A stretch of 64,000 nt of DNA from Silanimonas sp. (lineage in GTDB: Bacteria; Pseudomonadota; Gammaproteobacteria; Xanthomonadales; Xanthomonadaceae): assembly GCF_027530345.1 (NCBI RefSeq), contig NZ_JAPZQK010000022.1, forward strand, positions 62,001-126,000. The letters run 5' to 3'. Below, piece after piece: positions 1-64,000 of this stretch; position 1 is the first letter of the stretch; each line of letters begins with the position of its first letter. The notes below the pieces were generated by a model. It ran no database searches, was not told the DNA's origin, and worked only from the letters and a program-made list of their open reading frames with translations. A program made the position numbers and the translations under genes.

Positions 1-27
1 GAGCAGGAGGGTGGGGGCATCGGTCAT
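1..27 (-). CDS. 5' end of an unidentified leftward gene (partial)
   Basis: A leftward ATG at 27 opens a frame to the window edge reading MTDAPTLLL. A weak AAGG lies about 10 bases upstream. It would be divergent from the photolyase gene, with 116 bases between the starts. Nine codons are too few to name a family. The leftward frame is inferred only from the start codon and the gap it explains. Confidence 0.3.
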
Positions 28-143
28 CGCTAGGGCCTTGCGGCGACGGGCCGCGCGGGAATCAGAGGCCGCCAGACTAGCCGAGCGCGCCACCTTGCGG
101 CCGTTTCACCCGGGCTGCAGCGCGGCTTCGGCAGCATCGCGCC

Positions 144-1727
144 ATGCCCCATGCCCTCGTCTGGTTCAAGCGCGACCTGCGCACCGTCGATCACGCGCCC
201 CTGCTCGCTGCCGCGGCCAGCGGGCGGCCGGTGCTGCCGGTGTACGTCATCGAGCCAGACCTTTGGCGGCAGGACGACGCCAGCGCGCGGCAGTGGGCGG
301 TGGTGCGTGAGGCCCTCGACGAATTGCGTGCCGCCCTTGCCGCGTGCGGCACGCCGTTGCTCGTGCTTCGCGGCGATACCGTCGAAGCCTTCGACGCATT
401 GCATCGCGCCTTCGGCCTCGTCGAAGTCCATGCCCATGAGGAAACCGGCAACGCCTGGACCTTCGCCCGCGACCGCCGCGTGGGTGCGTGGCTGCGCGAG
501 GCCGGCATTCCCTTCATCGAACATCAGAACGGCAGCACGGTGCGCCGTTTGCGCCGCCGCGATGGCTGGGCGCGGCACTGGGAAGGCCACAACGGCGAGG
601 CGCCGCTGCCGGCGCCTGTCGCGCTGATGCCGGCTCGCCCGCTGAACACGATCGATCACGCCTCCGGGCCTGCCCTCGCCGACCTCCGCTGCGAGGCTTT
701 GCCCGACGCCCGCGACCTCGGCCTCCCCAGCGACCCCTGCCCCGGCCGCCAGCCCGGCGGTCGGGCTTCGGCGCTGCGCCTGCTCGGCAGTTTCGTCGAC
801 GGCCGTGGTGCGACCTACTCGCGCGGCATGAGCAGCCCGATCAGCGCGCCGAAGGTGTGTTCGCGGCTGTCGGTGCATTTCGCCACCGGCACGCTGTCGA
901 TCCGCGAGGCCGTGGCCGCCTCGCGCGCCGCGCAGTGGGCCGGGCGCGGCACGCCGGCGAGGGCCCTGCAGAGCTTCGAATCACGCCTGCACTGGCAGGG
1001 CCACTTCATGCAGAAGCTCGAAAGTGAACCGGCGATCGAATTCCGCAACACGCACCGCGGCTTCGACGGCCTGCGCGAAGGCGAATTCGACCCGTCGGCC
1101 TTCGAGGCATGGCGCACGGGGACCACCGGCTGGCCGTTCGTGGACGCGTGCCTGCGCATGCTGGCCGCGACCGGATGGATCAACTTCCGCATGCGCGCGA
1201 TGCTCGTGGCGGTGGCCAGTTACCACCTGTGGCTGCACTGGCGCGAGACCGGCCTGCACCTCGCGCGGCAGTTCACCGACTACGAGCCCGGCATCCATTG
1301 GCCGCAGGTGCAGATGCAGAGCGGCGTCACCGGCATCAACATCCCGCGCATCTACAACCCGGTGAAACAGGGGCTCGACCAGGACCCCGAGGGCACCTTC
1401 GTGCGCCGCTGGGTGCCTGAACTCGCCGCGTTGCCGGCGCCTTGGATCCACCTGCCGTGGCAACTGCCGCCGGCCCAGCTCGCGAAGCACGGCGTGGTGT
1501 TGGGCCGCGACTACCCCGAACCGGTCCGAGACCACGAGCAGGCCGCGCGCGAAGCGAAGGCAAAGCTCACGACGTTGTGGCGCGAGCACCCGGGCATGCG
1601 CGAGCTGGCGCGCGGCGTGCTGCGGAAGCATGGCAGCCGGATGAAGCAGACGAGGCCGCGACTGGAGGGCCGGAAAAAAGAAAGCCCTGCGCCGCACGGG
1701 GCGACGCAGGGCAGCTTGTTCGACTGA
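144..1727 (+). CDS. Cryptochrome/photolyase family FAD protein
   Basis: Probable light-driven DNA photolyase or related cryptochrome of 527 residues. The N-terminus (HALVWFKRDLRTVDHAPL) is the Rossmann-like antenna domain of the family. The C-terminal half holds the helical FAD domain: a CSRLSVHFATG segment, then TGWPFVDACLRML, TGWINFRMRAM, DYEPGIHWPQ and RIYNPVKQG, which line the FAD pocket in photolyases. The DYEPGIHWPQVQMQSG version differs from the usual E. coli-type NNGGWQWAAS stretch, so it belongs to a separate branch; whether it repairs CPDs, repairs 6-4 products or only signals cannot be read here. The start at 144 gives the full antenna domain. Its last codons overlap a terminator hairpin that serves the convergent receptor gene. 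Confidence 0.93.
   Translation: MPHALVWFKRDLRTVDHAPLLAAAASGRPVLPVYVIEPDLWRQDDASARQWAVVREALDELRAALAACGTPLLVLRGDTVEAFDALHRAFGLVEVHAHEETGNAWTFARDRRVGAWLREAGIPFIEHQNGSTVRRLRRRDGWARHWEGHNGEAPLPAPVALMPARPLNTIDHASGPALADLRCEALPDARDLGLPSDPCPGRQPGGRASALRLLGSFVDGRGATYSRGMSSPISAPKVCSRLSVHFATGTLSIREAVAASRAAQWAGRGTPARALQSFESRLHWQGHFMQKLESEPAIEFRNTHRGFDGLREGEFDPSAFEAWRTGTTGWPFVDACLRMLAATGWINFRMRAMLVAVASYHLWLHWRETGLHLARQFTDYEPGIHWPQVQMQSGVTGINIPRIYNPVKQGLDQDPEGTFVRRWVPELAALPAPWIHLPWQLPPAQLAKHGVVLGRDYPEPVRDHEQAAREAKAKLTTLWREHPGMRELARGVLRKHGSRMKQTRPRLEGRKKESPAPHGATQGSLFD
1672..1712 (-). terminator. Rho-independent terminator of the TonB receptor, inside the photolyase 3' end
   Basis: GCCCTGCG at 1684-1691 pairs perfectly with CGCAGGGC at 1705-1712. 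Read leftward, the hairpin is followed by TTTCTTTTTT (complement of 1674-1683). This is a strong intrinsic terminator for the leftward gene ending at 1746, and it lies wholly inside the coding end of the convergent photolyase gene. Confidence 0.75.
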
Positions 1728-1745
1728 GGCCGATTCGGCGGGCGA

Positions 1746-4247
1746 TCAGAAGCTGTAGTTGATGCGGCCGTAGAGGAAGCGGCCCGAGCGGCCGAACGGC
1801 GAGAAGTTCGAGAACGGCGTGTTGCCGGTGGTGTTGAGGCTGGCCGGCAGCGGGTCCGGGTACTCGTCCGCCAGATTCTCGACGCCGATCGCCAGCTCCA
1901 GACCTTCCCACAGCCTCACCCGGCCCTCGAGGTCGACCAGCACCTTCGGGCTGAGCACGAAGTCGTTGGCCGCCGTGGTGCCCGGGGCGAGCACTTCGCC
2001 GTAACGCGTCGCCCGCAGCGTCGCGCCGAAGCGGTCGAGCGACCAGCTGAGGTTGGCGCCGTACTTGTCCTTCGGCGAGCCTTCCTCGAAGGTGAGGACG
2101 TTGACGCGGTCGAACAGGCGGATGGTCGGGTCGATGGCGGCGATCGGCGCCGTGGTCGGCACGCGGGTGACGTCAGTGTTGTTCCAGTTGGCGAGCAGCG
2201 TCACGTCGAAGCGGCCGGCCGTGGCGGTCTCGAACGGCACGGTGAACACCACGTCCACGCCCTGCGTCTCGGTATCGACGCCGTTGATGAAGAAGCGGCC
2301 GCCGCCGATGCCGACGAAGCCCTGCGCGGTCAGGAAGTTGCGGACGCTCACCTGCGTGAGGTTCTCCGACAGCACGATGCGGTTGTCGATGTCGATGCGG
2401 TAGGCGTCGATCGTCAGCGTGGCCTCGCCGAAGTTGAACACCGCGCCAAACGAGACGTTCACCGACTCCTCGGCCTCCAGCGGGCGCGCGCCGAGGGCCG
2501 CCGCCACCGGGCTCGTGGCCGGGAAGGTGGTGATCTCGAAGGGCACGCCGTTGATGAAGTTGGTCGACGTGGCGGTGAAGAACTGCTGCTGCGGCGAGGG
2601 GGCGCGGAAGCCGTTCTGCAGCGAGCCGCGCAGCGCGAAGGCCTCGCTGAAGTCGTAGCGCATCGCCACCTTGCCGCTCAGGTTGCTGCCGAAGTCGGAG
2701 TAGTCCTCGCCGCGGATCGCCACCGAGCCGAGCAGCTGGTCGGTGAGGTTGGCCTCGAGGTCGACGTACAGGCCGACGGCGTTGCGCGATTCGTCCACTT
2801 CGTTCGACGGCCGGAAGCCCGGGAATACCTGGGCGCCAGAGGCGGTGGGCGCGCCGTTCAGCAGGGCGCCGCCGTTGATGTAAGAGTTCGGCTCGCCGGC
2901 GAAGATGCGGTAGGTCTCCTCGCGCGCTTCGAGGCCGGCGCTCAGATAGAGGTCGGAAGCGAAGGCGTCCAGCGCGAAGCTGCGCGTGCCGCCGAAGTTG
3001 AACGTCGCCTGCGTGTAGTCGAAGCCGCCGGCCTGGAAGGTGCGCTGGCTGGACGGGCCGATCGAGCGGTTCAGCGTGTTCTCGATGGTGAAGTCCATCT
3101 CGTTGCGGCCCCAGACCACGGAGCTGTCCATGGACCACTCGCCCCAGTTCCACTTCACGCCGCCGGCCGCGCTCGAATCGATCACGGTCGGCGCGATGAT
3201 CGGCAGGAAGCCGTCGGGGTAGATCGAAGTGATGTTGCGGGCGTCCTGCGCCGGGCGGTAGAAGCCGGCGGAACGCGCGTCGCGGTCCTGCCGACTGGCC
3301 CAGCCGTACAGGCGGGTGCCGTTCTCGAAGTCGATACCGGCGTTGGCGAACAGCGTCTTCTGGTCGAGCTCGGGTTCGCCGTACCAGGCGTTGAAGCGGT
3401 TGAAGGTGCGCTCGCGCGGATCGAAGGCGCCGCCCACCAGCGGGTACTGCTGGCGCACGTCGTAGCCGCCGCGCTCGGTGCGCTCCTGGTCCTTCAACTC
3501 GGCCGCGATGGTGAGGAAACCGGCGCCGCCGAGGGAGAGGCCCTTCCACGCGGAGATGGTCGTGGTCTCGCCGTCGGTGACGCTGCGCGAGATGCGGCCG
3601 GGCGACGGCCACGTGGCATTGGCCGGGGCCGTTCCGGTGATCACCTCGTAGTCGCTATCGCGCTGGCCGTAGCTGACGGTGATGCCGCCGCCCGTGTCGT
3701 CCTCGCGCAGCAGCACGTTGATCACGCCGGCAATGGCGTCGGAGCCGTACTGCGCCGAGGCGCCGTCGCGCAGTACTTCGACGGTGCGCACCGCAGCGGT
3801 GGGGATGGTGTTCAGGTCGACGGCGGCGGAGCCGCGGCCGGCGGAGCCGTTGACGTTCACCAGCGAGGCCGAGTGGCGGCGCTTGCTGTTCACCAGCACG
3901 AGGGTCTGGTCGGGGGCAAGGCCGCGAAGCTGGGCCGGTCGCACGGTGTCGGTGCCGTCGGTGAGGCCCGGGCGCGGGAAGTTGAAGGAGGGCAGCGCGA
4001 CCGACAGCGCCTGGTTGATCTCGGGCGAGCCGGTGCGTTCGAGTTGCTGGACGCCGATGGCGTCGACCGGCGCGGCGGTGTCGTTGCGCGAACGGCCGGC
4101 AACGCGCGTGCCGGTGACGACGATGGCGTCGAGGGTCTGGGTGTCGTCGGCGGCCTCGGTGCTGACGGCGGCGTTCGACTGGGCATGGGTGGCGCCGGCG
4201 GACAGGGCCGAGGCGATGGCAAGAGCAAGCAGGGCGGGTCGGTTCAT
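1746..4247 (-). CDS. TonB-dependent outer-membrane receptor
   Basis: Outer-membrane beta-barrel receptor of 833 residues that imports an unidentified ligand using TonB/ExbB/ExbD energy. The start at 4247 is chosen because it begins a clean signal peptide (MNRPALLALAIASALSAG, cut near THAQ) and has AAGGA upstream; the open frame extends further but adds non-signal sequence. The N-terminal plug follows a TonB-box-like stretch (TLDAIVVTGTRV), with the plug motifs LRGLAPDQTLVLVN and VEVLRDGASAQYGSDAIAGV. The barrel ends in the C-terminal aromatic INYSF expected for BAM assembly. No substrate-specific genes are adjacent, so the ligand is unknown. Transcription probably ends at the hairpin inside the photolyase gene. 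Confidence 0.93.
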   Translation of the reverse strand: MNRPALLALAIASALSAGATHAQSNAAVSTEAADDTQTLDAIVVTGTRVAGRSRNDTAAPVDAIGVQQLERTGSPEINQALSVALPSFNFPRPGLTDGTDTVRPAQLRGLAPDQTLVLVNSKRRHSASLVNVNGSAGRGSAAVDLNTIPTAAVRTVEVLRDGASAQYGSDAIAGVINVLLREDDTGGGITVSYGQRDSDYEVITGTAPANATWPSPGRISRSVTDGETTTISAWKGLSLGGAGFLTIAAELKDQERTERGGYDVRQQYPLVGGAFDPRERTFNRFNAWYGEPELDQKTLFANAGIDFENGTRLYGWASRQDRDARSAGFYRPAQDARNITSIYPDGFLPIIAPTVIDSSAAGGVKWNWGEWSMDSSVVWGRNEMDFTIENTLNRSIGPSSQRTFQAGGFDYTQATFNFGGTRSFALDAFASDLYLSAGLEAREETYRIFAGEPNSYINGGALLNGAPTASGAQVFPGFRPSNEVDESRNAVGLYVDLEANLTDQLLGSVAIRGEDYSDFGSNLSGKVAMRYDFSEAFALRGSLQNGFRAPSPQQQFFTATSTNFINGVPFEITTFPATSPVAAALGARPLEAEESVNVSFGAVFNFGEATLTIDAYRIDIDNRIVLSENLTQVSVRNFLTAQGFVGIGGGRFFINGVDTETQGVDVVFTVPFETATAGRFDVTLLANWNNTDVTRVPTTAPIAAIDPTIRLFDRVNVLTFEEGSPKDKYGANLSWSLDRFGATLRATRYGEVLAPGTTAANDFVLSPKVLVDLEGRVRLWEGLELAIGVENLADEYPDPLPASLNTTGNTPFSNFSPFGRSGRFLYGRINYSF

Positions 4248-4293
4248 GGCGACATCCTTGGGCTGGCGGTTCGGCGCGGCAAGACGGAGCGGG

Positions 4294-4308
4294 ATTCCCA
4301 TCGGGAAT
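4294..4308. promoter_or_regulatory. Small palindrome upstream of the TonB receptor
   Basis: ATTCCC-ATC-GGGAAT is a perfect 6-bp inverted repeat 47 bases upstream of the receptor start at 4247. Its position suits an operator, but no regulator is adjacent, and it matches no site I recognise. The rest of the gap 4248-4440 shows nothing else clear. Confidence 0.25.
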
Positions 4309-4440
4309 ATGGAAGTTCCGTGACGGAAGATGCGCGGCGCCGGCGCCTGCGACAAGCCCCTGGAGCCTGCCGACGCGTGTTCCTCACGCCACGCACACGC
4401 CCCTGCCCCCCCGTAGGCGGCCCCGGGGCCCTGTGGGCTC

Positions 4441-4827
4441 TCAGTCGTCGTCGCCGGAAAGCACGCGCTTCTGCATGGCGTCGAGGTAGGCGTCGGCCTC
4501 GGCGGTGGAGCTGAAGATCTCCGAGAACGGCACGGCCTTCACCAGGTCGAAGACCTTGCGGATCTGCGGCTGGGGGTTTGCCACCAGCACCTTGCCGCCG
4601 CGGCTACCGAGACTCTTGCGGGCGCGGAACACCGTGCGCAGGCCGGCGGAGCTGATGTACTCGAGGTCCGACAGGTCGAGCACCAGCAGGTTGACCGAGG
4701 CGTCGGCCAGCACCGGTTCCAGTTCGCTGTCGGCGCTCTGGTAGGTGTGGGTGTCCAGGTGGCCGGCGAGGCGGCAAGTGCGCTTCGGGCCGCTGCCCTC
4801 GATGGCGATGCGGAGGTCGTCGGTCAT
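4441..4827 (-). CDS. STAS-domain anti-sigma factor antagonist
   Basis: SpoIIAA/RsbV-like protein of 128 residues, a single cytoplasmic STAS domain. The segment LDLSDLEYISSAGLRTVF contains the conserved Ser-Ala-Gly site where the family is phosphorylated by an RsbW-type kinase and dephosphorylated by a PP2C phosphatase. Its start at 4827 overlaps the stop of the upstream phosphatase gene by four bases (ATGA), so the two are almost certainly co-translated. This makes it the likely substrate of that enzyme. What it binds when unphosphorylated (an anti-sigma factor, a diguanylate cyclase or something else) is not shown by the window. Confidence 0.9.
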   Translation of the reverse strand: MTDDLRIAIEGSGPKRTCRLAGHLDTHTYQSADSELEPVLADASVNLLVLDLSDLEYISSAGLRTVFRARKSLGSRGGKVLVANPQPQIRKVFDLVKAVPFSEIFSSTAEADAYLDAMQKRVLSGDDD

Positions 4828-7151
4828 TTCGGCGGATTCCTTGGCAGGACGAGGGTGAGTCGGTTGCGGTCATCCTCGCGCGCGTAAACCGCATCGAGGC
4901 TCATGGTCTTGATCAGGTGCAGGCCGAGGCCGCCGATCGGGCGGTCGAGGTCGTCGGGGTCCAGCTCGAGGTCCGGGGCGTCGAGCGGATTGAAGGCGCT
5001 GCCATCGTCGATGATCCGGAGCGTCATCGTGCGCTCGGTGAACGACAGGTCGACCGTGCATTCGGCGGCCCCGCCATGGTCGATGGCGTTGGCGACGAGT
5101 TCCTCCAGTACCAGGCGGACGTCCGACTGCCCCTCGGTGTCGATGCCGTGGCTGCCCAGGCATTCGTCGATGGCGCGATTCATCGCCCGCAGGCCGGACG
5201 GCCAGATCGAGAAGTGCAGGGGGTCGTTGGCGGGCTTCTCGGGGGCGACCAGCCCGACCGCCAGCACGGTGATGTCGTCGGCGGGCTCGGCACCGGCCGC
5301 GAAGGCCTCGACGGCGGCGACCACGTCGGCCACCACCTGCTCGGCGCTCCGACCGGGCTTCAGCGCGTCGCGCAGTCGCGCTTCGCCGAAGAGCTCGCCA
5401 CTGCGGCTGCGCGCCTCGGTGACGCCGTCGGTGAAACAGAACAGCACGTCGCCCGGCGCCAGCATGCCGGCATAGCCCTCGCCGTAGGCGTCGGGGTCGA
5501 TGCCGAGCGGGGCGCCGGTTTCCATCTCGAACAGCTCGATGCGGCCGTCGGCGCGAACGATGAAGGGCAGCTCGTGGCCGGAACTCGCCAGCTCGAACAT
5601 GCCGGTGTGGGGGTCGACGAGCCCGCACAGGGCCGTCGCGAACATGCAGCTGTCGTTGCCTTCGGCCAGCCGCGGCGCGGCCCGTGCCAGCATCAGGGCC
5701 GGGGAGTCGGTGCTGCGGGCCGTGGCCTCCAGCACCGCGACCGTGCGCGCCATGAAGAGCGCGGCGGGCACGCCCTTGTCGCTGATGTCGCCGATGCCGA
5801 ACCACAGCATCCCGTCGTCGCGCGGGTGGAAAGCGTAGAAGTCGCCGCCCACGCTCTTCGCCGGCTTCAGCACGGCGTGGATGTCGAGATGGCCTTCGTG
5901 CACGTCGACCGCGGTGGCCGGCGGCAGCATCGACTGTTGCAGGTCGTGGGCGAGGCGCAGTTCGCTGTCGAGCTTCTGCTGCTCCTGCGCCATGCGCTGG
6001 GAATGCGCCATCTGCTGGCGCAACGCGGAATCGGCGCTGTCCAGCACGCGGGCCAGCTGGCCGACCTCGTCCTTCCGCACCAGCAGGAGCGTCGGCATCT
6101 CGAAGCCGTCTTGCGCCAGCCGCTGCGCCGCGTGGCCCAACTGCACCATCGGCCGGGTGACGCTGCGGGCCAGCGCATTGCTGAGCAAGGCGAGCAGCGC
6201 GATCACCACCATCGTCGCGCCGACGAAGCGCCACGCCGTCTCGCGCAGGGGCGCCAGCACGGTGTCCTCGTCCATCAGCACCATCAAGCCCCAGCCATCG
6301 CCGAGGGCTTCATGGACGCCGCGCAGCCCCGGGCCGAGCGGGCGAAGGGCGACGCCCGCGTCCACGCCCTGGAGGGCACCGCGATGCTCGTCGAGCGCGG
6401 TGGCAGTGGGCGGCGGTGTGCCGATGGAGAGCCAGTCGGAATCGCCGATCCACAACGGGCCCTTGTGCAGCACCGCGCGGAACCGCTTGTCGTTGCGGAA
6501 CGGCGCCAGCGCCTGGTTGAAGCGGTCGATGGGCACGTCGAGGCTGACCATGCCGCGGCGCTCGCCGGCGGGGCCGGGCGGCAACGGCTGGTTCAACGTG
6601 ATCATCCAACGACCGCCGGCGGTGTCGTTGAAGTAGGGCGCCGACCAGCGCGCCTGGTCCGCCGCCAGCGTGTCGCGGAACCAGGGCTGCGCTTCCACGT
6701 CGAGGCCGCGCGCCGTGAGGTCGGTTTCCGCCAGCCCCCGGCCCTGCTTGCCGACGTAGCGGGCCCAGACCGCGCCCGGCGTGGGCGAGGCCGCCGGCGC
6801 AAGCGCCACCAAGCCGCCCGCGGTATTCGGCTCGCTCAGCACGGTGGCATCGAGCAGGGCGCGCAGACGCGTGGCATCACCGCCGGCCGCGGCCTCGCTG
6901 CGGGCCAGCGTGCCCGCGCTGACTTCGACCGCCTGCAGCAGCGCCTGGAGTTCCGCCGAGGCGCGACGCAGCTCGCGAAGTGCCGAGGCTTCGGCATCCT
7001 CGAGGGCGCGACGCTCGGCGACCGCATGGATGGCCAGTCCACCCGCGGTCGCGACGGCGGCGGCCAGCACGCCGAACCACAGCGCGATGCGCGTCCGCAG
7101 GCTGTGGCGCCAGGAGGGGCGGGCGGACGAAGCGAGGGCGGAGGCGGCCAT
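4824..7151 (-). CDS. Membrane sensor SpoIIE-type phosphatase with RsbW-like ATPase domain
   Basis: Sensor protein of 775 residues. Order: membrane helix near 20-42, a roughly 260-residue periplasmic sensing region (dCache-like by length and WFRDTLAA/YFNDTAGG motifs), a second helix near 303-325, HAMP, a short coiled coil, a PP2C/SpoIIE phosphatase domain (VGGDFYAF near 434, DISDKGVPAALFMA, DDITVLAVG near 626), and a C-terminal HATPase domain (EELVANAIDHGG near 681, GGLGLHLIKTM). So opposing phosphatase and kinase activities toward the STAS protein encoded next could be in one chain. The start at 7151 is preferred over an upstream one because it places the first helix normally. Divergent from the DUF1704 gene with 88 bases between starts. 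Confidence 0.9.
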   Translation of the reverse strand: MAASALASSARPSWRHSLRTRIALWFGVLAAAVATAGGLAIHAVAERRALEDAEASALRELRRASAELQALLQAVEVSAGTLARSEAAAGGDATRLRALLDATVLSEPNTAGGLVALAPAASPTPGAVWARYVGKQGRGLAETDLTARGLDVEAQPWFRDTLAADQARWSAPYFNDTAGGRWMITLNQPLPPGPAGERRGMVSLDVPIDRFNQALAPFRNDKRFRAVLHKGPLWIGDSDWLSIGTPPPTATALDEHRGALQGVDAGVALRPLGPGLRGVHEALGDGWGLMVLMDEDTVLAPLRETAWRFVGATMVVIALLALLSNALARSVTRPMVQLGHAAQRLAQDGFEMPTLLLVRKDEVGQLARVLDSADSALRQQMAHSQRMAQEQQKLDSELRLAHDLQQSMLPPATAVDVHEGHLDIHAVLKPAKSVGGDFYAFHPRDDGMLWFGIGDISDKGVPAALFMARTVAVLEATARSTDSPALMLARAAPRLAEGNDSCMFATALCGLVDPHTGMFELASSGHELPFIVRADGRIELFEMETGAPLGIDPDAYGEGYAGMLAPGDVLFCFTDGVTEARSRSGELFGEARLRDALKPGRSAEQVVADVVAAVEAFAAGAEPADDITVLAVGLVAPEKPANDPLHFSIWPSGLRAMNRAIDECLGSHGIDTEGQSDVRLVLEELVANAIDHGGAAECTVDLSFTERTMTLRIIDDGSAFNPLDAPDLELDPDDLDRPIGGLGLHLIKTMSLDAVYAREDDRNRLTLVLPRNPPK

Positions 7152-7239
7152 GGGCCAAGGCTGCGGCGCGCGGCGGTGGCGGTCAACGGGGGGGATGCCG
7201 GGGGTATGCTGACCGTCGCACTTCCGAGGAGGGCTGCCG

Positions 7240-8547
7240 ATGCCCGACGGCACCGCGCTGCAGAGCCTGGCCGAACTGGACGCCCGGATGGTGCGGGCGA
7301 CGCGCCGCCTGCGCCTGTTGCAGGCGGTGAGCTGGAAACAGCGGGTGCAGCGCGAGTTCCTCGACCGCTGGCGCCGCGGCGTGCACCGGCTTCCCGAGCC
7401 CGACTACGTGGCCGAGGACCACGCAGAGGTCCGCGCCGAGCTGCGCGCGATCGCCCAGGCCTGCGACCCACACCAGCCCTTGGGGCTGTACATCCGCCGC
7501 ACGGCCGACAGCTGGCACACCGCCGCCCTGTTGCTCGAATCGGTCGGCACCGCGGCGGTCACCGACCATTCCATCCGCCTGTTCGGCCGTCCGGGCGACG
7601 CGCTGCCGGGTGGCACCGTGTCCGGCGTTGACGCGGCCATGCACTTCATCCGCATCGCCGACGAGCTCGATGCCGAGTTGCGGGCCGTCGACACCGACGA
7701 CGATGCCGTGGAGGCGCCGGTCGTCCGCGAGCGCCTGCAGCAGGACATGGACGGCTTCTTCGGGCCCGGCAAGGTCAGCGTCGAACTGGACGCCGACCTC
7801 ATCGCCAAGGCCGCGGCCGGCCCCACGCGCATCCGCCTGCGCACCGGGGCGGCCTTCAGCGAGTACGACATCCACCAGCTCCGCGAGCACGAGGCCTTCG
7901 TGCACACGCTGACGGCCCTCAACGGCCGGGAGCAGCCGCATTTCGCCTCGCTTTCGCGCACCTCGCCGCGGATCATCGCCACGCAGGAAGGCCTGGCGAC
8001 CTTCGCCGAGCTGATCACCGGGCATATCGATATCGAGCGCATGAAGCGCATCAGCCTGCGCATCCTCGCCATCGACATGGCCCTGCGCGGCGCCGATTTC
8101 ATCGACGTGTTCCGCTTCTTCCTCGACGCCGGCCAGCGCGAACCGGAGAGCTTCTCGTCCGCGGCCCGCGTGTTCCGCGGCGTGCCGGTGACGGGCGGCG
8201 CGGCCTTCACCAAGGATGGCGTCTACCTCGCCGGGCTCGTGCGCGTGCACACCTTCTTCCGCTGGTGCCTGCGGCAGAAGAAGCTGGCCCTGACGCACCG
8301 GCTGTTCGCCGGGAAGATGACCCTCGAGGACGTGTTCGACCTCGCGCCGGCCTTCGAGAGCGGGGCCATCGCCCCGCCGCACTACCTGCCGCCCTGGGCG
8401 AAGCGCGCCAACGGGCTGGCCGGGATCCTCGCCTTTTCGCTGTTCGCGAACACGATCCGGCTCGACAAGGTCGACATCGAGAACCTCGATGCGGTGCCGC
8501 GGCTGTTCGGCGCGGCGGCGTCGGAGCCGCGGGAGGCGGGGCGGTAG
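7240..8547 (+). CDS. DUF1704 / QEGLA-motif putative metallopeptidase
   Basis: Protein of 435 residues of the family annotated as 'flavohemoglobin expression-modulating QEGLA motif protein'. It has the zinc-type HExxxH motif (HEAFVH at 217-222) followed by TALNG, and the name-giving QEGLA at 249-253. As I recall, the eukaryotic relatives (MATCAP group) are tyrosine carboxypeptidases, so a peptidase role is plausible here, but the bacterial substrate is unknown. The start is supported by GAGGAGGG at 7226-7233. A TATGCT hexamer at 7205-7210 could be the -10 element. Downstream lies repeat element A. Confidence 0.85.
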   Translation: MPDGTALQSLAELDARMVRATRRLRLLQAVSWKQRVQREFLDRWRRGVHRLPEPDYVAEDHAEVRAELRAIAQACDPHQPLGLYIRRTADSWHTAALLLESVGTAAVTDHSIRLFGRPGDALPGGTVSGVDAAMHFIRIADELDAELRAVDTDDDAVEAPVVRERLQQDMDGFFGPGKVSVELDADLIAKAAAGPTRIRLRTGAAFSEYDIHQLREHEAFVHTLTALNGREQPHFASLSRTSPRIIATQEGLATFAELITGHIDIERMKRISLRILAIDMALRGADFIDVFRFFLDAGQREPESFSSAARVFRGVPVTGGAAFTKDGVYLAGLVRVHTFFRWCLRQKKLALTHRLFAGKMTLEDVFDLAPAFESGAIAPPHYLPPWAKRANGLAGILAFSLFANTIRLDKVDIENLDAVPRLFGAAASEPREAGR

Positions 8548-8590
8548 CGGACGTTGGCGAGCCTCGCCCAGCCAGTGCCAAGCCCGGGGT

Positions 8591-8742
8591 GCGAGGCTGG
8601 TCCGCCCCGTCGCCATCACAGCAAGAAACCCGGCTGTCCGGCCGAAGGGGTCATCCTGACCCTCGGCCGGATGGCGCATCCCTGCGCCACCGCTTCGCGG
8701 CGGGCGCCTGGTTGGCGCGTCGGGGCTCCTTATTCGCCTCGC
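8591..8742 (-). repeat. Repeat arm A1 (inverted orientation)
   Basis: Copy 1 of the 150-base unit, read leftward. It starts GCGAGGCGAATAAGGAGCCC (from 8742) and ends CCAGCCTCGC (8591). Internal hairpin 8637-8671: TCCGGCCGA pairs with TCGGCCGGA, an inner GGGTCA/TGACCC stem, and two unpaired bases that read CT on this strand. Confidence 0.85.
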
Positions 8743-8933
8743 ACCCCGGGCTTGGCACTGGCTGGGCGCGTTCCCTGCAAGTTCGCGGCACAGCGCCATG
8801 GGTGCCTCACGTAGCGAGGCTCCGCCCTGACTGAAGCCGCGAGGTGGGCGTGTGAGCCAGTTCCGTCCGCGTGTTCGCGCTGTACTGCGGGTTGTTGCAA
8901 GCGAGCTCGCGCACCAGCCGCAAGGGATTGTGA

Positions 8934-9085
8934 GCGAGGCGAATAAGGAGCCCCGGCGCGCTGTTGAGGCGCAAGCCCCGAAGGGGTCGCTCAGGATGAG
9001 CGATCGATCCGAGGGGCATGGATGCCCCCTTCGGATCGACCGCCGGCAACCTCGAGAGAGAGGTGACGGGGCGGGCCAGCCTCGC
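8934..9085 (+). repeat. Repeat arm A2
   Basis: Copy 2 of the unit. It starts GCGAGGCGAATAAGGAGCCC and ends GGGCGGGCCAGCCTCGC. Internal hairpin 9005-9038: CGATCCGA pairs with TCGGATCG, an inner GGGGCAT/ATGCCCC stem, loop GG, and an unpaired CT at 9029-9030. CCGCCGG follows the stem. Confidence 0.85.
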
Positions 9086-9206
9086 TTCCAATCCCTTGGG
9101 GCGAAGCGCGTTGGGTGCTGTAGTCCATCCCGGCACCGGAGCTGGCCTTGCGATGAGCCGCCATGCGCCCATACGCCGCCGTCCGCTGCCGTCACGAAGC
9201 CGTGGC

Positions 9207-9212
9207 TAGAAT
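9207..9212 (+). promoter_or_regulatory. Possible -10 element of maeB
   Basis: TAGAAT lies 29 bases upstream of the maeB ATG, just beyond repeat element A. No convincing -35 is seen 16-18 bases before it, so this is only a candidate. Confidence 0.3.
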
Positions 9213-9240
9213 GCGGATTCGCCTTCGAAAGACCCCAGTG

Positions 9241-11520
9241 ATGTCCGAACACGACGCGTTCAAACAGGCCGCCCTCGACTACCACCGCCAGGCCCCGGCC
9301 GGGAAGATCAAGGTCATGCCGACCAAGGCGCTGGTCACCCAGCGCGATCTCTCCCTCGCCTATTCGCCCGGCGTCGCCGCGGCCTGCGAGGCGATCGTCG
9401 CCGACCCGGCCACCGCCAGCGACTACACCGCGCGCGGCAACCTCGTGGCGGTCATCTCCAACGGCACCGCGGTGCTCGGCCTCGGCGACATCGGTCCGCT
9501 GGCCGGCAAGCCGGTGATGGAAGGCAAGGGCGTGTTGTTCCAGAAGTTCGCCGGCATCGACGTGTTCGACCTCGAAGTGGCCGAGAAGGACCCGGACAAG
9601 CTCGTCGACATCATCGCCTCGCTGGAGCCGACCTTCGGCGGCATCAACCTCGAGGACATCAAGGCGCCGGAGTGCTTCATCGTCGAGCGCAAGCTCCGCG
9701 AGCGGATGAACATCCCCGTGTTCCACGACGACCAGCACGGCACGGCGATCATCGTCGGCGCGGCGATGACCAACGCCCTGCACGTCGTCGGCAAGCCGAT
9801 CCACGAGGTGAAGCTGGCGGTCAGCGGCGCCGGTGCGGCGGGCATCGCCTGCCTCGACATGCTGGTGACGCTCGGCATGCGCCGCGAGAACATCCTCGTC
9901 GTCGACAAGGATGGCGTTCTGCATACCGGCCGCACCGACCTCAACGAAGGCACGGTGCGCTACGCCCGCGAGACGCCGTTCCGCAGCCTCGCCGAGATCG
10001 TCAACGGCGCCGACGTCTTCCTCGGCCTCTCCGCCGGCGGCGTGCTGAAGCCGGAGATGGTGGCGACGATGGCGCCGCGCCCGATCATCTTCGCGCTGGC
10101 GAATCCCAACCCCGAGATCCACCCGGCCGACGCCAAGGCCGCGCGCCCGGACGCGATCATCGCCACCGGCCGCAGCGACTACCCGAACCAGGTCAACAAC
10201 GCGCTCTGCTTCCCGTACATCTTCCGCGGCGCACTCGACGTCGGCGCGACGACGATCAACGAGGAGATGAAGCGCGCCTGCGTCATCGCCATCGCCGAGC
10301 TGGCCCGCCGCGAGGCCACCGACCTCGGCAGCGCCTACGGCGGCGAGCCGGTGCAGTTCGGCGCCGAATCGCTGATCCCGCGGCCCTTCGACCCGCGCCT
10401 GCTGGTGTCGCTGGCCCCGGCCGTGGCCGAGGCCGCGATGCGCTCCGGCGTGGCCACGCGCCCGGTCGATATCGCGCAGTACCGCGATCGCCTGAGCCAG
10501 TGGGTGTTCCGCACTGGCCTGATGATGAAGCCGGTGTTCGACCGTGCCCGCGTCAACCGCCAGCGCGTGGTGTACGCGGAAGGCGAGGAGGAGAACGTCC
10601 TGCGCGCCGTGCAGACGGTGGTGGACGAAGGCCTGGCCTTCCCGATCCTCGTCGGCCGCCCGGCGGTCATCGAGCGCCGCATCCAGCGCCTCGGCCTGCG
10701 CATCCGTCCCGGCGTCGACGTGCAGATCACCAACATCGACGACGACCCGCGCTTCAACGAGTACTGGCAGCTCTACCACCAGATCATGCAGCGCAAGGGC
10801 GTCACGCCCTCGGCCGCCAAGGCGATCGTGCGCGGCCGCGACACGGTGATCGCTGCGCTGATGGTGCGACGTGGCGAGGCCGACGCGATGCTCTGCGGCA
10901 TCGTCGGCCGCTACGCCCGCAAACTGCGCTACGTGCGCGAAGTGCTGGGCCTCGATGACGGCAGCAAGGGCCTCTCGGCGCTCTCGGCCGTGCTCAACGA
11001 CAAGGGCGTGTTCTTCTTCGCCGATACGCACGTTCAGGTCGATCCAAGCGCCGAGCAGATCGCCGACTGCGTGCAGCAGGCCGCGTTCCGACTGCGCCTG
11101 TTCGGCGTGGCGCCGAAGGTGGCGCTGATCGGCCATTCGAACTTCGGCAGCTCCGAGGCCCCGAGCGCGCAGAAGCTGCGCGACGCGCTGGCGATCCTGC
11201 ACGAGCGGGCGCCGAAGCTCGAGGTGGAGGGCGAGATGCACGCCGACCTCGCCTTCAACGAGGAGCTCCGCGAGCGCGTGTTCCCGAATTCGCGCCTGAA
11301 GGGCCGCGCCAACCTGCTGGTGTTCGCCAACATCGACGCCGCCAACGCGGCCTACAACATCACCCGGGCGATGACTGACGGCGTCGGCCTCGGCCCGATC
11401 CTGATGGGGCTCTCGAAGTCGGCCCACGTGTTGACGCCCTCGGCCACCATCCGCCGCATCGTCAACATGACGGCCGTCGCGGCGGTGGATGCACTGATCC
11501 GCGCGGAGCGCGCGGTCTGA
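9241..11520 (+). CDS. maeB: NADP-dependent malic enzyme with phosphotransacetylase-like domain
   Basis: Converts malate to pyruvate and CO2, feeding NADPH and pyruvate metabolism in the cytoplasm. Protein of 759 residues, the normal length for the MaeB hybrid. Residues 1 to about 420 are the malic enzyme ([57 protein letters not shown] for NADP binding, LANPNPEI). Residues about 430-759 are the PTA_PTB domain, which in this family is regulatory rather than a working transacetylase. The start at 9241 ([16 protein letters not shown]) matches the family N-terminus; in-frame sequence upstream is non-homologous. The following glycosyltransferase starts 11 bases after the stop and may be read through. 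Confidence 0.95.
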
Positions 11521-11531
11521 TCCGCGTCGGG

Positions 11532-12539
11532 ATGGTGGGCGCGGTCACCACTGCCGAGGCGGGCGAGGCCGCGGCCCCGCGCGCCACCATCCTGCTGCTC
11601 GCCTACCGGATGGGCGGCACCATCCGCGAGGCCCTCGAGAGCGCCGTGGCGCAGACCGTGCCCTGCGAGATCATCGTCTCTGACGATGCCTCGCCCGAGC
11701 CCGACGACGGTTTCGCCATCGCCGAGGCCTTCGCCCGCGAGTACCGCGGCCCGCACCGGCTGGTGGTCCGGCGCAACGAGCGCAACCTCGGCCTGTGTGC
11801 CCACATCAACGTGGTCGCGGCCGAGGCGACCGGCGCCATCCTGCTGTTCCAAGCGGGCGACGACCGCTCCCATCCCGATCGTGTCGCCCGCGCGCTGGCG
11901 TTCTTCGACGCCCATCCCGACGTCGCCCTCGTCGGTACGACGGTCGACGAAATCGATGCCCAAGGGGCGGTGATCGCGCGTCGCGCCCGCGACCCCGGCT
12001 TCCGTCGCGCCGACCAGCGGTGGCTGCTCGAGCGCGGCAGCTTCGTCTGCCTGCTCGGCGCCTCCATGGCGATGCGCCGGTTCGTCCTCGATGACCTGCC
12101 ACCCCTGCAGGGCATGGTCGAGGACAACATGATCACGTTGCGCGCGGCCCTGTTCGGCGAGGTGCACTGCCTCGACGAACCCTGGCTCGATTACCGCATC
12201 CACGCGGGGAACCTGCATGGCTGGGTGTTCGCCCACGGGGGTGGCCCGGACGCGAAGCGCCAGCGCTACGAGCGCACGCTGCGGATGTACGCCGAGATCG
12301 CCGACGACGCCGAGCGCTGCGCTCGCACGGCGGCCGTGCCGGAGCCTCGGCGCGCGCTGGGCCTGCAGCTCGCCGCGATGTACCGCATCGAGGCCAACGC
12401 CCGTCGCGCCATGCTGGAGGGCCGCAAGCGCGACTGGTGGCCGCACATCGTGGCGGGATTCCGCCATCCCGGGCTGCGGCGCAAATCCTTCGAGCGCCTC
12501 TTGAAGCTGGCGGTGCCGCGGCGATTCCTGAAGCTCTGA
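11532..12539 (+). CDS. Family 2 glycosyltransferase
   Basis: Cytoplasmic GT-A fold sugar transferase of 335 residues. The N-terminal half has the nucleotide-sugar fold: ATILLLAYRMGGTIREALES, IIVSDDASPEPDDG, RNERNLGLCAHIN, and a DD pair in FQAGDDRSHPDR that would bind the metal. Residues past about 200 are a less conserved acceptor region. It probably extends a surface polysaccharide or O-antigen, but there is no polysaccharide cluster around it. It follows maeB by 11 bases and ends three bases from the stop of the convergent glycosyltransferase gene. Confidence 0.88.
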   Translation: MVGAVTTAEAGEAAAPRATILLLAYRMGGTIREALESAVAQTVPCEIIVSDDASPEPDDGFAIAEAFAREYRGPHRLVVRRNERNLGLCAHINVVAAEATGAILLFQAGDDRSHPDRVARALAFFDAHPDVALVGTTVDEIDAQGAVIARRARDPGFRRADQRWLLERGSFVCLLGASMAMRRFVLDDLPPLQGMVEDNMITLRAALFGEVHCLDEPWLDYRIHAGNLHGWVFAHGGGPDAKRQRYERTLRMYAEIADDAERCARTAAVPEPRRALGLQLAAMYRIEANARRAMLEGRKRDWWPHIVAGFRHPGLRRKSFERLLKLAVPRRFLKL

Positions 12540-12542
12540 CGC

Positions 12543-13490
12543 TCAGGCGTTCGACCGCGCCCGTCGGATGCGGCTGAGAATCCGGCCGCCGAGGCGCATC
12601 GCCAACAGCAGCGCCGGCCCCTGATTGCCGTACAGCATCTGCCGGTAGCGCCACAGGGCCCGCCACAGCGGAGTGGCCCGCCGCCCGCTGGTGGTATCGG
12701 CCAAGGCGCTCGAGAGTGCGCCGGCCGCCTCCCGGCAGGGCCATGGACGCGCCGCCGCGGCGTCGAGTGCCGCCGCGCAGGTGGACAGCCATTGCTGGGC
12801 CTCGCGCGCGCGACGCTGGTGTCGGTCCGGAGCGCCGCCGCGCGGGGCATGGCCGATGCGGGTCTGGGCGTCGGCGTGGCGGCGGAAATCCACCATCACT
12901 TCGTCGACGTAGACCACGCCCGCGCGCTGCGATGCGGCGAAGGCCAGCCAGCCGTCGTACCAGACGCCTTCGGGGAAGGGCAGGGCCTGCGGAAGGAGGG
13001 TGTTCCGGAACAGCGCGGCATGGCCGGACACGCTGTTCTCGAAAGCGAGGGCGACATTGCCGCGGCCCCGCACCATGCGCCGCTGCCCGCCGAGGGTGTT
13101 TCCGGTGGGGCGGCCCGTCGAATCGACGACGGCGGAATCGCCGTAGGCGAGGTCGGCGTCGCCGATCGCCGCCATGAGGGTTTTGAGCTTGCGGGCGGAC
13201 CACACGTCGTCCTGGTCGCAGGGCGCGATGAAGTCGCCGCGGCACAGGGAAAAGGCTCGCGCGAAGTTGGCGTTGACGCCCAGGCGCCGGGGGTTCCGAT
13301 GCAACTGGATGCGGTGGTCGCGGCGCGCGGCCTCCTCGACGATCTCGACGGTGCGGTCGTTGGAGGCGTCGTCGACCACCACCAGCTCCAGCTCGCGGTG
13401 GGTCTGCGCGAGTACCGAGGCCAGCTGGGCTTCGATGTAGGCCTCGCCGTTGCAGGTGCACAGCGCGACGGAAACGAGCGGGGAGGGCAC
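12543..13490 (-). CDS. Family 2 glycosyltransferase (rhamnosyltransferase-like)
   Basis: GT2 enzyme of 315 residues. It opens with VSVALCTCNGEAYIEAQLAS, then LVVVDDASNDRTVEIVEE, NPRRLGVNANFARAF and CDQDDVW, the metal-binding DXD-like site seen in rhamnosyl/galactosyl transferases. The frame stays open as far as 14021, but that would run through the universal stress gene and has no homology. GTG at 13490 (VPSPLVSVALC) is the first start that fits the family. It is convergent with the preceding glycosyltransferase, with three bases between the stops. The two enzymes share only the fold, so they are not a recent duplication. Confidence 0.87.
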   Translation of the reverse strand: MPSPLVSVALCTCNGEAYIEAQLASVLAQTHRELELVVVDDASNDRTVEIVEEAARRDHRIQLHRNPRRLGVNANFARAFSLCRGDFIAPCDQDDVWSARKLKTLMAAIGDADLAYGDSAVVDSTGRPTGNTLGGQRRMVRGRGNVALAFENSVSGHAALFRNTLLPQALPFPEGVWYDGWLAFAASQRAGVVYVDEVMVDFRRHADAQTRIGHAPRGGAPDRHQRRAREAQQWLSTCAAALDAAAARPWPCREAAGALSSALADTTSGRRATPLWRALWRYRQMLYGNQGPALLLAMRLGGRILSRIRRARSNA

Positions 13491-13685
13491 GTGGGCGGGC
13501 GGGGAGCGGCTGGGGTGCGGCCATGATCGCCGAAACGCATCGATCGCGCACTCCGTGGGGCCTGCCGGACTGCCCCGCGACGGCGATTGCAGCACGCCGG
13601 TTCCGGAATTGATCGACGCCAAATGGAGGGTCGTCGCCCCGGGGCATTCTGGTGACCACCCCTTCCAACGACGAGGAGCACCACC

Positions 13686-14105
13686 ATGAACGTCCTGATC
13701 GCTGTCGACGGCAGCGCCTTTGGCACCAAAGCCCTCGACTACGTGCTCGCCCGGCCCGCCATGTTCGGGCAGGCGGCGCTTACGCTGATCCATGTTGCAC
13801 AGCCGCTGCCGCCGCGCGCTGCGGCCGCCGTGGGTGCCGAGATCGTGGCGGCGCAGTACACCCATGAGCATGACGACGCGCTCCGTGAAGCGCGCGGGCG
13901 ACTGGCGGCGGCGGGGCGCACGGCTCGGGAAGTCGTGAAGGTGGGCCATCCGGGAAGCTTGGTGGCCGAGGAGGCTGAAGCCGGCGGGTACGACGCGGTC
14001 GTGATGGGATCGCACGGCCACGGCGCCTTGGCCGGCCTGCTGCTCGGCAGCACGGTCAGCAAGGTGCTCGCGGGCTGCCGCACGCCCGTGCTCGTGGTGC
14101 GCTGA
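13686..14105 (+). CDS. Universal stress protein, UspA family
   Basis: Cytoplasmic single-domain Usp of 139 residues. It begins MNVLIAVDGSAFGTKALDYV and ends with the ATP-binding signature GSHGHGALAGLLLGSTVSKV (G-2x-G-9x-G-S/T). The intact glycine motif places it with ATP-binding members of the family. GAGGAG at 13674-13679 supports the start. It is divergent from the glycosyltransferase (195-base gap, nothing else recognised) and just upstream of aceE. Confidence 0.92.
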   Translation: MNVLIAVDGSAFGTKALDYVLARPAMFGQAALTLIHVAQPLPPRAAAAVGAEIVAAQYTHEHDDALREARGRLAAAGRTAREVVKVGHPGSLVAEEAEAGGYDAVVMGSHGHGALAGLLLGSTVSKVLAGCRTPVLVVR

Positions 14106-14141
14106 CGCCTGCCGTACGCCCGCGTATTCGTATGCAGCCCC

Positions 14142-14170
14142 GCCGGCGTCGCGCCGGCCACTGTTAGACT
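14142..14170 (+). promoter_or_regulatory. Hairpin and possible -10 element before aceE
   Basis: GCCGGCG-TCG-CGCCGGC (14142-14158) is a perfect 7-bp hairpin that could end uspA transcription, although no T-run follows. TAGACT at 14165-14170, 34 bases upstream of the aceE ATG, is a candidate -10 element. No good -35 is visible. Confidence 0.3.
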
Positions 14171-14203
14171 TCCAGCTCTAGTTTCCACGCGGAGCGGGAA
14201 GGC

Positions 14204-16888
14204 ATGAACTGGCTGCAGGACGTTTTGGCAAACGACATCGACCCCACCGAGACCCAGGAGTGGCTGGAGTCGATCAAAGCGGTCATCGATGCCGACGGCC
14301 CGGAGCGCGCGCACCACATCCTCGAGCGGATGGTGGAGCTCACGCGCCGCGCCGGTGCGCACCTGCCCTTCGTGCCCACCACCGAGTACATCAACACCAT
14401 CCCGGCGCATCTCGAAGCGAAGATGCCAGGCGATGCGCAGATGGAGTGGAAGCTCCGTTCGCTGATCCGCTGGAACGCGCTGGCCATGGTGGTGCGGGCC
14501 AACCGCAAGCCCGGTGAGCTCGGTGGCCACATCGCCAGCTTCGCGTCGGCGGCCACGCTGTACGACGTGGGCTTCAACCATTTCTGGCGCGCGCCGAACG
14601 AATCGCATCCGGGTGACCTGCTCTTCATCCAAGGCCACAGCTCGCCGGGCGTCTACGCCCGCGCCTTCCTCGAAGACCGCCTGACGGAAGACCAGCTCAA
14701 CCACTTCCGCATGGAAGTCGACGGCAAGGGCATCTCGAGCTACCCGCACCCGTGGCTGATGCCCGACTTCTGGCAGACGCCCACCGTGTCGATGGGCCTG
14801 GGGCCCATCGCCGCGATCTACCAGGCGCGCTTCTGGAAGTACCTCGAAGCCCGCGGCCTGATGCCGGTGAGCGACCGCAAGGTGTGGTGCTTCATGGGCG
14901 ACGGCGAGTGCGACGAGCCCGAGAGCCTCGGTGCGATCTCGCTGGCCGGTCGCGAGGGCCTCGACAACCTCGTGTTCGTCATCAACTGCAACCTGCAGCG
15001 TCTCGACGGCCCGGTGCGCGGCAACGGCAAGATCATCCAGGAGCTGGAAGGCGTCTTCCGTGGCGCCGGCTGGAACGCGCTCAAGGTGGTCTGGGGCAGC
15101 TACTGGGATCCGCTCCTTGCCAAGGACACCAACGGCGTCCTCAAGAAGCTGATGATGGAGACCGTCGACGGCGAGTACCAGAACTGCAAGGCCTTCGGCG
15201 GCGCGTACACGCGCGAGAACTTCTTCGGCAAGTACGAAGAGACCAAGCAGATGGTCGCCTCGCTGTCCGACGAGGACATCTGGCGCCTGAATCGCGGCGG
15301 CCACGACCCGCACAAGGTCTACGCGGCCTATGCCACCGCCACGGCGCACAAGGGCCAGCCCACCGTGATCCTCGCCAAGACGGTGAAGGGCTACGGCATG
15401 GGCAAGGCCGGTGAGTCGATCAACATCACCCACCAGCAGAAGAAGCTGGACGACGCGGCGGTGAAGGCCTTCCGCGACCGTTTCAACATCCCGGTCAGCG
15501 ACGAGCAGCTGCCCTCGGTGCCCTTCTACCACCCGGGCCCCGATGCGCCGGAAGTGAAGTACTTGAAGGAGCGCCGCGCCGCGCTCGGCGGCTCGCTGCC
15601 GCAGCGCCGCGTCAAGGCCAGCGAATCGCTGCCGGTGCCGGAGCTGGCCGTGTTCGACCGCCTGCTCAAGGACAGCGGCGACCGCGAGATCAGCACCACG
15701 ATGGCCTTCGTGCAGGCCCTCAACGTGATCCTGCGCGACAAGGCGATCGGCCCGCGCACCGTGCCGATCATCTGCGACGAAGCGCGCACCTTCGGCATGG
15801 AAGGCCTGTTCCGCCAGATCGGCATCTACTCGCCGTTCGGCCAGAAGTACAAGCCGGTCGATGCCGACCAGCTGATGTTCTATCGCGAGGACACGGCCGG
15901 CCAGGTGCTGCAGGAAGGCATCAACGAAGCGGGAAGCTTCTCGAGCTGGATGGCCGCGGCCACCAGCTACAGCACCAACGACGTGCCGATGCTGCCGTTC
16001 TACATCTTCTACTCGATGTTCGGCTTCCAGCGTATTGGTGATTCGGCCTGGCAGGCTGCCGACATGCGCGCCCGCGGCTTCCTGCTTGGCGCCACCGCCG
16101 GCCGCACGACGTTGAACGGCGAAGGCCTGCAGCACGAAGACGGCCACTCGCAGCTGCTGGCCGGCAACATCCCGAATTGCCGTCCGTACGACCCGACCTT
16201 CGCCTACGAAGTGGCCGTGGTGCTGCAGTACGGCATGCAGCGGATGATGGCGGAGCAGGTGGACGAGTATTACTACCTGACCCTGATGAACGAGAACTAC
16301 ACCCACCCGGAGATGCCGGAAGGCGCCGCGGAGGGGATCATCAAGGGCATGTACCTGCTGAAGGACGCCGGCAAGCCGAAGAAGGGCGAGCTGCGCGTTC
16401 AGCTGATGGGCTCGGGCACGATCCTGCGCGAGGCGATCTTCGCGGCGGAGCTGCTCGACAAGGAGTTCGGCGTGTCGTCCGACATCTGGAGCTGCCCGAG
16501 CTTCACCGAGCTGCGTCGCGACGGCTTCGACGCCGAGCGCTGGAACCGCCTGCATCCGGAAGCGAAGACGCCGCGCAAGGCCTACGTCACCGAGCTGCTG
16601 GAAGGCCGCCAGGGCCCGGCCATCGCCGCCACCGACTACGTGCGCCAGTTCGCCGACCAGATCCGCGCCTTCGTACCGATGAAGTACACGGTACTCGGCA
16701 CCGACGGTTTCGGTCGTTCGGACACCCGCGCCAACCTGCGTCGCCACTTCGAGGTCGACCGCTACTACATCGCGCACGCCGCCATCGCCGCGCTCGCGGC
16801 CGAGGGCAAGATGAACGCCAAGGACGTGGCCCGCGCGATCAAGGTGTTCAACATCGACGCCGAGAAGGCCAACCCGATCGGCGTCTGA
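14204..16888 (+). CDS. aceE: Pyruvate dehydrogenase E1 component (homodimeric)
   Basis: Thiamine-diphosphate-dependent decarboxylase of the pyruvate dehydrogenase complex, making acetyl groups for E2. At 894 residues it has the usual length of the gammaproteobacterial homodimeric E1. The ThDP motif GDGECDEPESLGAISLAGRE ends in INCNLQRLDGPV. Other family segments are FIQGHSSPGVYARAFLEDRL, HEDGHSQLLAGNIPNC and LGTDGFGRSDTRANLRRHFE. A good ribosome site (GGAGCGGGAAGG) precedes 14204. The E2 and E3 genes are not beside it; a diguanylate cyclase gene follows after 25 bases instead. Confidence 0.97.
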   Translation: MNWLQDVLANDIDPTETQEWLESIKAVIDADGPERAHHILERMVELTRRAGAHLPFVPTTEYINTIPAHLEAKMPGDAQMEWKLRSLIRWNALAMVVRANRKPGELGGHIASFASAATLYDVGFNHFWRAPNESHPGDLLFIQGHSSPGVYARAFLEDRLTEDQLNHFRMEVDGKGISSYPHPWLMPDFWQTPTVSMGLGPIAAIYQARFWKYLEARGLMPVSDRKVWCFMGDGECDEPESLGAISLAGREGLDNLVFVINCNLQRLDGPVRGNGKIIQELEGVFRGAGWNALKVVWGSYWDPLLAKDTNGVLKKLMMETVDGEYQNCKAFGGAYTRENFFGKYEETKQMVASLSDEDIWRLNRGGHDPHKVYAAYATATAHKGQPTVILAKTVKGYGMGKAGESINITHQQKKLDDAAVKAFRDRFNIPVSDEQLPSVPFYHPGPDAPEVKYLKERRAALGGSLPQRRVKASESLPVPELAVFDRLLKDSGDREISTTMAFVQALNVILRDKAIGPRTVPIICDEARTFGMEGLFRQIGIYSPFGQKYKPVDADQLMFYREDTAGQVLQEGINEAGSFSSWMAAATSYSTNDVPMLPFYIFYSMFGFQRIGDSAWQAADMRARGFLLGATAGRTTLNGEGLQHEDGHSQLLAGNIPNCRPYDPTFAYEVAVVLQYGMQRMMAEQVDEYYYLTLMNENYTHPEMPEGAAEGIIKGMYLLKDAGKPKKGELRVQLMGSGTILREAIFAAELLDKEFGVSSDIWSCPSFTELRRDGFDAERWNRLHPEAKTPRKAYVTELLEGRQGPAIAATDYVRQFADQIRAFVPMKYTVLGTDGFGRSDTRANLRRHFEVDRYYIAHAAIAALAAEGKMNAKDVARAIKVFNIDAEKANPIGV

Positions 16889-16913
16889 CGGTCGAAGGCG
16901 AGGGGGAAGGCCG

Positions 16914-18062
16914 ATGCTCGACCAACCGACCCTGCTGTTCGTGCTGGCCCTGTTGCAGGGCCTGCTCGCCGTGGTGGCCCTGTCGCTGCGTGTCGGCCTC
17001 GGCGAGAACGCGCGCGGCCTCGGCACCTGGACGGCCTCGCTGGTCTGCGTGGCCGCGCCAGCCGCCCTGCTGGCCATGGGTTTCTCGCAGAGCACGGAAG
17101 CCATCCTCGTGCAGAACGCGCTGTGGGTCCCGTCGATGGTGCTCACCGCCATCGCCATTCGGCGCTTCTTTGGCTTTCCGGGCCGGGAGCGGGTGTTCGC
17201 CGCCATCGCCCTGTGCACCTATGGCGTGGCCGCGATGGCTACCGTGCTCGCCGGATGGGCGGAGTTCCGCCTGGTGGTGCTCGCGTCGCTGCACGTGGCC
17301 TGCCTGGTCGTGGGCCTGCACGCCTTGTTGCGGGCGCATCCGCGTCTGGCCGGCCTCGGCCCCCTGCTGATGGCGGTAGGCCTGGTGATGCTCGCCCTCG
17401 TGCAGAGCTGGCGCGCGGCGACCGTGCTGTTCGAAGGCGCGGACGCCGTGCGTTTCCTCGTCGGCGGGCTGGTTGTGCCCGTGCTGCTGGTCTCCACCAT
17501 GCTGGCGCTGACCTGCATCACCGTCGCTTTCATCCTGCTCGCCACGGACCGGGTGCGTCGCGACCTCCACAGCATGGCCTCGCGCGATCCGCTGAGCGGG
17601 CTGCTGAACCGTCGTGGTTTCCATGAGCTCGCCGACCCGCTGCTTGCGCTGTCAGCGCGGCGCGACGCCCCGGTGGCGCTGGCCGTGATCGACCTCGATG
17701 ACTTCCGCCGGCTCAACGACGAAGGGGGGCACAGCCTGGGCGACCACGCCATCGCCCGGGTCGGGGCCCGCCTGCTCGCGGAGTCGCGGGCCGAGGACGT
17801 CGTGGCCCGTTTCGGCGGCGAGGAATTCGTCGTGCTGATGCCGCTGACCGACGCCGAGGGGGCGAAGCGGTTCGCCGAGCGCCTGCGGCTGGCCGTCGCG
17901 GCGGAGTTGGCGGGCCTCGCGTTCGCGCCAAGCGGCTTGACCGCGAGCATCGGGCTCGTGGCGGCCCGCGGCCCGGCCGAGTTTCCAGCCCTGTATCGTC
18001 GCGCCGACGAAGCGCTCTACCAGGCCAAGGCCGAGGGCAAGAACCGCGTCGTCCTCGCCTGA
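16914..18062 (+). CDS. Membrane-bound diguanylate cyclase (GGDEF)
   Basis: Makes cyclic di-GMP from GTP. Protein of 382 residues: the first 210 or so are hydrophobic with about six to seven membrane helices and no recognised sensor family, then a complete GGDEF domain. The active-site motif is GGEEF at 301-305, and RAED five residues before it fits the RxxD inhibitory I-site, so product inhibition is predicted. DPLSGLLNRRGF and DLDDFRRLND are also intact. There is no EAL domain. A strong ribosome site (AGGGGGAAGG) sits 25 bases after the aceE stop, so co-transcription with aceE is likely. Confidence 0.92.
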   Translation: MLDQPTLLFVLALLQGLLAVVALSLRVGLGENARGLGTWTASLVCVAAPAALLAMGFSQSTEAILVQNALWVPSMVLTAIAIRRFFGFPGRERVFAAIALCTYGVAAMATVLAGWAEFRLVVLASLHVACLVVGLHALLRAHPRLAGLGPLLMAVGLVMLALVQSWRAATVLFEGADAVRFLVGGLVVPVLLVSTMLALTCITVAFILLATDRVRRDLHSMASRDPLSGLLNRRGFHELADPLLALSARRDAPVALAVIDLDDFRRLNDEGGHSLGDHAIARVGARLLAESRAEDVVARFGGEEFVVLMPLTDAEGAKRFAERLRLAVAAELAGLAFAPSGLTASIGLVAARGPAEFPALYRRADEALYQAKAEGKNRVVLA

Positions 18063-18127
18063 CGACGCCACGGTGACGGCCTGCCCCTCAGGCTGCGCCT
18101 CCCGACGCCCTGATCCGGACCGCTTCC

Positions 18128-18502
18128 ATGCCCAAGACCACGCTGATCCTCGCCGCCCTGCTGATCGCCCTGGGCGTCGGTGCTTTCGCGATCTCGTCTG
18201 GTGACGGTTCTCCGAGCCGCACCGCCCTGATGCCGGCCTACGTCGGTGCCGCGCTGGCCCTGCTGGCCGGTCTTTCGCTGGCCTTCGAGGGCGCCCGCAA
18301 GCACCTGATGCACGTGGCCGCGCTGGTCGCGCTGCTTGGGGCCTTGGCACCGGCCGCGGCGCTGGTGATCCGCGCCGCGCGCATGAGCCCGCTGGCGCTG
18401 GGCGTCAACCTCGGCATGCTGGTGCTGTCGGCCACGCTGCTCGCGCTCATGGTGAAGTCCTTCATTGCCGCCCGTCGCGCGGGCGCCATCGGCCTGCGCT
18501 AA
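18128..18502 (+). CDS. Small integral membrane protein of unknown function
   Basis: 124 residues forming about four membrane helices (near 5-20, 33-54, 62-84 and 90-112), with basic residues in the short loops and the C-terminus (SFIAARRAGAIGLR). No family recognised. It lies between the diguanylate cyclase and terC genes on the same strand, 65 and 33 bases away, so a shared transcript is possible. Codon use resembles its neighbours. The ribosome site is weak. Confidence 0.7.
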   Translation: MPKTTLILAALLIALGVGAFAISSGDGSPSRTALMPAYVGAALALLAGLSLAFEGARKHLMHVAALVALLGALAPAAALVIRAARMSPLALGVNLGMLVLSATLLALMVKSFIAARRAGAIGLR

Positions 18503-18535
18503 TCTCGGCGGGATATCGGCAGCGAGGAGATCCAG

Positions 18536-19288
18536 ATGTTCGAGTGGTTGGCGTCCCCCGAAGCGTGGATGGCGCTCGGCACCCTGATCGCGCTCGAGGT
18601 CGTGCTCGGCGTCGACAACATCATCTTCATCAGCATCCTCGCGGGCAAGCTGCCCGAGCACCAGCGCGCGACGGCGCGGCAGGTCGGCATCGCCGTCGCC
18701 GCGGTCAGTCGGCTGGGCCTGCTCTTCGCCATCGCCTGGATCGTCTCGCTGACCGCCCCGGTGTTCACCCTGTGGGGCAACGAATTCTCCTGGCGCGACC
18801 TCATCCTGATCGGCGGTGGCGTGTTCCTGATCGGCAAGGCCGTCAACGAGATGCACGGCAAGCTCGAAGGCCCCGACGGCAGCGCGGGCCAAGCCGTGCA
18901 AGCAACCTTCGCCGTCGTGATGCTGCAGATCGTCGTGCTCGACATGGTGTTCGCGCTCGATTCGATCCTCACCGCCGTGGGCATGACCGAGCACGTCAGC
19001 ATCATGGTGATCGCCATCCTCGTGGCGACCGCGGTGATGGTGTTCCTCGCGAAGGCGATCCACGAGTTCGTGCAGCGCCACCCGACGGTAAAGATCCTCG
19101 CGCTGGCCTTCCTGCTGCTCATCGGCGTGGTGCTGATCGCCGACGGCATGGGCGAGGCGGTGCCGAAGGGCTACCTGTACTTCGCGATGGCCTTCGCCGT
19201 GTTCGTCGAGCTGCTCAACATCCGCTACCGCAAGGTGAGTGCCGAGCCGGTGCGGCTGCATGAGACCCTCCGGGGTCCCGGCACCTGA
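18536..19288 (+). CDS. TerC family integral membrane protein
   Basis: 250 residues, seven or so membrane helices with the TerC hallmark acidic residues inside them: LEVVLGVDNIIFISILAGKL near the start and VVLDMVFALDSILTAVGM in the middle. The family (TerC/YgdQ/YoaE) is linked to metal-ion, chiefly manganese, export and metalation of secreted proteins, and to tellurite resistance in some plasmid operons. No ter genes are nearby, so a metal role is more likely. GAGGAG at 18524-18529 supports the start. Confidence 0.92.
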   Translation: MFEWLASPEAWMALGTLIALEVVLGVDNIIFISILAGKLPEHQRATARQVGIAVAAVSRLGLLFAIAWIVSLTAPVFTLWGNEFSWRDLILIGGGVFLIGKAVNEMHGKLEGPDGSAGQAVQATFAVVMLQIVVLDMVFALDSILTAVGMTEHVSIMVIAILVATAVMVFLAKAIHEFVQRHPTVKILALAFLLLIGVVLIADGMGEAVPKGYLYFAMAFAVFVELLNIRYRKVSAEPVRLHETLRGPGT

Positions 19289-19312
19289 GCGGCGCTCGTT
19301 ACACTGGCGGGC

Positions 19313-20374
19313 ATGCCGTCCCATCCCGCCCTGCGCACCATGGAAGCCGCCCTCGGGCGGCTGCTTCCCCTTCCCTCCGGCGAGCTTGAGTTCTGGAGCG
19401 CCGACGCGGCGGCCACGCTGCCGCAAGCGCCGTCGCGCTGCGAACAGGGCTTCCGCCCGGACGTCGATGCGCTGTCGGCGCGCGACTGGTCGGCGCAGAG
19501 CGGCGTCGAGGGCATTGGCGCGGGCTTTCCCGCCGCGCCTTCGCCGACCGTCATCCTGGTGCTGCTGCCGCGCAGCCGCGAAGTCGGCCGCGGCTTGCTT
19601 GCGCGAGGCGTGGCTCGGCTTGAAGCCGGCGGCGGCCTGCTGCTGGCCGCGGCGCATAACGACGAGGGCGCGCGAAGTTTCGAGAAGGACCTCGCGCTCC
19701 TGGTGCCGCTCTCCGGCAGCCTGAGCAAGCACCACGGCCGCGCATTCTGGGTGCGGATGGCGCCCGGCGCCGGTGCGTTCGACAAAGCCTTGGCCGAGGC
19801 ATGGCTCGCCGCCGACGCGCCGCGCCGCGATGCGACCACCGGCCTCTGGCAACGTCCCGGCGTCTTCAACGAAGGTCGCCTCGATGCCGGCTCGGCCCTG
19901 CTGATCGAACACCTGCCGAAGGACCTGCGCGGCCGCGTCGCCGACCTCGGCGCCGGCAGCGGGCTGCTCTCGCTGGCGGTGCTTGAGCGCTGTCCGGCGG
20001 TGGCCGCGCTCGAGCTGTTTGAAGCCGAGGCCCGCGCCGTCGATCTCGCCCGGCGCAACCTCGCCGGCGCGCGCGTGCCGGTCGGCATCCACTGGCATGA
20101 CGTGTCGGCCGGCGTGCTTTCGGACGGCCGCGCGCGCTTCGACGCCGTTGTCTGCAATCCGCCGTTCCACGTGGGCAGCCGCAGCGTGCCGGCGCTCGGC
20201 CGCGCCTTCATTGCCGCCGCCGCCCGCGCGCTCAAGCGCGATGGCCAGCTCCTGATGGTCGCCAACCGGCACCTGCCCTACGAGGACGAACTGCGAACGG
20301 TCTTCGGCCGCGGCGAGCTGCTCGCGGAACAGGGCGGCTTCAAGGTCTACCGCGCGTGGGAGCCCAAGCCATGA
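19313..20374 (+). CDS. rsmC: 16S rRNA m2G1207 methyltransferase RsmC-like
   Basis: SAM-dependent methyltransferase of 353 residues with the two-part RsmC design: a degenerate N-terminal methyltransferase-like half, then a catalytic half with VADLGAGSGLLSLAVLE (SAM binding) and NPPF at 282-285 (the exocyclic-amine methylation motif). RsmC methylates G1207 of 16S rRNA in the small subunit. The alternative is RlmG, which methylates 23S rRNA and shares the design. The gene overlaps the next one by four bases (ATGA), joining it to another small-subunit rRNA modification gene. Confidence 0.82.
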   Translation: MPSHPALRTMEAALGRLLPLPSGELEFWSADAAATLPQAPSRCEQGFRPDVDALSARDWSAQSGVEGIGAGFPAAPSPTVILVLLPRSREVGRGLLARGVARLEAGGGLLLAAAHNDEGARSFEKDLALLVPLSGSLSKHHGRAFWVRMAPGAGAFDKALAEAWLAADAPRRDATTGLWQRPGVFNEGRLDAGSALLIEHLPKDLRGRVADLGAGSGLLSLAVLERCPAVAALELFEAEARAVDLARRNLAGARVPVGIHWHDVSAGVLSDGRARFDAVVCNPPFHVGSRSVPALGRAFIAAAARALKRDGQLLMVANRHLPYEDELRTVFGRGELLAEQGGFKVYRAWEPKP

Positions 20375-21126
20375 GCGGCAAGGCCGTGAAGCTGCGGCAG
20401 TACCTGCAGTCGCTGGGCTACGGCACGCGTCGCGAGGTGGAGGCGCTGATCGCCGAGGGCCGCATCACCGGTGCGGAAGGCGAAGCGCTGTACGTGGATG
20501 ACGAAGTCGGCGAAGGCGCGCCGTCGCGCGGCGGCCACCGGCTGCCGCACGCGGCCATCCGCTTCGATGGCGAGGCGCTCGACGCGCCGCCGGGCTTGTT
20601 GGCGGTGCTGCACAAGCCGGTGGGGGTCACCTGCTCGACGAAGGATCCCGGCCGCCTCGTCTACGACCTGCTGCCGCCGCGCTGGAAGGCGCGTGATCCG
20701 ATCGTTTCGCCGGTGGGGCGGCTCGACAAGGACACCTCGGGACTGCTGCTGTTCACCGACGACGGCCAGTTGCTGCACCGCCTCACCAGCCCGAAGTACC
20801 ACCAGCCCAAGGTGTATCGCGCCACGTTGGCCGAAGACCTGCGCGGCAACGAAGCCGCGCTGTTCGCCGCCGGCACCTTGATGCTGGAGGGCGAACACAA
20901 GCCGCTGCTGCCAGCGGAGTTCGACGTGCTGGGCCCGCGCGAGGCGCGGCTCACGCTGCACGAGGGTCGCTACCACCAGGTGCGGCGGATGTTCGCCGCC
21001 ACCGGCAATGCCGTGGCCACCCTGCATCGCGAGGCGATCGGCGGGCTCACGCTCGACGCGCTGCGGCTGGACCCCGGAACGTGGCGGATGCTCACCGCGG
21101 CGGAGCGCGCGCTGCTGGGCAGCTGA
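20371..21126 (+). CDS. rsuA: 16S rRNA pseudouridine synthase RsuA-like
   Basis: Isomerises a uridine (position 516 in E. coli 16S rRNA) to pseudouridine. 251 residues: an N-terminal S4-like RNA-binding segment (RQYLQSLGYGTRREVEALIA), then the RsuA/RluB-type catalytic domain with LHKPVGVTCSTKDP, GRLDKDTSGLLLFTDDG (catalytic Asp119) and EGRYHQVRRMFAATGN. The start at 20371 is set by the ATGA overlap with rsmC and the conserved N-terminus. The gene is convergent with the methyltransferase-hydroxylase gene, 17 bases between stops. Confidence 0.85.
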   Translation: MSGKAVKLRQYLQSLGYGTRREVEALIAEGRITGAEGEALYVDDEVGEGAPSRGGHRLPHAAIRFDGEALDAPPGLLAVLHKPVGVTCSTKDPGRLVYDLLPPRWKARDPIVSPVGRLDKDTSGLLLFTDDGQLLHRLTSPKYHQPKVYRATLAEDLRGNEAALFAAGTLMLEGEHKPLLPAEFDVLGPREARLTLHEGRYHQVRRMFAATGNAVATLHREAIGGLTLDALRLDPGTWRMLTAAERALLGS

Positions 21127-21143
21127 CCCCGGCGAGGGGGCGA

Positions 21144-23054
21144 TCAGCCGCGGTTGAAGTCGCCGATGCCCTCGACGATGGCCTTGATCGCGACGCGCTC
21201 GGCGTCGGTCAAGTGCGGGTTCCACGCATCCATGAGCAGGATCACGCGGGTGTCGCCGCTCGCATTGCGCGCCTCGTGCAGGAAGGTGTCGTCGAACGCC
21301 CAAGCCTCGCCTTCGCGCCAGTGCCGCTCGTCGCCGCCCACCGTCAACGTGCAGCCGTCCGGCACCACCAGCGGCAGGTGCACCACCACGCGCGCGTTGG
21401 TGACGCCGTAGTGCGGCTTGATGTGGGTCCCGGGCGCGAGGATCGAGAAGCAGATCTCCGGGGCGTGTTCATGGATCCGCACCAGCGGCAGCGTTTCGAG
21501 CGCCGCGGCCGTCCGCGGGGCCTGCTGCGCGGCATCGGCATGGTGCTGGCCGTCGCGGTAGAAGAAGTACGCGTCCCAACGCGCTTGATCGCCGCCCAGG
21601 TACGGTTCGAGCGAGGTGCCGTCCGGTGCCTGCAGGAACGGCCGCACGCCGTCGCGTTGGGCGAGCACTGCCATCGCTTCCTCGCGCATCGCTGGAAATG
21701 CGGCTTCAAGTGCGGGCAGCCACGGAAACAGCCCCCGGTCGAACCAGGGCGTGGCGGGCAGGCCCGGGATGTGGAGGAAGCGCGGCGCTTGGCGTGCGTC
21801 CTGCGGCGGATGCGCCTCGGCGCCCAGGTGGTGGGCGAGACCGGCGCGGACGCGCGCCATCGCCTCGCGTCCGAAGCGGGCTTCGAGGGGGTCCATCAGA
21901 CCCATCAGCACCGGAACCCGCTGCTCCCGCACGACGGCCATCGCATGGAGGACGTCGGCGCGGAGACCGGGCGGCGTGCTCGCTTCATCGAGCCAGAGGC
22001 CGCGCCCCTGCGCGATCATCAGCGCCCTGAAGTAGGCGCCGACCGCCTCGGTGGCTCGACCGCTGGATTCCAGCAGCTGGCCGAGCTGAAGGTGCGCGGC
22101 CGGCATCTGGGCATCAAGGCGGATGGCTTCGCGGAACGCGGCTTCGGCCTCCTCGAGGCGTCGTTCCGCCCTCAGCACCACGCCGCGGCGGCGGGCCTCG
22201 TGCGCCGGCGTCGGCATCGGGATGGCGGGAGCGGCCGGCGCGAGCGCTTCGACGAACAGCGAGTAGTGGCCGCCCTCGTGCGTGGCACCGGCCACGGCGC
22301 TCTGGTCGTCGAGGCGGAGCGCCGGGTCGTCGCTGGCCATGTAGCCACTGCGCACCACGCTTTCGAAGCCGGCTTCGCGCAGCAGGTGCGACAGCGTTTC
22401 GAAGTCGTAGCCGAACTTGTGCGCCTCGAAGAGGTAGCCCGGATCCGGGCCGGCGCCGGCGTAGTTGAGGAACTGGGCCAGCAGCGGACCCTCGCCGTGG
22501 GCGTTCGCCCAATGCGCGGCCCGTTTCGCGAAGAAGGCCCGGTCGCCGCGCTGGTAGGCGTCAATCAGCTGGCGCACGTCGGGCACCACGAGGCGCACGC
22601 GGCCGCCCGGCGCGAGCACGCGCTTCAGCTCGGCGAGGAAGGCCATCGCGTCGTGCGGGAAGAACAGGTGTTCGAACAGGTGCGAGACAAACACGTGGCT
22701 GGCTGACTCGTCGGCGAACGGCAGGCCCCACTGGACGTTCCAGCACAGCGGGGCCGGATGCACGTCGAGGTTCACCCAGCCGGGCAGCGCGTGGGCGCCG
22801 CAGCCGATGTGCAGCTTCAGGCCGCGGGCGTTGGCATCGAGGCCCAGTCGCGCGCGCTGCGCGGCGAGCCAAGCCGGCCGCGTCGCCGACAGCGCTTGTC
22901 GCAGGTCGTGCACCTGCGCGAGCAGATCGCGCACGCGCGCATCCGCCGCTCCGCTGCCGCCCAGCACCGCGTCCGCCTCGGGGCCGAAGGCGCGGAGGTC
23001 GCCGGACAGCTCGTAGACGGCACGCGCGAGCGCGGCGAGGGTGGGGTGGCTCAT
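21144..23054 (-). CDS. Methyltransferase-TPR-aspartyl/asparaginyl beta-hydroxylase fusion
   Basis: Three-part protein of 636 residues. (1) About 70-310: class I SAM methyltransferase fold with KLHIGCGAHALPGWVNLD, FVSHLFEHLFF and LAPGGRVRLVVPD. (2) About 350-430: two or more TPR-like helical repeats (ERRLEEAEAAFREAIRLDAQ). (3) About 440-636: aspartyl/asparaginyl beta-hydroxylase domain, a 2-oxoglutarate/iron oxygenase, with HIKPHYGVTNARVVVHLPL (His548) and DDTFLHEARN (His593) as the two iron ligands. Expected product: methylated and/or hydroxylated peptide or protein. The start at 23054 follows the upstream oxygenase stop by 13 bases; they form one leftward operon. The substrate is unknown. 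Confidence 0.87.
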   Translation of the reverse strand: MSHPTLAALARAVYELSGDLRAFGPEADAVLGGSGAADARVRDLLAQVHDLRQALSATRPAWLAAQRARLGLDANARGLKLHIGCGAHALPGWVNLDVHPAPLCWNVQWGLPFADESASHVFVSHLFEHLFFPHDAMAFLAELKRVLAPGGRVRLVVPDVRQLIDAYQRGDRAFFAKRAAHWANAHGEGPLLAQFLNYAGAGPDPGYLFEAHKFGYDFETLSHLLREAGFESVVRSGYMASDDPALRLDDQSAVAGATHEGGHYSLFVEALAPAAPAIPMPTPAHEARRRGVVLRAERRLEEAEAAFREAIRLDAQMPAAHLQLGQLLESSGRATEAVGAYFRALMIAQGRGLWLDEASTPPGLRADVLHAMAVVREQRVPVLMGLMDPLEARFGREAMARVRAGLAHHLGAEAHPPQDARQAPRFLHIPGLPATPWFDRGLFPWLPALEAAFPAMREEAMAVLAQRDGVRPFLQAPDGTSLEPYLGGDQARWDAYFFYRDGQHHADAAQQAPRTAAALETLPLVRIHEHAPEICFSILAPGTHIKPHYGVTNARVVVHLPLVVPDGCTLTVGGDERHWREGEAWAFDDTFLHEARNASGDTRVILLMDAWNPHLTDAERVAIKAIVEGIGDFNRG

Positions 23055-23067
23055 CGCGACGCGGCCT

Positions 23068-23649
23068 TCAGAACAGCAGGTAGGTGGAGAGAATGTACTT
23101 GTCGCCGCTGATCGGCGGGCGGCCCTCGTGCTGGAACATCCAGTACGGCGGGAAGACGACGAGGCGCCCCGCCTTCGGCCTGACCGCAAGATCGAGGTCG
23201 ACGAAGGCGGTTTCGCCGCCGTCCGCCACGTCGTTCAAGTACCAGAGGAACACGAGGTAGCGATTCGCGACCGGCCCCACCGAATCGAAATGCGGCTGGA
23301 AGCGTTCGTCGCCGTCGTTCCGGTAGCGCTTCAGGATCCACTCGCTGGTCTTGGTCGTCGCCGGCACCGGCAGCGTCAGCCCGAGCGCGGCGTTGTAGCG
23401 CGCCAGGAAATGGTGCATGCCGTCGAGCAGCGACTGGCGGAAGGCGGCGTCGGACAGCGGGCCGATGTCGAGTTCGGTCCAGGCGCTGCCTGACAGCCAA
23501 TCGCGACGGTGGCGGCCATTGGCCACCTGCTGCTCGCCGAGGGCTTCGAAACCCCGCACCAGCTGTTGGCACACGGGCCGGGGCAGGGCGTCGTCGAAGA
23601 CCTGCACGAAGCGCGACAGGCGGTCACGCGGATCGGAAGCCGGTGTCAC
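23068..23649 (-). CDS. 2OG-Fe(II) oxygenase, prolyl 4-hydroxylase-like
   Basis: 193-residue double-stranded beta-helix dioxygenase. Iron ligands are readable: His120 and Asp122 in FQPHFDSVG and the distal His174 in FQHEGRPP, with Lys184 nine residues further placed to bind 2-oxoglutarate (H-x9-K as in prolyl 4-hydroxylases). There is no signal peptide, so it acts in the cytoplasm. First gene of a leftward operon with the hydroxylase fusion, and divergent from the TPR-sulfotransferase with only 57 bases between the starts. Confidence 0.87.
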   Translation of the reverse strand: MTPASDPRDRLSRFVQVFDDALPRPVCQQLVRGFEALGEQQVANGRHRRDWLSGSAWTELDIGPLSDAAFRQSLLDGMHHFLARYNAALGLTLPVPATTKTSEWILKRYRNDGDERFQPHFDSVGPVANRYLVFLWYLNDVADGGETAFVDLDLAVRPKAGRLVVFPPYWMFQHEGRPPISGDKYILSTYLLF

Positions 23650-23706
23650 GGGAATCCTTTACGATGCGGCGCGCCGCCGCAGGCGAATCATAGACAAGGA
23701 GCCCGG

Positions 23707-25578
23707 ATGGCCGCAGGCCAGAGCAACGAGGCGCAGACCGCGGAAGCGGCGCTCCAGGCGGCCTTCGAAGCGCTCGGACAGGGCGATGCGACCGGAGCCG
23801 AGTCGTGGGCCCGCCGTGTCCTCGCGATCGCCGGAGCGAGCGACCCCCTGACGGCGTCCGTGGATGCCGTGGTCGTCCTTGCGCTGGCCTTGGCCCAGCA
23901 GCGCCGCGCCGCCGAAGCCTTGCCGCTGTTCGAGGCACTGGTGGCGCGGCAGCCGCAGGTGCCCGAGCACTGGTCGAATCTCGGTAACGCGCTGTGCGAG
24001 CTCGGCCGCGAGGCCGACGCGCTGCCGCCGCTGCAGCAGGCTTTCCAGCGGGGCGACCGCAGTGCTGCGCTTTTCTATGCGCTGGCGCGTGCGGAGCTGG
24101 CGAACGGCCGGCCGCTGCCGGCCTTGACCTGCATCGACCGCGCCCTTGCGCTCGAAGCGCTCGACCCGGAATTCCTTCTGTTCCGCGCGCGCGTGCTGTT
24201 CGCGATGGACGAAACCGACCAGGCGGCCGCGACCTTGGCATCGCTGCGCTCGCCGGCCCTGCCCTTCGACCTTCGCGTCGAGGCCGCCGAAATCCAGCTG
24301 AACCTCGCGAATTACGCGGACGCGCAGCGCGCCTTCGAGGCCCTGCTGGTGGAAGACCCGGGGCATCCCGGCGCACTGATCGGGCTTTCGACCTGTCATG
24401 AGCGCCACAACCGGCTGGACGAGGCCGAGGCGGTACGCGCCCGGGTGGACGAGGCGCGCGCGCGCGCCGTGCCGGACGTCGGAAGCGCGCTGGCGCAGCT
24501 CGACGCGCGGCTGGCCGCCCGCCGCGGCCGCCCCGAGGTCGCCCGCGCGCTGTTCGAAGCCGTGCTCGTCGATCCGCCGCGTGATCCCGCGCTGCGCACC
24601 AACCTCCGTTTCGAACTCGGCAAGGCCTGCGTGGAGATGCGCGACCACGCCGCGGCTTTTTCGGCCTTCTCCCTGGGCCACGCGGAGCGCCTCGCGCACG
24701 TCAATGCCGCGCATCCGAATCTGATGCGCGAGGACGGGCTGCTCGCCGCCTTGGATCGCGCCGTGCCGGCGTTCCGCACCGGCGTTCGCGAGGGAGCCGA
24801 CGACGGCCACCGGGATCCGCTGTTCGTCGTGGGTTTCCCGCGCTCGGGCACGACGCTTCTCGAGCAGCTGCTGGACGCGCACCCCGGCCTCGCCTCCTTC
24901 GACGAGCAGCCCTTCCTGCAGCGCCTCGTGACCCGCATGAACGCTTCGCCAGCCGGCTACCCGGGCGGCCTGGTCGACCTCCCCGCCGCGCATCGCCGCG
25001 ACTTCCGCGCCCAGTACTTCGCGGACGTGCAGAGGCAGCGGCCGGATCTCGCGGCTCGGCGCCCGGTCGACAAGAATCCCCTCTACCTCGTCCGCCTGCC
25101 GCTGGTGGCGGCGCTGTTCCCCGACGCTCAGGCCGTGCTGGCGCTGCGCCACCCCTGCGACGTCGTCGTCTCCTGCTGGATGCAGAACTTCCGCGCGCCC
25201 GCCTTCGCGGTGACTTTCGAGACGCTGAAGAGCACGGCGCGGATGTACGACCGCGTGTTCCGCACGTATTTCGATTTCCGCGACGCCATCGGCGTGCCCA
25301 CCCACGTGCTGCGCTACGAAGACCTCGTCGCCGACGTGGCGGGGGAAGGCCGCCGGCTGTTCGCCTTCCTCGGCCTCGACTGGCGCGATGAGCTGCTTGG
25401 CTTCACCGAGCGGGCGAAGTCGCGCGGCGTCATCAGCACGCCGAGCTACACGCAGGTCGTGCAGCCGGTGAACCGCCGCGCGGTCGGTCGCTGGCAGGCC
25501 TGGCGGCCGTGGTTCGATAGCGAGACGCTGGAGCTGCTCGCGCCCTGGGTCGAACGTTTCGGTTATTCGCTCGACTGA
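23707..25578 (+). CDS. TPR-containing sulfotransferase
   Basis: 623 residues. Residues 1 to about 350 are TPR-type helical repeats (ALPLFEALVARQPQVPEHWS, LGNALCELGREADALPPLQQ). The C-terminal part is a PAPS-dependent sulfotransferase: 5'-phosphosulfate loop GFPRSGTT at 376-383, 3'-phosphate site LRHPCDVVVSCW, and a late RYEDLVADV segment. It should move sulfate from PAPS onto a hydroxyl, perhaps of a peptide, since the TPR half suggests protein recognition and the family includes tyrosylprotein sulfotransferase-like enzymes; this is inference. The start at 23707 is the first giving only homologous sequence. It converges on the TonB receptor gene. Confidence 0.88.
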   Translation: MAAGQSNEAQTAEAALQAAFEALGQGDATGAESWARRVLAIAGASDPLTASVDAVVVLALALAQQRRAAEALPLFEALVARQPQVPEHWSNLGNALCELGREADALPPLQQAFQRGDRSAALFYALARAELANGRPLPALTCIDRALALEALDPEFLLFRARVLFAMDETDQAAATLASLRSPALPFDLRVEAAEIQLNLANYADAQRAFEALLVEDPGHPGALIGLSTCHERHNRLDEAEAVRARVDEARARAVPDVGSALAQLDARLAARRGRPEVARALFEAVLVDPPRDPALRTNLRFELGKACVEMRDHAAAFSAFSLGHAERLAHVNAAHPNLMREDGLLAALDRAVPAFRTGVREGADDGHRDPLFVVGFPRSGTTLLEQLLDAHPGLASFDEQPFLQRLVTRMNASPAGYPGGLVDLPAAHRRDFRAQYFADVQRQRPDLAARRPVDKNPLYLVRLPLVAALFPDAQAVLALRHPCDVVVSCWMQNFRAPAFAVTFETLKSTARMYDRVFRTYFDFRDAIGVPTHVLRYEDLVADVAGEGRRLFAFLGLDWRDELLGFTERAKSRGVISTPSYTQVVQPVNRRAVGRWQAWRPWFDSETLELLAPWVERFGYSLD

Positions 25579-25616
25579 CGACGCCGCGGCGTCCGTCCCA
25601 CGACGGGACATCGCGC

Positions 25617-25655
25617 AAAGAAAAACCGCGCGGGTCGCCCCGCGCGGTCTTCTTT
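25617..25655 (-). terminator. Intrinsic terminator between sulfotransferase and TonB receptor
   Basis: ACCGCGCGGG-TCGC-CCCGCGCGGT (25625-25648) is a perfect 10-bp hairpin. Read leftward it is followed by TTTTTCTTTG, ending the receptor transcript. Rightward it is followed by CTTCTTTC, so it may also serve the sulfotransferase. Confidence 0.85.
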
Positions 25656-25674
25656 CACTACGACTGATCGTCGA

Positions 25675-28581
25675 TCAGAACTTCACGGTCGCCGTCGCCC
25701 AGTAGTAGCGGCCCACGGTGTCGAACGTGCGCTCATCGGTATTACCGTTGAGCGAGTTGTTCTGGTAAATGATCGGCGGCTGCTTGTCGAACACGTTGTC
25801 GACGCCGATCTGGAACTTCGTCTTCCACGACTCGAGGTTATAGCCGACCTGCAGGTTGTGGTAGGTCTGCGAACCGCGATCGAACTGGCAGCCCGGCGTG
25901 CCGCCCGCGACGATGGCAAGGCCAAGGTCGGCGCAGACGTTGGTGCGGGTGTTCGGGAAGATCGCGCCGACGCTGAAGCCGCTCACGTAACGCGAGGTCC
26001 ACTGCGCGTCCCAGTCACCCATCGACCACCCCAGCGAGCCCAGCGAACGGACGCGGCTGTAGTTGCCGAGGCCGCCGTTGGCCGAGGACAGGAAGGTGCC
26101 GGCGAGGTACTGCTGCGCGACCACCTGGCCGAGGACGATCGTCTTGACGTCGAACTGCGCGGTGTAGGTCGTGTCCAGCGAGAACTGGAAGCTGCCGAAC
26201 GCGGTGTCCTCGAGGCGGTACTTCAGGCCGAAGTCCACGCCCTTCGTGTCGGTGCGGCCGACGTTGGCGTTGCGGTCGAACAGGCGGAGGATCTCGCCCG
26301 ACGCGTTGCGCGAGAACAGGTTGCAGAACTGCCCGTTGTTGAAGCAGTTGTTCAGGATGGTCTGCGTACCGACCGTGCCGATCGTGTCGTTCAGATAGAT
26401 GCGCCACAGGTCGACCGAGACCGACGCACCCTCCAGCCAGCTCGGATCGTAGATCACGCCGTACGTGAACACCTTGCCTTCTTCCGGCTGCAGGGTCGAG
26501 TTGCCGCCCTTGATCGCCGAGAGCTGCGTGTCGGTCTGGTTGAACGTGCCGTCGGTCGGGACGTTCGCGCAAGCGAGGCGCTGCGGGCTGCCGACCGGCG
26601 CACCGCGCCAGCGGTTGCAGGGGTCGGAGAAGCTGTCCGACGAAGCCGAATCACCCTGGAACAGGTCGTCGATCGTCGGGGCGCGGAACACCTTGTCGAC
26701 GGTGCCGCGGACGAGCAGGCCGTCGATCGGACGCCACTCGAGGCCGACCTTCCAGTTGGTCGTGCTGCCGAAGGTCGAGTAATCCGACCAGCGGGCACCG
26801 GCGATGGCGTTCAGGCTCTGCGCCAGCGGGGCGTCGGCGAGCAGCGGGAACAGCACTTCGCCGTAGACCTCCGTCACGTCGAACTCGCCGACGGCGCGCG
26901 TGGTGCAGGCTTCCGACGAGATGAGGCAGGTGTAGTTGGTGGGGTCGACGACGGCGAGGAAGCTCGGTTCGAACGCCGAGGATTCCTTGCGGTACTCGAC
27001 GCCGAAAGCACCACCGACGACGCCGGCCGGCAGCTCGAACAGGTCACCCGAGGCGTTGGCGTAGAAGTTCTTCAGCGTCGCGTCGGTCTTGTTGATCGAC
27101 GGCGACGAAATGCGCGCCAGCGCCGCCTGGTCGGCCGGCGACGACAGGTCGCCGAAGAAGTTGACGGGAGTGCAGTTCGCGATCGGGGCCGCCGGGGTAC
27201 CGCAGCGGATCACGCCGCCCGCATCGCGGAAAGACGGGCCGAGCGCGCTGGCCAGCGCCGGGGTGAACAGGTAGCCGGTCGACAGGCCGCTCTGCTCGAG
27301 CTTGCCGTAGGTCATGCCGACGTCGTACGACCACGAGCTGTCGCCGATCGCGCCTTCGAAGCCGGTCGAGATCTGCGTCACGTCCGTGTTGAAGGAGAAG
27401 CGGCGGTTGCCGATGGCCGACAGGCGCAGGCGCAGGTCGTTGCCGACGAGCCCGCCGGTCAGGCCCGCGAAGGGCCAGAACACGCTGTTCGGGGAGATCG
27501 TCACTTCGTCCTGGCCCGGGCGGGCGTCGAACGGCAGCGGGGCGATCTGGCCGTAGGCGCGGGTGCTCTGGTTGTAGAGCTCGGCGTAGGCCGTGACGTT
27601 GTCATTGATGTTGAAGCGGCCGGAGAAGAACGCGCCGGCGCGCTCCTGCGGCGTCAGCTGCAGGTTGCCGACGGCCTGGTAGTTGAACAGGTCGGTGGCG
27701 TTGTTGAAGCAACGGAAGTCGGACCACTGCGTGCCGGGGCGGCCGGCGATGCGGGTCAGCGCGACGGTGGCGCCGGTGCCGGCGCAGTTGATGCCGTTCG
27801 CGGCGGCGTTGGTGCGAGGCACCGAATAGCGGCCCGTGGTGGTGCGGCTCGAGCCGCCGACGGTGACCGTGCCGGAGTACAGGGTCAGGGCGTTGCGCGA
27901 GTACTCGCGGTCGGCGGCCAGAACCTCGCGCTGGTCGTTGTAGTTCAGGTTGAGCAGCACGTTGCCGCGCTCGCCGGACCAGCCGTAGGTCACGTTGCCG
28001 GTCGTGCGCTCGGCGTCACCTTCGCTCGACTGGCCGTAGCCGACCGACAGCTCGCCGCCGTCGAAATCGCGCTTCAGGATGAAGTTGACGACGCCGCCGA
28101 TGGCGTCGGTGCCGTAGATGGCCGAGGCGCCGCCCTTCAGGACTTCGACGCGCGCGATGGCGGCCATCGGGATCGAGTTGATGTCGTTGTAGACCATCCG
28201 ACGGCCGTTGAGCAGCGTCAGCGTGCGCTCGTCACCGATGCCGCGCAGCGAGACGGTGGCCTCGCCGGTGCCGCCGCCGTTGTTCACGGAGGGGTTGGTC
28301 GCCGCGCCCGAGATGGCGGGGATGTCCTGCAGGAAGTCGCCGATCGTCGCCGCACCGGTGCGGTCGATGGCAGCGGCGTCGATGGTGAAGACCGGAGTCG
28401 CGGTCTCGGCGTCGACGCGGCGGATGCGGCTACCGGTCACGACGACGGCGTCGAGGGTCTGGGCTTCTTCGCCGGCGGGGGCGGTCTGCGCGAAGGTCGG
28501 GGCGCCGATGGCGGCGGTGCTGGCGATGCCGAGCACCAACGCGCGCTGAACGCTTGCGGCGAGCGGATTACGTTGCGTCAT
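25675..28581 (-). CDS. TonB-dependent outer-membrane receptor (large)
   Basis: Outer-membrane receptor of 968 residues. Signal peptide at the start (LVLGIASTAAIGAPTFAQ), a TonB-box-like stretch (TLDAVVVTGSRI), and a plug with DFLQDIPAISG, LRGIGDERTLTLLNGRRM and VEVLKGGASAIYGTDAIGGV. The barrel ends ATATVKF, with a terminal Phe. AAGGA lies about 10 bases before the start. Several loop Cys pairs (CTTRAVG and CNPLSNR-type contexts) may form disulfides. Its neighbours, a sulfotransferase and two dioxygenases, hint that the ligand or the receptor system involves modified peptides or polymers; that link is inference from proximity. The 278-base upstream gap has an AT-rich patch near 28688-28712 but no clear promoter. 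Confidence 0.94.
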   Translation of the reverse strand: MTQRNPLAASVQRALVLGIASTAAIGAPTFAQTAPAGEEAQTLDAVVVTGSRIRRVDAETATPVFTIDAAAIDRTGAATIGDFLQDIPAISGAATNPSVNNGGGTGEATVSLRGIGDERTLTLLNGRRMVYNDINSIPMAAIARVEVLKGGASAIYGTDAIGGVVNFILKRDFDGGELSVGYGQSSEGDAERTTGNVTYGWSGERGNVLLNLNYNDQREVLAADREYSRNALTLYSGTVTVGGSSRTTTGRYSVPRTNAAANGINCAGTGATVALTRIAGRPGTQWSDFRCFNNATDLFNYQAVGNLQLTPQERAGAFFSGRFNINDNVTAYAELYNQSTRAYGQIAPLPFDARPGQDEVTISPNSVFWPFAGLTGGLVGNDLRLRLSAIGNRRFSFNTDVTQISTGFEGAIGDSSWSYDVGMTYGKLEQSGLSTGYLFTPALASALGPSFRDAGGVIRCGTPAAPIANCTPVNFFGDLSSPADQAALARISSPSINKTDATLKNFYANASGDLFELPAGVVGGAFGVEYRKESSAFEPSFLAVVDPTNYTCLISSEACTTRAVGEFDVTEVYGEVLFPLLADAPLAQSLNAIAGARWSDYSTFGSTTNWKVGLEWRPIDGLLVRGTVDKVFRAPTIDDLFQGDSASSDSFSDPCNRWRGAPVGSPQRLACANVPTDGTFNQTDTQLSAIKGGNSTLQPEEGKVFTYGVIYDPSWLEGASVSVDLWRIYLNDTIGTVGTQTILNNCFNNGQFCNLFSRNASGEILRLFDRNANVGRTDTKGVDFGLKYRLEDTAFGSFQFSLDTTYTAQFDVKTIVLGQVVAQQYLAGTFLSSANGGLGNYSRVRSLGSLGWSMGDWDAQWTSRYVSGFSVGAIFPNTRTNVCADLGLAIVAGGTPGCQFDRGSQTYHNLQVGYNLESWKTKFQIGVDNVFDKQPPIIYQNNSLNGNTDERTFDTVGRYYWATATVKF

Positions 28582-28767
28582 GGGGTTGTAGTCCTTGCTG
28601 GTCGATCATGAAGGAGGCTGGCTGACGAGACGCTGCCGCGTCGACGCCCGGTCAAAAGGCTGTGCGGGCCGTGTGACCAGCGACAACGTTTAATACTTCC
28701 TTCACTTCAAGTCCAGTGCCGCCCCGCGAGGAGCGCCCGCGATGCTCGCGCCGCGTGCCAAGTGGTT

Positions 28768-28804
28768 GATTGAAAAGAAAACACCCGCCGGGGAAGGCGG
28801 GTGT
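28768..28804 (-). terminator. Intrinsic terminator of the PfkB kinase gene
   Basis: ACACCCGCC-GGGGAA-GGCGGGTGT (28781-28804) is a perfect 9-bp hairpin. Read leftward it is followed by TTTTCTTTTC. It ends the leftward kinase gene that stops at 28860. Confidence 0.85.
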
Positions 28805-28859
28805 CGACGGGCTTGTCAAGGGGGCGCGTACCGGCCGCTCGCGCGGCGGCAGCGGGCCG

Positions 28860-29795
28860 TCAGAGCGCGTAGCCGAACTGCTGGCGGAACTGCTCGGCGA
28901 ACTGGGCGTAGTCGAAGCGCTGGTTCTGCGGGCCCAGGTGCTCGATCTTCAGGGCGCCCATCAGGCTGGCGATGCGGCCGGTGGTGGCCAGGTCCAGGCC
29001 GTTCATGAAGCCGAAGATCAGGCCGGCCCGGTAGGCGTCGCCGCAGCCGGTGGGGTCCACGACCCGCATGGCGGTGGCCGAGGGGATGTGGATCATGCCG
29101 TCCGGGGTGTGGACCTCGGAGCCCTTCGGGCCGCGGGTGATGAAGTAGGCCTTCACCTTGCTGGCGATGACCTCGGCCGACCACCCGGTGCGCTCCTGCA
29201 ACAGGCTCGACTCGTAGTCGTTGACCGTCACGTAGGTCGCCTGGTCGATCATCCGGCGCAGTTCCTCGCCGTTGTAGAGCGGCATGGCCTGGCCGGGGTC
29301 GAAGATGAAGGGGATGCCGCACTCGGCGAACTCGGTGCAGTTCTGCAGCATGGCCTCGTAGCCATCCGGCCCGACGATGCCGAAACCCACGCCCGGCACG
29401 TCGCGCACGTGGTTCTCGTAGCTGCGCATCATGGCCCCGGGATGGAAGGCGGTGATCTGGTTGTCGTCGAGATCGGTGGTGATGAAGGCCTGTGCCGTAT
29501 AGAGGTCGGCGATCTCCTTCACATGGGTCAGGGGGATGCCCAGATCGCTGAAGTGGGCCCGGTAGGGGGCGAAATCGGCGCCCACGGTGGCCATGGGCAG
29601 CGGTTTGCCGCCGAGCAGATGCAGGTTGTAGGCGATGTTGCCGGCGCAGCCGCCGAACTCGCGGCGCATCCGCGGGACGAGGAACGACACATTCAGGATG
29701 TGCACCTTGTCCGGCAGGATGTGGTTCTTGAACTGGTCCTGGAACACCATGATGGTGTCGTAGGCCAGCGAGCCGCAGATCAGGGCAGCAGTCAT
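28860..29795 (-). CDS. PfkB family carbohydrate/adenosine kinase
   Basis: Ribokinase-fold kinase of 311 residues that phosphorylates a sugar or nucleoside with ATP in the cytoplasm. FGGCAGNIAYNLHLLGG is the first PfkB signature, and DPTGCGDAYRAGLIFGFMNG the second, with the catalytic Asp in GCGDAYRAG. The N-terminus (ICGSLAYDTIM) and the DLYTAQAFITTDLDDNQI lid segment resemble the adenosine-kinase branch, but the substrate cannot be fixed from sequence. GAGGA upstream supports 29795. It has its own terminator and is divergent from mreB, so it is a single-gene unit. Confidence 0.9.
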   Translation of the reverse strand: MTAALICGSLAYDTIMVFQDQFKNHILPDKVHILNVSFLVPRMRREFGGCAGNIAYNLHLLGGKPLPMATVGADFAPYRAHFSDLGIPLTHVKEIADLYTAQAFITTDLDDNQITAFHPGAMMRSYENHVRDVPGVGFGIVGPDGYEAMLQNCTEFAECGIPFIFDPGQAMPLYNGEELRRMIDQATYVTVNDYESSLLQERTGWSAEVIASKVKAYFITRGPKGSEVHTPDGMIHIPSATAMRVVDPTGCGDAYRAGLIFGFMNGLDLATTGRIASLMGALKIEHLGPQNQRFDYAQFAEQFRQQFGYAL

Positions 29796-29899
29796 CGGAT
29801 CGGTCCTCAGGGGTCGTCGTAAGCGCGCCCCGGCCGGATGACGGGTGCCGCGCGGTGCCCGGTGGCGGCCGGGCGGGCCGCGAAGGATACCCGCATTAA

Positions 29900-31027
<1,128 letters not shown>

Positions 31028-31058
31028 ACCCCGGCACGCCGACGACCGCCCGGCACCC

Positions 31059-32048
31059 GTGATCCACTCCGGCTCGCCATCGCCGAAACTTTCGGAAGCG
31101 GCCGCCGGCACGCTGCCGCTGTTGGCCTGCATCACCCTCTCCGCCGTGCTGATGGTGGCCGACCATCGCGGTGACCTTTCGCCGAAGGTGCGCGCCGCGC
31201 TGTCCACGGCGGTCGAGCCGGTCTGGCGTTTCGCCGCCCTGCCGGCCGCGCTGTGGCGGTGGGCCGACACGGCGCTGAGCCGCCAGCAGGTGCTGGCCGA
31301 CGAGACCATCACCCTGCGCCGCGAGCTGCAGCTGCGCGATGCGCAACTGGCACGCCTCGAGGCGGTCGCCCGCGAAAACCAGCGCCTGCGCGCCTTGCTC
31401 GGGGGCACCGGCGATTTCCGCCTGGCCGTACAGATGGCCGGCATCGTCGACGTGGACCTCGACCCATGGCGCCAGCGCGTCCGGCTCGACCGCGGCAGTG
31501 CCGAGGGCGTCGAGGTGGGCCAGGCCGTGATCGACGCCGGCGGCATGCTGGGGCAGGTGGTGCAGGTGTCCGAGCATGGCGCGACGGCCCTGCTGCTCAC
31601 CGACGCCAGCCATTCGGTGCCGGTGCAGGTGGTGCGCACCGGCTTGCGCCTCGTCGCCGTCGGCACCGGTCGAAGCGACAGCCTGCGCGTGCCGAACATT
31701 CCGCAGTCGGCCGACATCCGCGCGGGCGACCTGTTGGTCACGTCGGGCATCGGCGGTCGCTTTCCCGCCGGTTTCGCGGTGGGCACGGTGCGGGCCGTGG
31801 GACCGGAAGACACCCGTCTGTTCCTCGTGGCTGAAGTGACGCCCGCCGCCCAGCTCGATCGCGGCCTCGAAGTCCTGCTGGTGATGCGGGGCGAGATCGA
31901 CATCGACGTGGGGCCGCCGATCCCGGAGGGCTACCGTGATCCCGAACCGGGCGCGTCGGAGACGCCTCCCGCGGCGCCGGTGATCCCGTCCACGCCGTCG
32001 GCTGACGCCCCGGCGCCAGCGCCAACGGCACCGGAGGCGCGCGAATGA
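31059..32048 (+). CDS. mreC: Rod-shape determining protein MreC
   Basis: Inner-membrane periplasmic scaffold of the elongasome, 329 residues. One N-terminal membrane helix (LPLLACITLSAVLMVAD), a coiled coil (about 80-115, ITLRRELQLRDAQLARLEAV), then the two-lobed beta domain with DPWRQRVRLDRGSAEGVEVG, GMLGQVVQVSEHGATALLLT and DLLVTSGIGGRFPAGFAVG. It ends in a Pro/Ala-rich tail of about 40 residues. The start codon is GTG at 31059. The stop overlaps the mreD start by four bases. Confidence 0.96.
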   Translation: MIHSGSPSPKLSEAAAGTLPLLACITLSAVLMVADHRGDLSPKVRAALSTAVEPVWRFAALPAALWRWADTALSRQQVLADETITLRRELQLRDAQLARLEAVARENQRLRALLGGTGDFRLAVQMAGIVDVDLDPWRQRVRLDRGSAEGVEVGQAVIDAGGMLGQVVQVSEHGATALLLTDASHSVPVQVVRTGLRLVAVGTGRSDSLRVPNIPQSADIRAGDLLVTSGIGGRFPAGFAVGTVRAVGPEDTRLFLVAEVTPAAQLDRGLEVLLVMRGEIDIDVGPPIPEGYRDPEPGASETPPAAPVIPSTPSADAPAPAPTAPEARE

Positions 32049-32539
32049 ATCGCGACACGCCCGTCTGGCTCCGGCTGGGCAGCCTCGCCTTCGGCCTGCT
32101 GTTCCTCGTACTGCCGCTGCCAGCGCCCTTCGACACGCTGCGTCCGCACCTGCTGGCGCTGGCGCTGGTGTATTGGGCGCTGGAGTCGCCGGGCCGCGGC
32201 GGCATGGCGCTGGCCTGGGTCGCCGGCCTGTTGGCCGACGTGGTGGCCGGCACGCTGCTGGGCGAGCAGGCGCTGCGCATGGCCGTGCTGGTGTTCCTGG
32301 TGCAGCGCTTCCGCGCGCAGTTGCGCTTCTTCCCGCTGTGGCAGCAGTCGGCGGCGGTGGGCCTGCTGCTGGTCAACGACTTCGCCCTGATGGCCTCGAT
32401 CCGTCTGATCGCCGGGGCCGGCCTGCCCGGCTGGGGGCCGGCGCTGGCGCCGCTGGTCGGGCTGGTGGTGTGGCCCTGGGGCTTCCTGCTGCTGGATTCG
32501 CTGCGCCTGCGGCATCGCGAGCGGGCCGGCGGCCGATGA
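32045..32539 (+). CDS. mreD: Rod-shape determining protein MreD
   Basis: Integral membrane partner of MreC, 164 residues and about five helices, typical size for MreD. Segments such as ALVYWALESPGRGGMALAWV and LLADVVAGTLLGEQALRMAV match the family. ATGA overlaps join it to mreC upstream and to the PBP2 gene downstream, so the whole set should be made in fixed ratio. Confidence 0.93.
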   Translation: MNRDTPVWLRLGSLAFGLLFLVLPLPAPFDTLRPHLLALALVYWALESPGRGGMALAWVAGLLADVVAGTLLGEQALRMAVLVFLVQRFRAQLRFFPLWQQSAAVGLLLVNDFALMASIRLIAGAGLPGWGPALAPLVGLVVWPWGFLLLDSLRLRHRERAGGR

Positions 32540-34497
32540 GGCGGTGGCGCGCCCGTCCCGTCCGCAATGCCGCGGCCGAAGGCGAGCAGTTCCGCCGCCG
32601 CGCCCTGCTCGCGGCTGTCGGTGTCGCCTCGGCCCTCGGCGCCCTCGCGCTGGGCTACGGCCGGCTGCAGATCCAGCAGCACGAGGAGTACGCCACGCGC
32701 TCCGAGGAAAACCGCATCCGGCTCGATCCCATCGTGCCGGCGCGTGGCCTCGTCTACGACCGCAACGGCGTGCTGCTGGCCGACAACGCGCCCGCCTACC
32801 GGCTCGACATCGTTCCCGAGCGCGTCGAGGACATGCCACAGCTGCTGGCCGCGCTGCGCGAGCGCGTCGCGCTGTCCGAGGATGAACTCCGCCGCTTCGA
32901 TAACGCCCGCAAGGGCTCGCGGCGCTTCAAGCCAATCGCCTTGAAGCTGCGCCTCTCCGAAGAAGAGATCGCTCGGCTCGCCGTCGACCGTCACCGCTTC
33001 CCCGGCGTCGAGGTGGTGCCCTACCTGACGCGGCGCTACCCCTTCGGCGAACTCACGGCGCACATCGTCGGCTACGTCGGGCGCATCGACCAGGATGACG
33101 TCGATGCCTTGGAGGCGCGCGGTGAGTCGCGCTTCGCGGCGCTGCCGCACATCGGCAAGACCGGCCTGGAGCGCTACTACGAGAGCCGGCTGCGCGGCGA
33201 CGTCGGCTACCAGGAGGTCGAGACGAATGTCGAGAACCGCCCGCTGCGCGTGCTGCGCCGGCACGACGCGAAGCCCGGCGCCGACCTGCACCTGAGCATC
33301 GATATCGCCCTGCAGAAGGCCATGGTCGAAGCTTTCGAGGGCAAGCATGGCGCGGCGATCGCGATCGATCCCAAGACCGGCGAGATCCTCGCCATGGTCA
33401 GCCTGCCGAGCTACGACCCGAACCTGTTCGTCGGCGGCATTTCCTTCGACGACTACCGTCGGCTCAACGAGGACGTGGCCCGTCCGCTTTTCAACCGCAA
33501 TGTCCTTGGCGGTTTTCCGCCGGGCTCGACGCTGAAGCCCTTCATGGCGCTGGCGGGCTTGGACGAAGGCTTGATCACCCCAGAGACCACCGTGTTCTCC
33601 AGTGGCGCCTACCGGTTGCCGGGCCAGGCGCGCGAGTACCGCGATTGGCGCCCGGGCGGCCACGGCACGATCAACCTGCGCGAGTCGCTGGCGCAGTCGG
33701 TCAACACCTACTACTTCGACCTGGCCATGAAGCTGGGCATCGACCGGATCAGCACCGATTTCGATCGCATGGGCTTCGGCAAGCCGACGGGCATCGACCT
33801 CACCGGCGAAGCCTCAGGGGTATTGCCCAGCCGCGAGTGGAAGCAGCGCCGCTTCAGGCAGGTCTGGTACCCCGGCGAGACGGTGATCGCCGGCATCGGG
33901 CAGGGCTACTGGGTGGTGACGCCGCTGCAACTGGCGCAAGGCACGGCGATGCTGGCCGGCGACGGACAACTGCGACGCCCACACCTCGTCCGAGCGACGC
34001 AGGCCGGCTTCGGCGCACCCCGTCTGCCCGAGCCGCAGCCGGCGCCGCTGCCGGTGGTCCACGATCCGGCGCACCTCGCAGCGGTCCGCGACGGCCTCGT
34101 CGCCACCATGCACGGGCCGACCGGTTCGGGCGCTCGTGCCGCCGTCGGCGCGCATTACCTGATGGCGGGCAAGACCGGCACGGCCCAGCGGGTGAGCCGG
34201 CAGGGCACCGAGCGCCTCGACCCCAACAAGCTGCCCTATCACCTTCGCCACCAGGCCCTGTTCGTCGGATATGCGCCCGCCGAGGCGCCCACCATCGCCG
34301 TGGCCTTGGTCGTTGAACACGGCGGATCGGGCTCGCTGGCGGCTGCGCCGGTGGCCCGACGCATCTTCGATGCCTGGATCGGCCCGCCGCCGGCGGCCCC
34401 ACCGACGTTGCCAGCGGAGGCTCCCGGGGCGACGGCGGCGCCGACGCCCGCCGAACCCGCCGTGCTCCCGCCCGCCGCCCCGGAGTCGCGCGAATGA
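32536..34497 (+). CDS. mrdA: Penicillin-binding protein 2 (elongation transpeptidase)
   Basis: Cross-links peptidoglycan during cell elongation. 653 residues: a short cytoplasmic tail, one membrane helix (about 25-45), the pedestal domain with IVPARGLVYDRNGVLLADN, and the transpeptidase domain. Active-site motifs are intact: GSTLKP with Ser331 and Lys334, SVN in LAQSVNTYYFD, and KTGTAQ at 546-551. The tail after the enzyme is Ala/Pro-rich. The start at 32536 is set by the ATGA overlap with mreD; the frame is open upstream, inside mreD, but is not conserved there. It works with RodA encoded next. Confidence 0.97.
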   Translation: MRRWRARPVRNAAAEGEQFRRRALLAAVGVASALGALALGYGRLQIQQHEEYATRSEENRIRLDPIVPARGLVYDRNGVLLADNAPAYRLDIVPERVEDMPQLLAALRERVALSEDELRRFDNARKGSRRFKPIALKLRLSEEEIARLAVDRHRFPGVEVVPYLTRRYPFGELTAHIVGYVGRIDQDDVDALEARGESRFAALPHIGKTGLERYYESRLRGDVGYQEVETNVENRPLRVLRRHDAKPGADLHLSIDIALQKAMVEAFEGKHGAAIAIDPKTGEILAMVSLPSYDPNLFVGGISFDDYRRLNEDVARPLFNRNVLGGFPPGSTLKPFMALAGLDEGLITPETTVFSSGAYRLPGQAREYRDWRPGGHGTINLRESLAQSVNTYYFDLAMKLGIDRISTDFDRMGFGKPTGIDLTGEASGVLPSREWKQRRFRQVWYPGETVIAGIGQGYWVVTPLQLAQGTAMLAGDGQLRRPHLVRATQAGFGAPRLPEPQPAPLPVVHDPAHLAAVRDGLVATMHGPTGSGARAAVGAHYLMAGKTGTAQRVSRQGTERLDPNKLPYHLRHQALFVGYAPAEAPTIAVALVVEHGGSGSLAAAPVARRIFDAWIGPPPAAPPTLPAEAPGATAAPTPAEPAVLPPAAPESRE

Positions 34498-35600
34498 ACG
34501 TACTCGTGCGCGTCTTCAGCGCCTTCGCCTGGCGTTGGCTCGACAAGGTGGATCTGCCGCTGCTGCTCGGGCTCTGCGCCATCATGGCCATCAGCCTCGT
34601 CGTGCAGGCCAGTGCGGGCGGCGACGTCGATTCGGTCGTGAAGCAGGCCGCGCGCTTCGCCGTCGGCCTCGGTGCCCTGCTGATGCTGTCGCGCCTCGCG
34701 CCGTCCACCCTGCGGCAATGGACGCCGTTGGCCTACCTCGCCAGCCTCGTGCTGCTGGGCCTGGTGTTCGCCGTCGGCACGGGCCGCAGCGCGAACCTGT
34801 GGATCGACCTCAAGGTGTTCTATCTGCAGCCCGGCGAACTGCTGAAACTCAGCGTGCCGATGATGGTGGCCTGGTTCCTCCACCAGGCCCACCTGCCGCC
34901 GCAGTGGCGCACGCTGGGCATCACCGCCGTGATCATCGGCTTGCCGGTCGGCCTCACCATCCTGCAGCCCGACTTCGGTACGGGCCTGCTGGTCGGGGCC
35001 TCGGGCGTGTTCGCCGTCTTCCTCGCCGGCATCGCCTGGTGGCGTATCGGGCTGTTCGCCGGCCTTGGCCTCGCCGCGCTGCCGGTGGGCTGGCAGTTCC
35101 TGATGCCCTACCAGCGCGACCGCATCCTCACCTTCCTTGACCCGGAATCCGACCCGCTCGGCACCGGCTGGAACATCATCCAGTCGAAGATCGCCATCGG
35201 CTCCGGCGGCGCGACGGGCAAGGGCTGGGGGCAGGGCACCCAAGCCCACCTCGATTTCCTGCCCGAGCACACCACGGATTTCGTGTTCTCCGTGTTCTCG
35301 GAGGAATTCGGCTGGCTCGGCGTGCTGGTGCTGCTGGCGCTGTACTTCTTCGTCGTGGCGCGCTCCCTGTGGCTGGCCTCGCAGGCCCGCGACACCTACG
35401 GCCGCCTGCTGGCCGGCGCGTTGGCGCTGACCTTCTCCGTCTACGTGATCGTGAATGCCGGCATGGTGGCGGGCTTCCTGCCGGTCGTGGGCGTGCCGAT
35501 GCCGTTGCTGAGCTACGGCGGCACGTCGGCGGTATCGCTGTTGGCCGGCTTCGGCATGGTGATGGCGGCGGGTGCGCACCGGCGGACGTGGGGCGGCTGA
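34494..35600 (+). CDS. rodA: Peptidoglycan glycosyltransferase RodA
   Basis: SEDS-family polymerase of the elongasome, 368 residues with about ten membrane helices. Family segments: DLKVFYLQPGELLKLSVPMM, LQPDFGTGLLVG (holding the conserved Asp), GWNIIQSKIAIGSGG, KGWGQGTQAHLDFLPEHTTD and LPVVGVPMPLLSYGGTS. Also known as mrdB. It overlaps mrdA by four bases. Repeat element B follows directly, so the mreB-rodA transcript may end or be processed there. Confidence 0.97.
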   Translation: MNVLVRVFSAFAWRWLDKVDLPLLLGLCAIMAISLVVQASAGGDVDSVVKQAARFAVGLGALLMLSRLAPSTLRQWTPLAYLASLVLLGLVFAVGTGRSANLWIDLKVFYLQPGELLKLSVPMMVAWFLHQAHLPPQWRTLGITAVIIGLPVGLTILQPDFGTGLLVGASGVFAVFLAGIAWWRIGLFAGLGLAALPVGWQFLMPYQRDRILTFLDPESDPLGTGWNIIQSKIAIGSGGATGKGWGQGTQAHLDFLPEHTTDFVFSVFSEEFGWLGVLVLLALYFFVVARSLWLASQARDTYGRLLAGALALTFSVYVIVNAGMVAGFLPVVGVPMPLLSYGGTSAVSLLAGFGMVMAAGAHRRTWGG

Positions 35601-35644
35601 GCAGAGCCGCTGCGAGCGCTCGCGCACGGTGCCACGGCCGGCAT

Positions 35645-35794
35645 GCGAGGCTGGCCCGCCCCGTCACCTTCCCGATGGTCTGCCCGGCGGCCCGCTCGAA
35701 GGGTACGTCCGTGTACCTCGAGCGGCGGCGCATCCATGCGCCGCCCTCCGGGCTATCGCCTGGGCACCGCGTCGGGGCTCCTTATTCGCCTCGC
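35645..35794 (-). repeat. Repeat arm B1 (inverted orientation)
   Basis: Copy 3 of the unit, read leftward. Hairpin 35692-35725: CCGCTCGA pairs with TCGAGCGG, inner stem GGTAC/GTACC, and two unpaired bases reading CT on this strand. It also has a GGCGCATGGATGCGCC hairpin (about 35727-35742), matching GGCGCAGGGATGCGCC in arm A1. Confidence 0.85.
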
Positions 35795-35933
35795 ATGCCG
35801 GTCGTGGCGCTGGCGCGGCGCTCCACCACCCACTCCGCGACCCCTAGCACGTGCAAGCAACTCGCGAGATGGCTGACGTGTCGCAAGCCTTCAAACTTGC
35901 GGAGAACTCGCGACCTTGCGCGGAGCGGCCCGC

Positions 35934-36084
35934 GTGCGGCGAATCAGGAGCCCCGGCGCGCTGTTGAGGGGCAAGCCCCGAAGGGGTCGCGCAGGGATGC
36001 GCGATCGGCTCAAGGGGCAGGAGCCCCCTTTGGGCCGACCGCCGGAAATCTCGCCGAGAAGGTCATGGGGCGGGCCAGCCTCGC
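35934..36084 (+). repeat. Repeat arm B2
   Basis: Copy 4 of the unit. GCGAATCAGGAGCCCCGGCG block at its start, GGGCGGGCCAGCCTCGC at its end. Hairpin 36005-36038: TCGGCTCAA pairs with TTGGGCCGA, inner GGGGC/GCCCC, loop AGGA, and an unpaired CT at 36028-36029. CCGCCGG follows. Confidence 0.85.
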
Positions 36085-36202
36085 GCCGCTGGCTTTGCGC
36101 GTGGACTCTGCGGGCTTTCCTCGCGCGGCTCGCATGCGGCTGCATGGTAAATTCCGCAACACAGCGCGACCTTCGTCGCGCGGATGTCCCGGCCTGATCC
36201 CG

Positions 36203-37204
36203 ATGCGTTTCGCCCTGCTGTCCGCCGCGCTGCTCGCGGCCCTCGCCCTCCCGGCTTCGGCCGCCGAGACCGACCCTGCGGCGAAGGCGGCCTTCATCGC
36301 CGAAGCCACTGCCAAGTACGGGCTCACCGACGCCGAGATCGAGGGCTGGCTGGCGAAGGCCACCTACCAGCAGAGCATCGTCAATGCGATGTCGCGTCCG
36401 GCCGAGCGCGTGAGGCCGTGGAAGGACTACCGGCCGATCTTCATCACCGACGCCCGCATTGCCGGCGGCCAGCGCTTCCTCGCCGAGCACCGCGAGGCGC
36501 TGCAGAAGGTCGAGGACGAGACCGGCGTGCCGAAGCAGTACATCGTCGCGATCATCGGCGTCGAGACCGCCTACGGCCGCATCACCGGCAGCTTCGAGGT
36601 GCTGGATGCGCTGTACACGCTGGGCTTCCACTACCCGAAGCTCGGCAACCCGGAGCGCGAGGCCATGCGCGGCGCGTTCTTCCGCGACGAGCTGGCGCAG
36701 TCGCTGCTGCTCGCGCGCGAGGAAGGCATCGACATCCCGGCGCAGAAGGGCAGCTATGCCGGCGCGATGGGCTGGGGCCAGTTCATGCCGTCCAGCTACC
36801 GCGCCTACGCGAAGGACGGCGACGGCGATGGCAAGCGCGATCTCTTCGGCTCGCTGCCGGACGTGTTCGCCTCGATCGCCAACTACTTCATCGCGCACGG
36901 CTGGGAGAAGGGCAGCCCCGTCGTCGCGCGCGCCACCGCGAACGAGGGCGCGGCCTTCGCGCCGCCCGACCTCGAGCCGCGCTACGGCCTCGCCGAACTC
37001 GGCGAGAAGGGCTTCCGCCCGGCCGAGGCACAGGGCCATGACGCGCCGGCCACGCTGGTGACGCTGGAGGGCGCGGAAGGCACGGAGCACTGGCTGGGCT
37101 TCCGCAACTTCTACGTGATCACCCGCTACAACCGTTCGCCGATGTACGCCTTGGCCGTGCACCAGCTGGCCGACGAAATCATCGCGGGCGACGCCGCCCC
37201 GTGA
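36203..37204 (+). CDS. mltB: Lytic murein transglycosylase B
   Basis: Periplasmic enzyme cutting the MurNAc-GlcNAc bond with 1,6-anhydro product. 333 residues: signal peptide MRFALLSAALLAALALPASA, then the SLT-type fold with catalytic Glu121 in GVETAYGRITG, and AMGWGQFMPSSYRAYAKDGD and IANYFIAHGWEKG further on. Unlike E. coli MltB there is no lipobox Cys after the signal, so a soluble periplasmic form is predicted. Its stop TGA shares a base with the rlpA ATG, coupling the two. It starts just after repeat element B. Confidence 0.95.
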   Translation: MRFALLSAALLAALALPASAAETDPAAKAAFIAEATAKYGLTDAEIEGWLAKATYQQSIVNAMSRPAERVRPWKDYRPIFITDARIAGGQRFLAEHREALQKVEDETGVPKQYIVAIIGVETAYGRITGSFEVLDALYTLGFHYPKLGNPEREAMRGAFFRDELAQSLLLAREEGIDIPAQKGSYAGAMGWGQFMPSSYRAYAKDGDGDGKRDLFGSLPDVFASIANYFIAHGWEKGSPVVARATANEGAAFAPPDLEPRYGLAELGEKGFRPAEAQGHDAPATLVTLEGAEGTEHWLGFRNFYVITRYNRSPMYALAVHQLADEIIAGDAAP

Positions 37205-38262
37205 TGTCGCGCGTCGCCGGCCTCGTCGTCGCCTCGCTGCTGCTCGCGGCCTGCGGCAGTGCCCCGAAGCCGCGCCCCGACCCGTATGCCGGGGAGGCGG
37301 GAAGCCGCGTGCGTCCGCTACCTGATCGCGGCGCCGCCAGCGTCGATGCGCTGCCGCCGGCGCCGAACTGCGTGCCGCCGCGCGAGCACGACGAATCGCT
37401 GTACACCGCCGGTGGCCTGTACGCGCCGGGCGTGGCCGACAGCGCGCCGCCCGTGGCCATCGACGTGTCGAACATCCCCGAGCCGGTGCCGCGCCGCGAG
37501 CCGAAGTCGCGCTACGGCAACCGCGAGACCTACAGCGTGCTCGGCCGCACCTACCGCGTGATGGATTCGGCGGAAGGCTACAAGGAGCGCGGGATCGCCA
37601 GCTGGTACGGCTACAAGTTCCACGGCCGCCACACCTCCAGCCGCGAGCGCTACGACATGTGCGCGTTCACGGCCGCGCACAAGACGCTGCCGTTGCCGAG
37701 CTACGTGCGAGTCACCAACCTCGACAACGGCCGCAGCGTCGTCGTCCGCGTCAACGATCGCGGCCCCTTCCATGCCGGGCGCATCATCGACATGAGCTAC
37801 GCCGCGGCCACGCGCCTCGACATGAAGCGCTCCGGCACCGCCCGCGTTGAAGTCGAGGCGCTGATGGGCCCGGACGACACCCGCTTCGCCGATGCCGTGC
37901 CGCCCACGCCGGCACGACCCGCCCCGCCGCCGCGTGCCGCCGCGCCCGTGCCGGCCAACCGCTGGCGCGGCCCGGTGCCCCCGGCCGCGGACCGCCCGCT
38001 CGCGCCGCCCACCCCGATGGGCATCGGCCCGCAGGTCGTGCAGGTGGGCAGCTTCGGCGACCGCATGAATGCCGAACGGCTGGTGCAGCGCCTCGCCGAG
38101 GCCGGCCTCGCCGGCGCCGAACTCGACCACGCCATCGTCGGCGAGCGCAGCGTCTGGCGCGTGCGCTTCCCGGCGCAGGCCGTGGAGGCGGCGCAGGCGC
38201 TGGCGGCCCGCATCCTCGACAGCGGCTTGGCCACGCCACGGCTGTTCGGCGCGGAGCCTTGA
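37204..38262 (+). CDS. rlpA: Septal ring lytic transglycosylase RlpA lipoprotein
   Basis: Outer-membrane lipoprotein of 352 residues. The lipobox LLAAC puts the lipidated Cys at 17. The double-psi beta-barrel (about 110-220) has GIASWYGYKFHGRHTSS, MCAFTAAHKTLPLPSYVRVT, VNDRGPFHAGRIIDMSYAAA. After a Pro/Ala linker a C-terminal SPOR domain (about 278-350, VVQVGSFGDRMNAERLVQRL) would bind denuded septal glycan. GTG at 37201 is an alternative start; ATG at 37204 is preferred. Confidence 0.95.
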   Translation: MSRVAGLVVASLLLAACGSAPKPRPDPYAGEAGSRVRPLPDRGAASVDALPPAPNCVPPREHDESLYTAGGLYAPGVADSAPPVAIDVSNIPEPVPRREPKSRYGNRETYSVLGRTYRVMDSAEGYKERGIASWYGYKFHGRHTSSRERYDMCAFTAAHKTLPLPSYVRVTNLDNGRSVVVRVNDRGPFHAGRIIDMSYAAATRLDMKRSGTARVEVEALMGPDDTRFADAVPPTPARPAPPPRAAAPVPANRWRGPVPPAADRPLAPPTPMGIGPQVVQVGSFGDRMNAERLVQRLAEAGLAGAELDHAIVGERSVWRVRFPAQAVEAAQALAARILDSGLATPRLFGAEP

Positions 38263-38375
38263 AACTGCCGCTCTTCCGCCGCATTCCGGCCCGCGATTCA
38301 GCCGCTGCGCCGTAACCTTCCACTCTTTCCACGCGCGGCCACCGCGCGCCCAGCACTCCGGAGTCCCGTCGTCCC

Positions 38376-39629
38376 ATGCGTCGCCCGTCCCTGCTCGCGC
38401 TTCCCCTGATCGTCGCTGCCACGTTCGCCGTCGCCCAGACGCCCACGCCGCAGCCGGTGCCCCAGCCCGCGGCCGCCCCGGTGCCGCAGCCGAGCGCGCC
38501 GGTTCCGGCCGCTGTCCCCGTGGCGATTCCGCCGGCGCCGGCATCGCAGGGCGCGGCCTGGATCCTGATGGACGCGACAAGTGGCCAGGTGCTCGCCGGC
38601 CAGAACATCGACACCCCGCGCGCGCCGGCCTCGATGACCAAGGTGATGACCGCCTACGTCGTCGCTGCCGAGCTGGCCGCTGGCCGCATCAAGAAGGACG
38701 ACCAGGTGCTGATCTCCGAGCGCGCCTGGCGCGAAGGCGGTGCCGGCACCGCGGGCAGCTATTCCGGTTTCGACGTGAACACCCGTGCGCAGCTGGATGC
38801 CGTGCTCACCGGCATGGTCGTGCAGAGCGGCAACGACGCCTCGATCGCGATGGCCGAGCACGTGGCCGGCACGCAGGAGGCCTTCGCCGACTTGATGAAC
38901 AGCTATGCCGCGAAGATCGGCATGACGAACAGCCGTTTCGTCAACGCCCACGGCCTCGACGCCGAAGGCCAGGTGGTGAGCGCGCGAGACATGGCCCTGC
39001 TGGCCCGCGCGATGATCCGCGACTTCCCCGAGGCGTATGCGCTGCACTCGCTGAAGGAATTCACCTGGAACGGCATCACCCAGCACAACCGCAACGGCCT
39101 GCTGTGGAAGGATCCGAGCGTCGACGGCATCAAGACCGGCCACACCAACAGCGCCGGCTACAACCTCGCGGCTTCGGCCAAGCGCGGCGACATGCGCCTG
39201 ATCTCGGTGGTCATGGGCATCGAGACCGACTCGCGCGCCGATGCCTTCCGCATCCGCGAAGGCGACAACCTCGCGCTGCTGAACTGGGGATTCCGCTTCT
39301 ACGAGACCCACGCACTGTTCGGCGGCAGCGCCGCGCTGGCGACCCAGCCGCTGTTCAAGGGCGAAACGGAGACCGTCGAACTCGGCGTCACCACGCCGGT
39401 GCTGGTCACGCTGCCGCGCGGCCGCTACGGCGACCTCAAGCCGCAGATCGACGTGCCGAAGCAGATCGTCGCGCCCATCACGCAGGGCCAGGCCATCGGC
39501 ACGGTGCGCGTGATGCTCGACGGCAAGGAAGTGGCCTCGGCGCCGCTGGTGGCGCTGAAGCCGGTGGCCGAAGCCGGCTTCCTCGGCCGCATGTACGATG
39601 AATTCCTGATGTGGTGGAACGCCGAGTAA
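38376..39629 (+). CDS. dacA: D-alanyl-D-alanine carboxypeptidase (PBP5/6 type)
   Basis: Trims the fifth D-Ala from peptidoglycan stem peptides. 417 residues: signal peptide ending near VAQ, a Pro-rich spacer, then the S11 peptidase domain with SMTK (Ser86, Lys89), SGN at 151-153 and KTGH at 253-256, and a beta-rich C-terminal domain ending in GFLGRMYDEFLMWWNAE, the amphipathic helix that anchors the family to the inner membrane. The symbol follows synteny with E. coli rlpA-dacA-ybeD-lipB-lipA. Confidence 0.95.
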   Translation: MRRPSLLALPLIVAATFAVAQTPTPQPVPQPAAAPVPQPSAPVPAAVPVAIPPAPASQGAAWILMDATSGQVLAGQNIDTPRAPASMTKVMTAYVVAAELAAGRIKKDDQVLISERAWREGGAGTAGSYSGFDVNTRAQLDAVLTGMVVQSGNDASIAMAEHVAGTQEAFADLMNSYAAKIGMTNSRFVNAHGLDAEGQVVSARDMALLARAMIRDFPEAYALHSLKEFTWNGITQHNRNGLLWKDPSVDGIKTGHTNSAGYNLAASAKRGDMRLISVVMGIETDSRADAFRIREGDNLALLNWGFRFYETHALFGGSAALATQPLFKGETETVELGVTTPVLVTLPRGRYGDLKPQIDVPKQIVAPITQGQAIGTVRVMLDGKEVASAPLVALKPVAEAGFLGRMYDEFLMWWNAE

Positions 39630-39644
39630 TCGGCCGGAGCGCGC

Positions 39645-39923
39645 ATGTCGATCACCTCCGACAACCCCGAACACGGCCTGCAGTTCCCGGGCACCTTCGA
39701 GATCAGCGCGATGGGCGCGGCGGGCGCTGGGCTCGACGTGAAGATGGCTGACGCGCTGGAGGCCGCCGGCTTCGTCGTGCATCGCGAGCGCCAGCGCAGC
39801 CGGCCTTCCGCCAAGGGCAACTGGGTGTCCGTCACCTACGCCTTCGACGCCGCGACGCGCGCCGACTACGAGAAAGCCCACGAGACCCTTCGCGCCCTGC
39901 CCGAAGTGAAGTGGACGCTCTGA
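39645..39923 (+). CDS. ybeD: YbeD/DUF493 family protein
   Basis: 92-residue ferredoxin-like alpha/beta protein ([39 protein letters not shown]). Family function is unsettled; its fold resembles the ACT-like regulatory domain and it sits next to lipB in many proteobacteria, which hints at a link to lipoylation. Its last 13 bases overlap the start of lipB. Confidence 0.9.
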
Positions 39924-40588
39924 CGCCGGTGCGCGTCCGCTGGCTCGGCCGGCAGGCCTATGCGCCGGTGTGGCGCGCCATGCAGGCGCTCACCGACCAG
40001 CGCGGCGCCGACACGGTCGACGAACTCTGGCTGGTCGAACACGACCCGGTCTTCACGCTCGGCCAGGCCGGCAAGCCCGAGCACGTGCTGGCGGCCGGCG
40101 ACATCCCGGTGATTCCCGTCGATCGCGGCGGCCAGGTGACCTACCACGGCCCCGGCCAGCTGGTGGCCTATCCGCTGGTCGACCTGCGGCGGCTCGGTAT
40201 CGGCGTGAAGGCGCTGGTCGAGCGCATCGAGCAGGCCATCATCGACACCTGCGCCACCTACGGCTTCGCCGCCTTCCGCAAGGACGGTGCGCCCGGCGTG
40301 TACACGTCGGATGGAGCGAAGATCGCGGCCCTGGGCCTGCGCGTGCGGCGTGGATGCAGCTTCCACGGCCTGGCGTTCAACATCGCGATGGACCTCGAAC
40401 CCTTCCAGCGCATCAACCCCTGCGGTTACGCCGGGCAGCCCGTGACCACGCTGCTAGACTGCGGTGGCCCCGGTGAGCTGCGCCTTGTGGCCGACGTGCT
40501 GGTGCCCCATCTCTGCCGACAGCTCGGCCTTGCCGCCGAGTGGCGCGACGACCCGCCGGACCTCGGCGCGGCGCCCGCCGGCCCCTGA
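39911..40588 (+). CDS. lipB: Octanoyl-[ACP]:protein octanoyltransferase
   Basis: Moves octanoate from acyl carrier protein to lipoyl domains, the first step of endogenous lipoate synthesis. 225 residues. Signature [17 protein letters not shown]; acyl-Cys171 in INPCGYAG and Lys137 in [11 protein letters not shown] form the catalytic pair. It overlaps ybeD, and lipA follows 16 bases after the stop. Lipoyl groups made here would serve the pyruvate dehydrogenase complex, whose E1 gene is elsewhere in the window. Confidence 0.96.
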
Positions 40589-40604
40589 CGACGCGAACCG
40601 AACC

Positions 40605-41600
40605 ATGTCCACGCCGACCAAGACCATCCCGCTCACCGTGCTCACGCCCGACGCGCTCGAAGCGGGCAAGAAGCAGCTCGGTGGCGACAAGATCGGCAAG
40701 AGCCCGGTCCAGTTCGACGAGGCGCCCAAGCTGCGCAAGCCGAGCTGGATCCGCGTGCGCATCCCGGCCGGCAACGCCGTGCAGCAGCTGAAGTCGAAGC
40801 TGCGCGAGAACGCGCTCGTCACCGTCTGCGAAGAGGCGAGCTGCCCGAACATCCACGAGTGCTTCAGCCACGGCACCGCCACCTTCATGATCCTCGGCGA
40901 GGTCTGCACGCGCCGCTGCAGCTTCTGCGACGTGGCCCACGGCCGGCCGAAGCCGCCGGATGCCTCGGAGCCGCTGAAGCTCGCGCAGACGATCGCCGAT
41001 ATGCGCTTGAAGTATGTCGTGATCACCTCGGTGGACCGCGACGACCTGCGCGACGGCGGCGCCCAGCATTTCGCCGACTGCATCCGCGAGGCCCGCGCGC
41101 TGTCGCCAGCGCTGAAGATCGAGATCCTCACGCCGGATTTCCGCGGCAAGGGCCGGATGGACCGCGCTCTCGAGATCCTCGCGACGAACCCGCCGGACGT
41201 CTTCAACCACAACCTCGAGACCGTCCGCCCGCTGTACCCGAACGTACGCCCGGGTGCCGACTACGACTGGTCGCTGCAGCTGCTGCAGCGCTTCAAGGCC
41301 CAGCATCCGTCGGTGCCGACCAAGAGCGGCATCATGCTCGGCCTCGGCGAGACCATGGACCAGGTGAAGGAGTGCCTCGAGCACCTCCGCGCCCACGACG
41401 TCGACATGATCACCATCGGCCAGTACCTCCAGCCCACGGCGCATCACCATCCCGTGATGCGCTACTGGACGCCGGAAGAGTTCAAGGAACTCGAGGCCTT
41501 CGGTTACGGTCTGGGCTTCAGCCACGTCGCTTCCGGGCCGATGGTGCGCTCGTCCTACCACGCCGACCGTTCGGCGGCCGAGGCCGGCGTCATCGCCTGA
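40605..41600 (+). CDS. lipA: Lipoyl synthase (radical SAM)
   Basis: Inserts two sulfurs into octanoyl chains. 331 residues with both iron-sulfur clusters readable: auxiliary Cys75, Cys80 and Cys86 in [12 protein letters not shown], and radical-SAM Cys101, Cys105 and Cys108 in [10 protein letters not shown]. The C-terminal VRSSYHAD supplies the conserved Ser that ligates the auxiliary cluster. The start at 40605 ([15 protein letters not shown]) is the family-like one. Confidence 0.97.
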
Positions 41601-41669
41601 TGCGACGTCCGGCACATTGACCGGCCGCCCAATCGCGGCATGCTGCATCGAACGGACGGACCACATCCC

Positions 41670-43862
41670 ATGCTGAAGCCGCTGCCCCTCGTACTCGCCC
41701 TCGCCCTGCCGCTGGCCCTCGCCGGCGCGGCCTTGTCGCCGCAGGTCGCCACCGGCAGTGCCGCCGCGGCCCCGGCTTCGGCCGCCACTGCCACTCCGGC
41801 CTTCCGCCCCACCGTCGACCAGCAGGGCGCCGCCCGCATGGTCTACGGCGTGCTCTCCGACAGCCGCTACGCGTACGCGCCGAAGCCGCTCGACGATGCC
41901 CTGAGCACCGCCATCTTCACGCGCTACCTTGAGAGCCTCGACGGCCAGAAGCTGTTCTTCAAGCAGTCGGACATCGATGCCTTCCAGAAGAACGAGCGCC
42001 GCTTCGACGACGCCATCAAGGGCCAGAGCCTGCAGCCGGCCTTCGACCTCTACACCCGCTACATGCTGCGCGTCTCCGAGCGCGTGGCCTTCGCCCGCGA
42101 GCGCCTGAAGGGCGAGTTCGACTTCAGCGCCGACGAGGTGTGGCGCTATGAGCGCGAGGACGCCGCCTGGGCCAAGGACAGCGCCGAGCTCGACGCGCTG
42201 TGGGAGAAGTACGTCAAGAACGACTGGCTGCGCCTGAAGCTCGCTGGCCGCGCGCCGGAGGAGATCCGTCGCACGCTCGACCGCCGCTACGCGCAGATGG
42301 CCACGCGAGTGAACCAGCTGAAGCCCGAGGACGCGTTCGAGACCTTCATGAACGCCTACACGGAGTCGATCGATCCGCACACCGGCTACATGAGCCCGCG
42401 CAGCGCCGAGAACTTCAATATGTCGATGCGCCTCTCGCTCGAGGGCATCGGCGCGGTGCTGCAATCGCAGGACGACTACGTGGTCGTGCGCACGCTCGTG
42501 CCGGGCGGCCCGGCCGCGAAGACCGGCCAGCTCACCGTCGGTGATCGCATCGTCGCGGTGGCGCAGGGCAATGGCCCGATGGTCGACGTGATGGGCTGGC
42601 GCATCGACGACGTCGTGCAGCTGGTGCGCGGCGCCAAGGGCACCACGGTTCGCCTCGACACCATCCCCGCGGTGAACGGCATCGACGGCGCGCATCGCAT
42701 CGTCGAGATCGTCCGCGACCGCGTGAAGCTGGAAGAGCAGGCCGCGCGTCGCCAGCTCATCGAGGCCGACGGCAAGCGCATCGGTGTCATCCGCCTGCCG
42801 ACCTTCTATGCCGATTTCGAAGCGAAGCGCCGCGGCGACGCCGATGCGCGTTCCGCCACCAACGACGTCGCCAAGCTGCTGGCCGAGCTGAAGGCCGAGA
42901 AGGTCGATGGCGTGGTCGTCGACCTGCGCGGCAATGGCGGCGGCTCGCTCACGGAAGCCGTCGAGCTCACCGGTTTGTTCGTCGATACCGGCCCGGTCGT
43001 GCAGGTGCGAGAGGCGGGCGGCCGCATCAGCATCGAGAGCGACGACGTCGCCGGGGTGGCCTGGGACGGCCCGCTGGCCGTGCTGGTCGACCGCAGCTCC
43101 GCCTCGGCCTCTGAGATCTTCGCCGCCGCCATCCAGGATTACGGCCGCGGCCTGATCATCGGCGAGACCACCTTCGGCAAGGGCACGGTGCAGAACCTCA
43201 TCGACCTCGACCGCTTCCAGAACACCCGCGAGCCGCGCTTCGGCCAGCTGAAGCTCACCGTTGCGCAGTTCTTCCGCATCGATGGCGGCACCACACAGTT
43301 CAACGGCGTCGTGCCGGACCTGGCCTTCCCGGTGACGCTCGATGCCAGCGAGTTCGGCGAGAGCAGCTACGACAACGCCCTGCCGGCCAGCCGCATCCAG
43401 CCCGCCACCCATCGCACCTACGGCAATTTCGCGCCGATGCTGTTGCCGCTGGCGCAGCGGCATGAATCGCGCATTGCCAAGGACGTCGAGTTCGGCTGGT
43501 GGCGCGACGACGTGGCCGAGTTCCGCAAGGATCGCGAGGAGGGCACGATCTCGCTCAACGAGGCCACCCGCCGCACCGAGCGCGAAGAAGCCGAGGCGAA
43601 GCGCATCGCCCGCACCGCCGAGCGCAAGCGCCTGGGTCTCGACGACAGCCTGCCGAACCGCGCCGACGACGGCCTGCAGGCCGACGAGCGTGACGTGGCC
43701 GAGCAGGTGGCCGAGGAGAAGGCCGCTGAGAACCACATCGACCCGCTGCTGCGCGAGTCGGCCCACGTGCTGGCCGACGCGCTCGGCCTGCTTGCCGGCA
43801 ACCAGCGCCTCGCGACGCAGGTGCTGCCGGAGTCGCGCCAGGCCACGCTCTGGGCGGATTGA
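41670..43862 (+). CDS. prc: Tail-specific periplasmic protease Prc
   Basis: C-terminal processing peptidase of 730 residues. Signal peptide (LVLALALPLALAG), an N-terminal helical region, a PDZ domain near 230-320 (GIGAVLQSQDDYVVVRTLVP), and the S41 peptidase core with the Ser/Lys dyad predicted as Ser479 (DRSSASASEIFAAA) and Lys504 (TFGKGTVQ). A DUF3340-type charged C-terminal domain follows. In E. coli, Prc trims FtsI and degrades the peptidoglycan hydrolase MepS, so its place after the wall cluster makes sense. The start at 41670 begins the signal peptide. Confidence 0.95.
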   Translation: MLKPLPLVLALALPLALAGAALSPQVATGSAAAAPASAATATPAFRPTVDQQGAARMVYGVLSDSRYAYAPKPLDDALSTAIFTRYLESLDGQKLFFKQSDIDAFQKNERRFDDAIKGQSLQPAFDLYTRYMLRVSERVAFARERLKGEFDFSADEVWRYEREDAAWAKDSAELDALWEKYVKNDWLRLKLAGRAPEEIRRTLDRRYAQMATRVNQLKPEDAFETFMNAYTESIDPHTGYMSPRSAENFNMSMRLSLEGIGAVLQSQDDYVVVRTLVPGGPAAKTGQLTVGDRIVAVAQGNGPMVDVMGWRIDDVVQLVRGAKGTTVRLDTIPAVNGIDGAHRIVEIVRDRVKLEEQAARRQLIEADGKRIGVIRLPTFYADFEAKRRGDADARSATNDVAKLLAELKAEKVDGVVVDLRGNGGGSLTEAVELTGLFVDTGPVVQVREAGGRISIESDDVAGVAWDGPLAVLVDRSSASASEIFAAAIQDYGRGLIIGETTFGKGTVQNLIDLDRFQNTREPRFGQLKLTVAQFFRIDGGTTQFNGVVPDLAFPVTLDASEFGESSYDNALPASRIQPATHRTYGNFAPMLLPLAQRHESRIAKDVEFGWWRDDVAEFRKDREEGTISLNEATRRTEREEAEAKRIARTAERKRLGLDDSLPNRADDGLQADERDVAEQVAEEKAAENHIDPLLRESAHVLADALGLLAGNQRLATQVLPESRQATLWAD

Positions 43863-43878
43863 TCCCGCTCGCGTTTTC

Positions 43879-44766
43879 GTGGCGGCGCGCTTGAGCGCCG
43901 CCGCGCCGTCGCGCCTCGCCGTTGCCGCCGCGCTCGCGGCGGTCTACCTCGTCTGGGGCTCGACCTACCTCGCCATCGCCATCGGCGTGCAGGGCTACCC
44001 GCCCTTCGCGATGGGCGCGATCCGCATGCTCGCCGCCGGCGCGCTGTTCTACGCCGTGCTGCGCTGGCGCGGCGTAGCGCCGCCCACCCGCGCGCAGTGG
44101 CGCAACCTCGCGGCGATGGGCGTGTTCATGGTGCTGTTCGCCAACGGGCTGGTGAACCTTGCGCAGACCGAAGTCAGCAGCGGCCTCGCCGCGATTGCGG
44201 TGGCCTCGATGCCGCTGTTCGTCGCGGTGTTCTCCACCCTGCGTGGGCGCAAGCTCGGTGCGTTGGAGTGGACGGGGATTGTCGTCGGCCTCGGCGGCGT
44301 CGCGCTGCTGAACTTCGGCAGCGAGCTGCGCGGTTCGTGGCTCGGCATGGTCTGCCTGATCGTCGCGCCGCTGTCCTGGGCCTGGGGCTCCGTGTGGAGC
44401 CGCGACCAGGACCTGCCCACGCCCTTCATGAGCGCCGCCGGCCAGATGCTTGCGGGCGGCGTGCTGATGGCCATCGCGTCGCTACTGCTCGGCGAGCGCT
44501 TCGCCGGCGTGCCGCCGCTGGATTCGACGCTGGCTCTCGTCTACCTAGCGCTGTTCGGCTCGATCGTGGGCTTCACGGCCTACGTGTGGCTGCTGCACCA
44601 CGTGCGCCCGGCGCTGGCGACCTCGTACGCCTACGTGAACCCGGCCATCGCGGTGCTGCTCGGCACCGTGGTGCTGCACGAGCGATTCGACGCCGACACC
44701 TGGGTGGCGATGGGCGTCATCCTCGCGAGCGTCGTGCTGGTGACGCGGGCGCCGAAGCGGGGCTGA
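43879..44766 (+). CDS. EamA/DMT family transporter
   Basis: Drug/metabolite-type permease of 295 residues with ten predicted helices in two EamA repeats (AAVYLVWGSTYLAIAIGVQG first half; ALVYLALFGSIVGFTAYVWL second half). Resembles YedA-type exporters; the substrate is unknown. GTG at 43879 is the first start compatible with the membrane domain, 16 bases after prc; TTG at 43891 is an alternative. Confidence 0.88.
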   Translation: MAARLSAAAPSRLAVAAALAAVYLVWGSTYLAIAIGVQGYPPFAMGAIRMLAAGALFYAVLRWRGVAPPTRAQWRNLAAMGVFMVLFANGLVNLAQTEVSSGLAAIAVASMPLFVAVFSTLRGRKLGALEWTGIVVGLGGVALLNFGSELRGSWLGMVCLIVAPLSWAWGSVWSRDQDLPTPFMSAAGQMLAGGVLMAIASLLLGERFAGVPPLDSTLALVYLALFGSIVGFTAYVWLLHHVRPALATSYAYVNPAIAVLLGTVVLHERFDADTWVAMGVILASVVLVTRAPKRG

Positions 44767-44809
44767 GCTGCGCTTCTTGCCGCCCGATGCCGCGGCGCAG
44801 GCGTTCTCC

Positions 44810-44823
44810 GTGACCAAAGTCAC
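44810..44823. promoter_or_regulatory. GTGAC-CAAA-GTCAC palindrome upstream of the ABC/M1 operon
   Basis: Perfect 5-bp inverted repeat with a four-base centre, 101 bases before the ABC ATPase start. A near-identical palindrome lies at 55296-55311 upstream of the efflux operon. Likely operator for a dimeric regulator. Confidence 0.45.
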
Positions 44824-44924
44824 CCCATGACCTGCCGCACATGCCCGTGGACGTCAAGCGGGACCAGCATGATCCCGTTCCATGACGGCGCCGAATGCGC
44901 CGGCCCATCCTGCCGGGGAAGACC

Positions 44925-45803
44925 ATGCTGACCATCCACGATCTGTCGAAGACCTACGCCAACGGCGTGCGCGCGATCAACCACGTCACGCTCGACATTC
45001 CGAAAGGACTGTTCGGACTGCTCGGACCCAACGGGGCCGGCAAATCGTCCCTGATGCGGACCATCGCCACCCTGCAGGATCCCGACGAGGGCACGATCAC
45101 CTTCGATGGCATCGATGTGCAGCGCGACAAGGATGCCGTGCGCCGCACGCTGGGGTACCTGCCGCAGGACTTCGGCGTGTACCCGAAAGTCAGCGCCGAA
45201 GACCTGCTCGACCACTTCGCCGCGCTCAAGGGCTACCGCCAGCGCAAGGAGCGAAGGGAGGTGGTCGAGTCGCTGCTGCACCAGACCAACCTGTGGGACG
45301 CCCGCAAACGGAAGCTCGGTACCTACTCCGGCGGCATGCGCCAGCGTTTCGGCATCGCGCAGGCGCTGATCGGCAACCCGCGCCTCGTGATCGTCGATGA
45401 GCCGACCGCCGGCCTCGACCCCGAGGAGCGCAATCGCTTCCTCAACCTGCTCAGCGAGATCGGTGAGCAGGTGGTGGTGATCCTGTCCACCCACATCGTC
45501 GAGGACGTGACCGACCTCTGCCCACGGATGGCGATCATCAGCCGAGGCACGGTGCTGCTGACCGGCCGCCCGCAGGAGGCCATCGAGGCCCTCAACGACC
45601 GGGTGTGGAAGGCGACCGTGAACAAGTCCACGCTGGCCGACTACCAGGCGCGCTTCGACGTGCTCTCCACGCGTCTGGTCGGTGGCCAGCCGGTGATCCA
45701 TGTCTACGCGGAGTCCCAGCCGGAAGCCGGGTTCACGAAGATCGCGCCGGACCTCGAGGACGTCTACTTCCAGCGACTGCGCCAGCATGCGCAGGCCGCC
45801 TGA
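44925..45803 (+). CDS. ABC transporter ATP-binding protein
   Basis: Cytoplasmic ATPase of 292 residues that powers the ABC-2 permease/peptidase encoded next. Walker A GPNGAGKSS at 34-42, signature YSGGMRQRFGIAQAL, Walker B RLVIVDEPTAGLDPEER, switch His in LSTHIVED. A C-terminal extension of about 80 residues ends in DLEDVYFQRL. It starts at ATG 44925 after GGGGAAG, and the permease gene follows after 12 bases. Confidence 0.95.
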   Translation: MLTIHDLSKTYANGVRAINHVTLDIPKGLFGLLGPNGAGKSSLMRTIATLQDPDEGTITFDGIDVQRDKDAVRRTLGYLPQDFGVYPKVSAEDLLDHFAALKGYRQRKERREVVESLLHQTNLWDARKRKLGTYSGGMRQRFGIAQALIGNPRLVIVDEPTAGLDPEERNRFLNLLSEIGEQVVVILSTHIVEDVTDLCPRMAIISRGTVLLTGRPQEAIEALNDRVWKATVNKSTLADYQARFDVLSTRLVGGQPVIHVYAESQPEAGFTKIAPDLEDVYFQRLRQHAQAA

Positions 45804-45815
45804 GGGAGCGCACCC

Positions 45816-48800
45816 ATGTTCGGTGAATTCTTCCGCTTCGAGCTGCGCTACCAGCTCAGCTCCCCCTTGCTGTGGGTGGTGGCCGTGGTCTTCGGCCTGC
45901 TCGCCTTCGGCGCGACGTCGTCCGACGCGATCCAGGTCGGCAGTGCGATCGGCAATGTGCATCGCAATGCGCCGACCGTGATCGCCAACATGCTCGGCGT
46001 GTTCAGCCTGCTGGGGCTGTTCCTGATCGTGCTGTTCATCGCCAACGGCCTGCTGCGCGACCATGAGTTCGGAACGGCCGAACTGTTCTTCGCCACCCCG
46101 ATGCGGAAGGCCGACTATCTATTTGGGCGTTTCGCTGCAGGACTGGTGGCTTGCCTCGCGATCTTCGTCGCCGTGGCGATCGGCATGATCGCCGGCCAGT
46201 TCATGCCCTGGATCGACCCCCAGCGCCTCGGCGCCTTCTCGCTCGATCCCTTCCTGTGGTCGTTCGCGGTGCTGGTGTTGCCGAACCTGCTGTTCGGCGG
46301 TGCGCTGCTGGCGCTGTTGGCCGCGGTCACGCGCAGCCTGCTGATGGTCTATGTGGGCATCCTTGCGTTCTTCGTCTTGTGGATCGTGGCCGGCAACCTG
46401 ACCAGCGACATCGACAACGCCTGGATCGCCGCGCTGATCGATCCCTTCGGGCTGCGTGCGATGGGCCGCGCGGTGCGCTACTGGTCGGTCGAGGAGCAGA
46501 ACACCCGCCTGCCGGAACTGACGGGATACCTCATCGCCAACCGTGCGCTGTGGGGTACGGTGGCGCTGTCGCTGCTGGGTGCGACCTATGCGCTGTTCAA
46601 GCCGATGCGCGCCGGCACGGGGTCGGGGCGTACCTCGAAGCGCAAGGGGTCCGTCGCGCAGGCGACGCCGGCAGCGACCACAAAGCCGCACGCGATCGCT
46701 GCGCATCCGCCACGCGCCTTCACCCTGCGTACTGCGCTCTCCCAGTTCTGGCGCCTGCTTCGCTTCGACACCTGGGGCGTGCTGCGCAGCGTGCCCTTCC
46801 TCGTGATGCTGGTGTTCGCGGTGGTGAACTTCTTTGGTGCGGCGCAGTTCATCGACACCATGTTTGGCGCCAAGGTCTTCCCAGTGTCCTACCTGATGGT
46901 GGAGGCGCTGCAGGGCAGCATGGCTCTTTTCCTGTTCCTGGTCGTGACGTTCTACGCCGGCGAGCTGGTGTGGAAGGAGCGGCAGGCGAAGATCAGCGAC
47001 GTGTCCGATGCCTTGCCGGTCCCCGACTGGGTGCCGCTGGCCGCGAAGTGCGGCGCGGTGCTGGCGGTGGTGGCGGTGTTCAGCACGGCCGGGGTGCTGG
47101 CCGGCATGGGCTTCCAGTTGATGCGCGGCTATACCCACTTCGAGCCCGGCGTGTATGCGGCGTCGCTTGCGATCGCCGCGGTGCCCTTCGTGCTGATGGG
47201 CCTGCTCGGCGTGGCCGTGCAGGTCTTCACGAACAACAAGTTCGCGGGCTACCTGGCCGTGATCCTCATCTATGTCTCGCAGATCGTGCTGGGCGTGTTG
47301 GATATCGACCACAACCTGGTGCAGTTCGCGAGCGCGCCGACGCCGACCTATTCCGACATGAATGGCTTCGGCCACTACCTGACGGGCTGGGCCTGGTTCT
47401 CGGTCTACTGGCTGATGTTCGTGGTTTCGCTGCTGCTGCTGGCGGCTGCGTTCTGGGTACGCGGCACCGCGCCGTCCGGCCGCGAGCGGCGGCGGCATGC
47501 GGCCCAACGACTGCGTGGGCCGCTGGGCACGGCACTGGCCGTCGCCGTCGCAGCCTGGGCCGGGGTCGGCGGCTGGGTGTTCTGGAACACCAACGTGGTC
47601 AACGACTACATGTCCGGCGACACCGCGCTCGATCTTCAGGCCCGCTACGAAAAGGAGTACGCGCAGTACGCCGGCCTGCCCCAGCCGCGCATCAAGGCCA
47701 TCGACACCGAGGTCGACATCCGTCCCGAGACGCGCAGCGTCACGATCCGCGGCAGCTACCGGCTGGTGAACCAGCACAAGGTCCCGATCGAGGCCTTCCA
47801 CGTGCTGACCACGCGTGGGATCGAGCTGGCCTCGATCGACTTCGCGCCACACGAACTCGAGCGCTTCGACGAACCCCTGGGCTACCGCATCTACCGCCTG
47901 CGCGAGCCGATGGCGCCGGGGGCCGAGATGACCCTGCGCTTCGAGGTGCGCGCCGCCGAGCGCGGCTTCGGCAACAACGTGCTGCAGACCCAGGTGGTCG
48001 GCAACGGCACGTTCTTCAACTCCGGTGTTCTGCCGACTTTCGGCTACAGCACCGGGATGCAGATCGTCGACCGCAACGAACGCCGCGAGCGCGGGCTGGG
48101 CGAGGTGCCGCGGATGGCGAAGCTGGAGGACGAGGCGGCACGCGCCAACACCTACATCAGCGACGACGCCGACTGGATCGACTTCCGCACCAAGGTCTGC
48201 ACGTCGCCCGACCAGATCGCGCTGGCGCCGGGTTACCTCGAGGCCGAGACGGAGGAGAACGGCCGTCGCTGCTTCGCCTACGCGATGGACCGCCCCATGC
48301 TGCCGTTCGCCGCCTGGCTTTCGGCGCGCTGGGAGGTGAAGCGTGACACGTGGAACGGGATCCCGGTCGAGGTCTACTACCACCCCGCCCATTCATACAA
48401 CGTCGATCGCATGATCGAGGCGACGAAGGACTCGCTCGACTATTTCACTGCGAACTTCACTCCCTACCAGCACAAGCAGGTACGGATCATCGAGTTCCCG
48501 CGTTATGAGCGCTTCGCGCAGAGCTTCGCCAACACCATCCCGTTCTCGGAGTCGATCGGCTTCATCGCCGACCTGCGCGACGAGGACGCCATCGACTACG
48601 TCTACTACGTGACTTCGCACGAAGTGGCGCATCAGTGGTGGGCGCACCAGGTGATCGGTGCCGACGTGCAGGGCTCGGTCATGCTCAGCGAGTCGCTGTC
48701 GCAGTACTCGGCGCTGATGGTGATGGAGAAGAAGTACGGCCGTGACAAGATGCGTCGGTTCCTCAGGTATGAGCTGGACAACTACCTCGACCGGCGCGGC

Positions 48801-49412
48801 GGCGAACTGGTGGAGGAACTGCCGCTGTACCGCGTCGAGAACCAGGGGTACATCCACTACAACAAGGGCTCGCTGGTCTTCTATCGTCTGCGCGAGGAGA
48901 TGGGCGAGGAAGCCCTCAATCGTGCGCTGCGCCGCTACCTGCAGGACAAGGGCTTCCAGCAGCCGCCCTACACGACCTCCGCGGAGCTGCTCGAGTACAT
49001 CCGCGCCGAGGCGTCGCCCGAACTGCAGAGCCTGATCACCGACCTGTTCCAGAGGATCACCTTCTACGACAACCGGGTGGTCGATGCGAAGGCCACGAAG
49101 CGCGCCGACGGTCGCTGGGACGTCACTCTCTCGCTCAGGGCCGGAAAGATCTACAGCGACGGGCTGGGCAAGGAGACGCCGGCGCCGATGGATGACCAGG
49201 TCGAGGTGGCGGTGTTCGCGCGCGCGCCGGGCGCCGACGAGGCGGACGAGCGGGTGCTGTTCCTCGAGCGGCGTCGGATCACGGAGGCCGAGCCGACGAT
49301 CACTGTGACGGTCGACGAAGCACCCTACGAGGTGGGTTTCGACCCCTACAACAAGCTGATCGACCGCGTGCCTTCTGACAACCGCAAGCGGGTGGCGGTG
49401 GTCGAGCCCTGA
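45816..49412 (+). CDS. ABC-2 permease fused to an M1-family metallopeptidase
   Basis: 1198-residue membrane protein. Residues 1 to about 590 hold two ABC-2 membrane modules of about six helices each, split by a basic linker near 270-310. Residues about 620-1198 are an M1 aminopeptidase-like domain on the far side of the membrane. Zinc site HEVAHQWW with His935 and His939, and Glu959 in LSESLSQY; the spacing is 19 residues, one more than classical M1 enzymes. The GAMEN motif that anchors peptide N-termini is absent at its expected place (around RYERFAQSF), so it may not be a standard aminopeptidase. GAGGGAG supports the start. The substrate is unknown. Confidence 0.93.
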   Translation: MFGEFFRFELRYQLSSPLLWVVAVVFGLLAFGATSSDAIQVGSAIGNVHRNAPTVIANMLGVFSLLGLFLIVLFIANGLLRDHEFGTAELFFATPMRKADYLFGRFAAGLVACLAIFVAVAIGMIAGQFMPWIDPQRLGAFSLDPFLWSFAVLVLPNLLFGGALLALLAAVTRSLLMVYVGILAFFVLWIVAGNLTSDIDNAWIAALIDPFGLRAMGRAVRYWSVEEQNTRLPELTGYLIANRALWGTVALSLLGATYALFKPMRAGTGSGRTSKRKGSVAQATPAATTKPHAIAAHPPRAFTLRTALSQFWRLLRFDTWGVLRSVPFLVMLVFAVVNFFGAAQFIDTMFGAKVFPVSYLMVEALQGSMALFLFLVVTFYAGELVWKERQAKISDVSDALPVPDWVPLAAKCGAVLAVVAVFSTAGVLAGMGFQLMRGYTHFEPGVYAASLAIAAVPFVLMGLLGVAVQVFTNNKFAGYLAVILIYVSQIVLGVLDIDHNLVQFASAPTPTYSDMNGFGHYLTGWAWFSVYWLMFVVSLLLLAAAFWVRGTAPSGRERRRHAAQRLRGPLGTALAVAVAAWAGVGGWVFWNTNVVNDYMSGDTALDLQARYEKEYAQYAGLPQPRIKAIDTEVDIRPETRSVTIRGSYRLVNQHKVPIEAFHVLTTRGIELASIDFAPHELERFDEPLGYRIYRLREPMAPGAEMTLRFEVRAAERGFGNNVLQTQVVGNGTFFNSGVLPTFGYSTGMQIVDRNERRERGLGEVPRMAKLEDEAARANTYISDDADWIDFRTKVCTSPDQIALAPGYLEAETEENGRRCFAYAMDRPMLPFAAWLSARWEVKRDTWNGIPVEVYYHPAHSYNVDRMIEATKDSLDYFTANFTPYQHKQVRIIEFPRYERFAQSFANTIPFSESIGFIADLRDEDAIDYVYYVTSHEVAHQWWAHQVIGADVQGSVMLSESLSQYSALMVMEKKYGRDKMRRFLRYELDNYLDRRGGELVEELPLYRVENQGYIHYNKGSLVFYRLREEMGEEALNRALRRYLQDKGFQQPPYTTSAELLEYIRAEASPELQSLITDLFQRITFYDNRVVDAKATKRADGRWDVTLSLRAGKIYSDGLGKETPAPMDDQVEVAVFARAPGADEADERVLFLERRRITEAEPTITVTVDEAPYEVGFDPYNKLIDRVPSDNRKRVAVVEP

Positions 49413-49419
49413 TCGGATC

Positions 49420-49444
49420 CGGGGGCCCCGTTTCGGGGCTCCCG
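49420..49444 (+). terminator. Hairpin after the permease/peptidase gene
   Basis: CGGGGGCCCCG-TTT-CGGGGCTCCCG forms an 11-bp stem with one G-T pair, eight bases after the stop. No T-run follows, so termination may be partial or Rho-assisted. Confidence 0.55.
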
Positions 49445-49512
49445 TTCCAAGTGCGTTGATCGGCCTTCCGGTCACTGCGCGAAACAGGCCCTGGCGTTGG
49501 AATCGGCAGCAC

Positions 49513-50226
49513 CTAGAGGCCATCGAAGAACGTGTCGACGTCGGGCATCAGTTGTTTCGACGGGCGCAAGGTGAACGGCTCCTCCGCGACCCCGGCATCG
49601 GTCAGGCGATCGAGTCGAAAGTGACGGGCGGCATCCTTCCCGGAGTCCCATGCCAGCAAGTACCAGCAGGGCGGATTGAACAACAGATAGTGGGGCTCGA
49701 CCTTTCGGGCCGAGGTGGCACCCGACCCATCCCGATACGCGATGCGCAGGGCGCGCTGGGCAAGGAATGCCTCCTGGATTCGAACCGCGATGCTTGGCTT
49801 GATGCTTCCGTACTTCGACGCGACGGCCGGTGAGGCGGACGCGCCCACGAGGACCCGACGCCTGAGTCGGGAAACGGCGCTTCGCTGTTGCTGGGGCAGC
49901 GCCAGGCCAAGCCGCTGCCGCACCGCGGGGAGCCTCGCCGTCATGAGTGGCCCCCCGACCCGCTCGGCAACGGCCAGCGCAAGAAGCACCTGCAGCGTGT
50001 CCCGGTGCCCTAGCCGGAGTCCGTCGAGGCCGTAGGTCCACCCCAGTCGGATGCCGCCACCGGCGCCGCGGGAGGCCTCGATCGGCAAACCACGCTCCCT
50101 GAATTCCGCGAGCAGCCGGTGGACGGTGCGCACGCTGACTCCCAATTCGTGCGCCAGCGAAGGTGCTGTCCAGTCATCGCGGGAGCGCAGCAGTCCGAGC
50201 GCACGCTCGCCGGTCTCTGATCTCAT
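49513..50226 (-). CDS. HTH_11/WYL-domain transcriptional regulator (YafY type)
   Basis: 237-residue DNA-binding regulator. N-terminal winged helix (LGVSVRTVHRLLAEFRERGL, RGAGGGIRLG) followed by a WYL-type sensing domain (ALRIAYRDGSGATSARKVEP, HYLLFNPPCWYLLAWDSGK). Such proteins usually repress or activate the gene beside them. It is divergent from the small ABM-like gene, with an inverted-repeat array between them that probably includes its operator. The start at 50226 is the first giving a normal HTH position. Base composition here is visibly less GC-rich than the flanks, which may mean transfer. Confidence 0.88.
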   Translation of the reverse strand: MRSETGERALGLLRSRDDWTAPSLAHELGVSVRTVHRLLAEFRERGLPIEASRGAGGGIRLGWTYGLDGLRLGHRDTLQVLLALAVAERVGGPLMTARLPAVRQRLGLALPQQQRSAVSRLRRRVLVGASASPAVASKYGSIKPSIAVRIQEAFLAQRALRIAYRDGSGATSARKVEPHYLLFNPPCWYLLAWDSGKDAARHFRLDRLTDAGVAEEPFTLRPSKQLMPDVDTFFDGL

Positions 50227-50233
50227 TGGCGTT

Positions 50234-50265
50234 TGGCATGAGTGAACATGCCATTTTCTGGCATG
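50234..50265. promoter_or_regulatory. Three-half-site operator array between regulator and target
   Basis: TGGCATG (50234-50240), CATGCCA (50247-50253), TGGCATG (50259-50265): alternating perfect 7-mers with 6- and 5-base spacers, giving two overlapping palindromes, 8 bases from the WYL regulator start and 60 bases from the small gene start. Confidence 0.6.
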
Positions 50266-50324
50266 TCCATGGAGATTCTTCAAGCGCCGGCGATGACGCC
50301 GGTCCAACACGGAGAAATCAGCCA

Positions 50325-50627
50325 ATGAACGACAAACAGGTGCACGAGATCGCGCTGCTACGGTTCATCAGTGGCGTCGACGCTGCTGACCAGAGGGCAG
50401 GGATGGAAACCCTCGGCGACTTCATCAGGGCACAGCCCGGCCATGTGTCACGCTCCATGTACCGAGACGAGGCCAACGGATGGTGGATCGACCATGTCGC
50501 TTGGGAGGACGCCGAAGCGGCGGAGCGCGCGATGCGGAGGTCCCAGGATGCGCCGGAGTTGGCAGGGGTGTTCGCCCTGATTGATCTGGACTTCCTGAGG
50601 ATCTCGCACTACCAGCGTGTCTCCTGA
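50325..50627 (+). CDS. Small ABM-like dimeric alpha/beta barrel protein
   Basis: 100 residues. The pattern of a strand (EIALLRFISG), a helix (QRAGMETLGDFIRA), strands (GHVSRSMYRDEA, GWWIDHVAWED) and a helix (AEAAERAMRRSQDAPELA) fits the antibiotic-biosynthesis-monooxygenase fold. No catalytic residues can be named. GGAG at 50311-50314 supports the start. Probably controlled by the divergent WYL regulator. Confidence 0.75.
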   Translation: MNDKQVHEIALLRFISGVDAADQRAGMETLGDFIRAQPGHVSRSMYRDEANGWWIDHVAWEDAEAAERAMRRSQDAPELAGVFALIDLDFLRISHYQRVS

Positions 50628-50801
50628 CGCCTCGCGCGAAAGGCATTGGTGCAATCATCGGGAGTGAGGCGGTTTTCCGGCCACGGCAGGTCGCTGCCGT
50701 CGCCTAACGGCACCTGCGGTCAGCGTGCGGGAGCGTAACGGTCCGCCTGCTGGTCCGATGCGCCATGGCGGCGACCCCGTGGTACACCGGTGGCGCCGGC
50801 G

Positions 50802-51980
50802 CTACTCCCGCAGCGCCGACGTCACCGGAATCCGCGCCGCGCGGATCGCGGGCGCAAGCCCGCCGATGAAGCCGATGCCGATCGCCAGCCCCAGCCCGAT
50901 TGCGACGAGCTGCGGCGTGACCGCGAACTGGAATGCCACCTGCGTGAATCCGCCGCCGAGCGTGCTCACGGCATAGCCGTTGAACACGAGGTAGGCGAAC
51001 AGCGCGCCGAGTGCGCCGCCGGAGGTGCTGAGCAGCAGGGCTTCCGCCATCACCGAGGCCACCACCGGCGAGGCACCGAAGCCGAGCGCGCGCAGCGTGC
51101 CGATCTCGCGGGTGCGGGCGGAAACGGCGGAGTACATCGTGTTGAGTGCGCCGAAGGTGGCGCCGAAGGCCATGATCAGCGCGACAATGCCCGCAAGAAT
51201 CCCAATCGTCGCGGTGAGCTGGCCGCTCTGGCCCTGGTAGAAATCGAGCTGGGTCTTGGCTTCGACGTCGAGCTGGGGGTCTTCCTTCAAGCGCGCGGTC
51301 ATCGCCGGCAGCACCGTTGGGGTCTTGAGCTGCGCGAGGATCGACGACACGCCACTGCGCCGCCAGGCGCCCTGCACGGTGCCGATGTCGCTCCACAGCT
51401 CGCTGTCGTACTTGCCGCCGCTCTCGAAGTGGCCGACGACGGTCCACGTCGAACCGCGGAAGCGCAAGGTCCGCCCGACCTCGAGGCCGCTGAACTGCGA
51501 GGCGGCGCCGTTGCCGACGATCAACTCCTGCACGCCGGGACGGAACAGCCGGCCGCGGGTGATGCGGAAGCCTTCGCGAAGCGTGAGACCCACCGGTTCG
51601 ACGCCGCGCAGCGTCACGTTGGCGCCGGTGCGCTGCCCAGGGCGGGGCACTTCGGTGATGACGATCAGCTCGCTGCTGGCCAGCGGCGTGCCGTCGTCGG
51701 CGCGGGCGATGCCCGGGTCCTGCTTGATCAGCGTCGCCGAGCCGATGGCGAGGAAGCTCGCCAGCTCGCCGTTGCTGCCGCCGCGGGTGATCACCACCTG
51801 GTCGGTGCGCCCTCCGCTGCCCAACGTTTCGTCGAGGCCCGAGGACATCGACAGCAGGGCCACGAGCACGCCGACCACGCCGGCGATGCCGACCACGATC
51901 ACCAGCGAGGGGCCGAGGCGCTCGGGGATCGAGCGCAGGTTCATCAGCGTGATCTCGCGCACCTGCGTCCACGTGCTCAT
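50802..51980 (-). CDS. FtsX-like ABC permease (second)
   Basis: 392-residue MacB/FtsX-type permease: one N-terminal helix (LVIVVGIAGVVGVLVALLS), a large periplasmic domain, and three C-terminal helices (about 270-385). Its start at 51980 overlaps the stop of the other permease gene by four bases. The pair should form the heterodimeric membrane part of the efflux pump. Ends with PVTSALRE, a usual end for the family. Confidence 0.92.
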   Translation of the reverse strand: MSTWTQVREITLMNLRSIPERLGPSLVIVVGIAGVVGVLVALLSMSSGLDETLGSGGRTDQVVITRGGSNGELASFLAIGSATLIKQDPGIARADDGTPLASSELIVITEVPRPGQRTGANVTLRGVEPVGLTLREGFRITRGRLFRPGVQELIVGNGAASQFSGLEVGRTLRFRGSTWTVVGHFESGGKYDSELWSDIGTVQGAWRRSGVSSILAQLKTPTVLPAMTARLKEDPQLDVEAKTQLDFYQGQSGQLTATIGILAGIVALIMAFGATFGALNTMYSAVSARTREIGTLRALGFGASPVVASVMAEALLLSTSGGALGALFAYLVFNGYAVSTLGGGFTQVAFQFAVTPQLVAIGLGLAIGIGFIGGLAPAIRAARIPVTSALRE

Positions 51981-53239
51981 GCGTCGGCCTCCGCGGGGCG
52001 CAGCGGACGGCCCATCACCCAGCGCCAGCCCATGGCCGGCCATTCGATGGCCTTGCGCAGCGCGAGTTCGAGCGGCGAATCCCCGGCGCGGCCGGCCAGC
52101 GCATCGACGATCTTCAGGCGCTGGGCGGTGAGCGCCGGCGGCAGGCCGACGAGCACGGTGAGCACCAGCACGCTGACGCCGGCCACGCCCCAGACGAAGG
52201 CGTTGGCGGTGATCGGGAATTCGGGGGGCAGGCCCTTCATCACTACGCTCGCCGTCAGCATGCCGGCCAGTGCGCCGAACAGGCACAGCGCGAAGCTCTC
52301 GGCCAGCACCAGCCACATCACCTGCTTGTCCTTGAAGCCGAGGCACTTCAACACCGCGAGTTCCGGGATGCGCTCGCGCACGGCCTGCGACATGGCCACA
52401 CCCGTGAGGAACAGGATGGAGAAGAACACCGCGCCAGTGATCAGGTTGACGATCAGGCCGATGTCACCGAGCTGGCGGATGAAGCCGAGCTGGAATTCCT
52501 GCTCGCTCTGCGTCTTGGTTTCTTCGGAGGAGTTGGCGAACTTCGCGTCGATGGTGCTGGCGATGCGCTCGCTCTCGCCCGGATCGGCCACCTGGACGAC
52601 GAACACGCCGGCGAGGCCCCGTGCCCCGGGGACCCGACCTTCATCGAACTGGCCGTAGTTCAGGTACATCAGGTTGGCGCGCTTCTGCCACTCGGCGTCC
52701 TTGCCGTCGAAGATGCCGACGAGCCGCCACTCCCAAAGCCGCGAACCGTCGGCCTTGGTCCAGATGAAGCTGTTGAGCGGGATGATGTCGCCCACCTTCC
52801 AGCCGTTCTGCTCGGCGAGCAGGCGTCCGGCGATTGCGCCGTCCTGCGTCGAGGTGAAGTTGCGCCACGCGTCTTCCGGCATCACCCACTCGGGGTAGGT
52901 CTCGCGCAGGCGCCGCGGATTCACTGCGAACTGCGGGAAGAAGCTGCGGCCTTCGCCGTACTGGCCGCCGAAGAACTGCGAGTGGCTGACCGCCGTGACG
53001 CCGGGCACGGCTTCGATCTGCGGCATCAGCCGCATCGGCAGCGCCTGCGTGAAGCTGGTGCTGGCCTGCGTGATCAGCCGGTTGGCGCCGAGGAAATCGG
53101 CGGCACCGGAGAACAGCGAGTTCACCGCCTGCAGCAGGCCCAGCAGCGTGAACGCCGCCGCCAGCGAGAGGAAGGTGAGGGTGGTGCGCAGCTTCTTGCG
53201 GGTGAGGCCCGAAAGCACGAGCCCGACGTACTTCAGCAT
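51977..53239 (-). CDS. FtsX-like ABC permease (first)
   Basis: 420-residue permease of the same type: N-terminal helix (TLTFLSLAAAFTLLGLLQAV), a periplasmic MacB_PCD-like domain, and C-terminal helices including the coupling stretch RERIPELAVLKCLGFKDKQV. It differs clearly from its partner in sequence, so this is a two-permease (heterodimer) system unlike single-chain MacB. Thirteen bases after the ATPase gene. Confidence 0.92.
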   Translation of the reverse strand: MLKYVGLVLSGLTRKKLRTTLTFLSLAAAFTLLGLLQAVNSLFSGAADFLGANRLITQASTSFTQALPMRLMPQIEAVPGVTAVSHSQFFGGQYGEGRSFFPQFAVNPRRLRETYPEWVMPEDAWRNFTSTQDGAIAGRLLAEQNGWKVGDIIPLNSFIWTKADGSRLWEWRLVGIFDGKDAEWQKRANLMYLNYGQFDEGRVPGARGLAGVFVVQVADPGESERIASTIDAKFANSSEETKTQSEQEFQLGFIRQLGDIGLIVNLITGAVFFSILFLTGVAMSQAVRERIPELAVLKCLGFKDKQVMWLVLAESFALCLFGALAGMLTASVVMKGLPPEFPITANAFVWGVAGVSVLVLTVLVGLPPALTAQRLKIVDALAGRAGDSPLELALRKAIEWPAMGWRWVMGRPLRPAEADA

Positions 53240-53252
53240 GGGATGCCCGCGC

Positions 53253-53954
<702 letters not shown>

Positions 53955-53968
53955 GGCGGCGGGATCGC

Positions 53969-55216
53969 TCAGCGGCCGGCGGCGGCGTTGACCACCACGC
54001 GCGCACCGTCGGCGAGGCCCTTCGGCGGCGCGACGATCACCGCCTCGCCACCGTTGAGGCCGGCAGTGACGTGGCGTTCGGCGTTCGCTTCCTCGCCCAG
54101 CGTCACCTCGATGCGCTTCGCCACGCCATCTTCGACCACGAACACGGCGGGACGGCCGGGCTCCTCGCCTTCCGCGGCGGGCGCGGGCTGCACGATGGCG
54201 GCCTCCGGCACGAAGGCGCCGGTGGGCTTCGGCGCATCGGCATCGACCGGAGCGAGGAAGCTCACGCGCACGCCCATGTCGGGGACGATGCGCGGGTCCT
54301 TGCTGTCGAGCGCGATGCGCACCTTCACCGTGGCCTTGGTGCGGTCGGCGGTGGGCACGATGGCGATCACGCTGCCCGGGATCGTCCAGTCCGGGTAGGC
54401 GTTGAGCACGGCGTTCACCACCATCTTCGGCTGCACGCGGCCGATGTAGGCCTCGTTGACGTCGACGTTCACTTCCAGCGAATCCATGTCGACCAGCGTG
54501 CCGATGCCGGTGCGGGTGAAGCCGCCGCCGGCCGAGACCGGCGAGATCATCTCGCCCGGCTGCGCGGCCTTGGCCACGATCACGCCGGCGAAGGGGGCGC
54601 GGATCTGCGTGTTGTCCACGCCGATGGCGGTGAGCGCCCGCTGGTCGCGGGCAACTTCGACGGCTTTCTCCAGGCTGGCGAGGCGCGCCGCGCGGGCGTC
54701 GCGGTCGGCCTTGGCCTGGTCGAACGCCGACTGCGCGACCAGCTGGCGGCCGATCAGCTCCTGCTGGCGCTTCAGCGTGGTCTCGGCCAAGGCGAGCTGC
54801 GTGCGCGCTTCGGCAAGCTGCGATTCGCTCGATGCCTGCTGCGCGCTGGCGAGCTCGAGCTGGGCGCTGGCGTCGGTGGCGTCGAGGCGGGCCAGCAGCT
54901 GGCCTTCCTCAACCTTCATGCCTTCCTCGATCAACACTTCGGCCACGCGGCCGGTGACCTTCGAGGAGACCGTGGCGATGCGCCGGGCGGTGACGAAGCC
55001 GGAGGCGTCGAGCAGGGTGGGCGGGCCGGCGTCGGCCGCGCTGCGCGCGACCGAGGTGTCGACGGGCGTCGGCCGGCCAGACATCAGCACCGCGCCGACG
55101 GCGACCACCGTGACGATCGCGCCGAGCACGATCCACTTGCGGTTCGAGGTCGGGCGCGCGGCGCCGGGACGGCGGTCGATGCGCAGGTCGCGCAGGTGGT
55201 CTTCGGGACGGCTCAT
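53969..55216 (-). CDS. Periplasmic adaptor (HlyD/MacA type) of efflux pump
   Basis: 415-residue membrane-fusion protein: cytoplasmic tail, one helix (WIVLGAIVTVVAVGAVLMS), a barrel/lipoyl half (TVSSKVTGRVAEVLIEEGMK), an alpha-helical hairpin (about 115-190) and the second lipoyl half (IRAPFAGVIVAKAAQPGEMI), then beta domains. It should link the ABC permeases to an outer-membrane channel, no gene for which is in the window. First gene of the leftward operon; a palindrome at 55296-55311 lies upstream. Confidence 0.92.
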   Translation of the reverse strand: MSRPEDHLRDLRIDRRPGAARPTSNRKWIVLGAIVTVVAVGAVLMSGRPTPVDTSVARSAADAGPPTLLDASGFVTARRIATVSSKVTGRVAEVLIEEGMKVEEGQLLARLDATDASAQLELASAQQASSESQLAEARTQLALAETTLKRQQELIGRQLVAQSAFDQAKADRDARAARLASLEKAVEVARDQRALTAIGVDNTQIRAPFAGVIVAKAAQPGEMISPVSAGGGFTRTGIGTLVDMDSLEVNVDVNEAYIGRVQPKMVVNAVLNAYPDWTIPGSVIAIVPTADRTKATVKVRIALDSKDPRIVPDMGVRVSFLAPVDADAPKPTGAFVPEAAIVQPAPAAEGEEPGRPAVFVVEDGVAKRIEVTLGEEANAERHVTAGLNGGEAVIVAPPKGLADGARVVVNAAAGR

Positions 55217-55295
55217 TCAACACCTCGGTTCAGGGCGATCGCAGCATGCGGCGCCCGGCATGAAGGCACTGTGCCAAGTCCCGGGGCGGCGCGTC

Positions 55296-55311
55296 ACTGA
55301 CGAAAGTCAGT
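55296..55311. promoter_or_regulatory. ACTGAC-GAAA-GTCAGT palindrome between efflux operon and antiporter
   Basis: Perfect 6-bp inverted repeat with a four-base centre, about 80 bases from both the adaptor start (55216) and the antiporter start (55388). Shares TGAC-N-AAA-GTCA with the site at 44810-44823. Confidence 0.5.
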
Positions 55312-55387
55312 CGTTGGTGTGCCGCGGCTGCCCCGGCCCACGGCCATGCCCTAGGATGACGCCTCTTCAAGCACCCTCCACCGCGCC

Positions 55388-56611
55388 ATGACCGAGCTGA
55401 TCCAGCCCAAGACCGCCTACCTGATCGTGATGCTCGGCATCTTCGCCCTGCCGTGGCTGGTCTGGCGCCTGGCGCGCACCGAGGACATCGCGCCGCTGGT
55501 GGTGGTGCAGATCGTCGCGGGCATCCTGCTCGGGCCGGGCGTGGCGGGGGCGGTGTTCCCCGAGGTGCACCAACAGCTGTTCCAACCCACGGTGGTGGCC
55601 AACCTCAACGGCCTCGCCTGGTGGGCGGTGATCATCTTCCTGTGGCTGGCGGGCATCGAGCTCGACCTGCGCTCCGCCTGGGCCGGCCGTCGCGAGACCG
55701 CCATCACCGCCGGCCTGGCGATGGTGATGCCGCTGCTGGTCGGTGCCGCCGCGGCCTGGGCCCTACTGCAATGGATGCCCGGCCTACTCGGTCCCAAGGC
55801 CACGGAGCTGCAGTTCGTCGCGGCACTCGGTATGGGCGCGGCGGTGACCGCGCTGCCGATCCTGATGCTGCTGATGGAAAAGCTCGGCATCCTGCGCACG
55901 CCGCTCGGGCAGCGCGTGCTGCGTTACGCCAGCCTCGACGACATCGCGATCTGGATCGTGCTGGCGCTGATCCTCGTCGATGGCGACCGCCTTCTGCATC
56001 AGGTGGGCTTCCTCGTGGCCTTCGCCGTACTCGCGCCCTTCGTGCGCCGTCGGCTGCGTGCCGTGGGCGAGTTCGACCGCTGGGCGCTGGGCCTGATGTG
56101 GCTGCTGGCATGCGCGCTGGGTTCGGACGCGTCGGGCCTTCACTTCATGGTCGGCGCCTTCCTCGCCGGCGTCATCATCGACCGACATTGGTTCGCCGAG
56201 GAGCGCTTCGACCTCGTCCGCAACACCGTGCTGGTCTTCATGATGCCGGTGTTCTTCCTCAGCACCGGGCTGCGCACGGAATGGGATGCAGGCGGCAGCG
56301 CCGTGTTCATCGCTGCGGGCGTGCTGCTGGTGGCCTCGGTGATGGGCAAACGCCTCGGCATCACCATCGCCGCGAAGATCCTCGGCTGGAAGCCCGGCGA
56401 GGCCTACCTGATCGGCTGGCTGCTGCAGACCAAGGCGCTGATCGAGATCATCTTCGCGACCATCCTGCTGGACAAAGGCATCATCTCCGCCGACGCCTTC
56501 ACCGCGCTGCTGCTGATGGCGGTGGCGAGCACGATGCTGACCATCCCGATGGTGCGGCGGCGCTACGGCGCCGCAGGCATTCCGGAATCGATGAAGTCCG
56601 CCGGGCACTGA
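55388..56611 (+). CDS. Cation:proton antiporter (CPA2/Kef-like)
   Basis: 407-residue membrane protein of about twelve helices. Na_H_exchanger segments include GILLGPGVAGAVFPEVHQQL, FLWLAGIELDLRSAW, YASLDDIAIWIVLALIL with the acidic pair in the transport path, and LQTKALIEIIFATILLDKGI. No C-terminal TrkA-N/RCK domain, so it is not a full KefB/KefC. Exchanges Na+ or K+ for protons; which ion is not readable. A TAGGAT hexamer near 55350 may be the -10 element. Convergent with dxs. Confidence 0.9.
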   Translation: MTELIQPKTAYLIVMLGIFALPWLVWRLARTEDIAPLVVVQIVAGILLGPGVAGAVFPEVHQQLFQPTVVANLNGLAWWAVIIFLWLAGIELDLRSAWAGRRETAITAGLAMVMPLLVGAAAAWALLQWMPGLLGPKATELQFVAALGMGAAVTALPILMLLMEKLGILRTPLGQRVLRYASLDDIAIWIVLALILVDGDRLLHQVGFLVAFAVLAPFVRRRLRAVGEFDRWALGLMWLLACALGSDASGLHFMVGAFLAGVIIDRHWFAEERFDLVRNTVLVFMMPVFFLSTGLRTEWDAGGSAVFIAAGVLLVASVMGKRLGITIAAKILGWKPGEAYLIGWLLQTKALIEIIFATILLDKGIISADAFTALLLMAVASTMLTIPMVRRRYGAAGIPESMKSAGH

Positions 56612-56632
56612 CCCGGCGGCCTCGCGCGGGGC

Positions 56633-58534
56633 TCAGCCCGCGGCCTTGAGCTCGGGCGTGGCCAGCGCCGGCCAGCGCTTCAGCACGCTGGCGCGGATCG
56701 AGGCGGCGTCGAGGCCGGCTTCGGCCAGCAGCTCCTCGCGCGCGGCGTGGTCCTGGAAGCGGTCGGGCAGGCCGAGCAGCAGGGTGGGCTTGATGACGCC
56801 CTCCTGCGCGAACAGCTCCAGCACCGCCGAGCCTGCACCACCCATCACCACGTTGTCCTCGAGGGTGACGAAGCCGTCGTGCGTGGCTGCGAGCTCGAGC
56901 AGCAGCTCGCGGTCGAGCGGCTTCACGAAGCGCATGTTCACTACCGTGAGGCCGAGTTCGGCGCCGACCTGTTCGGCGGCCGGCACCAGCGCACCGAAAG
57001 CGAGGAGGGCGACGCCCTTGCCGCGACGGCGCACTTCGGCCTTGCCGATCGGCAGCGTGTCGAGGGTGGTGGGCACGGCCACGCCGGGGCCGGTGCCGCG
57101 GGGGTAGCGCACCGCGGCCGGGCCCTCGTGCTTCAGGCCGGTCGTGAGCATTGCGCGGCATTCGGCCTCGTCGGCCGGGGCCATCACCACCATGTGCGGC
57201 ACGCAGCGCAGGAAGCTCAGGTCGAGATTGCCGGCATGCGTGGCGCCGTCCGGGCCGACCACGCCGCCGCGGTCGATGGCGAACAGCACGTCGAGCTTCT
57301 GCGTGGCGACGTCGTGCACCAGCTGGTCGTAGCCGCGCTGCAGGAAGGTCGAATAGATGGCGACGACGGGCTTCGCGCCTTCGCAGGCCATGCCGGCCGC
57401 CAGAGTGACCGCATGCTGCTCGGCGATCGCGACGTCGAAGTAGCGCTCCGGGAATTCCTTGCTGAAGCGCACGAGGCCGGAACCTTCGCGCATCGCCGGG
57501 GTGATGCCGAGCAGCTTGGGTTCGGCGGCCGCGGCATCGCAGAGCCAGTCGCTGAAGATGTCGGTGTAGGTCGGCTTCTTCGCGCCGCCCTTGCTGATGA
57601 CGCCGAGGTCCGGGTCGAAGGGCGAGACGGCGTGGTAGCCGATCTGGTCGCCTTCGGCGCGCTCGTAGCCCTTGCCCTTGGTGGTGATGACGTGGAGCAG
57701 CTGTGGGCCCTTCTTGCCCTTCAGCAGCTTCATCGCCTGAAGCATCGCCGGAAGGTCGTGGCCGTCGATCGGGCCGGTGTAGTGGAAGCCCATCTCCTCG
57801 AACAGCGTCGAGGGCACGAACATGCCCTTGGCGTGCTCTTCCCAACGCTTCATGAAGCGCGCTGCCGGGCTCTTGCGCTTGTCGCCGAGGATCTTCTTGC
57901 CGCCCTCGCGCACCGCGTTCAGCGTGTTCGAGGACATGAACTTGCCGAGCATCTTGGTGAGGCCACCGACGTTCTCGGAGATCGACATCCGGTTGTCGTT
58001 GAGCACCACCAGCACGTCGGGTTCCGGGTCCATGCCGCCGGCGTGGTTCAGCGCTTCATAGGCCATGCCGGCCGTCATCGCGCCGTCGCCGATCACCGCG
58101 ACGACCTTGCGCGGGTCGCCGGCGCGCTGCAGGGCCGTGGCCATGCCGAGCGCGGCGGAGATGCTGGTGCTGCTGTGGCCGACGCCGAAGGTGTCGAACT
58201 CGCTCTCGCTGCGCTTCGGGAACGGAGCGACGCCGCCCTTTTTCTTCACGCTGGTGATGCGCTCGCCGCGGCCGGTCAGGATCTTGTGCGGGTAGGTCTG
58301 GTGGCCGACGTCCCAGACGAGGCGGTCGTTGGGCGTGTCGTAGAGCCAATGCAGGGCGACGGTGAGCTCGATCACCCCGAGGCCGGCGCCGAAGTGGCCG
58401 CCGCTCTGGCCGACCGATTCAATGAGGTACGCGCGCAGCTCGTCGGCGACGGCGGGCAGTTCCGATTCGGGGAACTGGCGCAGGTCGGCGGGCAGGGTGA
58501 TGCGGGAGAGGCGCGGGTAGCGCTGGGGGTCCAT
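56633..58534 (-). CDS. dxs: 1-Deoxy-D-xylulose-5-phosphate synthase
   Basis: Thiamine-diphosphate enzyme that starts the MEP isoprenoid pathway from pyruvate and glyceraldehyde 3-phosphate. 633 residues. [35 protein letters not shown], the ThDP site [18 protein letters not shown] ending [13 protein letters not shown], and [18 protein letters not shown] in the transketolase half. The start at 58534 ([12 protein letters not shown]) lines up with relatives; ATG at 58543 and TTG at 58552 are in frame just upstream. No riboswitch is seen in 58535-58664. Confidence 0.96.
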
Positions 58535-58624
58535 CGCAGGCATCGGCAACAATTCGGTCGCGAATTGTCCGCCCGCGGGGGGAGGGGGGGCAAGCCGACG
58601 ATGGGGCGGGATTCAGGCCGGTGG

Positions 58625-58643
58625 GGGCGCCGTCAGGGCGCCC
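58625..58643 (-). terminator. Possible terminator hairpin between the 302-residue gene and dxs
   Basis: GGGCGCC-GTCAG-GGCGCCC is a perfect 7-bp hairpin downstream of the leftward gene ending at 58665. No T-run, so only a candidate. Confidence 0.35.
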
Positions 58644-58664
58644 GGCGCTGGTTGTCGGCCCGGC

Positions 58665-59573
58665 TTACGCCGCGTTGGCGTGGCCGACAGCGAGGGCGGC
58701 GTTGATGTAATCGGCCACGTCGGCCTCGCTGGCCCCGGAGGCACTGGCGATCTCAGTGAGCGTCGCCGGGGCCTTCAGCATCACCGTGGCGATGCGGAAG
58801 TGCTTGGGGAACTCGCGTTCCGCCTGCGGCCATTTCCCCAGTTGGAAGCGGGTGCCGGGGGCGTGGTCCAGCAGCCGTCCGGCGCCGCCGCCCAGGGCGA
58901 GCAGCCAGGTCAGGCGCGACAGCGGTTGCGGGTCGCCGGCCGCGCGAAGCGCCGCGGTCGCGGCATCGCCATCGAGGGTTTCGATCGATTCGGCCGGCAG
59001 ATCGGCGTGGCCGTAGTCGATCAGGGCCTTCAGCGATTTCCCCGGGGCGAACTGCTGCGAAGCAGGGTCGACCACGAGGCGCGGGAGGCCCCCGAACTGC
59101 ACGGCGAAGGGGCCGGTGGCGCGCGCAAGGCGCGCGGCCAAGCGGTTCGCCGACGCCGGTGCCGCGACGGCGGGCGCCTCGAGGGTGGTGCGGGTCGGGC
59201 TCGGGGCCGACACGGCGGCGGGGGCGACGACGACCGCCGCCTCGGGCATCGGGGTTTCGACGGCAGGCGCACTGGCCGGAGGGCCGCCGGCGATGGCGAG
59301 CAGCACGGCGCGCAGCGCCTCGGCCTCCAGCGGCGCGTCGATCCGATAAGCGGTGTCGGCGCGTAGGGCCTGGGTGAGGCCGATGGCGACCTTCCCGGCG
59401 TCGAAGCCCTTCATCCACGCCATCTGGCCGTACATCGAATCGAGATCGATCAGCACGGCGTCGGCGCCGGCTTCGTCCGAGAGTGCCCAGTCGCCCAGGT
59501 GCAGGCCCTCGAACAGCGCGCGGGCATTGGCCTCGTCGGCGCGGTCGAAGCCGGAAAAGCTGAGTCGGGGCAT
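58665..59573 (-). CDS. Conserved protein of unknown function
   Basis: 302 residues, not recognised. Three parts are visible: residues 1-95, an alpha/beta stretch resembling a receiver-type fold (DAVLIDLDSMYGQMAWM) without a clear phosphorylation pocket; a Pro/Ala-rich linker about 98-150; and residues 150-302, ending in a segment that looks like a small winged helix (LTEIASASGASEADVADYIN). FRIATVMLKAPATLTEIA precedes it. No signal peptide, so cytoplasmic. It lies upstream of dxs on the same strand, 130 bases away. Confidence 0.72.
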   Translation of the reverse strand: MPRLSFSGFDRADEANARALFEGLHLGDWALSDEAGADAVLIDLDSMYGQMAWMKGFDAGKVAIGLTQALRADTAYRIDAPLEAEALRAVLLAIAGGPPASAPAVETPMPEAAVVVAPAAVSAPSPTRTTLEAPAVAAPASANRLAARLARATGPFAVQFGGLPRLVVDPASQQFAPGKSLKALIDYGHADLPAESIETLDGDAATAALRAAGDPQPLSRLTWLLALGGGAGRLLDHAPGTRFQLGKWPQAEREFPKHFRIATVMLKAPATLTEIASASGASEADVADYINAALAVGHANAA

Positions 59574-59646
59574 GGATGTGTCCGTGAAGAATCTGCCCGG
59601 GAGTATCCCGAGGCCGACCCTTCAGGGGCAACGAACCAAAGGCCCA

Positions 59647-59690
59647 TGAACCGTGACGGCAGTCGATTTTTCAGGTGAATTGACGGTTCA
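59647..59690. promoter_or_regulatory. 8-bp inverted repeat upstream of the DUF11 protein
   Basis: TGAACCGT (59647-59654) and ACGGTTCA (59683-59690) are perfect complements with 28 bases between; GTGAA/TTCAC forms a second, nested repeat around 59675-59691. An AT-rich TATTTAATT follows at 59695-59703. Plausible promoter/operator region for the gene at 59783. Confidence 0.35.
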
Positions 59691-59782
59691 CAGGTATTTA
59701 ATTGCCTTCGCGGGAGGCCCTCCCCACACTCCGCCGCGCCGTCACCCCCGCATTCACCCTGCTTGATCCTCCGGTGTTCCCC

Positions 59783-62700
59783 ATGCCCGTCTCTCCCGTG
59801 GCCGCCTTTGGCCGCGTCGCTCGTGCGCTGTCTCTCGTCCTGATTGGCGCTCTGGCCGCTTCGCCTGCCGTCGCCTACGACCTGCAGTTCGCCTTCATCC
59901 GCGACGACCAGAGCCCCGCTCCGAACGGTTCAGACCCGACGCCGGCCGGCGGCACCATCGTCTACGACGTGCGGATCGAGAACAGCGCGGGGGACAGCAT
60001 CGCCAACGTGCAGACCGTGTTCGACGTGCCGGCGGGGACGACGCCGGTGTCGCTGCCGGGCAACTGCAGCCTTCGCGCCGGCCTGCCGGCCCAGGTGGTC
60101 TGCACCCACGGGACCCTGGTGGGCACGCTGGCCGCGCCCACCCCGGGCAGCCCGGTCGATTTCCAGCTGCGCTTCCAGACCACCGTGGCCGGCACCGTCA
60201 CGCTCCGCGGCGCCATCGGCGTGGGCGTACCGCCGGCCTCGGCCCTGCCGCTCGCGGGCGGCGACCCCTTCTTCGGCACCGACACCAACACCGCGAACAA
60301 CAACAGCTCGCAGGCGACGACGGTGACCAACGGCGCCGACCTCGCCATCACCAAGACGGATAGTCCGGACCCGGTGAACGGTGGCGACCGCATCACCTAC
60401 ACCATCAACGTCACCAACAACGGCCCGAACGACGCCGTCGGCGTCCGCGTGCTCGACACGCTCTCGAGTTCGACGACCTATGTGGGCGGCAGCGCGAGCG
60501 GCGCCGGCTGGATCTTCTCGCACGTCAGCGGCGTGCTGACGGCCACCCGTGCCGCCACGCTGGCGAATGGCGCGTCGGCCTCGTTCACCTACCAGGCCAC
60601 GGTCAACGTGGGCTCGGGCAGCGTGGCGAACAGCGCGGTGGTCGACACCATTGGCGGCGGCGCGACGCCCGACTTCGACCCGAACAACAACACCGCCATC
60701 GCGAACACCGCGGTGAATCCCGGTGCGGATGGCAGCATCACCAAGCTGGTGTCGGCGACGCCGGTGGTGGAGGGCAGCACGGTCACGTTCACCCTTCGGC
60801 CGCGCAACGCCGGCCCGAGCGTCATCAGCACTGCCGTGGTGACGGACGCGCTTCCGGCCGGCTTCGCCGGCGTGGCCATCACCTCGAGCCCCAACTGGAC
60901 CTGCGCCTTCACCGGTGCCGGGAACACCGGCCTCGAGTGCACGCGCGCGTCGTTCCCCGTGGGCGCCACCGACAACATCGTGTTCACGGCGACGACGGCG
61001 ACCGGCGTGCCCGGCACCGGCCAGGTGTTCACCAACACCGGCGTGCTGAGCTCGGCCACGCCCGACCCGTCGCTGCCGAACAACAGCGGCAGCGTGAACC
61101 TCACGGTGCTGCCGGACGGCGCCGACCTGCAGATCACCAGCAAGTCGCGTGACCGCAGCATCGTCACCATCGGTGCGGGCGCGGCCTCGGAGATCCGCTC
61201 CACGATCGTGGTGCGCAACAACGGCCCGCAGGTGGTCAGCTCGAACCTCGTCGTCACCGACGAGCTGGAGCCCAGCGAAACCTTCGTTTCCTCCAGCGGC
61301 CCCTGGAGCTGCGCCGCCGCCGGCGCGCCCCAGGTCGTCACCTGCACCTTCACCGGCACCTATCCGGTACTGGTCGGCACCACGCTCGACGGCGGCAATG
61401 CACTGGTGATCGTCACCGAAGCCGTGGCCGCGGACACCGACATCGTCAACACCGCGTGCGTCGGTGGCAGCGGCGGCAGCGCCGAGCCGGTGACCCCCGG
61501 CCCCGACCTCGACCCGAACACCAGCAACGACTGCGCCGGCCCGGGCAGCGGCACCACCGCCACGACGCAGAGCGCCGATCTGGCCCTGACCAAGGCGACG
61601 TCGACGCCGACCGGCGGCGACAAGATCGTCTCGATCAGCGAGAGCAGCGTCACCTACACGCTGACGGTCACCAACAATGGCCCGGATGCGACGACCGGCA
61701 TCGTCATCACCGATCCGCTGCCGGGTTTCCGCACCGGTGCGCCCGCTACGCCGGCGCCGACCTTCGACCTCACGGGTGCGGTGGGTTGGACCTGCAGCAC
61801 CACCAGCGGCACGGTGACCTGCCGTTCGGGCCTCACGCCGCTGGCACCGGCCGCCAGCGCGACCATCGGCATCACGGTGCAGCGCCCGCTCAACGACAGC
61901 GCGGGCAACAACGCTACCTGCAACGGCGCCACCCAGCCGAACGCCTTCTGCAACACGGCGGTCGTCGCGACCGATCGCACCGTTGTCGGTGCTGTCGGCG
62001 ACGCCGATTTCTCCGACAACACCGCGGAAGACCACGTCACCGTCGAGCGTTTCGCCAACATGCGGACGACGGCCAACGTCGCCAGCCCGAGCGCCACGGG
62101 CCAGGTCGGCGTGAACTCGACGTTCCGCATCGACTACCTCAACGCCGGGCCGTCGGTCGCCCGTGACGTGATCCATCGCGCGACGATCACTCTTCCGGCC
62201 AATGACACCGGCTTCGTGCTCACCAACGTGGTGAACAGCGCGGGCGTGGCCTGCGTCGTGACGCCTGGCGTGGGCGTGACCACTGCCGCCGGTGCCGGCG
62301 GCACGTCGTACGCGAACCTCAGCGGTGCCCCGAGCGAGATCGTCATCACCTGCGCCGCGCAGAACATGGCGAACCAGAACGCGCAGAACCTGCAGGTCAC
62401 CCTGCGCCCGAACTTCGGCGCGGCGGGCCCGTACACCGCGGTGGGCAGCTTCACCTTCCCAGGCAACACCTCGACCGGCAGCGACGCGCAGGGCGCCTGG
62501 GAATACAACAGCGTGGCGAACGCGGGCGACGACGAGCGCAGCGAGACGCTGACGCTGACCGCCGACCAGATCAATCTGCTCACCAACAAGACCGACCTCG
62601 TCGACCCGATCGGTTTCGATCCGAGCGACTTCACCAACAACCTCATCACCTACCGCGTGTCGGTGCGCAACCTCGGCCCGTCCGTGGCCAGCAGCGTGGT

Positions 62701-64000
62701 GATTACCGACACCGTCACGCCGCTGGCCGGCAAGACGCTGCGCTACCTCGGTGCATCGACGTCCTCGTCGGGCCCGTTCGTGCCGGCCCGCTGCACGCAG
62801 ACCAACGGCGTGAACCCGAGCCTCGGCGCGGCGATGGAATTCAGCTGCCTGATGCCGGGTGTCGGCTTCGCGCCGAACGTCGACGGCGTCATCGGCGTGA
62901 ACCAGGTGTCCGAGCTCTTCCTCGCCTTTCAGTACGAGACGGCACCGAGCGGCAGCGGCGACACGCTGGCGAACACCGCCACGGCGTCGGCCGCTGAGAC
63001 GGACACCGACCTCAGCAACAACACCGATTCCGAAGACACCACCATCCGTTCGCGCGCCGACCTGTCGGTGGCGAAGTTCGCGGTGCTGACGGCGCCGAAC
63101 GCCGACCCGACGGTGGCGCTGCCGGCGAACACGCCGAGCGTCACGCTGCGCCAGCCCTTCTTCTACGTGGTCGAAGGCACCAACAACGGCCCGGGCCTGT
63201 CGATCTCGCGCGACCGCTCGGGCACCAACCCGTTGAACGGCACCGGCACCGTCGTCACCGACAGCCTGCCCATCGGCCTGCGCGTCACCGGCCCGGCCAC
63301 CTGGCAGAAGGTCGGCGACACGCTGGCCGGCGCGTTTCCGGATGCGAACGGCAGTGGTACCTGCGCGCCGCCGGCGGCCATTCCCTTCACCGTGGTGTCG
63401 GGCTCGCAGACCCTCACCTGCAACGTGGGCGACTTGACCTTCCTCACCGGCACCCCCGGCCGCGTGCGCGTGATCATTCCCGCCGAGTGGGTGGCCTATC
63501 CCCCGGCCGGAACCGGCACCACCACGACGGTCACCAATGGCGCAGCAATCACCACCGAGCAGGTCGACCCCACGCCGGGCAACAACGGCACCACGCTCGA
63601 TACCAACGTCACCCGCGCGACGCTCGCCGGCACCGTGTTCCAGGACCGCGACCGCGCCGGTGCGAACGGCGGCACGCCGCAGGCCGCCGGCCCCGAACCA
63701 CGCATCGCCGGCGTGACGCTGACGCTCACCGGCACCGACACCTACGGCAACGTGCTCTCGGGCGTTACCGCCACCACCGACGCGAGCGGCAACTACAGCT
63801 TCGGCAACCTGGCGCCGTCCAATGCGGCGGGCTACACCATCACCCAGACGCAGCCATCGGGCTTCGCGAACGGCCCGGTGGATCCGCCGGCCTTCGGCAC
63901 CGCCAATGGCCCGTCGCTGACCGCGGGCACGCCGGCCTACGTGCGCCCGGCGCTCAGCGGCGATTCCAGCTACACCGGCGTCGTGGTCGGCACCAATGAA
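59783..64000 (+). CDS. Large secreted DUF11-repeat protein (3' end beyond window)
   Basis: Open for 1406 codons from ATG 59783 to the window end with no stop. Signal peptide ending SPAVA (about residue 31). The rest is a chain of about 120-170-residue DUF11-type immunoglobulin-like repeats, each starting with a motif such as GADLAITKTDSPDPV and then VTNNGPNDAVGVRV: begins near 184, 314, 446, 597, 755, 931 and 1091. From about 1278 an SdrD-B/Cna-B-like domain starts (LAGTVFQDRDRAGANG, ATTDASGNYSFGNLAP). Such proteins are exported surface or cell-wall-like fibres; the C-terminal anchoring signal is outside the window. Rich in Thr, Asn, Asp, Gly and almost without Lys. Confidence 0.88.
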   Translation, partial: MPVSPVAAFGRVARALSLVLIGALAASPAVAYDLQFAFIRDDQSPAPNGSDPTPAGGTIVYDVRIENSAGDSIANVQTVFDVPAGTTPVSLPGNCSLRAGLPAQVVCTHGTLVGTLAAPTPGSPVDFQLRFQTTVAGTVTLRGAIGVGVPPASALPLAGGDPFFGTDTNTANNNSSQATTVTNGADLAITKTDSPDPVNGGDRITYTINVTNNGPNDAVGVRVLDTLSSSTTYVGGSASGAGWIFSHVSGVLTATRAATLANGASASFTYQATVNVGSGSVANSAVVDTIGGGATPDFDPNNNTAIANTAVNPGADGSITKLVSATPVVEGSTVTFTLRPRNAGPSVISTAVVTDALPAGFAGVAITSSPNWTCAFTGAGNTGLECTRASFPVGATDNIVFTATTATGVPGTGQVFTNTGVLSSATPDPSLPNNSGSVNLTVLPDGADLQITSKSRDRSIVTIGAGAASEIRSTIVVRNNGPQVVSSNLVVTDELEPSETFVSSSGPWSCAAAGAPQVVTCTFTGTYPVLVGTTLDGGNALVIVTEAVAADTDIVNTACVGGSGGSAEPVTPGPDLDPNTSNDCAGPGSGTTATTQSADLALTKATSTPTGGDKIVSISESSVTYTLTVTNNGPDATTGIVITDPLPGFRTGAPATPAPTFDLTGAVGWTCSTTSGTVTCRSGLTPLAPAASATIGITVQRPLNDSAGNNATCNGATQPNAFCNTAVVATDRTVVGAVGDADFSDNTAEDHVTVERFANMRTTANVASPSATGQVGVNSTFRIDYLNAGPSVARDVIHRATITLPANDTGFVLTNVVNSAGVACVVTPGVGVTTAAGAGGTSYANLSGAPSEIVITCAAQNMANQNAQNLQVTLRPNFGAAGPYTAVGSFTFPGNTSTGSDAQGAWEYNSVANAGDDERSETLTLTADQINLLTNKTDLVDPIGFDPSDFTNNLITYRVSVRNLGPSVASSVVITDTVTPLAGKTLRYLGASTSSSGPFVPARCTQTNGVNPSLGAAMEFSCLMPGVGFAPNVDGVIGVNQVSELFLAFQYETAPSGSGDTLANTATASAAETDTDLSNNTDSEDTTIRSRADLSVAKFAVLTAPNADPTVALPANTPSVTLRQPFFYVVEGTNNGPGLSISRDRSGTNPLNGTGTVVTDSLPIGLRVTGPATWQKVGDTLAGAFPDANGSGTCAPPAAIPFTVVSGSQTLTCNVGDLTFLTGTPGRVRVIIPAEWVAYPPAGTGTTTTVTNGAAITTEQVDPTPGNNGTTLDTNVTRATLAGTVFQDRDRAGANGGTPQAAGPEPRIAGVTLTLTGTDTYGNVLSGVTATTDASGNYSFGNLAPSNAAGYTITQTQPSGFANGPVDPPAFGTANGPSLTAGTPAYVRPALSGDSSYTGVVVGTNE

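Follow-up and report, generated by a model that had tools for sequence, protein, structure and literature searches.

The window, by which we mean the whole 64,000-nucleotide stretch of Silanimonas sp. DNA that was analysed, contains two elements, each formed by two inverted arms of a repeat (Table 1). Directly upstream of element 1, positions 7240-8547 encode a MATCAP-family member (PF08014), and the SLT_2 transglycosylase gene beside element 2 is followed by a DPBB/SPOR gene. No promoter-like match was found in element 1, its spacer included, or in element 2, and the spacer of element 1 has no second match in its own genome (E 0.001). One further match to the repeat model, at 54790-54905, was taken as chance (16.7 bits, E 0.29).

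Table 1. Repeat elements of the window and their parts, in window positions
Feature	Positions	Strand	Remarks
Element 1, inverted arm pair (B on -, A on +)	8565-9102	.	Neighbours: MATCAP-family gene / malic enzyme/PTA gene
Element 1 arm B core	8587-8746	-	Model R1, 155.9 bits (model partly built from arm B)
Element 1 arm B outer stem, one half	8565-8597	-	33/33 bp complementary
Element 1 arm B outer stem, other half	8736-8768	-	33/33 bp with 8565-8597
Element 1 arm B flagged hairpin H2c	8637-8671	-	Loop AGGAT
Element 1 arm B second GGA-loop hairpin H2b	8670-8691	-	
Element 1 spacer	8769-8916	.	Between arms B and A
Element 1 arm A core	8930-9089	+	Model R1, 158.8 bits (model partly built from arm A)
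Element 1 arm A outer stem, 5' half	8917-8940	+	
Element 1 arm A outer stem, 3' half	9079-9102	+	
Element 1 arm A GGA-loop hairpin H2b	8985-9005	+	
Element 1 arm A flagged hairpin H2c	9005-9038	+	Loop ATGGAT
Element 2, inverted arm pair	35631-36104	.	Neighbours: FtsW/RodA-family gene / SLT_2 transglycosylase gene
Element 2 arm B core	35641-35798	-	Model R1, 140.2 bits (model partly built from arm B)
Element 2 arm B outer stem, one half	35631-35651	-	
Element 2 arm B outer stem, other half	35788-35808	-	
Element 2 arm B flagged hairpin H2c	35692-35725	-	
Element 2 arm B GGA-loop hairpin H2b	35724-35745	-	
Element 2 arm A core	35930-36088	+	Model R1, 130.6 bits (model partly built from arm A)
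Element 2 arm A imperfect outer stem, 5' half	35914-35937	+	Of 24: 14 Watson-Crick, 5 G-T, 5 other
Element 2 arm A outer stem, 3' half	36081-36104	+	
Element 2 arm A GGA-loop hairpin H2b	35985-36006	+	
Element 2 arm A flagged hairpin H2c	36005-36038	+	

An earlier sequence-only reading had described one hairpin in each of the four arms, and we find all four where it placed them, two on each strand (H2c in Table 1). In each, a lower stem of 8-9 bp is topped by an upper stem of 5-6 bp and a short loop, with a 2-base CT offset between the two stems on the 3' side. A form of CCGCCGG follows every one of these hairpins, and in most arms it pairs with an upstream GGCG (helix 3).

H2c is the largest of three hairpins within a core of about 145 nt (141-146 nt). 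Beyond the flagged hairpins, each of the four window arms was found to have a closing stem, two further hairpins and GGA loops. From the outside inwards, the arm consists of the outer stem, an internal loop, a GCCCC/GGGGC stem, a GGCG/CGCC stem and the hairpins H2a, H2b and H2c. The internal loop is most commonly GAATAAGGA on its 5' side (11/32 aligned arms) and GGGCCA on its 3' side (14/32), and the loop of H2a is mostly GAA, GCA or GGA across the same 32 arms. Two pairs of the GCCCC/GGGGC stem that are C-G in other arms are swapped to G-C in Silanimonas genome G002, which carries a diverged form of the repeat.

The alignment used to measure covariation holds 32 arms and 49 pairs. Twenty-four arms come from the window's own genome (G000) and from a related MAG of the same genus (G003); they are what remains of 26 extracted arms after leaving out the single arm of genome G007 and one near-identical G003 orthologue. 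The other eight rows are of the diverged form, chosen from 17 copies extracted from G002, a genome with 58 matches in which 3 of 20 loci had no anchor. One G003 arm, C70:55415, is in neither of our covariation alignments and was included in the comparisons of core identity and outer stems.

Of 1535 cells in this alignment, 91.8 % pair, and four of five measures exceed everything seen in 500 shuffles, with the reservation that for both alignments the structure was derived from the aligned sequences themselves, whose rows are related to one another. Changes on both sides affect 30 of the 49 pairs (shuffled mean 24.1) and 246 cells (81.3), and the covariation score is 0.428 against 0.141, none of these values being reached by any shuffle. 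The exception is the number of further pair types, 65 against 62.0, which 93 of the 500 shuffles reach. Sliding the 3' partners by 1-3 columns lowers the paired fraction of the whole structure to 34-47 %, with at most 13 pairs changing on both sides and a score of at most 0.098. The flagged hairpin taken alone (14 pairs, 32 arms) pairs in 92.5 % of cells, and 9 of its 14 pairs change on both sides. A wider alignment of 21 rows (18 distinct), to which two further genera were added, gives a score of 0.49 against 0.14 and 15 pairs changed on both sides against 11.9 (reached by 8/500 shuffles), while further pair types do not exceed chance (353/500). The hairpin structure of the core is thus well supported.

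The sequence-only reading took the compensating changes as a sign that structure is under selection, be it in RNA or in single-stranded DNA, and the strong covariation in both the 32 arms and the 21-row set supports it. Neither outcome that it had named as fatal, a larger set of copies lacking covariation or stems broken in most copies, was observed. The covariation data fit RNA and single-stranded DNA alike and cannot tell the two apart. The ratio of G-T to A-C pairs is 72:30 on the 32-arm alignment, 34:22 after removal of one nearly constant pair and four uncertain helix 3 pairs, and 25:11 in the outer stems; this excess of G-T points weakly to the sense strand as the one that folds. Integron attC sites likewise keep their shape over their sequence.

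While the stems vary, the loops of H2b and H2c do not: GGA is present in 64 of 64 loops (two per arm), compared with an average majority identity of 77 % for the H2c stems and 59 % for the outer stem. The rows from the two other genera in the wider alignment also have GGA in both loops. The longer motif AYGGAY is exact in 12 of the 64 loops, and the A before GGA is absent from the first loop in the eight aligned G002 rows. According to one account, the motifs that CsrA binds are hairpins whose loop carries GGA, and they generally occur in pairs (PMC4333381). Several hairpins with GGA loops are characteristic of sRNAs that sequester RsmA/CsrA, and all 32 aligned arms carry two.

Outside the core, an outer stem extends for 8-41 bp in 25 of 26 arms, arm j being the one that has none. 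Its sequence is unlike that of most other copies, the exceptions being the orthologues at sites (a) and (g), and its two halves nevertheless fit each other: the mean score of a half with its own partner is 18.0 (26 arms), against 2.9 (maximum 17, n=616) with halves of other arms. Because arm j scores 1, the lowest own-partner value is equalled or exceeded by 458 of the 616 pairings between different arms; the shortest stems otherwise measure 8 and 9 bp.

The same core can sit in different outer stems. At site (c), the site of element 1, the arm B cores of G000 and G003 share an identical stretch of 106 nt and are 91 % alike over the core, yet the right stem half is identical at only 8/20 positions. 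At site (e), both stem halves are 10/20 identical around an identical core stretch of 84 nt. Arm A of element 1 (s1A) and arm j3 of G003, which lies at another locus, have cores that are 96 % alike and half-stems that are 10/20 and 9/20 identical. Cores and outer stems therefore seem to behave as separate modules. We also observed that the perfect stem of element 1 arm B (8565-8768) corresponds in G003 to an imperfect 32-bp stem (26 Watson-Crick) of much changed sequence.

One explanation for stems that differ and still pair is mutational: template switching at palindromes would copy one half onto the other whatever its sequence. The stem changes around common cores, both at the orthologous sites (c) and (e) and between s1A and j3, agree with it. 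We nonetheless hold this explanation to be quite improbable, as it covers the outer stem only and the inner hairpins covary as well, and sites (a) and (g) keep the stem along with the core (stem 19/20 and 20/20 on each side). A further possibility, that the core inserted into a palindrome already present, was rejected for the copy at site (h) only, because there the target duplications enclose both stem halves, which the empty site lacks.

The recognised arm pairs of G000 and G003 are all inverted and divergent (14/14). Seven of them consist of A/B-type arms. At seven further sites, one of them a remnant, a seemingly single arm is paired with an arm of a third type, C, which has GCCATGGATGGC and GGGGCAGGACAGCCCC hairpins. 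Type C arms have two GGA-loop hairpins of their own (L203:5330-5485, L212:9382-9501, L210:9349-9468 and others). No partner was recognised for arms a, g and j of G000 or l3 and e3 of G003. An apparent preference for unlike arms within a pair was dropped (mean identity 0.785 vs 0.807, P 0.10). Among the matches listed for nine of 98 matching genomes, all from other genera and with up to 12 candidates scored per genome, close neighbours are convergent in 15 of 15 cases, drawn from 8 of the 9 genomes. G002 has neighbours on the same strand about 500 bp apart, and a C-like trace was seen by eye on the other strand in one unit.

Related genomes differ in which sites are occupied. Flanks common to G000 and G003 are mostly 90-96 % identical. 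Element 1 is absent from G004, G006 and G007, because the flank matches lie only 17, 7 and 49 bp apart in these genomes. G003 has no copy at the site of element 2, where the flank matches lie 19 bp apart, and G000 has none at site (b). The copy at site (h) (G000:C68:165), which G003 lacks, is bordered by a clear 10-bp target duplication, CGCTGAGCCG, of the kind that a MITE-like insertion would leave; at sites (b) and (d) no duplication was recognised by eye. About 3.5 kb separates the flanks of element 2 in G007 (L219, G007:C303:5687-9237). Occupied sites have diverged in content as well. The A arm at site (c) is of another sort in G003 (77 %), and G003 lacks the A arm of site (e). At sites (f) and (i), arms in the same place are only 74-79 % alike. 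Four sites common to G000 and G003 have identical core stretches of 74-160 nt. The empty sites and the target duplication give moderate support to mobility of the repeat.

Such behaviour raises the possibility that the structure acts at the level of DNA, the inverted arms being the ends of a non-autonomous transposable element. A transposase would recognise its hairpins in single-stranded form, in the manner of REP/TnpA-REP or IS200/IS605 systems. The strict orientation of neighbours (divergent in G000/G003, convergent elsewhere among the matches listed), the presence and absence between relatives with one target duplication, and a copy number that ranges from 0 to 77 across 13 genomes all speak for it. 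Y1_Tnp (PF01797) was found in none of eight Silanimonas genomes (drafts, 77-100 % complete), the 58-copy G002 included (a different enzyme may be at work), and the identical core stretches at the four shared sites exceed what a leftover of insertion would need. A 10-bp target duplication also misfits IS200/IS605. We keep this explanation as a somewhat unlikely one, mainly because the inverted pairing and the insertion are real.

In the genus, the window's genome (3.37 Mb, 68 contigs) and G003 have 13 arms each, G002 has 58 matches and G007 one, while G001, G004, G005 and G006 have no repeat match at E 0.01; completeness is 83 % for G005 and 77 % for G007. Copies occur in the first 600 bases of eleven G002 contigs (C6, C7, C11, C14, C20, C23, C25, C29, C33, C34 and C40), and the count of 58 is uncertain because the repeat may break the assembly at contig starts. 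Across the family, the full model matches 7 of 395 genomes (E 1e-4, stricter filters). With a smaller, 71-position model of the three hairpins, for which Silanimonas and two other genera supplied the sequences, 98 of 398 genomes in the order gave a match, representing 32 of 98 genera. Two genomes of genus g15 have 77 and 71 matches (full model, relaxed filters), and nearly all g15 matches among those listed cover model positions 44-111.

A phage or plasmid origin was rejected: two collections gave no match, and the exact pattern occurs in 0 viral contigs. A 59-base piece of L231 is also found in Burkholderia records of the plasmid collection. In other genera (L188:1350-2250, L152, L225-L229, L231, L232) a T-rich palindrome, TTTGGTTACTTT...AAAGTGACC or similar, comes after the GGA hairpins, and close to it L188 has a palindrome of the CGTCATTCC type.

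With respect to genes, the element edge is no more than 65 nt from a stop codon in 13 of the 17 sites examined (8/9 in G000, 5/8 in G003), genes being called by a GC3 rule and edges set by hand, although such closeness is likely anyway from short intergenic regions. These are 17 of 19 sites, the G003 orthologues a3 and g3 having been left out. Folding-energy z scores for the four window cores alone (145-147 nt) are -3.6, -3.9, -3.3 and -1.5, and -3.7, -3.8, -3.2 and -1.1 for their complementary strands; the arm at 35937-36082 is unexceptional by folding energy, because its z is -1.5. When the outer stem is included, as in the one arm tested (8563-8770, read on the minus strand), z falls to -13.4.

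The position behind genes, the very stable fold of the arm tested with its outer stem and the about equal folding of both strands would be explained by a 3'-UTR element of BIME-like character, in which a very stable hairpin acts as a barrier to exonucleases or read-through without a dedicated protein partner. It leaves unexplained the constancy of GGA in both loops of all 32 aligned arms while the stems turn over. Moreover, the terminator-like matches, two in element 1 and one in element 2 (0.3 and 0.2 in shuffles), all fall inside the arms and not at their ends. We judge this explanation unlikely.

Among known families, the closest is Rfam TwoAYGGAY (RF01731, clan CL00106). The window copies have no TwoAYGGAY match at the gathering cut-off, and relaxing E to 3 in the surroundings of both elements gave none either. 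In a first set, 2 of 7 loci were near-misses (34.7 and 34.4 bits, cut-off 43), and in a second set 2 of 11 loci matched, L222 above the cut-off at 46.8 bits and the other at 39.6; all four are from genus g15. The best sub-threshold Rfam match on element 1 arm B is RsmW (27.5 bits, E 0.014, cut-off 52), and around element 2 the best near-misses are unrelated families, rsmX reaching 15.2 bits (E 2.5, cut-off 56). As all Rfam cut-offs were missed, the window copies resemble TwoAYGGAY without being filed members. The repeat is TwoAYGGAY-like, and BIME-like in its arrangement, and is a filed member of neither family.

TwoAYGGAY is characterised by two hairpins with AYGGAY loops, where the aligned arms have two with GGA loops, and the four g15 loci match its model at 34-47 bits. 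The window arms differ from it by a third hairpin, the internal loop, inverted pairing, dispersed copies and a mostly inexact AYGGAY. CsrA binding has been proposed for TwoAYGGAY from its motif (PMC4333381). Our search of the open-licence literature found no tested function for that family, and the repeats described here are not named in its titles or abstract openings. RsmX/Y/Z, RsmW and CsrB/C share with the repeat the several GGA-loop hairpins; the repeat differs in scoring below their model cut-offs, in its many copies and in having no promoter-like match.

RsmU of Xanthomonas, a genus of the same family as Silanimonas, is reported to be processed from a 3'-UTR, to bind RsmA and to be conserved in Xanthomonas only (PMC7694677). 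With all four predicted GGA motifs changed, it still bound RsmA efficiently, the complex running lower, and kept its phenotype (PMC7694677). A gene 3' end and GGA motifs are common to RsmU and our repeat; the likeness is one of description, and the account consulted does not describe RsmU as a repeat (PMC7694677). REP/BIME sequences are likewise dispersed extragenic palindromes in alternating orientation, with units of 20-40 bp, compared to about 145 nt for the arms.

As the best explanation we tentatively propose, short of calling it probable, that the repeat is a mobile non-coding pair of arms whose transcript would offer GGA hairpins to a putative RsmA/CsrA partner. An element has two arms of about 145 nt around a spacer, placed mostly just after a stop codon. 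Transcription of the flanking gene would run into the element, and the sense-oriented arm would adopt a closed multibranch RNA fold that displays two GGA-loop hairpins. The likeliest partner of this RNA would be the dimeric regulator RsmA/CsrA, whose gene is present in the genome, and the pair of GGA hairpins on each arm would match a single dimer. The element may thus become a 3'-UTR binding site or a sponge, and perhaps guards the mRNA end. That the arms are transcribed, bind RsmA and affect the mRNA is our inference.

A CsrA gene was found in 12 of 13 genomes searched, including the window's own; this co-occurrence tests nothing, because the four Silanimonas genomes with no repeat match have the gene too. 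In favour of the proposal are also the near-misses to clan CL00106, RsmW among them, and the occurrence of RsmU in the same bacterial family. Against it stand the unrelated near-misses around element 2, the lack of promoter-like matches, the minority of exact AYGGAY loops and the RsmA binding of RsmU that outlasted the GGA changes. A model based on RNA only gives no obvious reason for the strict inverted pairing. We further hypothesize, as an unlikely extension, a selfish dispersed RNA repeat that would spread RsmA/CsrA binding sites behind genes, with the copy number (0-77) setting the level of free RsmA, host genes coming under Rsm control, and core and outer stem evolving as modules.

The finding places GGA-hairpin structures of this kind among the dispersed repeats of many genomes of the order (98/398), and an alignment is now on hand for structure work. 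The outer stems, which differ at the same site in close relatives and still pair, offer a test case for palindrome rewriting versus selection. If the arms bind RsmA, these repeats would be a route by which post-transcriptional control is rewired.
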